NCBI GenBank assembly: GCA_020048435.1
Contig: JAIFMO010000221.1
Span: forward strand, 1 to 37,918
DNA: 37,918 bases
Direction: 5' to 3'
Origin: Sulfuritalea sp.
Lineage (GTDB): Bacteria > Pseudomonadota > Gammaproteobacteria > Burkholderiales > Rhodocyclaceae
Shown: one piece after another, positions 1-37,918 of the stretch
Numbering within the stretch: position 1 is the stretch's first letter
Layout: each line of letters begins with the position of its first letter
Made by a program: the position numbers and the translations under genes
Notes under the pieces: generated by a model
The model's input: only the letters and a program-made list of their open reading frames with translations
Database searches by the model: none
What the model was told of the DNA's origin: nothing

Positions 1-44
1 GCGGGCTTTGTTTTTGTGCGTTGTTCGCAATTCTCGTTGATGGT

Positions 45-578
45 CTATCCCGATTTGAGCCGGTCGCGAAACTTCTGGCGCAGCTTGGCTGCTTTCGGCG
101 CGGCGACGGCCATGCAGTAGGGTTGGCGCGGATTGTTGGCCAGGTAGTCTTGGTGCTCGTCCTCGGCTGGCCAAAAAGTCGGCGCTAGCGATACGGTAGT
201 AACGATGGGGGCGGGCCAGATTTTTTGTGCGTCCAGTTCGGCGATCAGTTCGCGGGCGATGCGCGCCTGCTCGGGCGAGCGGGTGAAGATCACCGAGCGG
301 TACTGGGTGCCGACATCGTTGCCCTGGCGATTTGGCGTGGTTGGATCATGGATGGTGAAGAAGGCTTCAAGCAGCGTGCGATAGTCGATCACGGCGGGAT
401 CGAAGCTTAGCAACACCACCTCGACGTGGCCGGTGTTGCCGCTGCAAATCGCGCGGTAGTCGGGGTTCTCGGTGTGACCGCCGCAGTAGCCGGATATTGC
501 CGATTCGACACCGGCAAGCTGGCGCAGCGCCCCTTCGACGCACCAAAAACAACCGCCACCCAATATCGCCGTTTCCAT
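45..578 (-). CDS. msrA: peptide-methionine (S)-S-oxide reductase MsrA
   Basis: Repairs oxidised methionine by reducing methionine-S-sulfoxide in proteins and free form, with thioredoxin as the usual electron donor. The 177-residue product opens with GGGCFWC, giving the catalytic Cys10 typical of the family, followed by GYCGGHTENPDY and GNTGHVEVV, both standard MsrA blocks. The APTFWPAEDEHQDYL stretch matches the conserved substrate-pocket region. Length is normal for the short cytosolic form. It lies 10 nt downstream of the broken srkA gene on the same strand, so the two were probably co-transcribed. Oddity: the codons for the VSLAPTFW stretch coincide with a dispersed DNA motif found at six other places in the window (see repeat at 173). 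Confidence 0.96.
   Translation of the reverse strand: METAILGGGCFWCVEGALRQLAGVESAISGYCGGHTENPDYRAICSGNTGHVEVVLLSFDPAVIDYRTLLEAFFTIHDPTTPNRQGNDVGTQYRSVIFTRSPEQARIARELIAELDAQKIWPAPIVTTVSLAPTFWPAEDEHQDYLANNPRQPYCMAVAAPKAAKLRQKFRDRLKSG
173..196 (+). repeat. dispersed motif, copy 1 (inside msrA)
   Basis: An exact match to the window-wide motif AAGTCGGCGCTAGC-N3-ACGG, here with an A-run in front and GAT as the variable triplet. It lies within msrA and encodes part of VSLAPTFW on the minus strand. Confidence 0.85.
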
Positions 579-588
579 GTTCGCGAGT

Positions 589-1597
589 TTAGGCCGACAG
601 CGGCGGTTCGTCCATCAGCGCGATTTGTTCGCGCAATTCGAGGATGCGCTCTTCCCAATAACGCGGCGTGTCGAACCAGGGGAAGGCGAGAGGGAAAGCG
701 GGGTCGGACCAGCGCCGGGCAATCCAGGCCGAGTGATGAATCAGCCGCAGGGTGCGCAGGGCTTCGACGAGATGCAGTTCGCCCGTATCGAACTCGGCGA
801 AATCTTCGTAGCCAGCGAGAATGGCGTGCAATTGGCTCGTGCGCTCATCGCGTTCGCCGGAGAGCAGCATCCACAAGTCTTGCACGGCAGGCCCCATGCG
901 GGCGTCGTCGAAGTCGACGAAATGGGGGCCGGCGACGTCTGCCGCCGTACCTTCGCCCACCCACAGCACATTGCCCATGTGACAGTCGCCATGTAGGCGA
1001 AGGGTCTTCACCTTGCTGGCGCGGTCGTAACGGCGGTATAAAGTCGTGGGACAGCAACCACTGGCGCGGCTCTTCGCCGAAGCTGACGACATCGAGCGCC
1101 GGACGGTGGCGGAAGGGTTGCAACGCGCCAATGGCGTGGATACGGCCGAGAAAGCGGCCCAACCATTCGAGCGTGCCGGGCTGGTCGAGCTCCGGGGGGC
1201 GGCCCGCCTGACGCGGGAAAACGGCGAAGCGAAAACCCTTGTGCGCGTGCAGCGTCTTGCCGTTGGCGACAAGTGGCGGCACGGCCGGAATCTCACGCGC
1301 GGCGAGTTCGGCGGCGAAAGCGTGTTCTTCGAGGATGGCGGCATCCGACCAGCGATCGGGTCGGTAGAACTTGGCGACGACTGAAGTGCTGGCGGCAATC
1401 TGAGCGTCGGCGCCGCCGGGGAGGAAAGCGGCGGCGGGAACGGCATCCTCGATGCCGAGCTGATAGACGCGATTCTCGAAGCTGTTGAGTCCCAACAGAC
1501 GGCCATCGCCATGCAGGCCGACACTGTCCAGCGCGTCGAGCACGGTGTCGGGCGTCAGCCCCGAATAGGGATGTGGGTGGGGCTGCGCGGCGGACAT
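589..1597 (-). pseudogene. srkA: stress response kinase A (SrkA/YihE-like), frameshifted
   Basis: A serine/threonine kinase of the SrkA/YihE aminoglycoside-phosphotransferase-fold family, split over two frames. The N-terminal two thirds, from MSAAQPHPHP, runs in one frame through SFENRVYQLG and VVAKFYRPDRWSD to QWLLSHDFIPP. The C-terminal part, YDRASKVKTLRLHGDCHMGNVLW, FVDFDDARMGP and the C-terminal YWEERILELREQ, continues one base later. The crossover lies near 1025-1045. The catalytic HGDCHMGN loop and the metal-binding DFDD are both intact, so the gene is either recently inactivated or carries a single-base assembly error. Frame-restored length, about 335 residues, is normal for the family. 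It is followed 10 nt downstream by msrA, which suits a shared stress role. Confidence 0.82.
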
Positions 1598-1625
1598 GGG
1601 CAGCGGCTGGTTCGCGCCCGGGCGC

Positions 1626-1853
1626 TCAGGCGCCCTCACGCTCCGCCAGGCGGCGCAGCACCAGCGGAAAGGCGCCGGTGAGAAACAGGGCAATAGCCGT
1701 GACGAGCAGCGCCAGGCCGGCCGCCATGCTGTCGTTGAAGATTGGATGAACGCTGCCCATCAGCCCGGCGAAGGCGGCAATGCCGGCAAGGGTGGTGACG
1801 ATGCCCAGCGCGGTGAAGGCGAGAAAAGTCCAGGGCCAATGGTGCGGTTTCAT
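1626..1853 (-). CDS. small two-helix membrane protein, unknown function
   Basis: A 75-residue ORF that I do not recognise. It begins MKPHHWPWTF and contains two clear hydrophobic helices, roughly residues 9-31 and 43-66, followed by a charged tail (LRRLAEREGA). The architecture is that of a small inner-membrane protein with both ends probably cytoplasmic. It sits between paaK and srkA on the same strand with gaps of 24 and 28 nt, so it is likely part of that transcript. No catalytic motif is visible. Codon use looks like its neighbours, which argues it is a real gene rather than a shadow ORF. Confidence 0.6.
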   Translation of the reverse strand: MKPHHWPWTFLAFTALGIVTTLAGIAAFAGLMGSVHPIFNDSMAAGLALLVTAIALFLTGAFPLVLRRLAEREGA

Positions 1854-1877
1854 CTCGGCGGAGTCATCTCGGCGGAT

Positions 1878-3182
1878 TCACTTGTGACGAAGGTCGATGA
1901 CGCGCCGGGCCTTGCCGGCCGATCGCTCGATGGTATCGACATCAACCACGTCAACCTGGGGATTGATACCGATGTATGACTTGATGTGGTGTTGCAATTC
2001 CCACGCTGCCGCCTGTCGCACCAACTGGGGTTCGCCAGCGAACTCGGGCTTGATCTCGACTTTCACGGCAAGATCGTCCATGTGGCCACGGCGCGAGACT
2101 TCCAGCACATAGTGGGGGGCGAGCTTCGGCGTCCGGAGGATGAATTCTTCAATCTGCGATGGAAAAACATTGACGCCGCGAATGACCAGCATGTCGTCGG
2201 AGCGACCGGTGATTTTGCCGATACGGCGGAAGCTGCGCGCGGTGGGCGGCAACAGGCGGGTAAGGTCGCGAGTGCGATAACGGACGATCGGCAGCGCCTC
2301 CTTGCTAAGGGAAGTGAATACTAACTCGCCTGCTTCGCCTTCTGGCAACACCTTGCCGGTGACCGGATCGATGATCTCCGGATAAAAATGGTCTTCCCAT
2401 ATGGTCGGGCCGTCGCGGCTTTCAAGGCATTCGCAGGCGACGCCGGGGCCGATGACTTCAGACAGACCATACAGATCCATCGCCGCGATGCCCAGTCGCG
2501 TTTCCAGTTCACGCCGCATTTCCTCGCCCCACGGCTCGGCGCCGAAAATGCCCCGCTGCAGGCTGCTCTTGGCCGGATCGAGGCCCTGGCGCTCGAATTC
2601 GTCGACGATGTTGAGCACGTAGGATGGCGTACCGACGATCATGGTCGGCTTGAAATCCTGGATCAGCTGCACCTGCCGCTCGGTCTGGCCGCCGGAAATC
2701 GGTACCACCGTGCAACCAACGCGCTCGGCGCCGTAATGAACGCCGAGGCCACCGGTGAACAGGCCGTAGCCGTGGGTGATGTGGATGATGTCGCGGCGCG
2801 TACCGCCAGCAGCGCGGATCGAGCGCGCCATGATGCCGGCCCAGGTGTCGATGTCCTTCTGCGTGTAGCCAACCACGGTCGGCTTGCCGGTGGTGCCTGA
2901 CGAGGCATGGATACGCACCACGTCGTCCATTGGCACCGCGAACATGCCGAAGGGGTAGGTGTCGCGCAGATCGAGCTTGCCGGTGAAGGGAAACTTCGCC
3001 AGGTCGTCAAGCGACTGGAGATCGTCCGGATGCACGCCGGCGGCGTCGAACCCGGCCCGGGTGTGGGCGACGTTGGCATAGGCGTGATGCAGGGTCTTTT
3101 TCAGGCGATCAAGTTGCAGCGCCGCGATCTCGTCGCGGCTGGCGGTTTCGATGGGTTCCATGATTGTTGGAGCGTGGTTCAT
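1878..3182 (-). CDS. paaK: phenylacetate-CoA ligase
   Basis: An AMP-forming ligase that activates phenylacetate (or a related aryl acid) to its CoA thioester, the entry step of the aerobic paa route and of anaerobic phenylacetate oxidation. The 434-residue protein has the adenylate-forming P-loop SSGTTGKPTVVGYT at about residues 94-107, then YGLSEVIGPGV and the C-terminal RSDDMLVIRGVNVFPSQIEE typical of PaaK. The start at MNHAPTIMEP is preferred over the longer ORF start because an AGGCAGGA-like ribosome site precedes it and metZ ends 13 nt upstream. The ORF-track start would overlap metZ. No other paa gene is visible; the link to metZ/purF is positional only. Another aryl-CoA ligase specificity is possible. 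Confidence 0.9.
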   Translation of the reverse strand: MNHAPTIMEPIETASRDEIAALQLDRLKKTLHHAYANVAHTRAGFDAAGVHPDDLQSLDDLAKFPFTGKLDLRDTYPFGMFAVPMDDVVRIHASSGTTGKPTVVGYTQKDIDTWAGIMARSIRAAGGTRRDIIHITHGYGLFTGGLGVHYGAERVGCTVVPISGGQTERQVQLIQDFKPTMIVGTPSYVLNIVDEFERQGLDPAKSSLQRGIFGAEPWGEEMRRELETRLGIAAMDLYGLSEVIGPGVACECLESRDGPTIWEDHFYPEIIDPVTGKVLPEGEAGELVFTSLSKEALPIVRYRTRDLTRLLPPTARSFRRIGKITGRSDDMLVIRGVNVFPSQIEEFILRTPKLAPHYVLEVSRRGHMDDLAVKVEIKPEFAGEPQLVRQAAAWELQHHIKSYIGINPQVDVVDVDTIERSAGKARRVIDLRHK

Positions 3183-3195
3183 GTGGCGTCCTGCC

Positions 3196-4401
3196 TCAAG
3201 CGCCGTAAAGCCCACGCGCGAGGTCGGCCTGAATGTCGCTCAGATCTTCGAGGCCAACGGCAATGCGCAGCAGTCCCTCGGTAATGCCCGAAGCGGCGCG
3301 CGCCTCCGGCGTGATGCGGCTGTGCGTGGTCGAGGCCGGATGGGTGATGGTGGTCTTGGTATCGCCAAGGTTGGCGGTGATCGAGAGCATGCGGGTTGAA
3401 TCGATCACCCGCCAGGCAGCCTCGCGAGCATTTGGCTCGCCTTTCACAGCGAAACTGACGATGGCGCCGCCGCTTTTCTGCTGCCGCATCGCTAGCGCGT
3501 GCTGTGGATGCGACGGCAGGCCGGGGTAGAACACGCGCGCCACGGCAGGTTGCGCTTCCAGCCACTGCGCCAGTTTCAGCGCGCTGGCGGATTGCGCTTC
3601 CATGCGGATGCGCAGGGTTTCCAGCCCCTTGAGGATGATCCAGGCGTTGAACGGCGACAGCGTCGGACCGGCGGTACGCAGGTATTTGAATATTTCCTCG
3701 ACCAGCGCGTTGCCGCCACAGACGGCACCGCCGAGCACACGGCCCTGGCCATCGAGATATTTGGTGGCCGAGTGGATGACGAGATCGGCGCCGAGTTCGA
3801 GCGGACGTTGCAAGACGGGCGTGCAGAAGCAGTTGTCGACCGCCAGCACCGCGCCGGCGGCGTGCGCCACCGCGGCCACGGCGGCGATGTCAATGACTTC
3901 GGTGAGCGGATTTGATGGCGTCTCGATGAAGAACAGCCGGGTGGATGGCCGCACCGCCGCGCGGTAGGCCTCGATGTCGGTGGCGTCGACAAAACTGGTC
4001 TCGATGCCGAACTTGCCGAGGATGTTGCCGCCGAAAAGCTGTTGCGTGGCGCCGAAAATGCCGCGCGAGGCGACGACGTGGTCGCCGGCCTTGAGCAGCG
4101 CCATGGCGGTGGCGAGGATGGCGGCCATGCCGCTGGCGGTGGCGACGCACCGCTCGGCGCCTTCGAGTGCGGCGAGGCGCTCTTGCAGCATCGACACGGT
4201 GGGGTTGGTGAAGCGGGCATAGACCATGCCCTCCTCTTCGCCCGAAAAGCGTGCCGCGGCATGGGCGGCGCTATCAAAAACGAAGCTGGAGGTGAGGTAA
4301 AGCGCCTCGGAATGCTCGCCGAACTGGCTGCGCTGCTGGCCTGCGCGCACCGCCAGCGTGTCCATGTGCCAATCATTCGCAGTGATCGAGGTCTCGCTCA
4401 T
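3196..4401 (-). CDS. metZ: O-succinylhomoserine sulfhydrylase
   Basis: A PLP enzyme of the Cys/Met metabolism family that makes homocysteine directly from O-succinylhomoserine and sulfide in the methionine pathway. The 401-residue sequence shows YARFTNPTVSMLQERLAALEG, the aspartate region VLAVDNCFCTP, and the PLP-lysine motif SATKYLDGQGRVLGG with Lys214. The C-terminal SITANLGDTKTTITHP is typical. The order purF-metZ, with a 4-nt overlap, is conserved in Betaproteobacteria and supports MetZ over MetB or MetY. The paralogues share the fold, so the exact acyl-homoserine substrate is inferred. Confidence 0.93.
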   Translation of the reverse strand: MSETSITANDWHMDTLAVRAGQQRSQFGEHSEALYLTSSFVFDSAAHAAARFSGEEEGMVYARFTNPTVSMLQERLAALEGAERCVATASGMAAILATAMALLKAGDHVVASRGIFGATQQLFGGNILGKFGIETSFVDATDIEAYRAAVRPSTRLFFIETPSNPLTEVIDIAAVAAVAHAAGAVLAVDNCFCTPVLQRPLELGADLVIHSATKYLDGQGRVLGGAVCGGNALVEEIFKYLRTAGPTLSPFNAWIILKGLETLRIRMEAQSASALKLAQWLEAQPAVARVFYPGLPSHPQHALAMRQQKSGGAIVSFAVKGEPNAREAAWRVIDSTRMLSITANLGDTKTTITHPASTTHSRITPEARAASGITEGLLRIAVGLEDLSDIQADLARGLYGA

Positions 4402-5930
4402 TCGGAAGTCACCAGATTGAGATCAAGCTGGCCACCTTCACTGCCGTCGGCCTCGTCATGGCTACTCTTGTTGGATTTGCCGCGAGCCTGTTCGATGCCA
4501 CTGAGATACTCGGCGCTGATGTCGCCGGTGACGTAATGGCCGTCGAAGCAGGAGGTGTCGAACTGGGTCAGCGACGGATTGAGGGTGCGCACCGCCTGCT
4601 TCAATGCGTCGAGATCCTGGTAGATCAGCGCGTCGGCGCCGATCTCGCGGCAGATTTCGTCGTCGGAACGGAAGGCGGCAATCAGCTCGTTGCGCGTCGG
4701 CATATCAATGCCATAAACGTTGGCAAAGCGCACGGGCGGCGAAGCGGAGGCAAAGTAGACTTTCTTGGCCCCGGCCTCGCGTGCCATCGTGATGATCTCG
4801 TGGCTGGTGGTGCCGCGCACGATGGAATCGTCGACCAGCAGCACGCGCTTGCCCCTGAATTCCTGAACGATGGCGTTAAGCTTCTGCCGCACCGATTTCG
4901 TGCGCGAGGCTTGGCCGGGCATGATGAAAGTACGGCCGATGTAGCGGTTTTTGACGAAGCCTTCGCGGTAGGGCAGCCCCAGGCGCACCGCCAGTTCCAT
5001 CGCCGCTGGCCGCGAGGAATCGGGGATGGGGATGACCACGTCGATTTCGAGGTGCGGCATGGTGTGGCGCAGCTTGTCGGCGAGAAATTCGCCCATCTTG
5101 ACGCGCGTTTCGTAGACCGAGACGCCGTCGATCAGTGAGTCGGGACGCGCCAGATAAACATACTCGAACATGCAAGGCGCGTGCATCGTGTGTTCAGCGC
5201 ACTGGCGGCTGACAAAATTGCCCTGCATATCGATCAACACCGCCTCGCCCGGCGCCACGTCGCGCATGAACTTGAAGCCGAGGGTGTCGATGGCCACGCT
5301 TTCCGATGCAACCAGATATTCCATGCCTTCGGGCGTCTCGTTGCGACCGACCACCAGCGGCCGGATGCCATAGGGATCGCGGAAGGCAAGCAAACCGTAG
5401 CCGGCGATCATGGCCACCACGGCATAGGCGCCCTTGACCCGCCGATGGACGCCAGCCACGGCCTTGAAAATCATCTCGGCATCGACCTGATATTTGGTCG
5501 AAGCCACTTGCAGTTCGTGCGCCAGCACATTGAGCAGCACCTCCGAGTCGGAGTTGGTATTCATGTGGCGCAGGTCTTGCAAAAACATGTCGCGCTTGAG
5601 CTGTTCGGCGTTGGTGAGATTGCCGTTGTGTGCCAGCATCAGGCCGAAGGGTGAATTGACGTAGAAGGGCTGCGCCTCGGCCGAGCTATAGGCCGAGCCC
5701 GCCGTGGGATAACGGCAATGGGCGATGCCCCAGCGGCCGATCAGGTCGCGCATGTTGCGCGTGCGGAACACGTCGCGCACGTAGCCCGAGCCCTTGTGCA
5801 TGTGGAAACGTCCGGCTTCGGCCGTGGCTATGCCCGCCGCGTCCTGGCCGCGATGCTGCAAGACCTGCAAGCCGTCATACAGCAGCTGACCGACTTGCGT
5901 CGTCGCCATGACTCCGAGAATTCCACACAT
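4398..5930 (-). CDS. purF: amidophosphoribosyltransferase
   Basis: Catalyses the first committed step of purine synthesis, converting PRPP and glutamine to 5-phosphoribosylamine. The protein of 510 residues starts MCGILGV, so Cys2 becomes the N-terminal nucleophile of the class II glutaminase domain. Further glutaminase landmarks are HCRYPTAGS and LAHNGNLTN. The phosphoribosyltransferase half has the PRPP loop VLLVDDSIVRGTTS. It overlaps metZ by 4 nt and follows cvpA after 10 nt, the usual cvpA-purF pairing. The C-terminal tail is hydrophilic and charged, as in other proteobacterial PurF. Full length, no defect seen. Confidence 0.97.
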   Translation of the reverse strand: MCGILGVMATTQVGQLLYDGLQVLQHRGQDAAGIATAEAGRFHMHKGSGYVRDVFRTRNMRDLIGRWGIAHCRYPTAGSAYSSAEAQPFYVNSPFGLMLAHNGNLTNAEQLKRDMFLQDLRHMNTNSDSEVLLNVLAHELQVASTKYQVDAEMIFKAVAGVHRRVKGAYAVVAMIAGYGLLAFRDPYGIRPLVVGRNETPEGMEYLVASESVAIDTLGFKFMRDVAPGEAVLIDMQGNFVSRQCAEHTMHAPCMFEYVYLARPDSLIDGVSVYETRVKMGEFLADKLRHTMPHLEIDVVIPIPDSSRPAAMELAVRLGLPYREGFVKNRYIGRTFIMPGQASRTKSVRQKLNAIVQEFRGKRVLLVDDSIVRGTTSHEIITMAREAGAKKVYFASASPPVRFANVYGIDMPTRNELIAAFRSDDEICREIGADALIYQDLDALKQAVRTLNPSLTQFDTSCFDGHYVTGDISAEYLSGIEQARGKSNKSSHDEADGSEGGQLDLNLVTSE

Positions 5931-5940
5931 CGTCTCGACC

Positions 5941-6438
5941 CTATCTGTAACTGTAACGAATCCGTTTTGCCACGTCCGCCGGAAGCTGGGGCTTCACGGC
6001 AATCACCAGCGTTTCCAGCGGTGGCGCCAGTGTTGCCTCGCGCCACCATACCTCCTTCGGCAACGGCGTCAGCCCACCAAGCAGTACCGCCACCGCTGCA
6101 ATCAACACCCCCCGCGCCACGCCAAACACCGCGCCGAGCAGGCGGTCAAGCAATCCCAGCCCGACGACGCGCAACAGCAGGCTCAACAACTGCCGCGCGA
6201 TGGCAAACACCACCAGCACGGCGATGAAGATCGTCGCAAAGCCGGCAACGTAGCGCATCGGGCCCTCGGGCACCAGCTTGGCGAACAATATCGCCACGTC
6301 CGGCGCAAACTGCCGCGCCACGAAAATGGCGGCAACCCAAGCCGCCAATGCCAGCAACTCGCTGACCACGCCGCGCCACAGTCCCAGCACCAACGACCCG
6401 GCGATCACGCCGAGCACTGCGTAGTCGAATACCGTCAC
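5941..6438 (-). CDS. cvpA: CvpA family inner-membrane protein
   Basis: A 165-residue membrane protein named for its requirement in colicin V production in E. coli; its molecular role is not settled, though it affects envelope integrity and purF expression. It begins MTVFDYAVLGVIAGSLVLGLWRG and has four hydrophobic helices with the GLLDRLLGAVFGVARGV segment typical of the family. It is placed between the SPOR gene (4 nt upstream) and purF (10 nt downstream), the conserved arrangement. Start is unambiguous. Confidence 0.93.
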   Translation of the reverse strand: MTVFDYAVLGVIAGSLVLGLWRGVVSELLALAAWVAAIFVARQFAPDVAILFAKLVPEGPMRYVAGFATIFIAVLVVFAIARQLLSLLLRVVGLGLLDRLLGAVFGVARGVLIAAVAVLLGGLTPLPKEVWWREATLAPPLETLVIAVKPQLPADVAKRIRYSYR

Positions 6439-6442
6439 GCCT

Positions 6443-7231
6443 TCACTTTGGAGCCACGGGTCCGGTTACGCCGACAATTTTCGACTTGATCGCCGCCTTT
6501 TCCGCCGCCTCTTTCGTGGCAAAAGGCCCCGCGCGCACCCGCGTGCGCGGCCCCTGCGGCGAATCGAAGGTTTCCGTATAGCTGGGCACGCCCAGCTCCT
6601 TTAGCTTCCTGGTCAGCAATTTGACGTTGCCTGAATCCTTATAGGCACCCAGTTGCACCACCCACGGGCTCTCGCCACCGCCGACGCCGCCACTGCCACC
6701 ACCGGATAGTGCCGCGGTGGCACGGGCCGCCTCGCTGGCTGTTTCTTTCTTTTCGGTGGGTTTCTCCGCTGGTTTTTCGGGCGGCTTTACGGGGGAAGCG
6801 GATTTCGCGTCAGCCTTCGCCGCTGTATCGGGTTTGGATGGCGGCCGGGTTTCTGATTTTGATTTGGGTTCAATCTTGCTCGCCGTCTTTGACTCCGCTT
6901 TTGCTTCGGCGGGAGTGTCGCTTTCGACCGGGGAGGCAATCTGTTTCCCTTGGGCTACAGCGGGGGGCAACGGTGTCGGGCCCTTGACGGCAAGAATGCG
7001 TGCGGTCGGATCACCCCCATCCTGGCTCGGAATGCGCACCTGGATATCTTGCGCCGGGGGTCGCGGCTCACGGTCCATCACCATCGGCAACACGATCACT
7101 GCGGCCAGAGCCAAGGCCGTGGCGCCGACAAGACGCCGCCGGGCACGACGCTTGAGGTCGCTCTGGGCGTCCTCCGCCGTGCCATCATCAGCTCTGGTAT
7201 CTCTAGCGCTTTGTGTCTGGATGTTTGCCAT
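6443..7231 (-). CDS. dedD: SPOR-domain protein (DedD-like)
   Basis: A probable divisome-associated protein that binds denuded septal peptidoglycan through its SPOR domain. The 262-residue protein has a short cytoplasmic N-terminus, one transmembrane helix at about residues 33-51 (LVGATALALAAVIVLP), a periplasmic Lys/Pro/Ala-rich linker, and a C-terminal SPOR domain from about residue 183 (WVVQLGAYKDSGNVKLL to VRAGPFATKEAAEKA). The linker is low in complexity and rich in charged PKSKSE-type runs. It sits 5 nt after folC and 4 nt before cvpA. The name dedD follows the folC-dedD-cvpA-purF order; the SPOR family is broad, so FtsN-like alternatives cannot be excluded by sequence alone. Confidence 0.88.
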   Translation of the reverse strand: MANIQTQSARDTRADDGTAEDAQSDLKRRARRRLVGATALALAAVIVLPMVMDREPRPPAQDIQVRIPSQDGGDPTARILAVKGPTPLPPAVAQGKQIASPVESDTPAEAKAESKTASKIEPKSKSETRPPSKPDTAAKADAKSASPVKPPEKPAEKPTEKKETASEAARATAALSGGGSGGVGGGESPWVVQLGAYKDSGNVKLLTRKLKELGVPSYTETFDSPQGPRTRVRAGPFATKEAAEKAAIKSKIVGVTGPVAPK

Positions 7232-7236
7232 TCGCG

Positions 7237-8562
7237 TCAGGCACCGCGTTCTCGATCGCGCAGAATCTCGGCTACTGTGAGGAAAGATCCGAAGGCGACG
7301 ATTCTATCATCACCCTGTGCGGCTTCCCGCGCATGGCGCAACGCGGCCAGCGGCGAAGGAAAACGCCCTTCTGCCGGGCAACCAGCCTGCCCGAGCGCCT
7401 CGGCCAAAAAGTCGGCGCTAGCGGCACGGGGGCCAGCGAGCGTACAGGGTAGCCAGTGGTCAACGCGATGCCTGATGGCGTCGATGACGCCGGTGATGTC
7501 CTTGTCCTTCATCATGCCAAAGACCGCCCAGGTGGCGGGGTGGAAACCCATATTGCCAAGATTGTCGGCCAGCACACGCGCCGCTTGGGGATTGTGGGCA
7601 ACATCGACCACCAGCGCCGGCCGCCCGGGCAGCACCTGAAAGCGGCCAGGCAGAGCGACTTCAAGCAGGCCGCGGCGGATGTCCTGCATGGCCACGGGTA
7701 ATTGGGGACGCAACGCATCGAGCGCGGCGAGCACGCAGGCGGCGTTGCCAAACTGGACGGCACCGCGCAGCGCGGGATAGGCGAGGCCGGAACGTTTGCC
7801 GCCGCGACCGTGGTATTGCCACTGGCCATCCTGCCGTTCATAGCCAAAGTCGCGACCGATAAGCAAGAAGTCGGCGCTAGCAGAACGGCAATGTTCGACC
7901 AGGCTCGTCGGTGGAGCGGCATCACCACAAATCGCCGGCTTGCCGGCGCGAAAGATGCCTGCCTTTTCGTAACCGATGGCCTCGCGCGTGGCGCCAAGGT
8001 AGTCCATGTGGTCGAGATCGACGCTGGTAACAATGGCAACATCGGGCTCATAGATATTGGTGGCGTCGAGACGGCCGCCCAGGCCCACTTCGAGGATGAC
8101 CGCGTCGAGCGGCTGCGCGGCGAAAACTTCCCAGGCCGCGAGGGTGCCGAACTCGAAATAGGTCAGCGGCACGGCATGACTGAACTCGTCGCCAAACTCG
8201 TCGCCAAATCCCGCGCCCCCGTTCCTGGCTACCGCGACCCGGGCAAAGCCCGCGCACAGCGCCGCATCGCCAACCGGCCGGCCGTCGATGCGCACGCGCT
8301 CGTTGTAGTGAAGCAGATGCGGCGAGGTGTAGAGCCCGACGCGATAACCGGCGCACAGCAAAATACGTTCGAGCATGGCGCAAGTGGACCCCTTGCCGTT
8401 GGTGCCGCCGACGAGGATGACGGGACAGGTCTGCCGCTGACCGAGACGCCGGGAAACTTCGCGCACCCGGTCGAGGCCCAGCGCGATGGGCTGGGCATGC
8501 TGACGCTCGATGTGGTCGAGCCAGTCGGGGAGGTTGTCGGGGGGTGAAGTCATTCGATCCAT
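7237..8562 (-). CDS. folC: bifunctional folylpolyglutamate synthase / dihydrofolate synthase
   Basis: Adds glutamate to dihydropteroate and to folates. It is a Mur-ligase-fold enzyme of 441 residues with the ATP loop VGGTNGKGST at residues 51-60, TSPHLLHYNERVRIDG, the folate-binding FEFGTLAAWEVF and VDLDHMDYLG, and the C-terminal LVVDVAHNPQAARVLA. Two starts 9 nt apart are possible (MDRM at 8562 or MTSPPDN at 8553); neither has a strong ribosome site. Odd features: two copies of the dispersed DNA motif lie inside the gene, both encoding S/A-SADFL, and a perfect 12-bp tandem duplication at 8183-8206 gives GDEFGDEF. accD, its normal upstream neighbour, is separated from it by a signalling cassette. 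Confidence 0.95.
   Translation of the reverse strand: MDRMTSPPDNLPDWLDHIERQHAQPIALGLDRVREVSRRLGQRQTCPVILVGGTNGKGSTCAMLERILLCAGYRVGLYTSPHLLHYNERVRIDGRPVGDAALCAGFARVAVARNGGAGFGDEFGDEFSHAVPLTYFEFGTLAAWEVFAAQPLDAVILEVGLGGRLDATNIYEPDVAIVTSVDLDHMDYLGATREAIGYEKAGIFRAGKPAICGDAAPPTSLVEHCRSASADFLLIGRDFGYERQDGQWQYHGRGGKRSGLAYPALRGAVQFGNAACVLAALDALRPQLPVAMQDIRRGLLEVALPGRFQVLPGRPALVVDVAHNPQAARVLADNLGNMGFHPATWAVFGMMKDKDITGVIDAIRHRVDHWLPCTLAGPRAASADFLAEALGQAGCPAEGRFPSPLAALRHAREAAQGDDRIVAFGSFLTVAEILRDRERGA
7406..7429 (+). repeat. dispersed motif, copy 2 (folC 3' part)
   Basis: An exact AAGTCGGCGCTAGC-N3-ACGG match with GGC as the variable triplet and an A-run in front. In folC it encodes RAASADFL, a different codon frame from that used in msrA. 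Confidence 0.85.
7865..7888 (+). repeat. dispersed motif, copy 3 (folC middle)
   Basis: An exact AAGTCGGCGCTAGC-N3-ACGG match with AGA as the variable triplet; the preceding A-run is interrupted by a G. In folC it encodes RSASADFL. It lies about 440 nt from copy 2. Confidence 0.83.
8183..8206. repeat. 12-bp perfect tandem duplication within folC
   Basis: Two identical adjacent copies of AACTCGTCGCCA. On the coding strand they give the repeated peptide GDEFGDEF, in a loop after VAVARNGGAGF. Being a multiple of three, the duplication keeps the reading frame. Confidence 0.85.
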
Positions 8563-8667
8563 TCAGTCATCGGGCGGGTAACTGATCATAATGCTGCCGC
8601 TCATGGATTCAGCGACTAGACCGTGTCTACCCGCGTTTGCAAACACCCAACAATGCGCGTTGTAGGA

Positions 8668-9078
8668 TTACTCAGTGACGTTGGTCGCCTTATGGTAGAT
8701 GTATTTTGGGTGAGCACACCCGCGGCCAAGCGCTTTACCAACAACTGCAACCAGTTCTTCGGTACTTACCGGCTTTCCGATGATGATATCCTCGCCAGAG
8801 AGTTTTTTCTCGTCATGCCTCAGCATCGCGGTGATGTAGACCACTTTGATGTGTTTCAGATCCGGGTCCGAATGTAGCAAGGCGGCCACTGCGCTGCCAA
8901 GTAAATCCGGCATCAGTATGTCCAGAAGGACCAGGTCGGGTTGGCATTTTCTGGCGACTTCGACGGCCAAACTTCCCTTGGTTTCCGTAAACACCTCGTA
9001 GACACCAGTTGATTCGAGCTTCAGTTTGAGCAACTCGAGCGTCTTCGGGTCATCATCTACGATCAGAATCTTTTTCAC
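8668..9078 (-). CDS. single-domain response regulator (CheY-like receiver)
   Basis: A stand-alone receiver domain of 136 residues. It has the acidic cluster DDD at residues 8-10, the phospho-acceptor Asp53 in VLLDILMPD, Thr83 in VYITA and Lys102 in GKPVS, so all residues needed for phosphorylation are present. No output domain follows; the tail HPKYIYHKATNVTE is unremarkable. The GTG start at 9078 is supported by GGGGGAG seven bases upstream. It is encoded downstream of an HDOD gene and a diguanylate cyclase gene on the same strand, so it may form one signalling unit with them. The cognate kinase is not in the window. Confidence 0.9.
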   Translation of the reverse strand: MKKILIVDDDPKTLELLKLKLESTGVYEVFTETKGSLAVEVARKCQPDLVLLDILMPDLLGSAVAALLHSDPDLKHIKVVYITAMLRHDEKKLSGEDIIIGKPVSTEELVAVVGKALGRGCAHPKYIYHKATNVTE

Positions 9079-9219
9079 GGCACTACTCCCCCTCGTTTAT
9101 GAAAATGATGATGGGAGCGCGGCACCTGATGTCTGGCGCTCTCTAATACAAAAGCATAGCCATCAAATTTAATCCGGTCTGTATGCCGGGACACAGAGTG
9201 ATTACGGTGTTGATCTGGG

Positions 9220-10095
9220 TTACTCGACGGTCTCAAGAATAGCTACGCCTGCCTCGCATAAGGCTGGCAGCTCATCCTCGCTGAGATCCAGAATTCTCAG
9301 GCAAGCGGGACCGAGTTTTTGCCATTCGCTCGTGCTGCTAAGTCCAGTAAGGCATTGCAGGATGTACTCCGCCGTCTGGCTGGTTGCGATCAGATATTGG
9401 CTGACGAGAGGGATTTTGGACTCGGCATGGTCGATAGCCAGCAACTCGTGATGACTTCTAATGCCCAGACAAATTTCCTCTGGCAAGGACCAATTCATGG
9501 CCAGTACATATCCGACCCGGGCATGATCGGTCTGGAAGTCACGTTGTTCGACATCAGTAAACGACAGTTCGGTTTCATGGTTGGCGCTGACGAGCGTCGC
9601 CACATAGCGCGAGTGCCGCCGTAACAGGATGGCAATTCCAATATCGCGGAACAACCCGAATGTATAGGCAACATCGGCTTGCAACATGGTCTTATGAACA
9701 TTCGTGGCAAGCCAGCCTGACAGCGCTGCGATCTGAGCCGAGGCATTCCAGAATCTCTCAAGTGCAGGAGTTACCGGAAATGACGCACGCAGACAGGCGA
9801 CGGCGATGGCTCGGCTGGCCACGTCAAGACCTAGCATGGTCAGCGCACGGCCGACGGAATGTACCTTGCTGCGAAGACCAAAGTAGGGTGAATTGACGGT
9901 CTTCATGAGACCGGCGGAAAGACTGACATCGGCAGCAATGATTTGACCCAAATACGAAAAGTTGGGATCCTCCTTGCGCATCTCTGCTACAACGCGGTCC
10001 ATGATGACGGGCCGTGGCGGGATACCAATATCCTTGATGGTTCGCTCAAAGGCGTCATCAATCAATGGGGGCTCGTGGGCGATTCCTATATCCAT
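9220..10095 (-). CDS. HDOD domain protein
   Basis: A 291-residue protein with an HDOD domain, a catalytically degenerate relative of HD phosphohydrolases found in signalling proteins. The recognisable core runs from about residue 20 to 220: NFSYLGQIIAADVSLSAGLMKTVNSPYFGL, then SVGRALTMLGLDVASRAIAVACLR, then SYTFGL-like AYTFGLFRDIGIAILL and ARVGYVLAMNWSLPEEICLGIRSHHE. No additional GGDEF, EAL or receiver domain is fused. It sits between a receiver gene and a diguanylate cyclase gene, a combination often seen in c-di-GMP or chemosensory networks. Sample lines here are near 52% G+C against about 62% in trpA, which hints at a separate origin. Output is unknown. Confidence 0.88.
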   Translation of the reverse strand: MDIGIAHEPPLIDDAFERTIKDIGIPPRPVIMDRVVAEMRKEDPNFSYLGQIIAADVSLSAGLMKTVNSPYFGLRSKVHSVGRALTMLGLDVASRAIAVACLRASFPVTPALERFWNASAQIAALSGWLATNVHKTMLQADVAYTFGLFRDIGIAILLRRHSRYVATLVSANHETELSFTDVEQRDFQTDHARVGYVLAMNWSLPEEICLGIRSHHELLAIDHAESKIPLVSQYLIATSQTAEYILQCLTGLSSTSEWQKLGPACLRILDLSEDELPALCEAGVAILETVE

Positions 10096-10167
10096 GAGAT
10101 TCTTCTGTCTTACCGTCTACCGGTGCTGTTGCGACCGCAACCAAATACCAAATGGCACGCCCAGCGG

Positions 10168-11187
10168 TTAACCCTTGGCAACAGTAACTCGATTGCGCCC
10201 CTCTTTTTTCGATGCGTACAGGGCAACATCGGCACGGGCAACAAAATCGGCGGCCAACTCGCCAGCCTTATAGCTGGCGACACCCAGCGAAACCGAAAAG
10301 TTCGCCGGCACCCAGTTATCCAATGAGTGCCTGATCCGGACTCGCTCGAAGTCGGTGCGGATCATTTCGGCGAGTTGGCACGCATCAACGGTGGACGTAT
10401 TGGGCAACAGGACGACGAACTCTTCTCCGCCGTAGCGCGCGGATCTGTTTTCGCCCTTGACGTTGTTCTTCATAATCTGCGCCACGGCCTGTATCACCTT
10501 GTCGCCGAACACGTGACCATAGGTGTCGTTGACTTGCTTGAAGTGGTCGATATCGGCCATGAGCAGGGTCGGCCCGCATAGGCCAGAGTCGGCGGCCGAT
10601 AAACAGGCAGCCAACTCGACGTCGAATCCGCGGCGATTCGTCAATCCGGTCAGGCCGTCGGTTAGCGCGTCTTCGCGTGCCTTTCCCACTAACTCTCGCA
10701 AGTTCTCGATTTCATTGCGACTCTCATCGAGGCGACCCTTGAGAGAGACGATGGAACCCTGCATGTTGCGCGTCAGGCCGAGAATGGAGTTGACGTTGTG
10801 GTTGGCGCCTGGATTGGACGACGACTGCTTGGTACACCATTCTTCAAGCGCATTGCCATACTGTCCGGCTTGATCGCCGGCCTGCGCGGCAGAACTCGAC
10901 ATTTCCGCCAATACTCTCTGAAAACCGTCGCTGAACTGTTGCGCGACCTGCTCGTTAATCTCGGCAACGTGCTTGTCGTAAAGATCATAGGTGAGTTTTT
11001 CATCGAGAACCGCACCATTCTGGAGGAGTTTGTCGATAGCCGCATTCAGGGCAGGATTGCCGCCTGCAACGTATTCGTACCAGACCGCAAAGCTGACCGG
11101 ATGCATCGCCGCTGCCTGCTTTGCCATCAATAACAGCGCATGTCCGAGATGCTCAGCGCTCTTTTCAACACTGTCGTGATATTTCAT
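10168..11187 (-). CDS. GGDEF diguanylate cyclase
   Basis: Likely makes cyclic di-GMP from two GTP. The 339-residue protein has an N-terminal all-helical region beginning MKYHDSVEKSAEHLGHALLLM with the HPVSFAVWYEYVAGGNPALNAAI block known from other proteobacterial cyclases, a predicted coiled coil (GRLDESRNEIENLRELVGKARED), and a C-terminal GGDEF domain with DGLTGLTNRRGFD, ADIDHFKQVNDTYGH and the active-site RYGGEEF at about 253-257. The feedback I-site RxxD is absent: the equivalent residues read KGEN. The start at 11187 is chosen over 11199 because GGAGGGCGAC, an excellent ribosome site, lies between the two ATGs. The gene is probably soluble and co-transcribed with the HDOD gene, 72 nt downstream. 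Confidence 0.92.
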   Translation of the reverse strand: MKYHDSVEKSAEHLGHALLLMAKQAAAMHPVSFAVWYEYVAGGNPALNAAIDKLLQNGAVLDEKLTYDLYDKHVAEINEQVAQQFSDGFQRVLAEMSSSAAQAGDQAGQYGNALEEWCTKQSSSNPGANHNVNSILGLTRNMQGSIVSLKGRLDESRNEIENLRELVGKAREDALTDGLTGLTNRRGFDVELAACLSAADSGLCGPTLLMADIDHFKQVNDTYGHVFGDKVIQAVAQIMKNNVKGENRSARYGGEEFVVLLPNTSTVDACQLAEMIRTDFERVRIRHSLDNWVPANFSVSLGVASYKAGELAADFVARADVALYASKKEGRNRVTVAKG

Positions 11188-11380
11188 GTCGCCCTCCATG
11201 ATTTTCGCCGCCCGCCAAACTTCCCCAAGCGATAACTGGTCAGGAAGTTTCCGCGCAATGCGTTATCCGATCTGTTCGACGACAAACATAGGATGGTCCT
11301 GTCGCAATAATTGACGACAGTCGTGTGGGGGCTTAACTCAACGGACGGAGTTGGCCGCTATGTCCTTCCAACCTTTCGCG

Positions 11381-11403
11381 AAAAGTCGGCGCTAGCGACA
11401 CGG
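11381..11403 (+). repeat. dispersed motif, copy 4 (intergenic, accD to cyclase gene)
   Basis: An exact AAGTCGGCGCTAGC-N3-ACGG match with GAC as the variable triplet, in the 283-nt non-coding gap between the accD stop and the cyclase start. Apart from this motif and short A/T-rich imperfect inverted repeats near 11310-11335, I see nothing definite in the gap. Confidence 0.85.
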
Positions 11404-11470
11404 CGATAGCATTCAGGCTGCGGCTGGTTTGCCGATCCCCGCCCCGCCGAGCGAGACCCGGCACTCACGA

Positions 11471-12327
<857 letters not shown>

Positions 12328-12331
<4 letters not shown>

Positions 12332-13164
12332 GCGGGTTCCCCCTCTGTGCTCACCTTGGCAATAATTTTCGCGTCCATGGCCTCGCGCACGCCGCGCAGG
12401 AAGGCGGTTACGCGCGCCGGCGCTTCACCCGGCGGACTCTGTTCGATGGTTTCGATGATCTTGCTGCCGATCACCACAGCATCGGCCACATCGGCGATGC
12501 GGGAGGCAGAGGCCGCATCGCGAATGCCGAAACCGACACCGACCGGCATGCCAACCTTTTCGCGGATAGAGGGAATGCGGCGCGCCACTTCGTCAAGGTC
12601 GATGGTGGCCGAACCGGTGACGCCCTTGAGCGAAACGTAATAGATATAGCCACTGCCCATGCTGGCGACTTGGGCGTAGCGCACGTCGCCCGATGTCGGC
12701 GCCAGCAGGAAAATGGGATCGAGCCCCGCCTGTTTGAGCACGGACGAGAACTCGACACATTCTTCGGGCGGGTAATCGACGATCAGAGCGCCGTCGACAC
12801 CGGCGGCCTTGGCGTCCCGGGCGAAGTCTTCGATGCCGTAAGCCTCGACCGGATTGGCGTAACCCATCAGCACCACCGGCGTCGTCGCGTCCTGTTTCCT
12901 GAATTCGCGCACCATGCCAAGCACGATACGCAAGGAAACTCCGTAAGCCAGCGCCCGCTCGGAAGCACGTTGAATGGTCGGGCCATCGGCCATCGGGTCG
13001 GAAAACGGCACGCCGAGCTCAATGATGTCGGCCCCGCCCGCGACCAACGCGCGCATCAGCGGCAGCGTCTGCCCCGGCTCGGGGTCGCCGGCGGTGATAA
13101 AGGGAATCAGCGCCTTGCGACCCTGATTATTGAGTGCTGCGAACTTACTGGCAATACGACTCAT
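12328..13164 (-). CDS. trpA: tryptophan synthase alpha subunit
   Basis: Cleaves indole-3-glycerol phosphate to indole and glyceraldehyde 3-phosphate. The protein is 278 residues with start [11 protein letters not shown]; the longer ORF in the track adds 44 unlikely residues. Catalytic Glu49 ([11 protein letters not shown]) and Asp60 (MADGPT) fall at exactly the numbering of the E. coli enzyme. Other family blocks are [19 protein letters not shown] and [11 protein letters not shown]. It overlaps accD by 4 nt. Unusually, it is separated from trpB by a hicAB pair; the 59-nt gap upstream is longer than any other gap in this gene run. Confidence 0.97.
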
Positions 13165-13223
13165 TCGATCATCCAAGGCAAATAGGCGGCATCTGTGACA
13201 GGAAACAAGGGATCGGCACGATG

Positions 13224-13439
13224 TCAGGCAAAAATCAACCGTGCACCCTTGGGCTCCGGGATAGGTCGGCCGAATTCGCGAGCCGTGTCGAGCCAAAGTG
13301 CAATCGCATCGCCGATATTGGCGAGCGCATCGCTCCGGCTGGCGCCGTGGGCCATACAGCCCGGCAGTTCCGGCACATCGGCGACAAAGGAAGCGTCGAC
13401 GTCACTCCAGTAGATGATGACCTCGTAGCGATCCATCAT
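13224..13439 (-). CDS. hicB: HicB-family antitoxin (short form)
   Basis: The likely antitoxin to the adjacent HicA-like toxin. It is 71 residues, starting [32 protein letters not shown], the degenerate RNase-H-fold HicB core, with [19 protein letters not shown] following. It ends soon after [13 protein letters not shown], so the C-terminal DNA-binding domain found in longer HicB proteins is missing; self-repression by HicB alone is therefore doubtful. The start codon overlaps the hicA stop by 4 nt (ATGA type), indicating translational coupling. The gene sits inside the trp cluster between trpB and trpA. Confidence 0.87.
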
Positions 13440-13690
13440 TCCTCCTTCGCCAACCGATATTTCACTATAACGGCACGAACCTGCCTCACCTGGTAGGGCT
13501 TGGCCTTGTTGCCGTCGCGCTGCAAATTGAGGAGTTCGCTCACCCCTTCGCGCCGATACATGTGATGACTCCCTCTGATCCTCTCTTCAAAGTCAAGCCC
13601 TTTCAGCAGGTCGCACATCTCGTCGAAACCGATATTCGCGTCGGCCAGCCCGCCGAGTATCCGTAACAATAGCTTGTCATCGCGCCCCAT
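13436..13690 (-). CDS. hicA: HicA-family toxin
   Basis: A probable mRNA interferase of the HicA family, which has a double-stranded-RNA-binding fold. The 84-residue product carries RIRGSHHMYRREGV with the presumed catalytic His42 or His43, followed by LLNLQRDGNKAKPYQVRQVRAVIVKYRL. It belongs to the somewhat longer HicA variants with an N-terminal helical extension (DDKLLLRILGGLADANIGFDEMCDLLKGL). It begins only 2 nt after the trpB stop and overlaps hicB by 4 nt, the usual toxin-first order. Transcription is therefore probably driven from the trp operon, unless a promoter hides within trpB. Confidence 0.87.
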   Translation of the reverse strand: MGRDDKLLLRILGGLADANIGFDEMCDLLKGLDFEERIRGSHHMYRREGVSELLNLQRDGNKAKPYQVRQVRAVIVKYRLAKEE

Positions 13691-13692
13691 TC

Positions 13693-14895
13693 TCAGAATT
13701 GGATGCCGGACTTTTCGGCGACGGTGTGCATATCCTTGTCACCACGACCAGAGAGGTTGACCAGCAGAAGCTGGTCTTTCGCCAGCGTCGGTGCCAGCTT
13801 GGCAGCGTAGGCCACGGCGTGACTCGATTCGAGCGCCGGGATAATGCCTTCATAGCGGCAGAGATCGTGGAAGGCCTGCAGTGCTTCGTCGTCGGTGATG
13901 GTGACGTACTCGGCGCGACCGGAATCCTTGAGCCAGGCATGCTCGGGACCGACGCCGGGGTAGTCGAGGCCGGCCGAGACCGAATGCGTCTCGATGATCT
14001 GGCCGTTGGCGTCCTGTAGCAGGTAGGTCCGGTTGCCGTGCAGCACGCCGGGGCGACCCGCGGTCAGCGAGGCGGCATGCTTGCCGCTGTCTAGACCATG
14101 ACCTGCCGCTTCGACGCCAATCAGTTTCACGCCCGGGTGCGGAATGTAGGAATAGAAAATACCCATCGCGTTGGAGCCGCCGCCGACACAGGCGATCACC
14201 TGGTCGGGCTGACGATTGGCCAGTTCAGGCATTTGCGTCAGGCATTCCTCGCCGATTACCGACTGGAAATCGCGCACCATCATCGGATACGGGTGGGGAC
14301 CGGCGACCGTGCCGATAATATAGAACGTGTTGCCAACGTTGGTCACCCAGTCGCGCATGGCTTCGTTCAGCGCATCTTTCAGTGTCTTCGAACCGGACTC
14401 TACGGGTACGACGGTCGCGCCCAGCAACTTCATGCGATAGACGTTGGCAGCCTGCCGCCGAATGTCCTCGCTACCCATGTAGACCACGCATTCCATGCCG
14501 TAGCGCGCCGCCACGGTAGCGGTGGCAACACCATGCTGGCCAGCGCCGGTTTCGGCGATCACCCGCGGCTTGCCCATGCGCCGCGCCAGCAGAGCCTGAC
14601 CAATGCAGTTATTTATCTTGTGGGCGCCGGTGTGGTTGAGGTCTTCGCGCTTGAGGTAAATCTGCGCGCCGCCCAATAAATCCGACCAGCGCCTGGCGTG
14701 ATAGATAGGGCTCGGGCGGCCGACGTAATGCTTGAGTTCGGACTCAAATTCGGCTCGGAAAACCGGATCGTGCTGTGCCGCTGTGTAGGCCAGGCGCAAT
14801 TCTTCCAGCGCCGGCATCAGGGTTTCCGCAACAAAAATGCCGCCAAACTTGCCGAAGTGGCCGCGTTCATCGGGTAACTTGTAAATATCAGACAT
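13693..14895 (-). CDS. trpB: tryptophan synthase beta subunit
   Basis: Condenses indole with serine to give tryptophan. The product is 400 residues and starts [19 protein letters not shown]; the longer ORF start is rejected because it would run through trpF. PLP-binding Lys93 lies in [15 protein letters not shown] and the phosphate-binding loop is [12 protein letters not shown]. Further family signatures are [11 protein letters not shown] and [14 protein letters not shown]. Its start overlaps the end of trpF by 8 nt. Full length and intact. Confidence 0.97.
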
Positions 14896-15538
14896 CTGCC
14901 CGCCAATCCGTTCGAGAATCCGCTGTTCGCACTGCCGCCACAAACGCGGCGATCTTGCCGGCATCCTTGATGCCTTTGGCCAGTTCAACGCCACTACTCA
15001 CATCCACCGCCCAAGGCCGCAAGTTGACGATGGCTTCCAGCACGTTACCCGCATTTAGCCCGCCAGATAAAACCAGAGGCTGCGGCAATCCTGCCGGAAT
15101 CAAGCGCCAGTCGAAGGTTTGTCCGGCACCGCCGTAACCCTCGACATAGGCATCAAGCAAGATTGCCTGGGCCGAAGGAAATGAGCGGGCGTATTCTAAC
15201 AAATCGAACCCTGGCCGCATCCGGGCGGCCTTGAGATAGGGCTTTCCGAACTGACCGCAGTAAGCAGCGTCCTCGTCGCCATGGAATTGCAACAATTCGA
15301 GCGGCACCGCAGCCAGAATCTCGCGCACGACAGCCGCTTCGGCATTAACGAACAGGCCGACACGACTAACGAAGGGCGGCATGTGCGCCACCAGTTCGGC
15401 GGCCGTCGCCACATCGACAAAACGAGGGCTCGGCGGATAGAAGACAAAACCGAGCGCATCGGCACCGGCCTTTACTGCTATTTGCAAATCATCCGTGCGG
15501 GTGATGCCACAAATCTTTATGCGGGTTCTCGCGTTCAT
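14888..15538 (-). CDS. trpF: phosphoribosylanthranilate isomerase
   Basis: Converts phosphoribosylanthranilate to CdRP in tryptophan synthesis, a TIM-barrel isomerase. It is 216 residues from [14 protein letters not shown], with catalytic Cys in KICGIT and Asp in [13 protein letters not shown], and the phosphate site [12 protein letters not shown] plus AVDVSSGVE. The start at 15538 forms a 4-nt overlap with truA, preferred over the track start, which lies upstream within truA. Its stop overlaps trpB by 8 nt. The trpF-trpB-trpA order is conserved; trpE, trpG, trpD and trpC are not in the window. Confidence 0.96.
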
Positions 15539-16314
15539 GGGCGGATGATACCGCCCCGGGACGGTGGCAAACCCCATTCGGGCGGGTAATCGACGCCAAC
15601 AAAATAGAGACCGGCGGGATCGAAGGTTGCCGCCGCGCGGGTGCGATCACGGCTGACCAACAATTCGCCGACCCATTCGGGCGATTGCTTGCCTTTCCCC
15701 ACGGCAATCAGAGTGCCGACGAAGTTGCGCACCATGTGATGCAGGAAGGCCGACGCGCGAAAGTCGAACAGCAACATATCGCCCTCCCGTGCGATGTCGG
15801 CGCGATGGAGTTGCTTGATCGGCGACCTGGCTTGGCACTCGGCGGCACGAAAAGCCGAAAAATCGTGTTCGCCCAGCAACAACCTGGCGCCATTACGCAT
15901 GGCATCGACATCCAATGGCAGATGGAACCAGCCGACGCGACCATGCTGCATGGCAGGACGAACCGGACGATTTAGCAGCAAGTAGCGGTAGCTACGCGAG
16001 ATGGCGCAGAAGCGGGCGTGAAAATCATTGGCTACCGGCATCGCCCAACGCACGGCGATCTGTGGCGGCAGATTGGCGTTTACGCCGCGTATCCAGGCAC
16101 TATCGGGTCGTTTGGCAGTGGTATCGAAATGTACGATCTGTTCCAGTGCGTGCACCCCGGCATCCGTGCGCCCCGCGCAGGCGATGCGGATTTCGGCACC
16201 GGCAATTTTAGATAACGCATGCTCGACGGCATCCTGTACGGTATTACCGTGCGCTTGAGACTGCCAGCCCGAGAAAGCGGTGCCGTCGTACTCGATGCCG
16301 AGCGCAATTCTCAC
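15535..16314 (-). CDS. truA: tRNA pseudouridine(38-40) synthase
   Basis: Makes pseudouridine at positions 38-40 of the tRNA anticodon arm. The 259-residue protein starts with GTG: VRIALGIEYDGTAFSGWQSQ, the typical TruA opening. Catalytic Asp51 sits in CAGRTDAGVHALEQ. Later blocks, RSYRYLLLNRP, FSAFRAAECQARSP and FLHHMVRNFVGTLIAVGKG, are characteristic. The GTG overlaps the upstream stop as GTGA, and its own stop overlaps trpF by 4 nt, so translation is coupled along the run. The track ORF extends 49 codons upstream of this, without homology. Confidence 0.95.
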   Translation of the reverse strand: MRIALGIEYDGTAFSGWQSQAHGNTVQDAVEHALSKIAGAEIRIACAGRTDAGVHALEQIVHFDTTAKRPDSAWIRGVNANLPPQIAVRWAMPVANDFHARFCAISRSYRYLLLNRPVRPAMQHGRVGWFHLPLDVDAMRNGARLLLGEHDFSAFRAAECQARSPIKQLHRADIAREGDMLLFDFRASAFLHHMVRNFVGTLIAVGKGKQSPEWVGELLVSRDRTRAAATFDPAGLYFVGVDYPPEWGLPPSRGGIIRP

Positions 16315-17006
16315 GGCAGGATCAACGCCACCGTAATCACCATAGCCATGATGGCGAGTAAAACGCGGTCGCGTCGACGCACAACTGGAACGGATAGTTG
16401 CAGAATGGTCAAGGGCGTGGCATGCGGTTTCGCTTCCGTTTCCCCCACCCAATCCCGCCATGAATGCTGACCACCCTGTTCGGCGAATTCCAGCGCCAGC
16501 ATCAGCCGCACCATGATGCGTTCACGCAGTTGTCGCCTGTTTGCAAGTGGCGCGAGGAATACATGCAGACCCGCCAGCAGGCCGTCGCGTCCCAACCCGG
16601 CCAGCATCCAGGCCAGACAGGTCAGCATGACGAGCAGACGCAACAAATGGAGTGCGGCAAATTCGAATCCATCGAAAGTCAGGCCCATACCACCGGCAAT
16701 ACCGGGCAGACGTTCGCCTGGCGTGGCAATTATGAACACCAGCGCAATCGCAAGCATCAGCCAGCGCGCGCGGCGCAACATGGTGGCAACCTGGCGGGGA
16801 TAATGCAACAACGCAGCAGGCAGCACCAGCAGGGCGATCATGGCAAGCAGAGACAAGGGCAGGCGCTGAATAAGCACCGCGAAGACGCACAATACGGACA
16901 ACCAGCAGGCCGGATGCAAGCGCATGGCTAATAGGCCGGCGCGGCAGGTAGTATCCAGGTGAGCGGCAGAAGAAGCCGCGGCGCAGGCCGCGCCGCGGTC
17001 ATTCAT
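16311..17006 (-). CDS. EcfT/CbiQ-like transmembrane protein
   Basis: A membrane protein of about 231 residues (204 if it starts at MRLHPACWLS, 16925). It resembles the T component of energy-coupling-factor vitamin and metal transporters: RLHPACWLSVLCVFAVLIQRLPLS at the start, TPGERLPGIAGGMGLTFDGFEFAALHLLRLLVML in the middle, and LRERIMVRLMLALEF towards the C-terminus, with about five or six hydrophobic helices. No ATPase (EcfA) or substrate-binding S component is nearby. It begins 3 nt after fimV and overlaps truA by 4 nt, so it belongs to the operon. Family assignment is by pattern only; a lone T component might serve distant modules. Confidence 0.62.
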   Translation of the reverse strand: MNDRGAACAAASSAAHLDTTCRAGLLAMRLHPACWLSVLCVFAVLIQRLPLSLLAMIALLVLPAALLHYPRQVATMLRRARWLMLAIALVFIIATPGERLPGIAGGMGLTFDGFEFAALHLLRLLVMLTCLAWMLAGLGRDGLLAGLHVFLAPLANRRQLRERIMVRLMLALEFAEQGGQHSWRDWVGETEAKPHATPLTILQLSVPVVRRRDRVLLAIMAMVITVALILP

Positions 17007-17009
17007 GCC

Positions 17010-20000
17010 TTAACCGAGCTTGGAAAGCCGGGTGCGAGCTGTTTCCTTCTGCGCTGGGCTTCCCTCGCCGAGAACTTCCTGCAGCAATTCGCGCGCGCCA
17101 TCCTTGTCACCCATTTCCTCGTAGGCCAAGGCCAGTTCCAGTTTGGTGGCCACTTCCGGATTGTCGGCCTCGATGGCGGCAGGAGCTGATGCCCTCTCGG
17201 GTTCGGGTTCGAGCAGCACGACGGCAGGAGCCTCTGCGGGTACGGATTCAAGGTCAAGGCTGATTGATGCAAGATCAACCGATGGCACGGAAAGGACCGG
17301 CTCCGACGCAATATCCAAGGACCCAATTTCCGGCACAACTTCTGATTCGACTGCGGTCTCGGCGGCAGCAGCAACTGGCTCACCCAGGTCAAAATCGAAA
17401 TCGAGACCATTTCCATCCGAAACCGCCACTGCCGCAGGTGCTGCCGCCACCACCGCTACGGGGGTCTCGCCGCCAATGTCGAGCGAAAAGTCGATGGACG
17501 AATCATCAGCCCCGGCGGCGGCAGGTGACGCCACATCGCCGGGCGCGCCAAGATCCATATCGAGCCCAGCGGATGCTTGCGCCGCATCGGCTGTTGCCGC
17601 CGGTTCGGCCGAGAAACCGAGATCGAGATCAAAGTCCAGATTTCCGCTTCCCTCAGGCTTGGCGGCGCCGGCGCCCGGCTCCGCGGCCCCGGGCGCCGCT
17701 GCCGGCGCGCCAAGATCGAGATCGAAATCGAGGCTGGCGACCTCGTCCGCCGGCGGGACATCAGCAGCGGCTGCCATTTGCGCAAGCTGCCCCGGCATGG
17801 TCACCGTGGACTGCATCTTCTCGGGCTGCTCAGCGGCGCCGATGAGGGTTGCATCGAAATTCATGGTCGCCGGGGGGGCTACCGGGGCCTGCGGAGGCTC
17901 CACGGCAGCCCTGGCCGGCGGGGCTTCAGGCGCGACCTCGCTCCGATAGAGTGCGTTACCCGGATCGAGCGCACGCCCCATCGTCGCTGCTTTGTCCCAA
18001 TCGGGGCCATTGCCCGCCGTCTGCCCTTTCAAATCTGTTGCCAGTGTCGCGAACTGCACGGCCGACTTGCGGGCAGCATAGATTTCAAGCAGTTTGAGAT
18101 GGATCGCGTGGCGGGTAGGTTCTTTCTTGAGTGCCTCGATCAGAATTTCCTCGGCCTGGGCATCGCGGCCATAGGCCATATAGACGTCTGCTTCAGCCAC
18201 GGGATCGACGCCCTCGTCGGCACCGCTGGGTGCCTCGCCGAAATCGGTATGCAGGGCCGCACCGGTATCAACCGCCTGACCGCCCGTAGTTCCAAATACG
18301 GAATTTGCCTGCAGATCGGAACCGGTCATTTCGCTCATTGGCGCAACGGCCTTGGCCTGGCGCTTCTTGCGGATTGCGGTGAAACCGATATAGCCAAGCA
18401 GTAAGGAGACAATACCCGCCCCCCCCATGACCAGCGGGAGGTTATCTTCCATGAAACTCGGCTCAGGCACCGGCGGTGGCGGTGGCAACGGTTTTTTCTT
18501 CGGGGGCGGCGGAGCCACCGGCTTAGGCGGTTCGGCAGGCTTGGCAACTTCCGCAGGGGCGGCTGTGTCACCCTTGGCTATTTCGGTGGGCTTGGCTGCC
18601 TCAACTGGCTTGGCGGGTTCAGCGGGTTTAACGGGCTCTGCGGGTTTAACGGGCTCAACGGGCTTGGCAACAGCAGCAGGCTTGACCGGTTCCACTGCCT
18701 TTTCGGTGGGCTTGACAGAAGTCGGCGCTGGCAGCACGGCCGGTGGCGGAAGCTTGGTCGCAGCGGGCTTGGCGGCTTGCTGCTGCATCTGCGCACCGCC
18801 CTGGCTCTTGAGTTCCGCCAGTTTTTTCAGGTCGCCGAGATTTTTTTCGAGATCGGCAATGCGGCTGCCCGCTTCCTTGAGGGCGCGATCACGCGAAACC
18901 AGATCTTCCTCGATGGCGGAGACACGCCCCTTCACCTTGCCGTCCTTGTCAGCCGCCGCTCCCTTGGTTATCTCGGTGCGTGATACTTCGAGTTTATCCT
19001 TGCCCGCCGGCACGACCGGTGCCTTGTCTTCGACCTTGGGGGTAATCTTGCCAGCGACGGCCTGCTTCGGCGCTTCTTCCTTCACCGGGGCCATAGCGGC
19101 GGCAGCGGCGAGTTTCTTGCGATAGGCATTGAAATCGGCGGACTGGGCCACGACCGTCTTGCGGGCCTCGCCTGCATCGACCGCGGCGACGGTCTCGGCG
19201 TCCGGTATTTTGAGAATCCTGCCGGCACGCAAACGATTCATGTTGCCGCCATCAAACATATCCCGATTTGCGCTGTAAAGCGCAATCAGCATCTGATCAA
19301 GACTCACCCCGTCCGGTTTGCTTTCGGTGGCAATCTTACCCAGCGTATCGCCAAGCTTGACCTCGCGTTCGCCGTCAACTTTCGCCTTGGCGATCTTTTC
19401 CGGCTTTGCCCCGGCTTCGCCGGTAGCCGCTGGTTTAGTCGCCTTGGTCGGCTTGGCCTTTTCAGCCGCGGCCGCCTTTGATTCGGCCTTAGTTTCGACC
19501 CTGGGTTCAATCTTGGTTTCAAGCCGGGTTTCTGCTTTGAGTTCAGTCGCTTTGGCTTCGGCCTTTTCAGGTGTACCGGCCTTCACTTCCGGCGCACTCA
19601 CCGGCATGGCAGTGGCTTTGCTGGTGACTTCGGCCGGAGGATCAAGCAGGAAAGTGTACTCGCGCACCAGGCGGCCAGAACCCCAAGACAACTCCACCAG
19701 CATATTCACGAAGGGATCGTTGATTGCGCGATCACTGCTCAGTCGCACGTAAGGCTGGCCACTTGATCGTTTCTCGACGACCATCTTGATACCTGAGAGC
19801 GCGGCCGTATATTCGACGCCCTGCTGTTTGAAGGCTTCAGCAGAGGCGATTCGCGAGGCCAGCGTCGAGACCTCCTCGCGCGAGGCAGACACCTCGATCT
19901 CCGCTCTGAGCGGCTGCCCCAGCGAGGATAGAACCGTCAGCTTGCCAAGGCCGGCCGCTCCCGCGACCAGAGGCAACGTGGCCAGAGCCACCGCAAGTGC

Positions 20001-20039
20001 GGAAGCCTTGAAATTGATTCGCTTTTGTCGTTTTTGCAC
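17010..20039 (-). CDS. fimV: FimV-type pilus/polarity assembly protein
   Basis: An inner-membrane hub for type IV pilus function and cell polarity in Gammaproteobacteria, here of 1009 residues. In order: signal peptide (FKASALAVALATLPLVAGAAG), the FimV N-terminal region GLGKLTVLSSLGQPLRAEIEVSAS, a periplasmic LysM-like segment (VKLGDTLGKIATE), a coiled coil, a Pro/Lys-rich run of PVKPAEP-type repeats, a transmembrane helix (LPLVMGGAGIVSLLLGYIGF), then an acidic cytoplasmic part with TPR-like helices and repeated LDFDLDLG motifs, ending in the FimV C-terminal domain KLELALAYEEMGDKDGARELLQEVL. The GTG at 20039 is chosen because GGGGAGG precedes it and the signal peptide follows. Lies downstream of asd. 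Confidence 0.92.
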   Translation of the reverse strand: MQKRQKRINFKASALAVALATLPLVAGAAGLGKLTVLSSLGQPLRAEIEVSASREEVSTLASRIASAEAFKQQGVEYTAALSGIKMVVEKRSSGQPYVRLSSDRAINDPFVNMLVELSWGSGRLVREYTFLLDPPAEVTSKATAMPVSAPEVKAGTPEKAEAKATELKAETRLETKIEPRVETKAESKAAAAEKAKPTKATKPAATGEAGAKPEKIAKAKVDGEREVKLGDTLGKIATESKPDGVSLDQMLIALYSANRDMFDGGNMNRLRAGRILKIPDAETVAAVDAGEARKTVVAQSADFNAYRKKLAAAAAMAPVKEEAPKQAVAGKITPKVEDKAPVVPAGKDKLEVSRTEITKGAAADKDGKVKGRVSAIEEDLVSRDRALKEAGSRIADLEKNLGDLKKLAELKSQGGAQMQQQAAKPAATKLPPPAVLPAPTSVKPTEKAVEPVKPAAVAKPVEPVKPAEPVKPAEPAKPVEAAKPTEIAKGDTAAPAEVAKPAEPPKPVAPPPPKKKPLPPPPPVPEPSFMEDNLPLVMGGAGIVSLLLGYIGFTAIRKKRQAKAVAPMSEMTGSDLQANSVFGTTGGQAVDTGAALHTDFGEAPSGADEGVDPVAEADVYMAYGRDAQAEEILIEALKKEPTRHAIHLKLLEIYAARKSAVQFATLATDLKGQTAGNGPDWDKAATMGRALDPGNALYRSEVAPEAPPARAAVEPPQAPVAPPATMNFDATLIGAAEQPEKMQSTVTMPGQLAQMAAAADVPPADEVASLDFDLDLGAPAAAPGAAEPGAGAAKPEGSGNLDFDLDLGFSAEPAATADAAQASAGLDMDLGAPGDVASPAAAGADDSSIDFSLDIGGETPVAVVAAAPAAVAVSDGNGLDFDFDLGEPVAAAAETAVESEVVPEIGSLDIASEPVLSVPSVDLASISLDLESVPAEAPAVVLLEPEPERASAPAAIEADNPEVATKLELALAYEEMGDKDGARELLQEVLGEGSPAQKETARTRLSKLG
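18718..18739 (+). repeat. dispersed motif, degenerate copy 7 (inside fimV)
   Basis: Matches AAGTCGGCGCTAGC-N3-ACGG at 17 of 18 fixed positions (GCTGGC in place of GCTAGC). It encodes AVLPAPTS in the Pro-rich linker, the same codon frame as the copies in msrA and the cytochrome c gene. On its own this could be chance; beside six exact copies it is probably related. Confidence 0.5.
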
Positions 20040-20146
20040 AGTGCCTCCCCGTGGGGAACATTTTCCAGCAATCAAAATAACATCATAGACATAGCGATGC
20101 AAGCTCAACCGATGCATCAGCTACAGCACGCAAGTCTGTAGTGACA

Positions 20147-21274
20147 TCAATCCAACACGATGCGCAGCATCCGTCGCAACGGCTCGGCGGCGCCCCATAG
20201 CAATTGATCGCCGCAGGTGAAGGCGCCGAGGTAGTCGGGGCCCATGGCCAGCTTGTGCAAGCGGCCGACCGGCACGGCCAGCGTGCCGGTGACGGCGGCA
20301 GGCGTCAGTTCGCGTTCGGAAATCTCGCGCTCGTTCGGCACCACCTTCACCCAATCGTTCGCTTTCGCCAGGATGTCGCTGACCTCGTCGAGCGGCACAT
20401 CCTTCTTCAGCTTGATGGTCAACCCCTGCGAATGGCAGCGCATGGCGCCGACACGCACGCACAGACCGTCGATGGGAATGCTGCCAGGCGAACGAAAGGC
20501 CGGTCTGCCAAGAATCTTGTTGCACTCGGCGCCGCCCTTCCATTCCTCCTTCGACTGACCGCCTTCGATCGGCACGTCGATCCACGGAATCAGGCTACCG
20601 GCCAGCGGCACGCCACGGAAATTTTTGGTCGGGAACGAAGCGGCGCGCATGGTTTCGGCCACCTTGCGGTCGATGTCGAGGATGGCCGAGGCTGGATCGG
20701 CCAACTCGGCCTTCACGGCATCATGCAGCACACCCATCTGCGCCAACAGTTCACGCATGTTCTGCGCGCCGGCGCCGGAGGCAGCCTGATAGGTCATGGC
20801 CGACACCCATTCGACCAGATCGTGGTGAAAGAGGCCGCCCAACCCCATCAGCATCAGCGATACCGTGCAGTTGCCGCCGATGTAGTTTTTAACGCCTCTG
20901 ACCAGTCCATTCTTGATGACGTCAAGGTTCACCGGATCGAGGATGATGATGGCGTCGTCGGCCATGCGCAGACTGGAAGCCGCGTCGATCCAGTAGCCAT
21001 TCCAGCCGGCCGCGCGCAGCTTGGGAAAGACTTCCTTGGTGTAATCACCGCCCTGGCAGGTAATGACGATATCGAGTGCCTTCAGCGCTTCGATGTCCGT
21101 CGCATCCTTGAGAGCCGCGCCGCCCGCTTCCGCCGGCCCCGTGCCACCAACGTTCGAGGTGGTAAAGAACACCGGCTCGATCAACTTGAAATCGCCTTCG
21201 TCGCGCATGCGCTGCATCAGCACCGAGCCGACCATGCCACGCCATCCGACCAGTCCCACTTTTTTCATATTCAT
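20147..21274 (-). CDS. asd: aspartate-semialdehyde dehydrogenase
   Basis: Reduces aspartyl phosphate to aspartate semialdehyde, the branch point for Lys/DAP, Met, Thr and Ile synthesis. The 375-residue protein has the NADP loop [33 protein letters not shown], the catalytic-cysteine motif [13 protein letters not shown], and [16 protein letters not shown]. These are typical of the Gram-negative Asd type. The start could be MNMKK (21274) or MKK (21268). It lies 16 nt downstream of the leuB stop and 107 nt upstream of fimV; this spacer carries the fimV ribosome site. Confidence 0.96.
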
Positions 21275-21290
21275 TGACCCCGACTAAATT

Positions 21291-22355
21291 TCACAGCGCC
21301 GCCAGCACGGCGTCGCCCATTTCCTTGGTGCCGACTTTTTTCATTCCCGGCTCGAAGATATCACCGGTGCGGAAACCTTGCGACAGCACCTTCTTCACGG
21401 CGGTCTCGATGCGCTGCGCCGCCTCTTCCCGATTGAAGGTATAGCGCAGCATCATCGCCGCCGACAGGATGGTCGCCAGCGGATTGGCCACGCCCTTGCC
21501 GGCGATATCCGGCGCCGAACCGTGCGATGGCTCGTAGAGCCCCTTGTTGTTCTCGTCGAGCGACGCCGATGGCAGCATGCCGATGGAACCGGTGAGCATC
21601 GATGCTTCGTCGGAGAGGATGTCGCCGAACATGTTGCCGGTGACAATTACGTCGAACTGCTTCGGGTTCTTCACCAACTGCATGGCGGCATTGTCGACCA
21701 GCATGTGAGAGAGTTCGACGTCCGCGTATTCGTCGGCCACCTCGGTGGCGACGTCGCGCCACAACTGGGTGCATTCGAGCACGTTCATTTTATCGACCGA
21801 GCAGACACGCTTGTTGCGTTTTCTCGCCGCATCAAAGGCAACGCGCACGATGCGGCGGATCTCGCTTTCGGTGTAATGCATGGTGTTGAAGCCGAAGCGC
21901 TGGTGCTTGCCGTCGACATCGCGCATCTCGATGCCACGCGGCTGGCCAAAGTAAATGTCGCCGGTAAGTTCGCGCACGATCAGGATGTCAAGTCCGGCGA
22001 CGACCTCGGGTTTCAGTGTCGAGGCATTGGCGAGTTCGGGATAGAGAATCGCCGGTCGCAGGTTCGCAAACAGGCCAAGCTGTTTGCGGATGCCGAGCAG
22101 ACCGCGCTCGGGCCGCAATTCGCGCGGATTGTTGTCCCACTGCGGCCCGCCGACGGCGCCGAGCAGCACGGCGTCGGCCGCCTGCGCCAGCTTCTGTGTC
22201 GCCTCGGGGTAGGGACTACCCGCGGCATCCACGGCGCAACCGCCGAGCAGAGCCTCTTCCATCTCGAATTTCATATCGAGCGCCATGAGCACCCGTACCG
22301 CCTCGGCGGTAATCTCGGGACCGATGCCGTCACCCGGCAATACGCAAATCTTCAT
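21291..22355 (-). CDS. leuB: 3-isopropylmalate dehydrogenase
   Basis: Oxidatively decarboxylates 3-isopropylmalate in leucine synthesis. The product is 354 residues from [20 protein letters not shown]; the track ORF adds a long non-homologous extension that overlaps the next gene. Substrate and cofactor motifs are present: [35 protein letters not shown], the family signature [17 protein letters not shown], and [14 protein letters not shown]. Upstream leuC and leuD, expected in many relatives, are not adjacent here; an M48 peptidase gene occupies that side. The 101-nt spacer upstream may hold its own promoter. Confidence 0.96.
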
Positions 22356-22456
22356 GGGATTTTCCTCTGCAAACAGCCGGGGTTGATTGGTGCGTCGCAG
22401 GGCAATTTCGGCATAAGTGGCTGATCCTGCGGACTGATCCTGCGACGAGCCTGAAA

Positions 22457-23218
22457 TTATCGCACAGGGTGATAGTACGAGGCTGCCTCGGGCAGCCACT
22501 GCTCGATCTGGCGAATGCGTTTCTCGTCGGCCGGGTGCGTGGACAGCCATTCCGGCGGCTTGCCCTGCGCCTTGTCGTGCGCGGCCATGCGTACCCACAG
22601 ATCGCGCGCGGCGCGCGGGTCGTAGCCGGCCTTGGCCATGTAGATCAGCCCCATGCGGTCGGCCTCCGATTCGTGCAGGCGAGAGTACGGCAACAGAATA
22701 CCGAAGGTGGCGCCAACACCCAGCAGGGTGGCGTAGAGATCCGCCTTGCGCTCGTCCTTGACGCTCACCGCCGCCGCCAGCGTGACGCCTTCCAGCAACA
22801 ATTGCTGGCTCATGCGCTCGCCGCCGTGACGGGCGATGGCATGGGCCACTTCGTGGCCGATGACCGCCGCAAGGCCTGCTTCGTCCTTGGCAAACGGCAT
22901 GATTCCGGTATAGACCGCCACCTTGCCGCCCGGCAGGCAAAAGGCATTGGCGAGCTTATCGTTTTCGATAACCTTGAATTCCCACTTGTAGTTGGTGCGC
23001 CCGGTCGCCACGGCAATGCGACTGCCAACGCGCGTCACCATCGCGTTGAGCGCCGTATCGGTAGAAATTTTCTCCTTCTGTAATACGTCCTGGAAGGCCG
23101 AGAGACCGAGACTGGCTTCGGCTCCCTCCGACATGATTTGTAACTGACTGCGTCCAGTAATCGGCACGCTCTGGCAGGCACCAAGCAACAAAATAACCAG
23201 CAGACTCGCGATACGCAT
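22457..23218 (-). CDS. M48-family metallopeptidase lipoprotein
   Basis: A probable periplasmic zinc protease anchored to the outer membrane, related to BepA/LoiP/YcaL. The 253-residue protein has a lipoprotein signal ending LLLGACQS (lipobox Cys15), the [22 protein letters not shown] block, the zinc motif [17 protein letters not shown] and the third ligand [22 protein letters not shown]. The C-terminal [21 protein letters not shown] is typical. The second of two adjacent ATGs (23218) is favoured because AGGAG lies six bases upstream. It follows the MFS gene by 10 nt. Confidence 0.92.
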
Positions 23219-23228
23219 CATTCGCTCC

Positions 23229-24323
23229 TCAATGCACGGGGGCGGCAGGCGCAGTCGTCTCGGGCCCCAGCCGTTCCCAGCCCTGGCCGGCAACCAGACC
23301 GCCGAGCATGCCGCCGGCACCGAATGAAATACTGCCATAAACGGCCTGTACGCTGGCCTGCTGTTGCGGCAAAAACCAGCGATTGAGCGTCGCCACCGCG
23401 CCGGCATGGAAGATGCCGAAAGTGGCGCCATGCATGACCTGGGCAGCCAGCAGCAGGATGAGCGAGTTGACGCCCCAGCCGATCAGGATAAAGCGCAACA
23501 CGGCCAGGGCAAAGCTGGCAAGCAACAGGGTCCGCAAGGAAAAAATTCCCAGCAGTCGCGGCATGTAGATAAAGATAAAGATCTCCGCGACCACGCCCAA
23601 AGACCACAGCGCCCCCACCGTGGTCTTGTCGTAGCCGGCGGCATCGAGATGAATCGAGTAGAAAAAGTAGAAGGGGCCGTGTGCCGCCGACATGAAGAAG
23701 CAGGCCACCATGAAGGCGACGACTTCCGGACGCCGCAGCCCCGCGCCCAGCCACGCATGCTCCGTTTCCACGGCTGGCGGCCGTTCCTCGACCAGCAACA
23801 ACGACATCAGCAAGATACCCACCATGATGCCCAGGCAAATCCAGAGCAGCGCAGGCAGTCCGGCGACATCGAGCAGGGCGCCCGCTCCCGTCACGGCGAC
23901 GATGAACCCAACCGACCCCCACAACCGGATCTGACCGTAGCGATCTGGCTTATCGCGCAAGGCAGTGAGGGTTAGCGCCTCGACCAAGGGCAACGACGCG
24001 CTCCAGAAAAACGCCATCAGCGCCATGGCGAGAAACAACCCGGCGAACTCCTGCGTGAAGAAAAAAGCCGCAAATCCCGTCAGCGACAACGCCGCTGAAA
24101 TCCGCACGATAGCCACCTTGTGGCCAAGACGGTCGGCCAGCCAGCCCCACAGGTTGGGCGCCACCAGGCGCATGACCTGCATCAGTGCCATGAGGACGCT
24201 GATGGCGAAGGCGCTCTGGCCCAGCGATTGGAGATAAAGGGTGAAATACGGCGCGAAGGCGCCGATGAAGGCGAAGTAGTAAAAATACCAGGCGGACAGC
24301 CGCCAGTAAGAAGAAGAACGCAT
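23229..24323 (-). CDS. MFS transporter (MFS_1-like/HcaT type), apparently lacking the last helix
   Basis: A major facilitator of the LacY/HcaT-related group, substrate unknown. The 364-residue sequence begins YWRLSAWYFYYFAFIGAFAPYFTLYL, has the loop motif GWLADRLGHK between helices 2 and 3, and RYGQIRLWGSVGF before helix 5. I count 11 hydrophobic helices. After helix 11 (GSISFGAGGMLGGLVAGQGWERLG) the family normally enters helix 12, but here the chain ends with PETTAPAAPVH. The C-terminal truncation could come from a small deletion at the junction with the M48 gene. Whether the protein still works is uncertain. Confidence 0.85.
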   Translation of the reverse strand: MRSSSYWRLSAWYFYYFAFIGAFAPYFTLYLQSLGQSAFAISVLMALMQVMRLVAPNLWGWLADRLGHKVAIVRISAALSLTGFAAFFFTQEFAGLFLAMALMAFFWSASLPLVEALTLTALRDKPDRYGQIRLWGSVGFIVAVTGAGALLDVAGLPALLWICLGIMVGILLMSLLLVEERPPAVETEHAWLGAGLRRPEVVAFMVACFFMSAAHGPFYFFYSIHLDAAGYDKTTVGALWSLGVVAEIFIFIYMPRLLGIFSLRTLLLASFALAVLRFILIGWGVNSLILLLAAQVMHGATFGIFHAGAVATLNRWFLPQQQASVQAVYGSISFGAGGMLGGLVAGQGWERLGPETTAPAAPVH

Positions 24324-24394
24324 GCGGGGCGCGGACCGAAGCGAGTAGCGGTGGTTGATGCGGGTCTGGGCGAAGGCGCGCCCCGCGCTACCGA

Positions 24395-24655
24395 TTATTT
24401 GTGCTGCTGGCCGGAGCGGAAGGCGAGGAGTATGTGATAGAGCTCGTCTTTAAGTTTGACGCGCTGCTTCTTCATGTCTTCGATGGTGAAATCGCCGACG
24501 GGCATGTCGTGCGCCTCAAGGTCTTCGACCCTGCCAGTAAGACGGCTATAGGTGGCGAACGAACGGGAAAAGTGGGCATTATTTCCCTTCAGCACGTCGA
24601 TGGCGTCGCGCATTTCGGGGAAATCGGTGTAGAGATCATGATGGTCGACGTTCAT
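24395..24655 (-). CDS. DUF465 (YdcH-like) small protein
   Basis: An 86-residue, mostly helical cytoplasmic protein starting MNVDHHDLYTDFPEMRDAIDVLK. It ends with the family hallmark IEDMKKQRVKLKDELYHIL. DUF465/YdcH proteins are common short coiled-coil proteins of unknown function. The start at 24655 is preferred because the longer track ORF runs into aroC. It lies 47 nt after the aroC stop and 71 nt before the MFS gene. Confidence 0.85.
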   Translation of the reverse strand: MNVDHHDLYTDFPEMRDAIDVLKGNNAHFSRSFATYSRLTGRVEDLEAHDMPVGDFTIEDMKKQRVKLKDELYHILLAFRSGQQHK

Positions 24656-24702
24656 GGGTGCACTCCTCCAAGTGGTATGTGGGGTATGTGGTTGTTTGCG
24701 GG

Positions 24703-25806
24703 TTATTTTAACAGCCGCCCCGGAATCGCAGGCAGGGGACAATGCACGTCGGCGCATTGGGCGCGGTGGCGCAGCGCGGCATCGGCCAGTGCCAGGGCGA
24801 GCATGGATTCGGCGATGGGCGTGGCACGAATGCCGACGCAAGGATCGTGGCGACCGTGCGTCTCGACGATGGTCGGTTTGCCCTGGATATCGATGGAACG
24901 GCGTGGCAGGCGAATGCTCGATGTCGGCTTGATGGCGATATTGACGACAATATCCTGACCGGTGGAAATGCCACCGAGAATGCCGCCGGCGTGATTGCTG
25001 GCGAAGCCCGCCGGCGTCATTTCGTCGCCGTGTTCGCTGCCTAGCTGTGTCACCGAGGCAAAGCCCGCGCCAATCTCCACCCCCTTGACGGCGTTGATGC
25101 CCATCATGGCGTGGGCGATCTCGGCGTCAAGCCGGTCATAGACCGGTTCGCCCCAGCCAACCGGGGCATTGGACGCCACCACCGTGATCCGTGCGCCGAC
25201 AGAATCACCCGCCTTGCGCAACTCGTCCATGTAGGCCTCAAGCCGCGGCACGATGGCCACGTTGGGCGCGAAAAACGGATTGCCATCGATGGCGAGGGCG
25301 TCGACAAAAGGAATCTCGATGGGCCCCAGTTGGCTCATCCAGCCACGGATCGTGACGCCGTAGCGGCTTAGCAACCACTTGCGCGCAATGGCGCCGGCGG
25401 CGACGCGCACCGCCGTCTCGCGCGCCGACGAACGCCCGCCACCACGGTGGTCGCGGATGCCGTATTTCCGCCAATAGGTGTAATCAGCGTGGCCCGGCCG
25501 GAAAGTCTGCGCGATGTTGCCGTAATCCTTGCTGCGCTGGTCGGTGTTGCGGATCAGCAAAGCGATCGGCGTGCCGGTCGTCCTGCCATCGAACACACCC
25601 GAAAGAATCTCGACCGTGTCGTCTTCGCGGCGCTGCGTGACATGACGCGAGGTGCCCGGCTTGCGCCGGTCGAGTTCGGCCTGAATGTCGGCTTCGTTGA
25701 TTTCGAGACCCGGCGGGCAACCATCGACGACGCAGCCGATAGCCGGCCCATGCGATTCGCCGAAAGAAGTCACGCGGAACAGCGTGCCGAAGGTGTTGCC
25801 AGCCAT
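24703..25806 (-). CDS. aroC: chorismate synthase
   Basis: Converts EPSP to chorismate, the common precursor of aromatic amino acids and folate. The 367-residue FMN-dependent enzyme begins [20 protein letters not shown], the standard AroC opening with its conserved His. It also contains [59 protein letters not shown] and the flavin-associated [19 protein letters not shown]. Full length. It lies downstream of fadD across a 144-nt spacer that contains a dispersed-motif copy and a tandem repeat, so it may be transcribed separately. Confidence 0.97.
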
Positions 25807-25885
25807 GCCAATACCCCCAATACCCCTGAAAATAGACGCGTCGAGTTTAGCATGGCCGCTTGCGGCACCTGCCAGGCGCGCGTTG

Positions 25886-25909
25886 CCGTACCGCTAGCGC
25901 CGACTTTTT
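25886..25909 (-). repeat. dispersed motif, copy 5 (aroC-fadD spacer)
   Basis: An exact motif on the minus strand (GGT as the variable triplet). The full 24 bases are identical to copy 6 in the cytochrome c gene. It is non-coding here, between the fadD stop and the aroC start, about 80 nt upstream of aroC. Confidence 0.85.
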
Positions 25910-25923
25910 GCCGCCTGCTGCTC

Positions 25924-25953
25924 TGTCTGCTTCTTTGTCTGCTTCTTTGTCTA
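25924..25953. repeat. 12-bp tandem repeat at the fadD stop codon
   Basis: The unit TGTCTGCTTCTT occurs twice perfectly (25924-25947), followed by a half unit that runs into the fadD TAG; the sequence just upstream (CTGCTGCTC) looks like a decayed further unit. It lies 14 nt from dispersed-motif copy 5. Confidence 0.75.
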
Positions 25954-27639
25954 TTGCTCCGCCGATTTTTCCACCTGCTCGCGTAGCGCCCGCCGCAGGA
26001 TCTTGCCGACGTTGTTCTTCGGCAAGTGTTCGCGAAATTCAACGGCATGCGGCACCTTGTAACGTGTCAGGCTTTCATGGCAGTGTGCCACCAGTTCCGC
26101 CGCAGTCAGTAGCGGATCACGCTTCACCACGAACAGCTTGACCGACTCGCCGCAATGCGGATCGGGCACGCCCACCGCCGCAGATTCAAGCACGCCCGGA
26201 TGCATCGCGGCGACAGCTTCGATTTCGTTGGGATAAACATTGAAGCCAGACACAAGGATCGTGTCATTCTTGCGGTCGATCAGGCGCACATAACCGCTCT
26301 CGTCCATCGTTGCAATATCGCCGGTACGCAGAAAACCGTCCGCCGTCATCGCCTCGGCGGTCTCGTCCGGGCGCTGCCAGTAGCCGCCAGTCACCTGCGG
26401 GCCGCGCACGCAGAGTTCGCCAGATTCACCCGGGGCCACATCCCTCCCGGTATCGTCGCGAATGACAACCTCCGTCGAAGGCAACGGCAGGCCGATGGAA
26501 CCGTTGAAGGCGGGCAGGTCGAAGGGATTGATCGTCACCGCGGGTGAAGCCTCGGTCAGACCATAGGCTTCGATCAGTGTGCAACCCGTGACCTCCCGCC
26601 ACTTGTCGGCCACCGATTTCTGCACGGCCATGCCGCCGCCCAGACTGAAATGCAGGGCCGAAAAGTCCAGCTTGATGAAATCCGGATGATTGAGCAAGGC
26701 ATTGAACAGCGTATTCACGCCGGTAATGATCGTGAATTTGTGTCGGGCCAACGCCTTGATGAAACCTGGGATGTCGCGCGGATTGGCGATCAACAGATTG
26801 GTGGCGCCGAGCTTGAAAAAAGTCAGGCAATTCGCGGTCAGGGCAAAGACATGGTAGAGCGGCAGTGCGGTCACGATCAGTTCGTGTTCCCGCACGAAGG
26901 GCTTGAGCCAGGCCTGCGCCTGTTGCAGGTTGGCGACAATGTTGCCGTGGGTAAGGACGGCCCCTTTCGACACGCCAGTAGTACCGCCGGTGTACTGCAG
27001 AAAGGCGATATCGTCATGACCGACATCCGGTGGCGCCGAGGATACCGGGAGCAGCGCGGCGCCGCGTGCCAGTGCCGTCGGCCAGGCCACCGCGCCCGAC
27101 AGGGACCACGCGGGCACCCGCTTCTTGATGTGCTTCACGACGAAATTGACCAGCGGCCCTTTCGGAAAGCCGAGCATGTCGCCCAGCCGCGTGATGACGA
27201 TGTGGCGTATCGACGTCTGCGGCAAGGCGACTTGCAGCACATGAGCAAAATTTTCCAGAACGACGATGACCTCGGCGCCGCTGTCGGCCAACTGGTGTCG
27301 CAGTTCGGGTGCGGTATAGAGCGGATTGCAGTTCACCACGACACAACCCGCCCGCAAGGCGCCGAACAGGCAGACCGGATATTGCAGAATATTGGGCAAC
27401 ATTAACGCCACACGCGTGCCGCGAGCCAGCTTTAACTCCACTTGCAGGTAGGCGGCAAAGTTGCTCACATACCGGTCAAGCCCGGCATAGCTCAAGGCCT
27501 TGCCCATGCTGATGTAGGCGCAGCGTGGCCCGAAGGCCGCCACGCTACGAGCGAAGAGTTCGTTCAGGGAACGGAATTCATCGAGATCGACATCGGCGGG
27601 CACACCTGCCGGGTAGCTTTTCAGCCACACTTTCTCCAT
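25951..27639 (-). CDS. fadD: long-chain fatty acid-CoA ligase
   Basis: Activates fatty acids to acyl-CoA with ATP for beta-oxidation or lipid synthesis. The 562-residue protein starts MEKVWLKSYPAGVPADVD, typical of proteobacterial FadD. The AMP-binding P-loop is LQYTGGTTGVSKGAVLTH, followed by ALPLYHVFALT, EAYGLTEASPAV and DGFLRTGDIATMDESGYVRLIDRKNDTILVSGFNVYP, then the C-terminal Lys region LPKNNVGKILRR. Chain-length preference cannot be read from the sequence. It follows fdxA by 4 nt. The stop codon lies inside a 12-bp tandem repeat, so the C-terminus (EQVEKSAEQ) may vary between strains. Confidence 0.94.
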   Translation of the reverse strand: MEKVWLKSYPAGVPADVDLDEFRSLNELFARSVAAFGPRCAYISMGKALSYAGLDRYVSNFAAYLQVELKLARGTRVALMLPNILQYPVCLFGALRAGCVVVNCNPLYTAPELRHQLADSGAEVIVVLENFAHVLQVALPQTSIRHIVITRLGDMLGFPKGPLVNFVVKHIKKRVPAWSLSGAVAWPTALARGAALLPVSSAPPDVGHDDIAFLQYTGGTTGVSKGAVLTHGNIVANLQQAQAWLKPFVREHELIVTALPLYHVFALTANCLTFFKLGATNLLIANPRDIPGFIKALARHKFTIITGVNTLFNALLNHPDFIKLDFSALHFSLGGGMAVQKSVADKWREVTGCTLIEAYGLTEASPAVTINPFDLPAFNGSIGLPLPSTEVVIRDDTGRDVAPGESGELCVRGPQVTGGYWQRPDETAEAMTADGFLRTGDIATMDESGYVRLIDRKNDTILVSGFNVYPNEIEAVAAMHPGVLESAAVGVPDPHCGESVKLFVVKRDPLLTAAELVAHCHESLTRYKVPHAVEFREHLPKNNVGKILRRALREQVEKSAEQ

Positions 27640-27643
27640 GCGG

Positions 27644-27967
27644 TCACCGTTCCAGCAGCTTCAGTTTTTCCGCGACCTTGAGCCAGAGGTCGGCATCGGC
27701 CGGCGGTTCCTTGCGCTCGACAATCGCCGGCCATAGTTTGGCTAACTCGGCGTTGAGGGCGATGAAGCCTCGCTGCGCCGCGGGCAGATCGTCCTCGGCG
27801 AAAATAGCTTCGGCGGGACACTCCGCGACGCACAAGGTGCAATCGATGCATTCATCCGGATCGATCACCAGAAAATTCGGCCCCTCGCGAAAGCAATCGA
27901 CCGGGCAAACGTCTACGCAATCGGTGTATTTGCATTTGATGCACGATTCGGTCACAACATAGGTCAT
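27644..27967 (-). CDS. fdxA: 7Fe ferredoxin FdxA
   Basis: A low-potential electron carrier with one [3Fe-4S] and one [4Fe-4S] cluster. The 107-residue protein starts [26 protein letters not shown], the Azotobacter FdI-type pattern, and continues [28 protein letters not shown], the second cluster. The tail [18 protein letters not shown] is typical of this ferredoxin group. The start at 27967 is taken from the family pattern rather than the track ORF six codons upstream. It precedes fadD by 4 nt and is divergent from trxA across a 179-nt region. Confidence 0.95.
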
Positions 27968-28024
27968 GGCTGCATTTCCATTCATTCTTGGCGGATTGTT
28001 TGAGTATAGGTGAACACGTAGTCA

Positions 28025-28053
28025 TTCCGGAAGGCTGCATTTTTTGCTAGGAT
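28025..28053 (+). promoter_or_regulatory. candidate sigma-70 promoter for trxA
   Basis: In the fdxA-trxA divergent gap, an extended -10 box TGCTAGGAT ends at 28053, with a weak -35-like TTCCGG 17 bases upstream (28025-28030). It would give a trxA leader of roughly 85 nt. The -35 match is poor, so this is a suggestion only. Confidence 0.3.
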
Positions 28054-28146
28054 GCGGTCCAGGCTCGCCTCGCGGCACTATCCGCCGCACGTGGTCATCC
28101 CTTACCCACGACGGGCCCCAACCCTACCCATACGCAAGAGGTTCAA

Positions 28147-28473
28147 ATGAGTGAACACATCGTTTATGTCACCGATGCCACCTTCAAGAGCGAAGTGCTG
28201 GAATCCGCCACTCCCGTCATCGTCGACTACTGGGCCGAATGGTGCGGCCCCTGCAAGATGATTGCACCGCTTCTTGACGACGTTGCCCGCGACTATGCCG
28301 GCAAACTCAAGGTGGCCAAACTCAACATCGACGAAAATCCCAAGACACCCGGCGAATACGGCATTCGCGGCATTCCGACGCTGATCATGTTCAAGGGCGG
28401 CAACGTCGAAGCCACCAAGATCGGCGCCCTGTCAAAATCGCAACTTACCGCCTTCATTGACAGCAATCTCTGA
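28147..28473 (+). CDS. trxA: thioredoxin 1
   Basis: A general disulfide reductase. The 108-residue protein is typical of Trx[22 protein letters not shown] with the active site Cys33-Gly-Pro-Cys36, [28 protein letters not shown] with the cis-proline, and the final helix. It has no signal peptide and is cytoplasmic. It is the first gene of the plus-strand trxA-rho-rpmE segment and a plausible electron donor for MsrA. An inverted repeat follows the stop codon. Confidence 0.97.
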
Positions 28474-28486
28474 TACCGCTACAGTC

Positions 28487-28529
28487 CGCGCCTGAATCCA
28501 CCGTCTGCGACACACAGGATTCAGGCGCG
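28487..28529 (+). terminator. 13-bp inverted repeat downstream of trxA
   Basis: Perfect arms CGCGCCTGAATCC (28487-28499) and GGATTCAGGCGCG (28517-28529) with a 17-nt loop, starting 13 nt after the trxA stop. There is no T-tract, so it may protect the 3' end or assist Rho-dependent ending rather than terminate by itself. Confidence 0.55.
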
Positions 28530-28739
28530 CGCCGCCTTCTGCCTTTCTCGTTGATCGCGCCGCCAATTGGTTTTGTCCCCCCTGGTTTCACTCGCTGCCC
28601 CTCCCGCCTTCGGCATTTCCTGTCTCCTCCCCCCTGTTTTTTCGCCCGTTGCCGGCCCGAATTCCGCCGCATTATCCGCGCGGCCCCAGGCCTGAACGCA
28701 TCTCAACGCATAAACTCCGCATAATTTCTCCTACGCCTC
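28530..28739 (+). promoter_or_regulatory. C-rich, G-poor rho leader (candidate rut region)
   Basis: The stretch before rho contains long pyrimidine runs (CTCCTCCCCCCTG, GTCCCCCCTGG). In 28561-28660 I count 44 C, 32 T, 19 G and 5 A. Such C>G composition is the hallmark of Rho-utilisation sites, and rho is known in E. coli to be autoregulated by attenuation in its leader. A functional role here is inferred. Confidence 0.5.
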
Positions 28740-29999
28740 ATGCACCTCTCTGAGCTCAAGAATCACCATGTCAGTCAGTTGCTGGAAATGGCCAACGCCA
28801 ACGGCATCGACGGCGCCAACCGCCTGCGCAAGCAGGAACTGATCTTCGCCCTGCTCAAGCAGCACGCCAAAAAGGGCGAATGTATCTGGGGCGACGGCTG
28901 CCTCGAAGTCCTGCCTGACGGTTATGGTTTCCTTCGTTCGCCGGACATTTCCTACCTCGCCGGCACCGACGACATCTACGTTTCGCCCTCGCAGGTGCGC
29001 CGCTTCAACCTGCGTTCCGGCGACACCATCGAAGGCGAAATTCGCACGCCGAAGGAAGGCGAGCGGTACTTCGCACTGGTCAAGCTCGACAAGGTCAATG
29101 GCGAATCGCCCGAAGCGTGCAAGAACAAGATCCTCTTTGAAAACCTGACGGCGCTACACCCGACCGAACACCTGCGGATCGAACGCGATATCCGCGCCGA
29201 AGAAAACATCACCAGTCGTGTCATCGACATGATCGCGCCCATCGGCAAGGGCCAGCGTGGACTGATCGTTTCCCCGCCCAAGGCCGGCAAGACCGTGCTG
29301 ATGCAGCACATCGCCCACGCCATCACCGCCAACCATCCGGATGTCGTACTCATCGTGCTGCTGATCGACGAGCGCCCGGAGGAAGTCACCGAGATGACAC
29401 GCACCGTGCGCGGCGAAGTGGTGGCCTCGACCTTCGACGAACCGGCCACACGCCATGTTCAAGTGGCCGAGATGGTGATCGAAAAAGCCAAGCGGCTGAC
29501 CGAGCACAAGAAAGACGTCGTCATCCTGCTCGACTCCATCACCCGTCTCGCCCGCGCCTATAACACGGTGCAACCAGCCTCTGGCAAAGTGCTCACCGGC
29601 GGCGTGGATGCCAACGCCCTGCAAAAACCCAAGCGCTTCTTCGGCGCCGCGCGCAATCTTGAAGAAGGCGGCTCGCTCACCATCATCGCCACGGCGCTGG
29701 TCGACACCGGCAGCCGCATGGACGAGGTGATCTACGAAGAGTTCAAGGGCACCGGCAACATGGAAATCCACCTCGACCGCAAGATGGCCGAGAAACGGGT
29801 CTACCCCGCGATCAACGTCAATCGCTCCGGCACCCGTCGCGAGGAACTTCTGCTCGAACCCTCCGTGCTGCAAAAGATGTGGATACTACGAAAACTGCTC
29901 TACAACATGGACGATCTCGAGGCGATGGAATTCCTGCTCGACAAGATCAAGGCCACGAAAAATAATGGCGAGTTCTTCGACGCCATGCGTCGCGGTTGA
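28740..29999 (+). CDS. rho: transcription termination factor Rho
   Basis: A hexameric RNA-dependent ATPase that ends transcription at C-rich sites. The 419-residue protein begins [19 protein letters not shown] and has the N-terminal RNA-binding domain ([35 protein letters not shown]), the Walker A loop [14 protein letters not shown], Walker [17 protein letters not shown], the Q-loop [15 protein letters not shown] and the R-loop [21 protein letters not shown]. Normal length with no insertion domain. The leader is a likely autoregulatory site. It lies 88 nt upstream of rpmE. Confidence 0.98.
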
Positions 30000-30087
30000 T
30001 AGTTGTTGATTTTGCGACGATTCTTGAGGATAATTGCGCGTTTTCCGCTCCACCCACCCTGAGGAGCGAGGCAAAGAGGACAGTGAA

Positions 30088-30300
30088 ATGAAAGAAGGCA
30101 TCCATCCCAAGTACGACGAAATTCAGGTGACCTGCTCCTGCGGCGCCGCTTTCTCGACTCGTTCGACCAACACCAAGCCGCTGCATATCGAAGTTTGCTC
30201 AGCCTGCCACCCGTTCTACACCGGCAAGCAGAAGATCGTCGATACCGCCGGCCGCGTCGAGCGCTTCCGCCAGAAGTACGCCAAGAGCACGGCAGCCTGA
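30088..30300 (+). CDS. rpmE: 50S ribosomal protein L31 (zinc-binding form)
   Basis: A small protein of the large subunit's central protuberance and intersubunit bridge. The 70-residue product starts [19 protein letters not shown] and keeps the four zinc cysteines (CSC, then [13 protein letters not shown]), so it is the C+ form rather than the zinc-independent paralogue. AGAGGA precedes the ATG at 30088, which is preferred over the track start 18 codons upstream. The gene ends just before a clear intrinsic terminator. Confidence 0.96.
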
Positions 30301-30320
30301 ACGCAACGACGCAAGACAAA

Positions 30321-30347
30321 AGGCAGCTTAGGCTGCCTTTTTGTTTT
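30321..30347 (+). terminator. Rho-independent terminator after rpmE
   Basis: Perfect 7-bp stem AGGCAGC / GCTGCCT with the TTAG loop, followed by TTTTTGTTTT, located 21 nt after the rpmE stop. The T-tract runs right up to the start codon of the next gene. Confidence 0.88.
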
Positions 30348-30349
30348 AC

Positions 30350-31978
30350 ATGCCGCCCCCCGCACCCGCCACCCTCGCCAAGCAGTCGGCTGCCCTGCCG
30401 CTGAGCGGCGCGGCGCTGCTGCTGCTTTGTGCGACGTGGCTGATCGCGGGTGTCATCGGCCACGACCCGTGGAAAACCGACGACGCCATTCACCTTGGCG
30501 TAGTCAGCAGCTTTCTTCGCGATGGCGGCTGGCTGATCCCTAAAGTGGCCGGTGAACCCTGGGCGGGTGTCGCACCGCTCTATCACTGGGTCGCCGCCGC
30601 ACTGGCTTGGTCGCTGCAAGTGCTGCTGCCATTGCACGACGCGGCACGACTGGCAACAACGCTGTTCGGCGGCATCACCCTGCTGGCGCTTGCCGGCGCC
30701 GCCCGCACCCTGTACGGCCGCGAAGCGGGTCTAGCCGCCCCGTTACTAGCGATTGGCACCCTCGGCCTGCTGGTACCGCTGCACGATGCCCATCCGGCCG
30801 CCGCCCTGCTCGCCGGCCAGGCCCTCGCCTATTGGGGACTGGCGCTGCTGCCAACACAGCCACTGCGCGGCGGCACGCTGCTCGGCATCGGCGCCGGCGC
30901 GGGATTCCTGGCCGATGGCATTACCGCCATCGCCATCACCCTGCCCCTGCTCCTGCTGCTGGCCAGCCCCCGCCTGCGCGGCGAGCGCCCGCTGGCAGGT
31001 ATCGGCATTGCGCTGGCGACGACGCTCATCCTGGCGCTCTCCTGGCCGCTGACCCTGTCACTCGAAGCCCCTGGACACCTCGCCGCCTGGTGGTCCAACG
31101 AGCTTTACCAATTGAGCCCGCGCGCACCGAGCAGTTCCAGCGGCGACCTGCTTGAACTCATCAGTTGGGCAGCATGGCCCGTATGGCCGATAGCCGTCTG
31201 GGCACTGTGGAGCCAACGTCGGCGCATCGCCGAACCGGCCCTGCTGCTGCCGCTTGCCGGCACCCTGCTTGGCCTGCTCTGGCTGATTCCGCGCGAGGCC
31301 CACGCGTTGCACGCGCTACCGGTGCTGCTGCCGCTGATCCTGCTCGCCGCCGGCAGTGCCGGATACCTGCGGCGCGGCGCTACCAACGCCCTGGACTGGT
31401 TCGGCATGATGACCTTCACCCTACTGGCCGGGCTCATCTGGCTCGGCGGCAGCGCCATGCTGGCCGGCGTTCCTGCCCAGATCGCCCACAACTTCGCCAA
31501 GCTCGCGCCCGGCTTCGTCGCCCATATTCCCTGGCCGAGCCTGGCCCTGGCACTGACGGCCACCCTGATCTGGATTGCCACGCTGGCCCTGCTGCCACGT
31601 TCCCCCTGGCGCGCAATTACCCATTGGGCCATCGGTCTCACCGTTTGCTGGGTGCTTCTGATCGCGCTATGGCTGCCCTGGATCGACTTCGGCAAGACCT
31701 ATCGTCCGGTGGCGGCCTCCCTGCGCGACGCCATCGCCCGGCAAGCCATCGGGGGCCGTTGCATCGCGCGCAGCGGCCTCGGCCTGCCCCAGCGCGCCTC
31801 GCTCGACTATTTCGCCGGCATCCGCACACAATACCACCATAAGGGCAGCGGCAATTGCCCCTTGCTGCTGGCGCAGGGACCGCTGCGCGAAGAGTCGCAT
31901 CCTGGCTGGCACCGGATTTGGGAAGGTTGGCGCCCCGGCGACAAGAACGAACGGCTGCGACTGTACCGACGGGACTGA
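30350..31978 (+). CDS. GT-C/ArnT-like membrane glycosyltransferase-type protein
   Basis: A 542-residue integral membrane protein with roughly ten or more hydrophobic helices. The first periplasmic loop, GHDPWKTDDAIHLGVVSSFLRDGG followed by WLIPKVAGEPWAGVAPLYHW, has the layout of ArnT/PMT (GT39) enzymes: an acidic pair, then W-x-P, then a GEPW-type segment and a PLYHW. The C-terminal soluble part includes RCIARSGLGLPQRASLDYF. The donor is presumably a polyprenyl-linked sugar, but no sugar-pathway gene is nearby. The ATG at 30350 is preferred over the TTG of the track ORF. It starts 3 nt after the rpmE terminator with no visible ribosome site. Confidence 0.7.
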   Translation: MPPPAPATLAKQSAALPLSGAALLLLCATWLIAGVIGHDPWKTDDAIHLGVVSSFLRDGGWLIPKVAGEPWAGVAPLYHWVAAALAWSLQVLLPLHDAARLATTLFGGITLLALAGAARTLYGREAGLAAPLLAIGTLGLLVPLHDAHPAAALLAGQALAYWGLALLPTQPLRGGTLLGIGAGAGFLADGITAIAITLPLLLLLASPRLRGERPLAGIGIALATTLILALSWPLTLSLEAPGHLAAWWSNELYQLSPRAPSSSSGDLLELISWAAWPVWPIAVWALWSQRRRIAEPALLLPLAGTLLGLLWLIPREAHALHALPVLLPLILLAAGSAGYLRRGATNALDWFGMMTFTLLAGLIWLGGSAMLAGVPAQIAHNFAKLAPGFVAHIPWPSLALALTATLIWIATLALLPRSPWRAITHWAIGLTVCWVLLIALWLPWIDFGKTYRPVAASLRDAIARQAIGGRCIARSGLGLPQRASLDYFAGIRTQYHHKGSGNCPLLLAQGPLREESHPGWHRIWEGWRPGDKNERLRLYRRD

Positions 31979-32058
31979 ACCGATCGCGAGCGGCCACCTG
32001 AAGCAGGCCACTTTAAACGATTGCCTCATGACAATCGGCCCATGCCGGAAAGTGCAAG

Positions 32059-32604
32059 CTACACCTTCAGGAAATGCTCGCGGTAATACTTGAGTTCCTC
32101 GATGGACTCGTAGATGTCAGCCAAGGCCTCGTGCTTGCCGCCTTTCTTGACACCCTTGGCAATGGCCGGAACCCACCGCTTGCACAACTCCTTGAGCGTC
32201 GACACGTCAAGGTTGCGATAGTGAAAATAGGTTTCCAGCTTCGGCATGTAGCGCGCCATGAAACGGCGATCCTGGCAGATCGAGTTGCCGCACATTGGCG
32301 ACTTGCCCGCCGGCACATGCCGCTTGAGAAAATCGAGCGCCTGCGCCTCGACCTCGGCCTCGCCCAGCACCGAGTCCTTGACCCTCTGCACCAATCCGGT
32401 CTTGCCGTGGGTGTTCTTGTTCCAGTCGTCCATGCCATCGAGTACGCTATCGGACTGATGTACCACCCACACCGCGCTTTCGGCAACGAGTTCGAGCTGC
32501 GAATTGGTAATCACCATCGCCAGTTCGATGATGCAATCCTTGTCGGGTTCGAGCCCCGTCATCTCCATATCAAGCCAGACGAGGGCATTTTGGTCCTGTG
32601 CCAT
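32059..32604 (-). CDS. orn: oligoribonuclease
   Basis: A 3'-5' exoribonuclease that degrades the last short RNA fragments, including the pGpG made from c-di-GMP breakdown. The 181-residue DEDDh protein starts [23 protein letters not shown], giving acidic residues Asp12 and Glu14, then [19 protein letters not shown] and the C-terminal [23 protein letters not shown]. The start at 32604 is set by the family pattern. It is convergent with the upstream glycosyltransferase-like gene across 80 nt. Its pGpG role links it loosely to the diguanylate cyclase elsewhere in the window. Confidence 0.97.
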
Positions 32605-32643
32605 GATCAACAATTCCTTTGTAACGTGCGGTAGTCGAGCCGA

Positions 32644-33186
32644 TCAGAGCAGATCGATTTCCGTGGCGAAGGATACCGCCGTGGTTTCGAAATTACCCAT
32701 GATCTTTTGCCAATCGTTGCCGTGATGGGTGCCGAGATAGTCGAAGAAAGAGGAATCCGGATCGTTCAGCAGGATAGCGAAAGCGTACCCATCGATATTG
32801 TCGGCAAGTTTTACCATTGCGTCGTACTTTGTACCGCTCGCGAGAGCGTCATCAATCACGACGGGGGCCGGATCGAAAAACACGCGCGGCAGCTCTATAC
32901 GGAGGCTTGAGGTAAAGTCTGATTGAATCGCCGCCTTCGCTGCTGCAAAACTACGGGAATCCGCAAAGTGTCCGAAGGGGCGGATCTCGAAATGTTCATG
33001 TACGGGCGGCATTTTCTCATGCGCCGCCGCGGCGTCGAACGCCGCATCAATTTCCTTTCGGTCGCCGCTTCTGAGGCATATCCTGATGATCAGCGCCTCG
33101 GATATTCCCGCAAACCCCTCTGCCTGAAAATGTCGGACGATGCGTTCAGCAATGCCATCGGCGGGAAGATATGATGCGCTTTCCAT
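32644..33186 (-). CDS. hypothetical protein, unrecognised
   Basis: A 180-residue soluble-looking protein that I do not recognise. It begins MESASYLPADGIAERIVRHFQAEGF, has no signal peptide or membrane helix, and shows mixed alpha/beta character, e.g. ALIIRICLRSG and APVVIDDALASGTKYDAMVKLADNIDGYAFAILLND. A ribosome site GAGG lies a few bases before the ATG, which supports the start. It is 39 nt upstream of orn and visibly lower in G+C than orn or rsgA. It is part of the accessory block between orn and the Ste24-like gene. Function unknown. Confidence 0.65.
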   Translation of the reverse strand: MESASYLPADGIAERIVRHFQAEGFAGISEALIIRICLRSGDRKEIDAAFDAAAAHEKMPPVHEHFEIRPFGHFADSRSFAAAKAAIQSDFTSSLRIELPRVFFDPAPVVIDDALASGTKYDAMVKLADNIDGYAFAILLNDPDSSFFDYLGTHHGNDWQKIMGNFETTAVSFATEIDLL

Positions 33187-33329
33187 TAGAACCTCGATTG
33201 ATCAGGAAGATTGTCCGTTAATGCTATCGTCGCCATTCGTCGCCTATCCGGGCAATTAGCCGCCCAGACCATCGCTATTCGACAAAATCGTCATCCTCCA
33301 ATCATGTCCATCTCCTTCCGCGCGCCAAC

Positions 33330-34328
33330 GTGTATAGCGTAAATCTCCCTTTCGCAACCTACTTATCCAATCCCTTGGCGCTGCTCGCCTTGTTTGTGGT
33401 GGCATCCATTTTGATGATTTGGCGCCTTCACGCGATGGAAAACAAGGGCTTCGAAGGAACGATACTCGGCACGCTGATCATGCCTTACTGCTCCGGGGCC
33501 GCCAATCTCATCTTCGCCTATGTGATGAGCCGGTCAGGCGGCAATGGCAGGCTCGTCATCGAGAACAGCCTTGTCAATAATGTCACTAACTTGACGCTCA
33601 TCCTCGGATTTGCCGCGATATTTTGTTCGTCGGCCATCATGCCCAAGGGCGGTTCCGGCAGCAAAGCGAAGAAGCGTACCGACTTTTACCGACTGTACCG
33701 GCTTGACCTGTTGTTTACGTTGATTGCCCTGTTCTTATTCACTGGCACGCTATGGGCGCTCGCCAAGGACGGTATCCTCGATTTCTATGACGGCCTGGTT
33801 CTGGTCGGACTATTTTTGTTCTGGCAGATGTTGCATGTGTTTGAAATACTCAAGAACAACGTCAGGAAAAACAGGAGCATTCACTGGTCGATCGCGATCG
33901 ACTTGCTGCTTATCGCCGCCAGTTCCTATGGCATCTTCCTGAGTGTCGATCACCTTGTTACCTGGGTCGCCAAGGGTGAAAGCCAGCTTTTCAGTTTTGC
34001 CAATCTGGGCTGGTTAAGTGGCGCGCTGATGGTATTGCCCAACGCATTCCTCGCCATGTATTACGCTCGCATCGGAAGGCCGGATATCGTTGTAAGTTCG
34101 CAAATTGGCGACGGCCATATTTCCATTCCGATGTGCATCGGGCTGTTTGCGTTATTCGACACAATCCACGTTCCCGCCTTTTTTCAGACGGGCGTCTATA
34201 TCATCCTCGGTGCCGGCGCGATTCACTTTCTCTCTATTGCCCTGTTTGGCCGCCTGCCGCGCTTCTTGGGCGTTGGTCTGCTCGGCGCGTATGCACTTTT
34301 CCTGTACAAAGGCATTGTCCAACACTGA
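33330..34328 (+). CDS. divergent CaCA-type cation exchanger-like membrane protein
   Basis: A 332-residue membrane protein with about ten helices in two halves. Two segments resemble the alpha repeats of Ca2+/cation antiporters: residues about 43-94 ([18 protein letters not shown] then [17 protein letters not shown]) and about 232-275 ([19 protein letters not shown] then [18 protein letters not shown]). The overall layout, a helix break after Pro followed by a G/S-N-x-x-N motif, fits, but the ion-binding PE is PY in the first repeat and PN in the second. The GTG start at 33330 lacks a good ribosome site. Lower G+C than the flanks. It may be a transporter with altered ion preference; this is inference. 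Confidence 0.55.
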
Positions 34329-34360
34329 CCACCGAAATAATTTCCATCAAGGAAAGCCCC

Positions 34361-34747
34361 ATGCGCCTACTGCACACCATGATCCGGACCGGCGATCTTG
34401 ATCGCTCGATCGATTTTTACACCAAAGTACTCGGCATGCGCCTGCTGCGACGGAACGACTATCCCGAAGGCAAGTTCACCCTTGCCTTTGTCGGTTACGG
34501 TGACGAGCGGGACAACACCGTCATCGAGTTGACCTACAACTGGGGCATCGATCACTATGATCTGGGCGCCGGGTTTGGCCATCTGGCCATCGAAGTGACC
34601 GACGCCGCCGAGTCCTGTGCCGAGATCAAGCGTCGTGGCGGCACGGTGACGCGTGAAGCCGGACCAATGAAGGGCGGCACCACGGTCATTGCCTTTGTCA
34701 CCGACCCGGACGGTTACAAAATCGAACTGATCGAACGGAAGCATTGA
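34361..34747 (+). CDS. gloA: lactoylglutathione lyase (glyoxalase I)
   Basis: Converts the hemithioacetal of methylglyoxal and glutathione to S-lactoylglutathione, the first step in methylglyoxal detoxification. The 128-residue protein begins [20 protein letters not shown]. The four metal ligands His5, Glu56, His74 and Glu122 sit at the same positions as in the nickel-type E. coli enzyme. GGAAAG precedes the ATG at 34361; the longer track ORF overlaps the previous gene and is not used. It follows the exchanger-like gene by 32 nt. Confidence 0.96.
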
Positions 34748-34851
34748 TCGGGAACACCACCCCCTGAACGCCAGCCGGCATCCCGGAAGGTAGAATCGGC
34801 GATCAAGCGCATGATCGCTTACCCGCCTTATTTTTGACATTCATAACAGTG

Positions 34852-35304
34852 ATGACCCCTCGCCTGATCTTGAACCGGATTCCAAAATTAGCCTCTTGGC
34901 AATGGATCGTGCTGGCCCTCATCCTGGCGTTCCTGGCTGACTGGATTATCCAGCGACCGGATGGGCGCACCCGGGAACTCAACGCCGCCATCGAAGCCAA
35001 GGGCAGTATCAAACTCAAAAATTACCCCTACCAATTTCGCGTCATCCGGGTGCAGGGCGAAACAGCGGTGATGAGCACGCCGCGGAACGTCGATGTTCCC
35101 GCCTTTCGTTTCATCGGGGTCATTCACCCGGAAATCAACGTCAAGAATCCCAACGATATTGCATTCATCGCCGCCGAAACCGATCTCGCACTGGTTCAAT
35201 CCGAGGCTGCGGCAATTGCCGCGTCGCAAGGTGGCATCAAGTACATCCAGTGGGAACTCGACAAACCCTGGCTGACGGGCCACGGGGTCGTCCTGCCACA
35301 GTAA
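34852..35304 (+). CDS. membrane-anchored hypothetical protein
   Basis: A 150-residue protein that I do not recognise by name. After a short basic N-terminus it has one transmembrane helix (WIVLALILAFLADWII), then a presumably periplasmic domain: ELNAAIEAKGSIKLKNYPYQFRVIRVQGETAVMSTPRNVDVPAFRF and a C-terminal QWELDKPWLTGHGVVL. The ATG at 34852 is chosen over the upstream TTG of the track. It ends 6 nt before the Ste24-like protease gene, so the two are probably translated from one message. Confidence 0.7.
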   Translation: MTPRLILNRIPKLASWQWIVLALILAFLADWIIQRPDGRTRELNAAIEAKGSIKLKNYPYQFRVIRVQGETAVMSTPRNVDVPAFRFIGVIHPEINVKNPNDIAFIAAETDLALVQSEAAAIAASQGGIKYIQWELDKPWLTGHGVVLPQ

Positions 35305-35310
35305 CGCCCA

Positions 35311-36594
35311 ATGACCGACATTTTCTCTTCTACGTTTCTCCCCGCACTTTCACCTGCCGCGTTTTCGCTGGTTTTTCTCATCGCGCTCACACTGACCACC
35401 GGGTTGCGCGCATGGCTGTCACTGCGTCAGTTGCGCCACGTCGCCGCCCATCGCGACGCCGTACCGGCCGAATTCGCCAGCCGCATTTCGCTGGATGACC
35501 ACCGCCGCGCCGCCGATTACACCCGCGCGAAAACGCGCCTGGCCCTTATTGAACTCGCGGTGGATACCTCGCTGCTGCTGGTGTTCACCTTTGGCGGCGG
35601 GCTGTCGGCTATCGACCGTTTCGCCCGCGAACTGCTTGGCGGCGACGGCCCTGCCCACGGCCTGACGCTGTTTGCCCTCGTCGGCATGACCGGATTCATC
35701 ATTGGCCTGCCCATTTCGCTCTACCGCACCTTTGCCGTCGAAGCACGCTTCGGTTTCAACAAGATGACGCCGGCGCTCTACGTCGCTGACCTGGCCAAGC
35801 AACTCCTGCTCACCGTCCTCATCGGCGGCCCGCTGCTCTGGGCCGTGCTGTGGCTGATGGGCGCCATGGGGCCGCTGTGGTGGCTATACGTCTGGGTCAC
35901 CTGGCTGGGCTTCAACCTGCTGGTGCTGCTGCTCTACCCGACGCTGATCGCGCCGCTGTTCAACAAGTTCACACCCCTGCCCGACGGTGACATCAAGCGC
36001 CGCATCGAAGCCCTGCTGACGCGCTGCGGTTTCGCCAGTTCGGGCCTGTTCGTGATGGACGGCTCGAAACGCTCGGCGCACGGCAATGCCTACTTCACCG
36101 GTTTCGGCCGCTCGAAACGCATCGTCTTCTTCGACACCCTGCTGGAAAAGCTCGCGCCGGCCGAAGTCGAGGCGGTGCTCGCCCACGAACTCGGCCACTT
36201 CAAGCACCGCCACGTCTGGCAGCGCATCGCCGTCATGGCCGCGCTGTTCCTTGTCTTCCTCTGGCTGCTCGGCCAACTGATCGACCAGCCCTGGTTTTAT
36301 GCCGGTCTGAATGTCGCCCAAGGTGGCACGGCGATGGCCCTGATCCTGTTCTCGCTGGTGCTGCCGGTATTCATCTTTCCTTTCGGGCCGCTGATGTCCG
36401 CGCTGTCGCGCCGCCACGAATTCGAAGCCGACGCCTATGCCGCCAAGCAAGCCGCCGGCGCCGACCTGATTGCCGCGCTGGTCAAGCTCTACCGCGACAA
36501 TGCCGCCACGCTGACGCCCGACCCGCTGCATTCGCTGTTCCACGATTCGCACCCGCCCGCCAGCCAGCGCATTGCCCACCTCAAGACCGCCTGA
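35311..36594 (+). CDS. Ste24-like M48 membrane metalloprotease
   Basis: An integral membrane zinc protease related to the CAAX prenyl protease Ste24. The 427-residue protein has several N-terminal helices, the conserved FAVEARFGFNKMTPALYVAD loop, then SKRSAHGNAYFTGFGRSKRIVFFDTLLEKL and the zinc site HELGH at 292-296 (AHELGHFKHRHVW), followed by RRHEFEADAYAAKQAAGADL with the third ligand Glu. It ends HPPASQRIAHLKTA, the usual C-terminus. Bacteria do not generally prenylate proteins, so the substrate is unknown; membrane-protein quality control is likely. It is found near orn and rsgA in many Betaproteobacteria. Confidence 0.93.
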   Translation: MTDIFSSTFLPALSPAAFSLVFLIALTLTTGLRAWLSLRQLRHVAAHRDAVPAEFASRISLDDHRRAADYTRAKTRLALIELAVDTSLLLVFTFGGGLSAIDRFARELLGGDGPAHGLTLFALVGMTGFIIGLPISLYRTFAVEARFGFNKMTPALYVADLAKQLLLTVLIGGPLLWAVLWLMGAMGPLWWLYVWVTWLGFNLLVLLLYPTLIAPLFNKFTPLPDGDIKRRIEALLTRCGFASSGLFVMDGSKRSAHGNAYFTGFGRSKRIVFFDTLLEKLAPAEVEAVLAHELGHFKHRHVWQRIAVMAALFLVFLWLLGQLIDQPWFYAGLNVAQGGTAMALILFSLVLPVFIFPFGPLMSALSRRHEFEADAYAAKQAAGADLIAALVKLYRDNAATLTPDPLHSLFHDSHPPASQRIAHLKTA

Positions 36595-36606
36595 AAGGAT
36601 TTCCGT

Positions 36607-36957
36607 ATGAATACCCGTCGCCCCATCCTGAATTTTCTCGCCTTCGCCGCCTTGTTTGCCGTACCGCTAGCGCCGACTTTTTCAGCCGAGGGCAAGACCG
36701 ACAACAAGGCCACCGCCAAAGCAGACATCAAGGCCGGCAAGACCCTGCATGACAAGCAGTGCGTCGGCTGCCATGTGCAGCGTTGGGGCGGTGATGGCAG
36801 CGCCGCCTACACCCGCCCTGACCACAAGATCAAGGATGCCACCGCACTGGGCCAGCGCGTTGCCATGTGCAGCGCACAGACCGGCGCCAAGCTCTTCCCC
36901 GAGGACGAAGCCAATATCGCGGCTTACCTCGCCCAGCAGTTCTACAAGTTCAAGTGA
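36607..36957 (+). CDS. monohaem c-type cytochrome
   Basis: A periplasmic electron carrier of 116 residues. It has a signal peptide ([23 protein letters not shown]), a Lys/Ala-rich spacer and one haem site CVGCH with Cys52, Cys55 and His56, followed by YTRPDHKIKDATALGQRVAMCSAQTG and DEANIAAYLAQQFYKFK, the pattern of a small family frequent in Betaproteobacteria. The distal ligand could be the Met in VAMCS. It starts 12 nt after the protease stop and overlaps rsgA by 4 nt. Its signal peptide C-region is encoded by dispersed-motif copy 6. Confidence 0.9.
   Translation: MNTRRPILNFLAFAALFAVPLAPTFSAEGKTDNKATAKADIKAGKTLHDKQCVGCHVQRWGGDGSAAYTRPDHKIKDATALGQRVAMCSAQTGAKLFPEDEANIAAYLAQQFYKFK
36659..36682 (-). 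repeat. dispersed motif, copy 6 (cytochrome c signal peptide)
   Basis: An exact motif on the minus strand, GGT as the variable triplet, identical over 24 bases to copy 5. Read on the coding strand it encodes VPLAPTF at the end of the signal peptide. Confidence 0.85.
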
Positions 36958-37859
36958 GCCACGCCGCCGAAGGCAACACCGGCCAGATCGTGGCCGCCTT
37001 CGGCCGCCACTACGAAATCATTCTCGACGACGGCCGCCGCGTCAACGGCATCCCGCGCGGCAAGAAAAGTCCCTATGCCTGCGGCGACCGCGTCAAGCTC
37101 GGCGCCCTGCACGACACCGAGGCGCAAATCGAGAGCCACGCCCCGCGCACCTCCCTGCTCTACCGCAGCGACCAATGGAAACAAAAACTCATCGCCGCCA
37201 ACGCCAGCCAAGTTGTGCTGGTCGTCGCCACCGAACCGGGCTTCAGCGAAGAACTGATCTCGCGCACGCTGGTCGCCGCCCGGCACGAAGGCATGCGCGT
37301 CGTCGTCGCCCTCAACAAGGCCGACCTGACGGATCGCTTGCCGGCAGCGCGCGCGCAACTGGCTCCCTTTGTCGAATTTGGCTTACCCGTGGTCGAACTC
37401 ACGGCGCATCCTGATCATCGCAACATCGATCCGCTGCGACCCTGGCTCGAAGGTCACATCACCGTGCTGGTCGGCCAGAGCGGCATGGGCAAATCGACGC
37501 TGACCAATGCCCTGATTCCCGATGCCGGCGCTGCCACGCGCGAGATTTCCACCGCACTCGATTCCGGCAAGCACACCACCACCCACGCCCGCCTTTATCG
37601 CATTAACGAAACCAGCGCGCTAATCGACTCGCCCGGCTTGCAGGAATTCGGCCTCGCCCACCTCACGCGCGGCGACATCGAACAAGGCTTCGCCGAATTC
37701 CAGCCCTATCTGGGCAACTGCCGCTTTCGCGACTGCCGCCACGAAAATGAACCCGATTGCGCGATCAAGGCCGCCGTCACCCGTCGCGAAATTACGCAGA
37801 GACGGCTGACCCACTTCCTCGCCATCGCTCGCGAAACCGATACGACCTCGCGCTATTGA
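36954..37859 (+). CDS. rsgA: ribosome small-subunit-dependent GTPase A
   Basis: A circularly permuted GTPase that checks late maturation of the 30S subunit. The 301-residue protein has an N-terminal OB domain (GQIVAAFGRHYEIILDDGRRVNGIPRGKK), then the permuted G motifs: VVVALNKADLTD (G4), LVGQSGMGKSTLTNALI (G1), and DSPGLQEFGL (G3). The C-terminal zinc site is NCRFRDCRHENEPDCAI. The GTG start at 36954 overlaps the cytochrome TGA (GTGA), which fits the homology; the track start lies inside the cytochrome gene in another frame. Confidence 0.95.
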   Translation: MSHAAEGNTGQIVAAFGRHYEIILDDGRRVNGIPRGKKSPYACGDRVKLGALHDTEAQIESHAPRTSLLYRSDQWKQKLIAANASQVVLVVATEPGFSEELISRTLVAARHEGMRVVVALNKADLTDRLPAARAQLAPFVEFGLPVVELTAHPDHRNIDPLRPWLEGHITVLVGQSGMGKSTLTNALIPDAGAATREISTALDSGKHTTTHARLYRINETSALIDSPGLQEFGLAHLTRGDIEQGFAEFQPYLGNCRFRDCRHENEPDCAIKAAVTRREITQRRLTHFLAIARETDTTSRY

Positions 37860-37876
37860 TAGCATCCAGCCAGCCC

Positions 37877-37918
37877 ATGCCGCACCTGTTTGTCGACATT
37901 TCCTCCCACGGCTTCGGC
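37877..37918 (+). CDS. partial gene at window end (possible GT-B glycosyltransferase)
   Basis: Only 14 codons are present: MPHLFVDISSHGFG. The run SSHGFG after a beta strand resembles the N-terminal nucleotide-sugar fold of GT-B glycosyltransferases, which open with a hydrophobic strand and a glycine-rich H-G-x-G loop. It starts 17 nt after rsgA, in the same direction. The call is tentative because the rest of the gene lies outside the window. Confidence 0.35.
   Translation, partial: MPHLFVDISSHGFG

Follow-up and report, generated by a model that had tools for sequence, protein, structure and literature searches.

A Class 1 hicAB gene pair between trpB and trpA of Sulfuritalea sp., a rare but recurrent arrangement in betaproteobacterial genomes

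Gene order and identity of the pair

The window, the whole stretch of 37,918 nt that was analysed, carries on its minus strand the gene order truA-trpF-trpB-hicA-hicB-trpA-accD. The original prediction had placed a hicAB toxin-antitoxin pair between trpB and trpA, and its coordinates and description were correct. In ascending position the features are:

11471..12331, minus strand: accD, acetyl-CoA carboxylase subunit, downstream member of the run (assigned with the linkage given in PMC2395257)
12328..13164, minus strand: trpA, tryptophan synthase alpha subunit, overlapping accD by 4 nt
13165..13223, minus strand: hicB-trpA spacer, 59 nt
13224..13439, minus strand: hicB, antitoxin of 71 amino acids with a partial RNase H fold (beta-beta-beta-alpha)
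13436..13690, minus strand: hicA, HicA-family toxin of 84 amino acids, predicted mRNA interferase
13441..13447, minus strand: AAGGAGG, Shine-Dalgarno sequence of hicB within the 3' end of hicA, read directly from the sequence
13691..13692, minus strand: trpB-hicA spacer, 2 nt, read directly from the sequence
13693..14895, minus strand: trpB, tryptophan synthase beta subunit
14888..15577, minus strand: trpF, overlapping trpB by 8 nt, its start not being fixed
15535..16461, minus strand: truA, tRNA pseudouridine synthase, upstream member of the run (assigned from its own sequence and the known truA-trpF linkage, PMC2395257)

TrpB and TrpA scored above the NCBIfam cut-offs, and the trpB copy listed is the only one in the genome. 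The seven genes of this run follow each other with overlaps or 2-nt gaps throughout, the 59 nt between hicB and trpA excepted. The sequence confirmed that hicA starts 2 nt past trpB and overlaps hicB. This overlap amounts to 4 nt, or to 1 nt if a second in-frame ATG of hicB at 13436 is used; the second ATG is the likelier start, the spacing of the AAGGAGG motif, 4 nt ahead of it, being best for this codon. The GC3 of hicAB (0.69-0.71) was close to that of the neighbouring genes (0.62-0.81). Genome comparison excludes a chance placement: seven other genomes have the same two genes at the same site and in the same order, and one more has a remnant of them.

HicA remained below the Pfam threshold (23.6 versus 27 bits, E=5.6e-5), and neither HicA nor HicB matched an NCBIfam model. 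A search of the PDB with the HicA sequence returned nothing relevant. The AlphaFold model of HicA (pLDDT 92.6) has a helix-strand-strand-strand-helix core with an extra N-terminal helix, and among its Foldseek matches in the PDB the HicA of B. pseudomallei took ranks 1, 2 and 4, with probabilities of 0.89-0.99 at weak E-values of 0.13-0.46. The histidine of the GSH motif, H42, was invariant in 38 of 38 relatives. In HicA proteins that have been studied this histidine is the catalytic residue, and by analogy with the family H42 presumably has the same role. The protein is thus a divergent member of the HicA family, with a dsRBD-like fold as predicted by the model.

HicB exceeded the cut-off of the Pfam family HicB_lk_antitox (PF15919; 36.4 versus 27 bits), with a match that spans only positions 1-59 of 123. 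The top Foldseek matches of its model (pLDDT 87) were solved HicB antitoxins of E. coli, Y. pestis and B. pseudomallei, at a probability of 1.00. The model stops at residue 71 after the partial RNase H domain, and no further domain follows. A model ending after one domain and a PF15919 match of half length support the earlier description of HicB as a short form without DNA-binding domain. This form is not a recent truncation, for similarly short HicBs occur in relatives across phyla.

The pair combines three hallmarks of the HicAB family, namely a dsRBD-like HicA fold, the GSH-motif histidine and a partial RNase H fold in HicB. The order hicA-hicB, the overlap and a HicB within 60-90 amino acids that lacks a DNA-binding domain identify it as a compact Class 1 hicAB, as defined by Gerdes (2024, mBio, PMC10865869). 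Modules of this class have hicA before an overlapping hicB, a HicA of 60-85 and a HicB of 60-90 amino acids without DNA-binding domain, all shared by the window pair; the difference is its nesting in a trp operon. With the classical systems of E. coli, Y. pestis and B. pseudomallei (Classes 3 and 4) it shares the dsRBD-like fold of HicA and the partial RNase H domain of HicB, but in classical HicB proteins an HTH or RHH domain follows at the C-terminus and the protein represses its own promoter, both of which are absent here. The window genome encodes another HicA-like protein, unrelated to the first and 94 amino acids long (contig C193, L002 1430-1714). Its Pfam match was below threshold (E=1.5e-4), no hicB was detected alongside, and a MoaA-like gene is near.

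Occurrence and decay at the trpB-trpA junction

The arrangement trpB-hicAB-trpA was found in nine betaproteobacterial genomes including the window, apparently intact in eight and as a remnant in one. Apparently intact carriers beyond the window were an uncultured betaproteobacterium (L109, genome G045), Gallionellaceae UBA2239 (L110), two Nitrosomonadales (L113, L132), Sterolibacterium (L114, genome G087), a Methylophilaceae (L128) and genome G671 (L225). Within the family of the window, 7 of 399 genomes encode a HicA of this subfamily; of the seven copies, four occupy the trpB-trpA junction (those of the window genome G000, of G045 and of G087, and the G138 remnant) and three lie elsewhere. 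In the Methylophilaceae group a strong match was obtained in 1 of 100 genomes only, the carrier L128. At other loci the subfamily extends over many phyla. An insertion present in essentially all relatives had been named in advance as evidence against the original prediction; conservation among relatives was checked and the pair is rare, albeit recurrent, at this junction. A search for this HicA matched 0 of 50,697 phage records and 1 of 72,556 plasmid records, the latter annotated as HicA family toxin, and thus revealed no recent vehicle. In IMG/VR there were 39 relatives, with a best identity of 56 %.

The junction was read in 91 genomes of the family and in 69 further genomes from the class, which were sampled by TrpA similarity to the window, so that the frequencies are indicative. 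Family junctions mostly measured 2-60 nt, and the longest ordinary gaps were about 113 nt; compared with the 59 nt between hicB and trpA of the window, trpB and trpA of relatives that carry no cargo usually stand 2-16 nt apart. Seven of the 91 contained cargo: the four hicAB carriers, G019, G080 and G050. In the 69 other genomes trpB and trpA were tightly joined, mostly with a 4-nt overlap, and none had hicAB; exceptions were three spacers of about 250-350 nt (L235, L237, L320). The L235 spacer has a reading frame of 68 amino acids, that of L237 repeat-like sequence.

In G045 (L004 755-1669) a gene for an Mrr-type restriction endonuclease (Mrr_N and Mrr_cat) is located between hicB and trpA and ends one base ahead of the trpA start. 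A DUF4160 and DUF2442 gene pair fills the junction in G019 and G080 (L031, L036) with almost no spacer on either side, and a gene for Uma2, a putative endonuclease, is present in G050 (L071). The DUF4160 and DUF2442 pair resembles a small toxin-antitoxin-type pair. Mrr was found at no other trp locus among the 26 Mrr-bearing genomes of the class. In L128 (about 3970-4055) the hicB-trpA spacer ends in a frame ...VKRLEPNYFEED with a stop codon, which resembles the last residues of the G045 Mrr and is likely the remnant of a lost mrr gene. Given this tail, an old age of the hicAB-mrr composite of G045 is suggested, but suggested only. These junctions are best read as an occasional cargo slot, filled elsewhere by Mrr, Uma2 or DUF4160/DUF2442. 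Earlier work had already described inserted genes at this junction for Burkholderia and Flavobacterium (PMC2395257). The accessible part of that paper has a gene 'X' at the same junction, considers such inserted genes possible 'morons' and does not identify X as a toxin-antitoxin pair, whereas the cargo of the window is hicAB. The papers that could be searched gave no account of hicAB in a trp operon, and neither 'trp' nor 'tryptophan' occurs in the main text of PMC10865869.

In a tree of 94 HicA and HicB pairs the trp-located copies formed two clades. A constraint to one clade was not rejected (AU p=0.92) and scored better than the free quick search; because of this, one old insertion at trpB-trpA is compatible with the sequences. 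The carriers are scattered over the TrpB/TrpA tree, with at least four changes of state needed, and G138, a member of the window genus, groups within the genus with the non-carriers G101 and G046. Its hicAB remnant (L009 1552-1890) lacks hicA codons 1-49, deleted directly behind the trpB stop, and hicB is frameshifted by a short tandem duplication; trpB and trpA are open. The remnant was 86 % identical to the window pair, about the identity of trpB/trpA in the two genomes. This agreement favours a common inheritance within the genus, and we read the pattern as descent of hicAB from the genus ancestor with later losses. In two of the four congeners the insertion is missing, and trpB and trpA meet at a clean junction of 5-16 nt. 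A recent transfer of the whole block was considered and rejected, as flank identity between carriers did not rise towards the insertion. A search for direct or inverted repeats at its borders gave nothing suggestive. For all pairs of trp-located copies, pN was 0.10-0.23 versus a pS of 0.59-0.98; by this codon comparison, hicAB at the trp site is under purifying selection.

Two explanations offered by the original prediction were weakened. The pair was to be stabilised by polar effects of its loss on trpA, but of the four congeners two are without the insertion and have a tight junction, and a third has an intact trpA behind a broken hicAB. The short HicB was to reflect a replacement of self-repression by operon control, but short HicBs are found at other loci of the subfamily, and since they occur across it the loss of self-repression was not caused by the move into the trp operon. 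Going by this distribution, the short form was already that of the subfamily's ancestor; it may have opened the way to nesting in an operon.

Expression and retention of hicAB in the operon

Promoter-like and terminator-like sites were as frequent in the operon as in shuffled sequence (promoters 2 versus 1.9 expected, from sigma-70 consensus scans that miss many promoters; terminators 7 versus 5.3 expected), which supports the predicted embedding of hicAB in the operon. The scan of the interval from trpB to trpA gave no convincing site of either kind, and the 59-nt spacer contains neither a terminator-like nor a good promoter-like site. The anatomy argues well for co-transcription with the host run, and hicAB is probably expressed only by riding on the trp operon. 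That its expression follows the transcription of the tryptophan operon is plausible, as originally proposed; the same run also ties it to the housekeeping genes truA and accD. hicA has no obvious Shine-Dalgarno sequence and is probably translated by re-initiation after trpB. Shine-Dalgarno-like purine runs precede hicB also in several trp-located relatives. With AAGGAGG ahead of hicB and no such motif ahead of hicA, the antitoxin is expected to be translated more strongly than the toxin.

The best explanation, with a probability of roughly 70 %, is an operon-nested, externally transcribed Class 1 hicAB passenger at trpB/trpA. In an ancestral betaproteobacterium, a compact Class 1 pair would have inserted between trpB and trpA, in one event or very few. 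Having neither a regulator nor a detectable promoter of its own, it would receive its mRNA from polymerase reading truA-trpF-trpB-trpA-accD. A weak hicA start, reached by re-initiation after trpB, and the strong Shine-Dalgarno sequence of hicB would keep the antitoxin in excess. HicB would mask the active site of HicA; at a shortage of HicB, HicA would cleave mRNA and growth would stop. The cassette would be kept for addiction or defence and be lost once the toxin is inactivated first.

The pair might instead have its own promoter inside trpB, its operon position being incidental. E. coli hicAB has two promoters of its own (PMC11594946), but promoter-like sites in the operon are at chance level and within the final 200 nt of trpB no hexamer match exceeded 7 of 12 positions, so that we regard an own promoter as unlikely. 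Slightly less credit is due to hicAB as a purely selfish or neutral remnant, no longer an active toxin-antitoxin system and persisting by inertia: the scattered, rare occurrence and the decay series would fit, but both window genes are intact and retain the invariant motif residues, and non-synonymous change among the trp-located copies is small. A tentative possibility, compatible with the passenger explanation, is an anti-phage function, in which defence genes occupy the slot, among them hicAB, constitutively co-expressed with housekeeping genes. The other cargo is nuclease- or toxin-antitoxin-like (Mrr after hicAB in G045, Uma2 in G050) and a role of HicA in defence has been argued by Gerdes (2024, PMC10865869); against this, PADLOC gave no match and only 7 of 91 family junctions contain cargo.

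A nutrient-coupled switch is very improbable. Here hicAB would be kept for its position: tryptophan starvation would induce the operon, HicA would be made, HicB synthesis would stall, and the freed toxin would halt growth. In 7 of 7 trp-located copies examined, HicA has no tryptophan and HicB two conserved ones, which in the window HicB are W11 and W49; other loci have the same composition, however (no tryptophan in 84 of 86 HicA, two in 86 of 86 HicB), and the pattern, being subfamily-wide, was rejected as an adaptation to the trp locus. Moreover, the site was lost in two of four congeners, truA and accD belong to the same run, and control by tryptophan is putative. Even fainter is the prospect that the locus is a tryptophan sensor, at which the tryptophan-free HicA would be made under tryptophan limitation and the two-tryptophan HicB would not; if true, codon content and operon position would turn a generic toxin-antitoxin module into a sensor of tryptophan.

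The locus presents a known kind of toxin-antitoxin module, with predicted toxicity, neutralisation and co-transcription, and its position is unusual, recurs in other genomes and is informative. hicAB modules that are compact and lack a DNA-binding antitoxin occur commonly, and their mode of expression is an open question; Gerdes states the regulation of modules with such HicBs as open, with experiments on them still to come (PMC10865869). The window locus is a clean natural case in which the source of the transcript, the host operon, is readable from the anatomy. Together, the intact pair, the pair with Mrr cargo, the beheaded remnant and the clean junction form a natural series for studying entry and exit of toxin-antitoxin genes in operons.

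Relatives at other loci

Several relatives outside the trp operon lie 100-500 nt downstream of the preceding gene, where promoters of their own are possible; for this reason strict dependence on operons does not hold for the entire subfamily. Distances of 50 nt or less to a co-directional upstream gene were found for 16 of 68 hicAB relatives versus 92 of 304 ordinary reading frames at the same loci. A preference of the subfamily for operons was therefore rejected; judged by spacing, it tolerates operons and does not seek them. Pairs of the subfamily were seen directly behind hisH (L133), cbbQ/norQ (L178), a nitrite/sulfite reductase gene (L181) and a MotA/TolQ/ExbB gene (L137). Another is nested in or directly behind a UDP-GlcNAc 2-epimerase gene (L121), and one lies directly behind a thiolase gene and ahead of a 3-hydroxyacyl-CoA dehydrogenase gene (L129). 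At L006 (683-1493) a hicAB relative outside the trp operon is followed by a protein resembling Uma2, the type of protein also encoded in the slot of G050.

Follow-up and report, generated by a model that had tools for sequence, protein, structure and literature searches.

A dialect-forming 25-bp motif of Rhodocyclaceae, probably a DNA uptake sequence, lies within a predicted cytochrome signal peptide

The end of the predicted signal peptide of a small c-type cytochrome in Sulfuritalea sp. is encoded by an exact copy of a 25-bp motif that recurs throughout the genome and is probably a DNA uptake sequence of the DUS/USS kind in Rhodocyclaceae. As in the known uptake sequences, the motif is over-represented genome-wide on both strands, it occupies several coding frames with enrichment in permissive DNA, and it forms dialects that follow phylogeny and are conserved within species. 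A putative receptor exposed on the cell surface as part of the type IV pilus machinery for competence would bind TGCCGTACCGCTAGCGCCGACTTTTT on extracellular DNA, and DNA of the same organism or its close kin would thereby be preferentially taken up and recombined. Uptake sequences accumulate through biased uptake and recombination (PMC3630211, PMC7811141); in the same way, copies of the motif would build up and be conserved wherever the protein or the gap between genes tolerates them, the cytochrome signal peptide being one such place. This reading draws on the abundance and strand balance of the motif, its use of tolerable frames, its genus dialects, its concerted change at fixed sites and its loss from single species. 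Because competence genes are equally present in genomes without the motif and no protein that reads the motif was found, uptake is inferred as probable rather than taken as established.

The window, meaning the whole stretch of 37,918 nucleotides that was analysed, contains six motif copies with at most three mismatches, starting at 173, 7406, 7865 and 11380 on the minus strand and at 25886 and 36659 on the plus strand, whereas 100 dinucleotide-preserving shuffles give an expectation of 0. An exact copy (173–196, −) lies in msrA (45–578, −) in the frame SLAPTF and is conserved at the orthologous place in the congener G001, with C for T. A Mur-ligase-family gene, probably folC (7237–8562, −), holds two copies in the frame ASADFL, an exact one (7406–7429, −) that is conserved in G001 and a second with two mismatches (7865–7888, −), whose site is also found in G001. 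Two further copies occupy gaps: one (11380–11403, −) between a GGDEF gene (10168–11199, −) and a carboxyltransferase/accD-like gene (11471–12331, −), the other (25886–25909, +) between the genes for chorismate synthase and an AMP-ligase. A seventh, degenerate copy (18717–18740, −) is located in fimV (17010–20117, −), in the frame LPAPTS.

The cytochrome gene (36607–36957, +) encodes 116 amino acids with a predicted signal peptide and a CVGCH haem motif (CxxCH), and its product matches the Pfam family Cytochrome_CBB3 just below the family cut-off (E 6e-5). In the motif scan of the window, CCGTACCGCTAGCGCCGACTTTTT at 36659–36682 (+) is an exact copy; it is preceded by TG, which extends the copy to 36657–36682. 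Its codons, GCC GTA CCG CTA GCG CCG ACT TTT TCA, read AVPLAPTFS; they follow a hydrophobic segment and precede the mature protein. The N-terminus is plausibly a signal peptide, as predicted from the protein sequence, with a cleavage site assigned by visual inspection and a crude rule, without SignalP. An earlier note had proposed that a motif copy encodes this cleavage region, and this is borne out, with AVPLAPTF forming the end of the predicted signal peptide. The orthologous cytochromes of the genus-mates G001, G002 and G003 have a different, shorter signal peptide without a motif copy, so the cytochrome copy is peculiar to the source lineage. The M48 peptidase encoded beside the cytochrome has its nearest named relative in a Sulfurisoma MAG (79% identity), the motif counts of which equal those of G002, a genome of the same genus as the source; this genus is hence probably Sulfurisoma. 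The M48 peptidase gene carries a motif copy at the same place in several genera (L054, L055, L057 and, from G002, L162), and a diverged version, TGCCGGTCTGAATGTCGCCCAAGGTGGCACGGCGA, is present in the window's own gene at about 36300–36334.

Genome-wide, the incomplete 3.05-Mb assembly of the source genome contains 463 copies, counted as the 14-base core with at most one mismatch. They are divided into 230 forward and 233 reverse copies, and the reversed-pattern control gives 3. The most strongly over-represented 11-mers found de novo are pieces of the motif, and a logo built from 100 sites gives the 25-bp sequence TGCCGTACCGCTAGCGCCGACTTTTT, its flanks being devoid of conservation. For the relative G022, the top over-represented words in stretches L217–L236 are about 60 copies of ATCAGGGCATGTTTCCTAC-like sequence, which outrank the motif de novo and look like a CRISPR array.

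The placement of the copies was determined in 536 kb of the source genome plus 1.57 Mb from three relatives, with genes called by a simple gene caller. Of the 101 copies in the 536 kb, genes hold 58, gaps (15% of this DNA) 40 and gene edges 3. Copies are 4.2 times as dense between genes as in coding DNA. The motif includes the stop codon TAG, which sits inside CGCTAGCG. The four frames that avoid it carry 19, 11, 11 and 15 in-gene copies, and the two TAG frames carry one each, both degenerate. One DNA motif thereby yields four unrelated peptides, those of the KVGAS type among them. Placement within coding sequence, combined with even spacing, matches the behaviour described for USS and DUS (PMC7811141, PMC3630211).

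Within the gaps, convergent ones are enriched in copies (28 observed, 17.6 expected). Together with the high gap density and a T-run at one end of the motif, this enrichment would suit a regulatory operator or a transcription terminator element. Such a function is nevertheless very unlikely, given that 63% of the copies are intragenic and occur in every permitted frame and in either orientation, that divergent, promoter-side gaps are depleted (16 observed, 26.2 expected), and that tandem gaps hold 37 sense and 29 antisense copies.

Strand balance extends to the scale of the chromosome. On the single-contig chromosome of G106, a relative, the plus strand carries 48 copies and the minus strand 43, and the two chromosome halves displayed no strand contrast (P=0.63); long contigs gave 32/27 and 22/17. 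An abundant, non-palindromic chromosomal motif could also be a signal for recombination (Chi-like) or for segregation (KOPS-like), guiding one of these processes along the chromosome. Signals of this kind are skewed to one replication strand, however, and the balance in G106 contradicts this explanation, which is thus highly improbable. Copies in G001 are spaced more evenly than random (CV 0.65 vs 0.97, P<0.001), and the same test was not significant in G004 and G022; that clear evenness is confined to a single genome (G001) counts against the uptake reading. In an unsystematic listing of the 101 sites, inverted pairs at close spacing were absent; the nearest copies of opposite orientation that were noted are approximately 220 bp apart.

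The earlier note had regarded signal peptides as natural landing places for a DNA-level motif and expected many exported proteins to end them in VPLAPTF. The use of tolerant places by a DNA-level motif is upheld by the four non-TAG frames and the preference for gaps. Signal peptides as the target are not, since their zones received 1 of the 58 in-gene copies in the 536 kb, with 0.8 expected. The search for VPLAPTF and ASADFL among 474 proteins of the source genome returned 14 VPLAPTF-type peptides and three with ASADF, and only one of them, in the cytochrome, is situated in a signal peptide; the expectation for exported proteins (1 of the 14 VPLAPTF-type peptides) was therefore disappointed. 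Over four genomes, with signal peptides called by a crude method without SignalP, 4 strict sites were observed in these zones against 2.65 expected, and 8 loose sites against 4.04 (P=0.05), an excess of at most twofold. Targeting of signal peptides was rejected for want of a clear excess. In the congener G001, the first 45 residues of genes contain 25 copies with 13 expected, and these include true signal peptides, e.g. MKRFFAPLLVALAVLPAPTFAQEV, which implies that signal peptides are used occasionally, as one of several tolerant places. That the peptide itself serves as an end motif for signal peptides of exported proteins, as the cytochrome copy and the few signal peptides of G001 might suggest, is contradicted at genome scale by these counts and by the four unrelated peptides that the same DNA encodes; this protein-level explanation has practically no probability.

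How the copies evolve in place can be followed by comparison of the source genome with G001, for which 103 kb are alignable at 76% identity. Among 20 alignable sites, 12 are common to both genomes, 3 occur in the source genome only and 5 in G001 only. At 11 of the 12 shared sites, the dialect position is T in the source genome and C in G001. Most motif columns are identical in 9–10 of 10 cases, the flanks in about 7 of 10. The movement of many independent sites to a new dialect by substitution points to a single trans-acting reader that imposes its preference. It also bears on the possibility that the motif is a mobile or formerly mobile repeat of the MITE or REP type that inserted its copies. 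The many copies, some of them lineage-specific like that of the cytochrome, would fit such an element, but conserved flanks beyond the motif are absent and copies stand in frame in the msrA, folC-like and fimV genes. Substitution in place at fixed sites is not accounted for by an inserting mobile unit, and the dialect switch at the same ancestral sites contradicts this origin, which is most improbable.

The motif is found in about eight genera of Rhodocyclaceae (Sulfurisoma, Sulfuritalea, Rugosibacter and others) with roughly 60–750 copies per genome. Its dialects, all variants of GCCGT-N10-CYGACTTT, are specific to the genus and, within Sulfurisoma, also to the species, and each genome is dominated by one of them. 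The source species uses CGCTAGCGCCGACTTTTT / CTAGCGCC, and other Sulfurisoma, Sulfuritalea (g2), g20, g63 and Rugosibacter (g88) use CGCCAGCGCCGACTTTT / CCAGCGCC. The form CGCCAGCGTCGACTTT / CCAGCGTC belongs to g70 and CGCCAGCACCGACTTT / CCAGCACC to G011, while forms ending in CTGACTTT or ACCGACTTT are encountered in g11 and in the genomes of L058, L061 and L066. The common pattern GCCGTNYNGNNNNNNCYGACTTT has 380 exact matches in the source genome, 361 in G013 and a maximum of 576 in G011, and its reversed control gives 0–2 in nearly all genomes. With a centre-tolerant pattern, 299 genomes of the family fall into two classes, copy-rich in several genera (about 100–755 copies) and at background level elsewhere. 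In the genomes behind L058 and L061 (G330 and G333, of other genera), the centre of the CTGACTTT dialect is almost unconstrained, and the centre-tolerant scan consequently underestimates the range of the motif family.

Outside Rhodocyclaceae the motif is essentially absent, with 0–3 copies and 9 in one genome among 386 of 399 genomes sampled from the order. Such strays often carry an exact Rhodocyclaceae dialect and may represent transferred DNA or assembly contamination. Clusters confined to one stretch were observed in two genomes that are otherwise nearly motif-free (G109:C1:1461266-1502266 and G154:C1:1813200-2005953), as expected of DNA recently transferred from a motif-rich relative. Among IMG/VR contigs (L297–L376), 101 viral-contig stretches bear the motif, mostly in one copy and in a few cases two, within either host flank or phage DNA; without assigned hosts these stretches carry no information on the motif's role. 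Inside rich genera, the single species G271 (g20), G180 (g11) and G266 (g2) are nearly empty; these near-zero counts could partly be assembly effects.

This distribution bears on a further explanation, that the motif is bound by a nucleoid protein or one that organises the chromosome and is kept because the protein needs its sites. The many copies, their balance between strands, their fairly even spacing and their conserved positions would fit this function too. It is rendered rather unlikely by the patchy presence of the motif, its near-absence from single species of motif-rich genera and the many sites that changed dialect between congeners; no known system of this kind has genus-level dialects.

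For the preferred reading as an uptake sequence, the competence machinery was surveyed. ComEC was detected in all 28 genomes tested, the source genome included, and equally in genomes without the motif. PilQ exceeded the family cut-off in 35 of 38 relatives, again also in genomes without the motif, and the incomplete source genome contains no full PilQ. Neither protein discriminates, and both were rejected as markers of the motif. Two receptor markers were likewise discarded: ComP_DUS (PF16732), which has matches in 54 of 61 genomes irrespective of the motif and none in the incomplete source genome, and FimT/GspH (PF12019), which three motif-rich genomes lack although motif-poor genomes possess it. 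A search for basic, DNA-binding pilins (the G001 pilin cluster and the pilins of G003 and G026) produced no candidate, the ComP-like ones being neutral to acidic; one PilV-like pilin among those of the three genomes has a pI of 9.2, and nothing ties it to the motif.

The closest parallel is the DUS of Neisseriaceae (ATGCCGTCTGAA and its dialects, with the receptor ComP). It is likewise the top over-represented motif in the genome sample, it occurs on both strands and in genes and gaps of type IV pilus bacteria, its placement is limited by a stop codon in some frames, and it has genus dialects with stray foreign-dialect copies elsewhere. Both motifs have GCCGT followed by C(T/C)GA, contiguous in DUS and 10 bp apart in Rhodocyclaceae. 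Unlike DUS, the Rhodocyclaceae motif is 25 bp long, bipartite and otherwise different in sequence, with 5–10 times fewer copies. DUS is a contiguous 10–12-mer of the GCCGTCTGAA type with a CTG core (PMC3630211), whereas CTG appears here only in g11-type dialects, and the inverted pairs that form terminators in DUS were not seen among the 101 sites listed unsystematically. The USS of Pasteurellaceae (AAGTGCGGT) resembles the motif in its genome-wide, strand-balanced and relatively even distribution and in a T-rich stretch beside the core. USS is kept by biased uptake, and the same process would maintain the copies in Rhodocyclaceae. The latter belong to a different bacterial class, and their motif lacks GCGG, the core of USS within AAGTGCGGT (PMC12616744). 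It is also about 5 times sparser than USS in Haemophilus, where copies are ~1 kb apart (PMC7811141), and has roughly double the length of DUS or USS; both differences count against the uptake reading. Cyanobacteria possess HIP1, the highly iterated palindrome, a short sequence abundant genome-wide whose purpose has long been debated. The Rhodocyclaceae motif shares its genome-wide abundance but is long, directional and dialectal.

Neisseriaceae and Pasteurellaceae were stated in a 2025 paper to be the only families with such DNA discrimination (PMC12616744), and no report of an uptake motif in Rhodocyclaceae was found in the open-access literature, subscription papers and preprints lying outside this scope. 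Rhodocyclaceae may be a third family with uptake sequences, and its halves GCCGT and CTGA match those of DUS at a distance of 10 bp, approximately one helical turn. An ancestral type IV pilin receptor could then be common within Burkholderiales instead of the systems having separate origins, a tentative and fairly doubtful idea that comes from motif comparison. If the uptake reading is true, such motifs would no longer be tied to animal mucosa, since free-living bacteria would have one as well. The motif would also provide a new set of dialects, with the near-empty species G271, G180 and G266 as natural losses against which the receptor gene could be sought by comparison. How recognition of self-DNA originated would become testable in the same comparative way, and a practical route of transformation would be available for poorly tractable bacteria.
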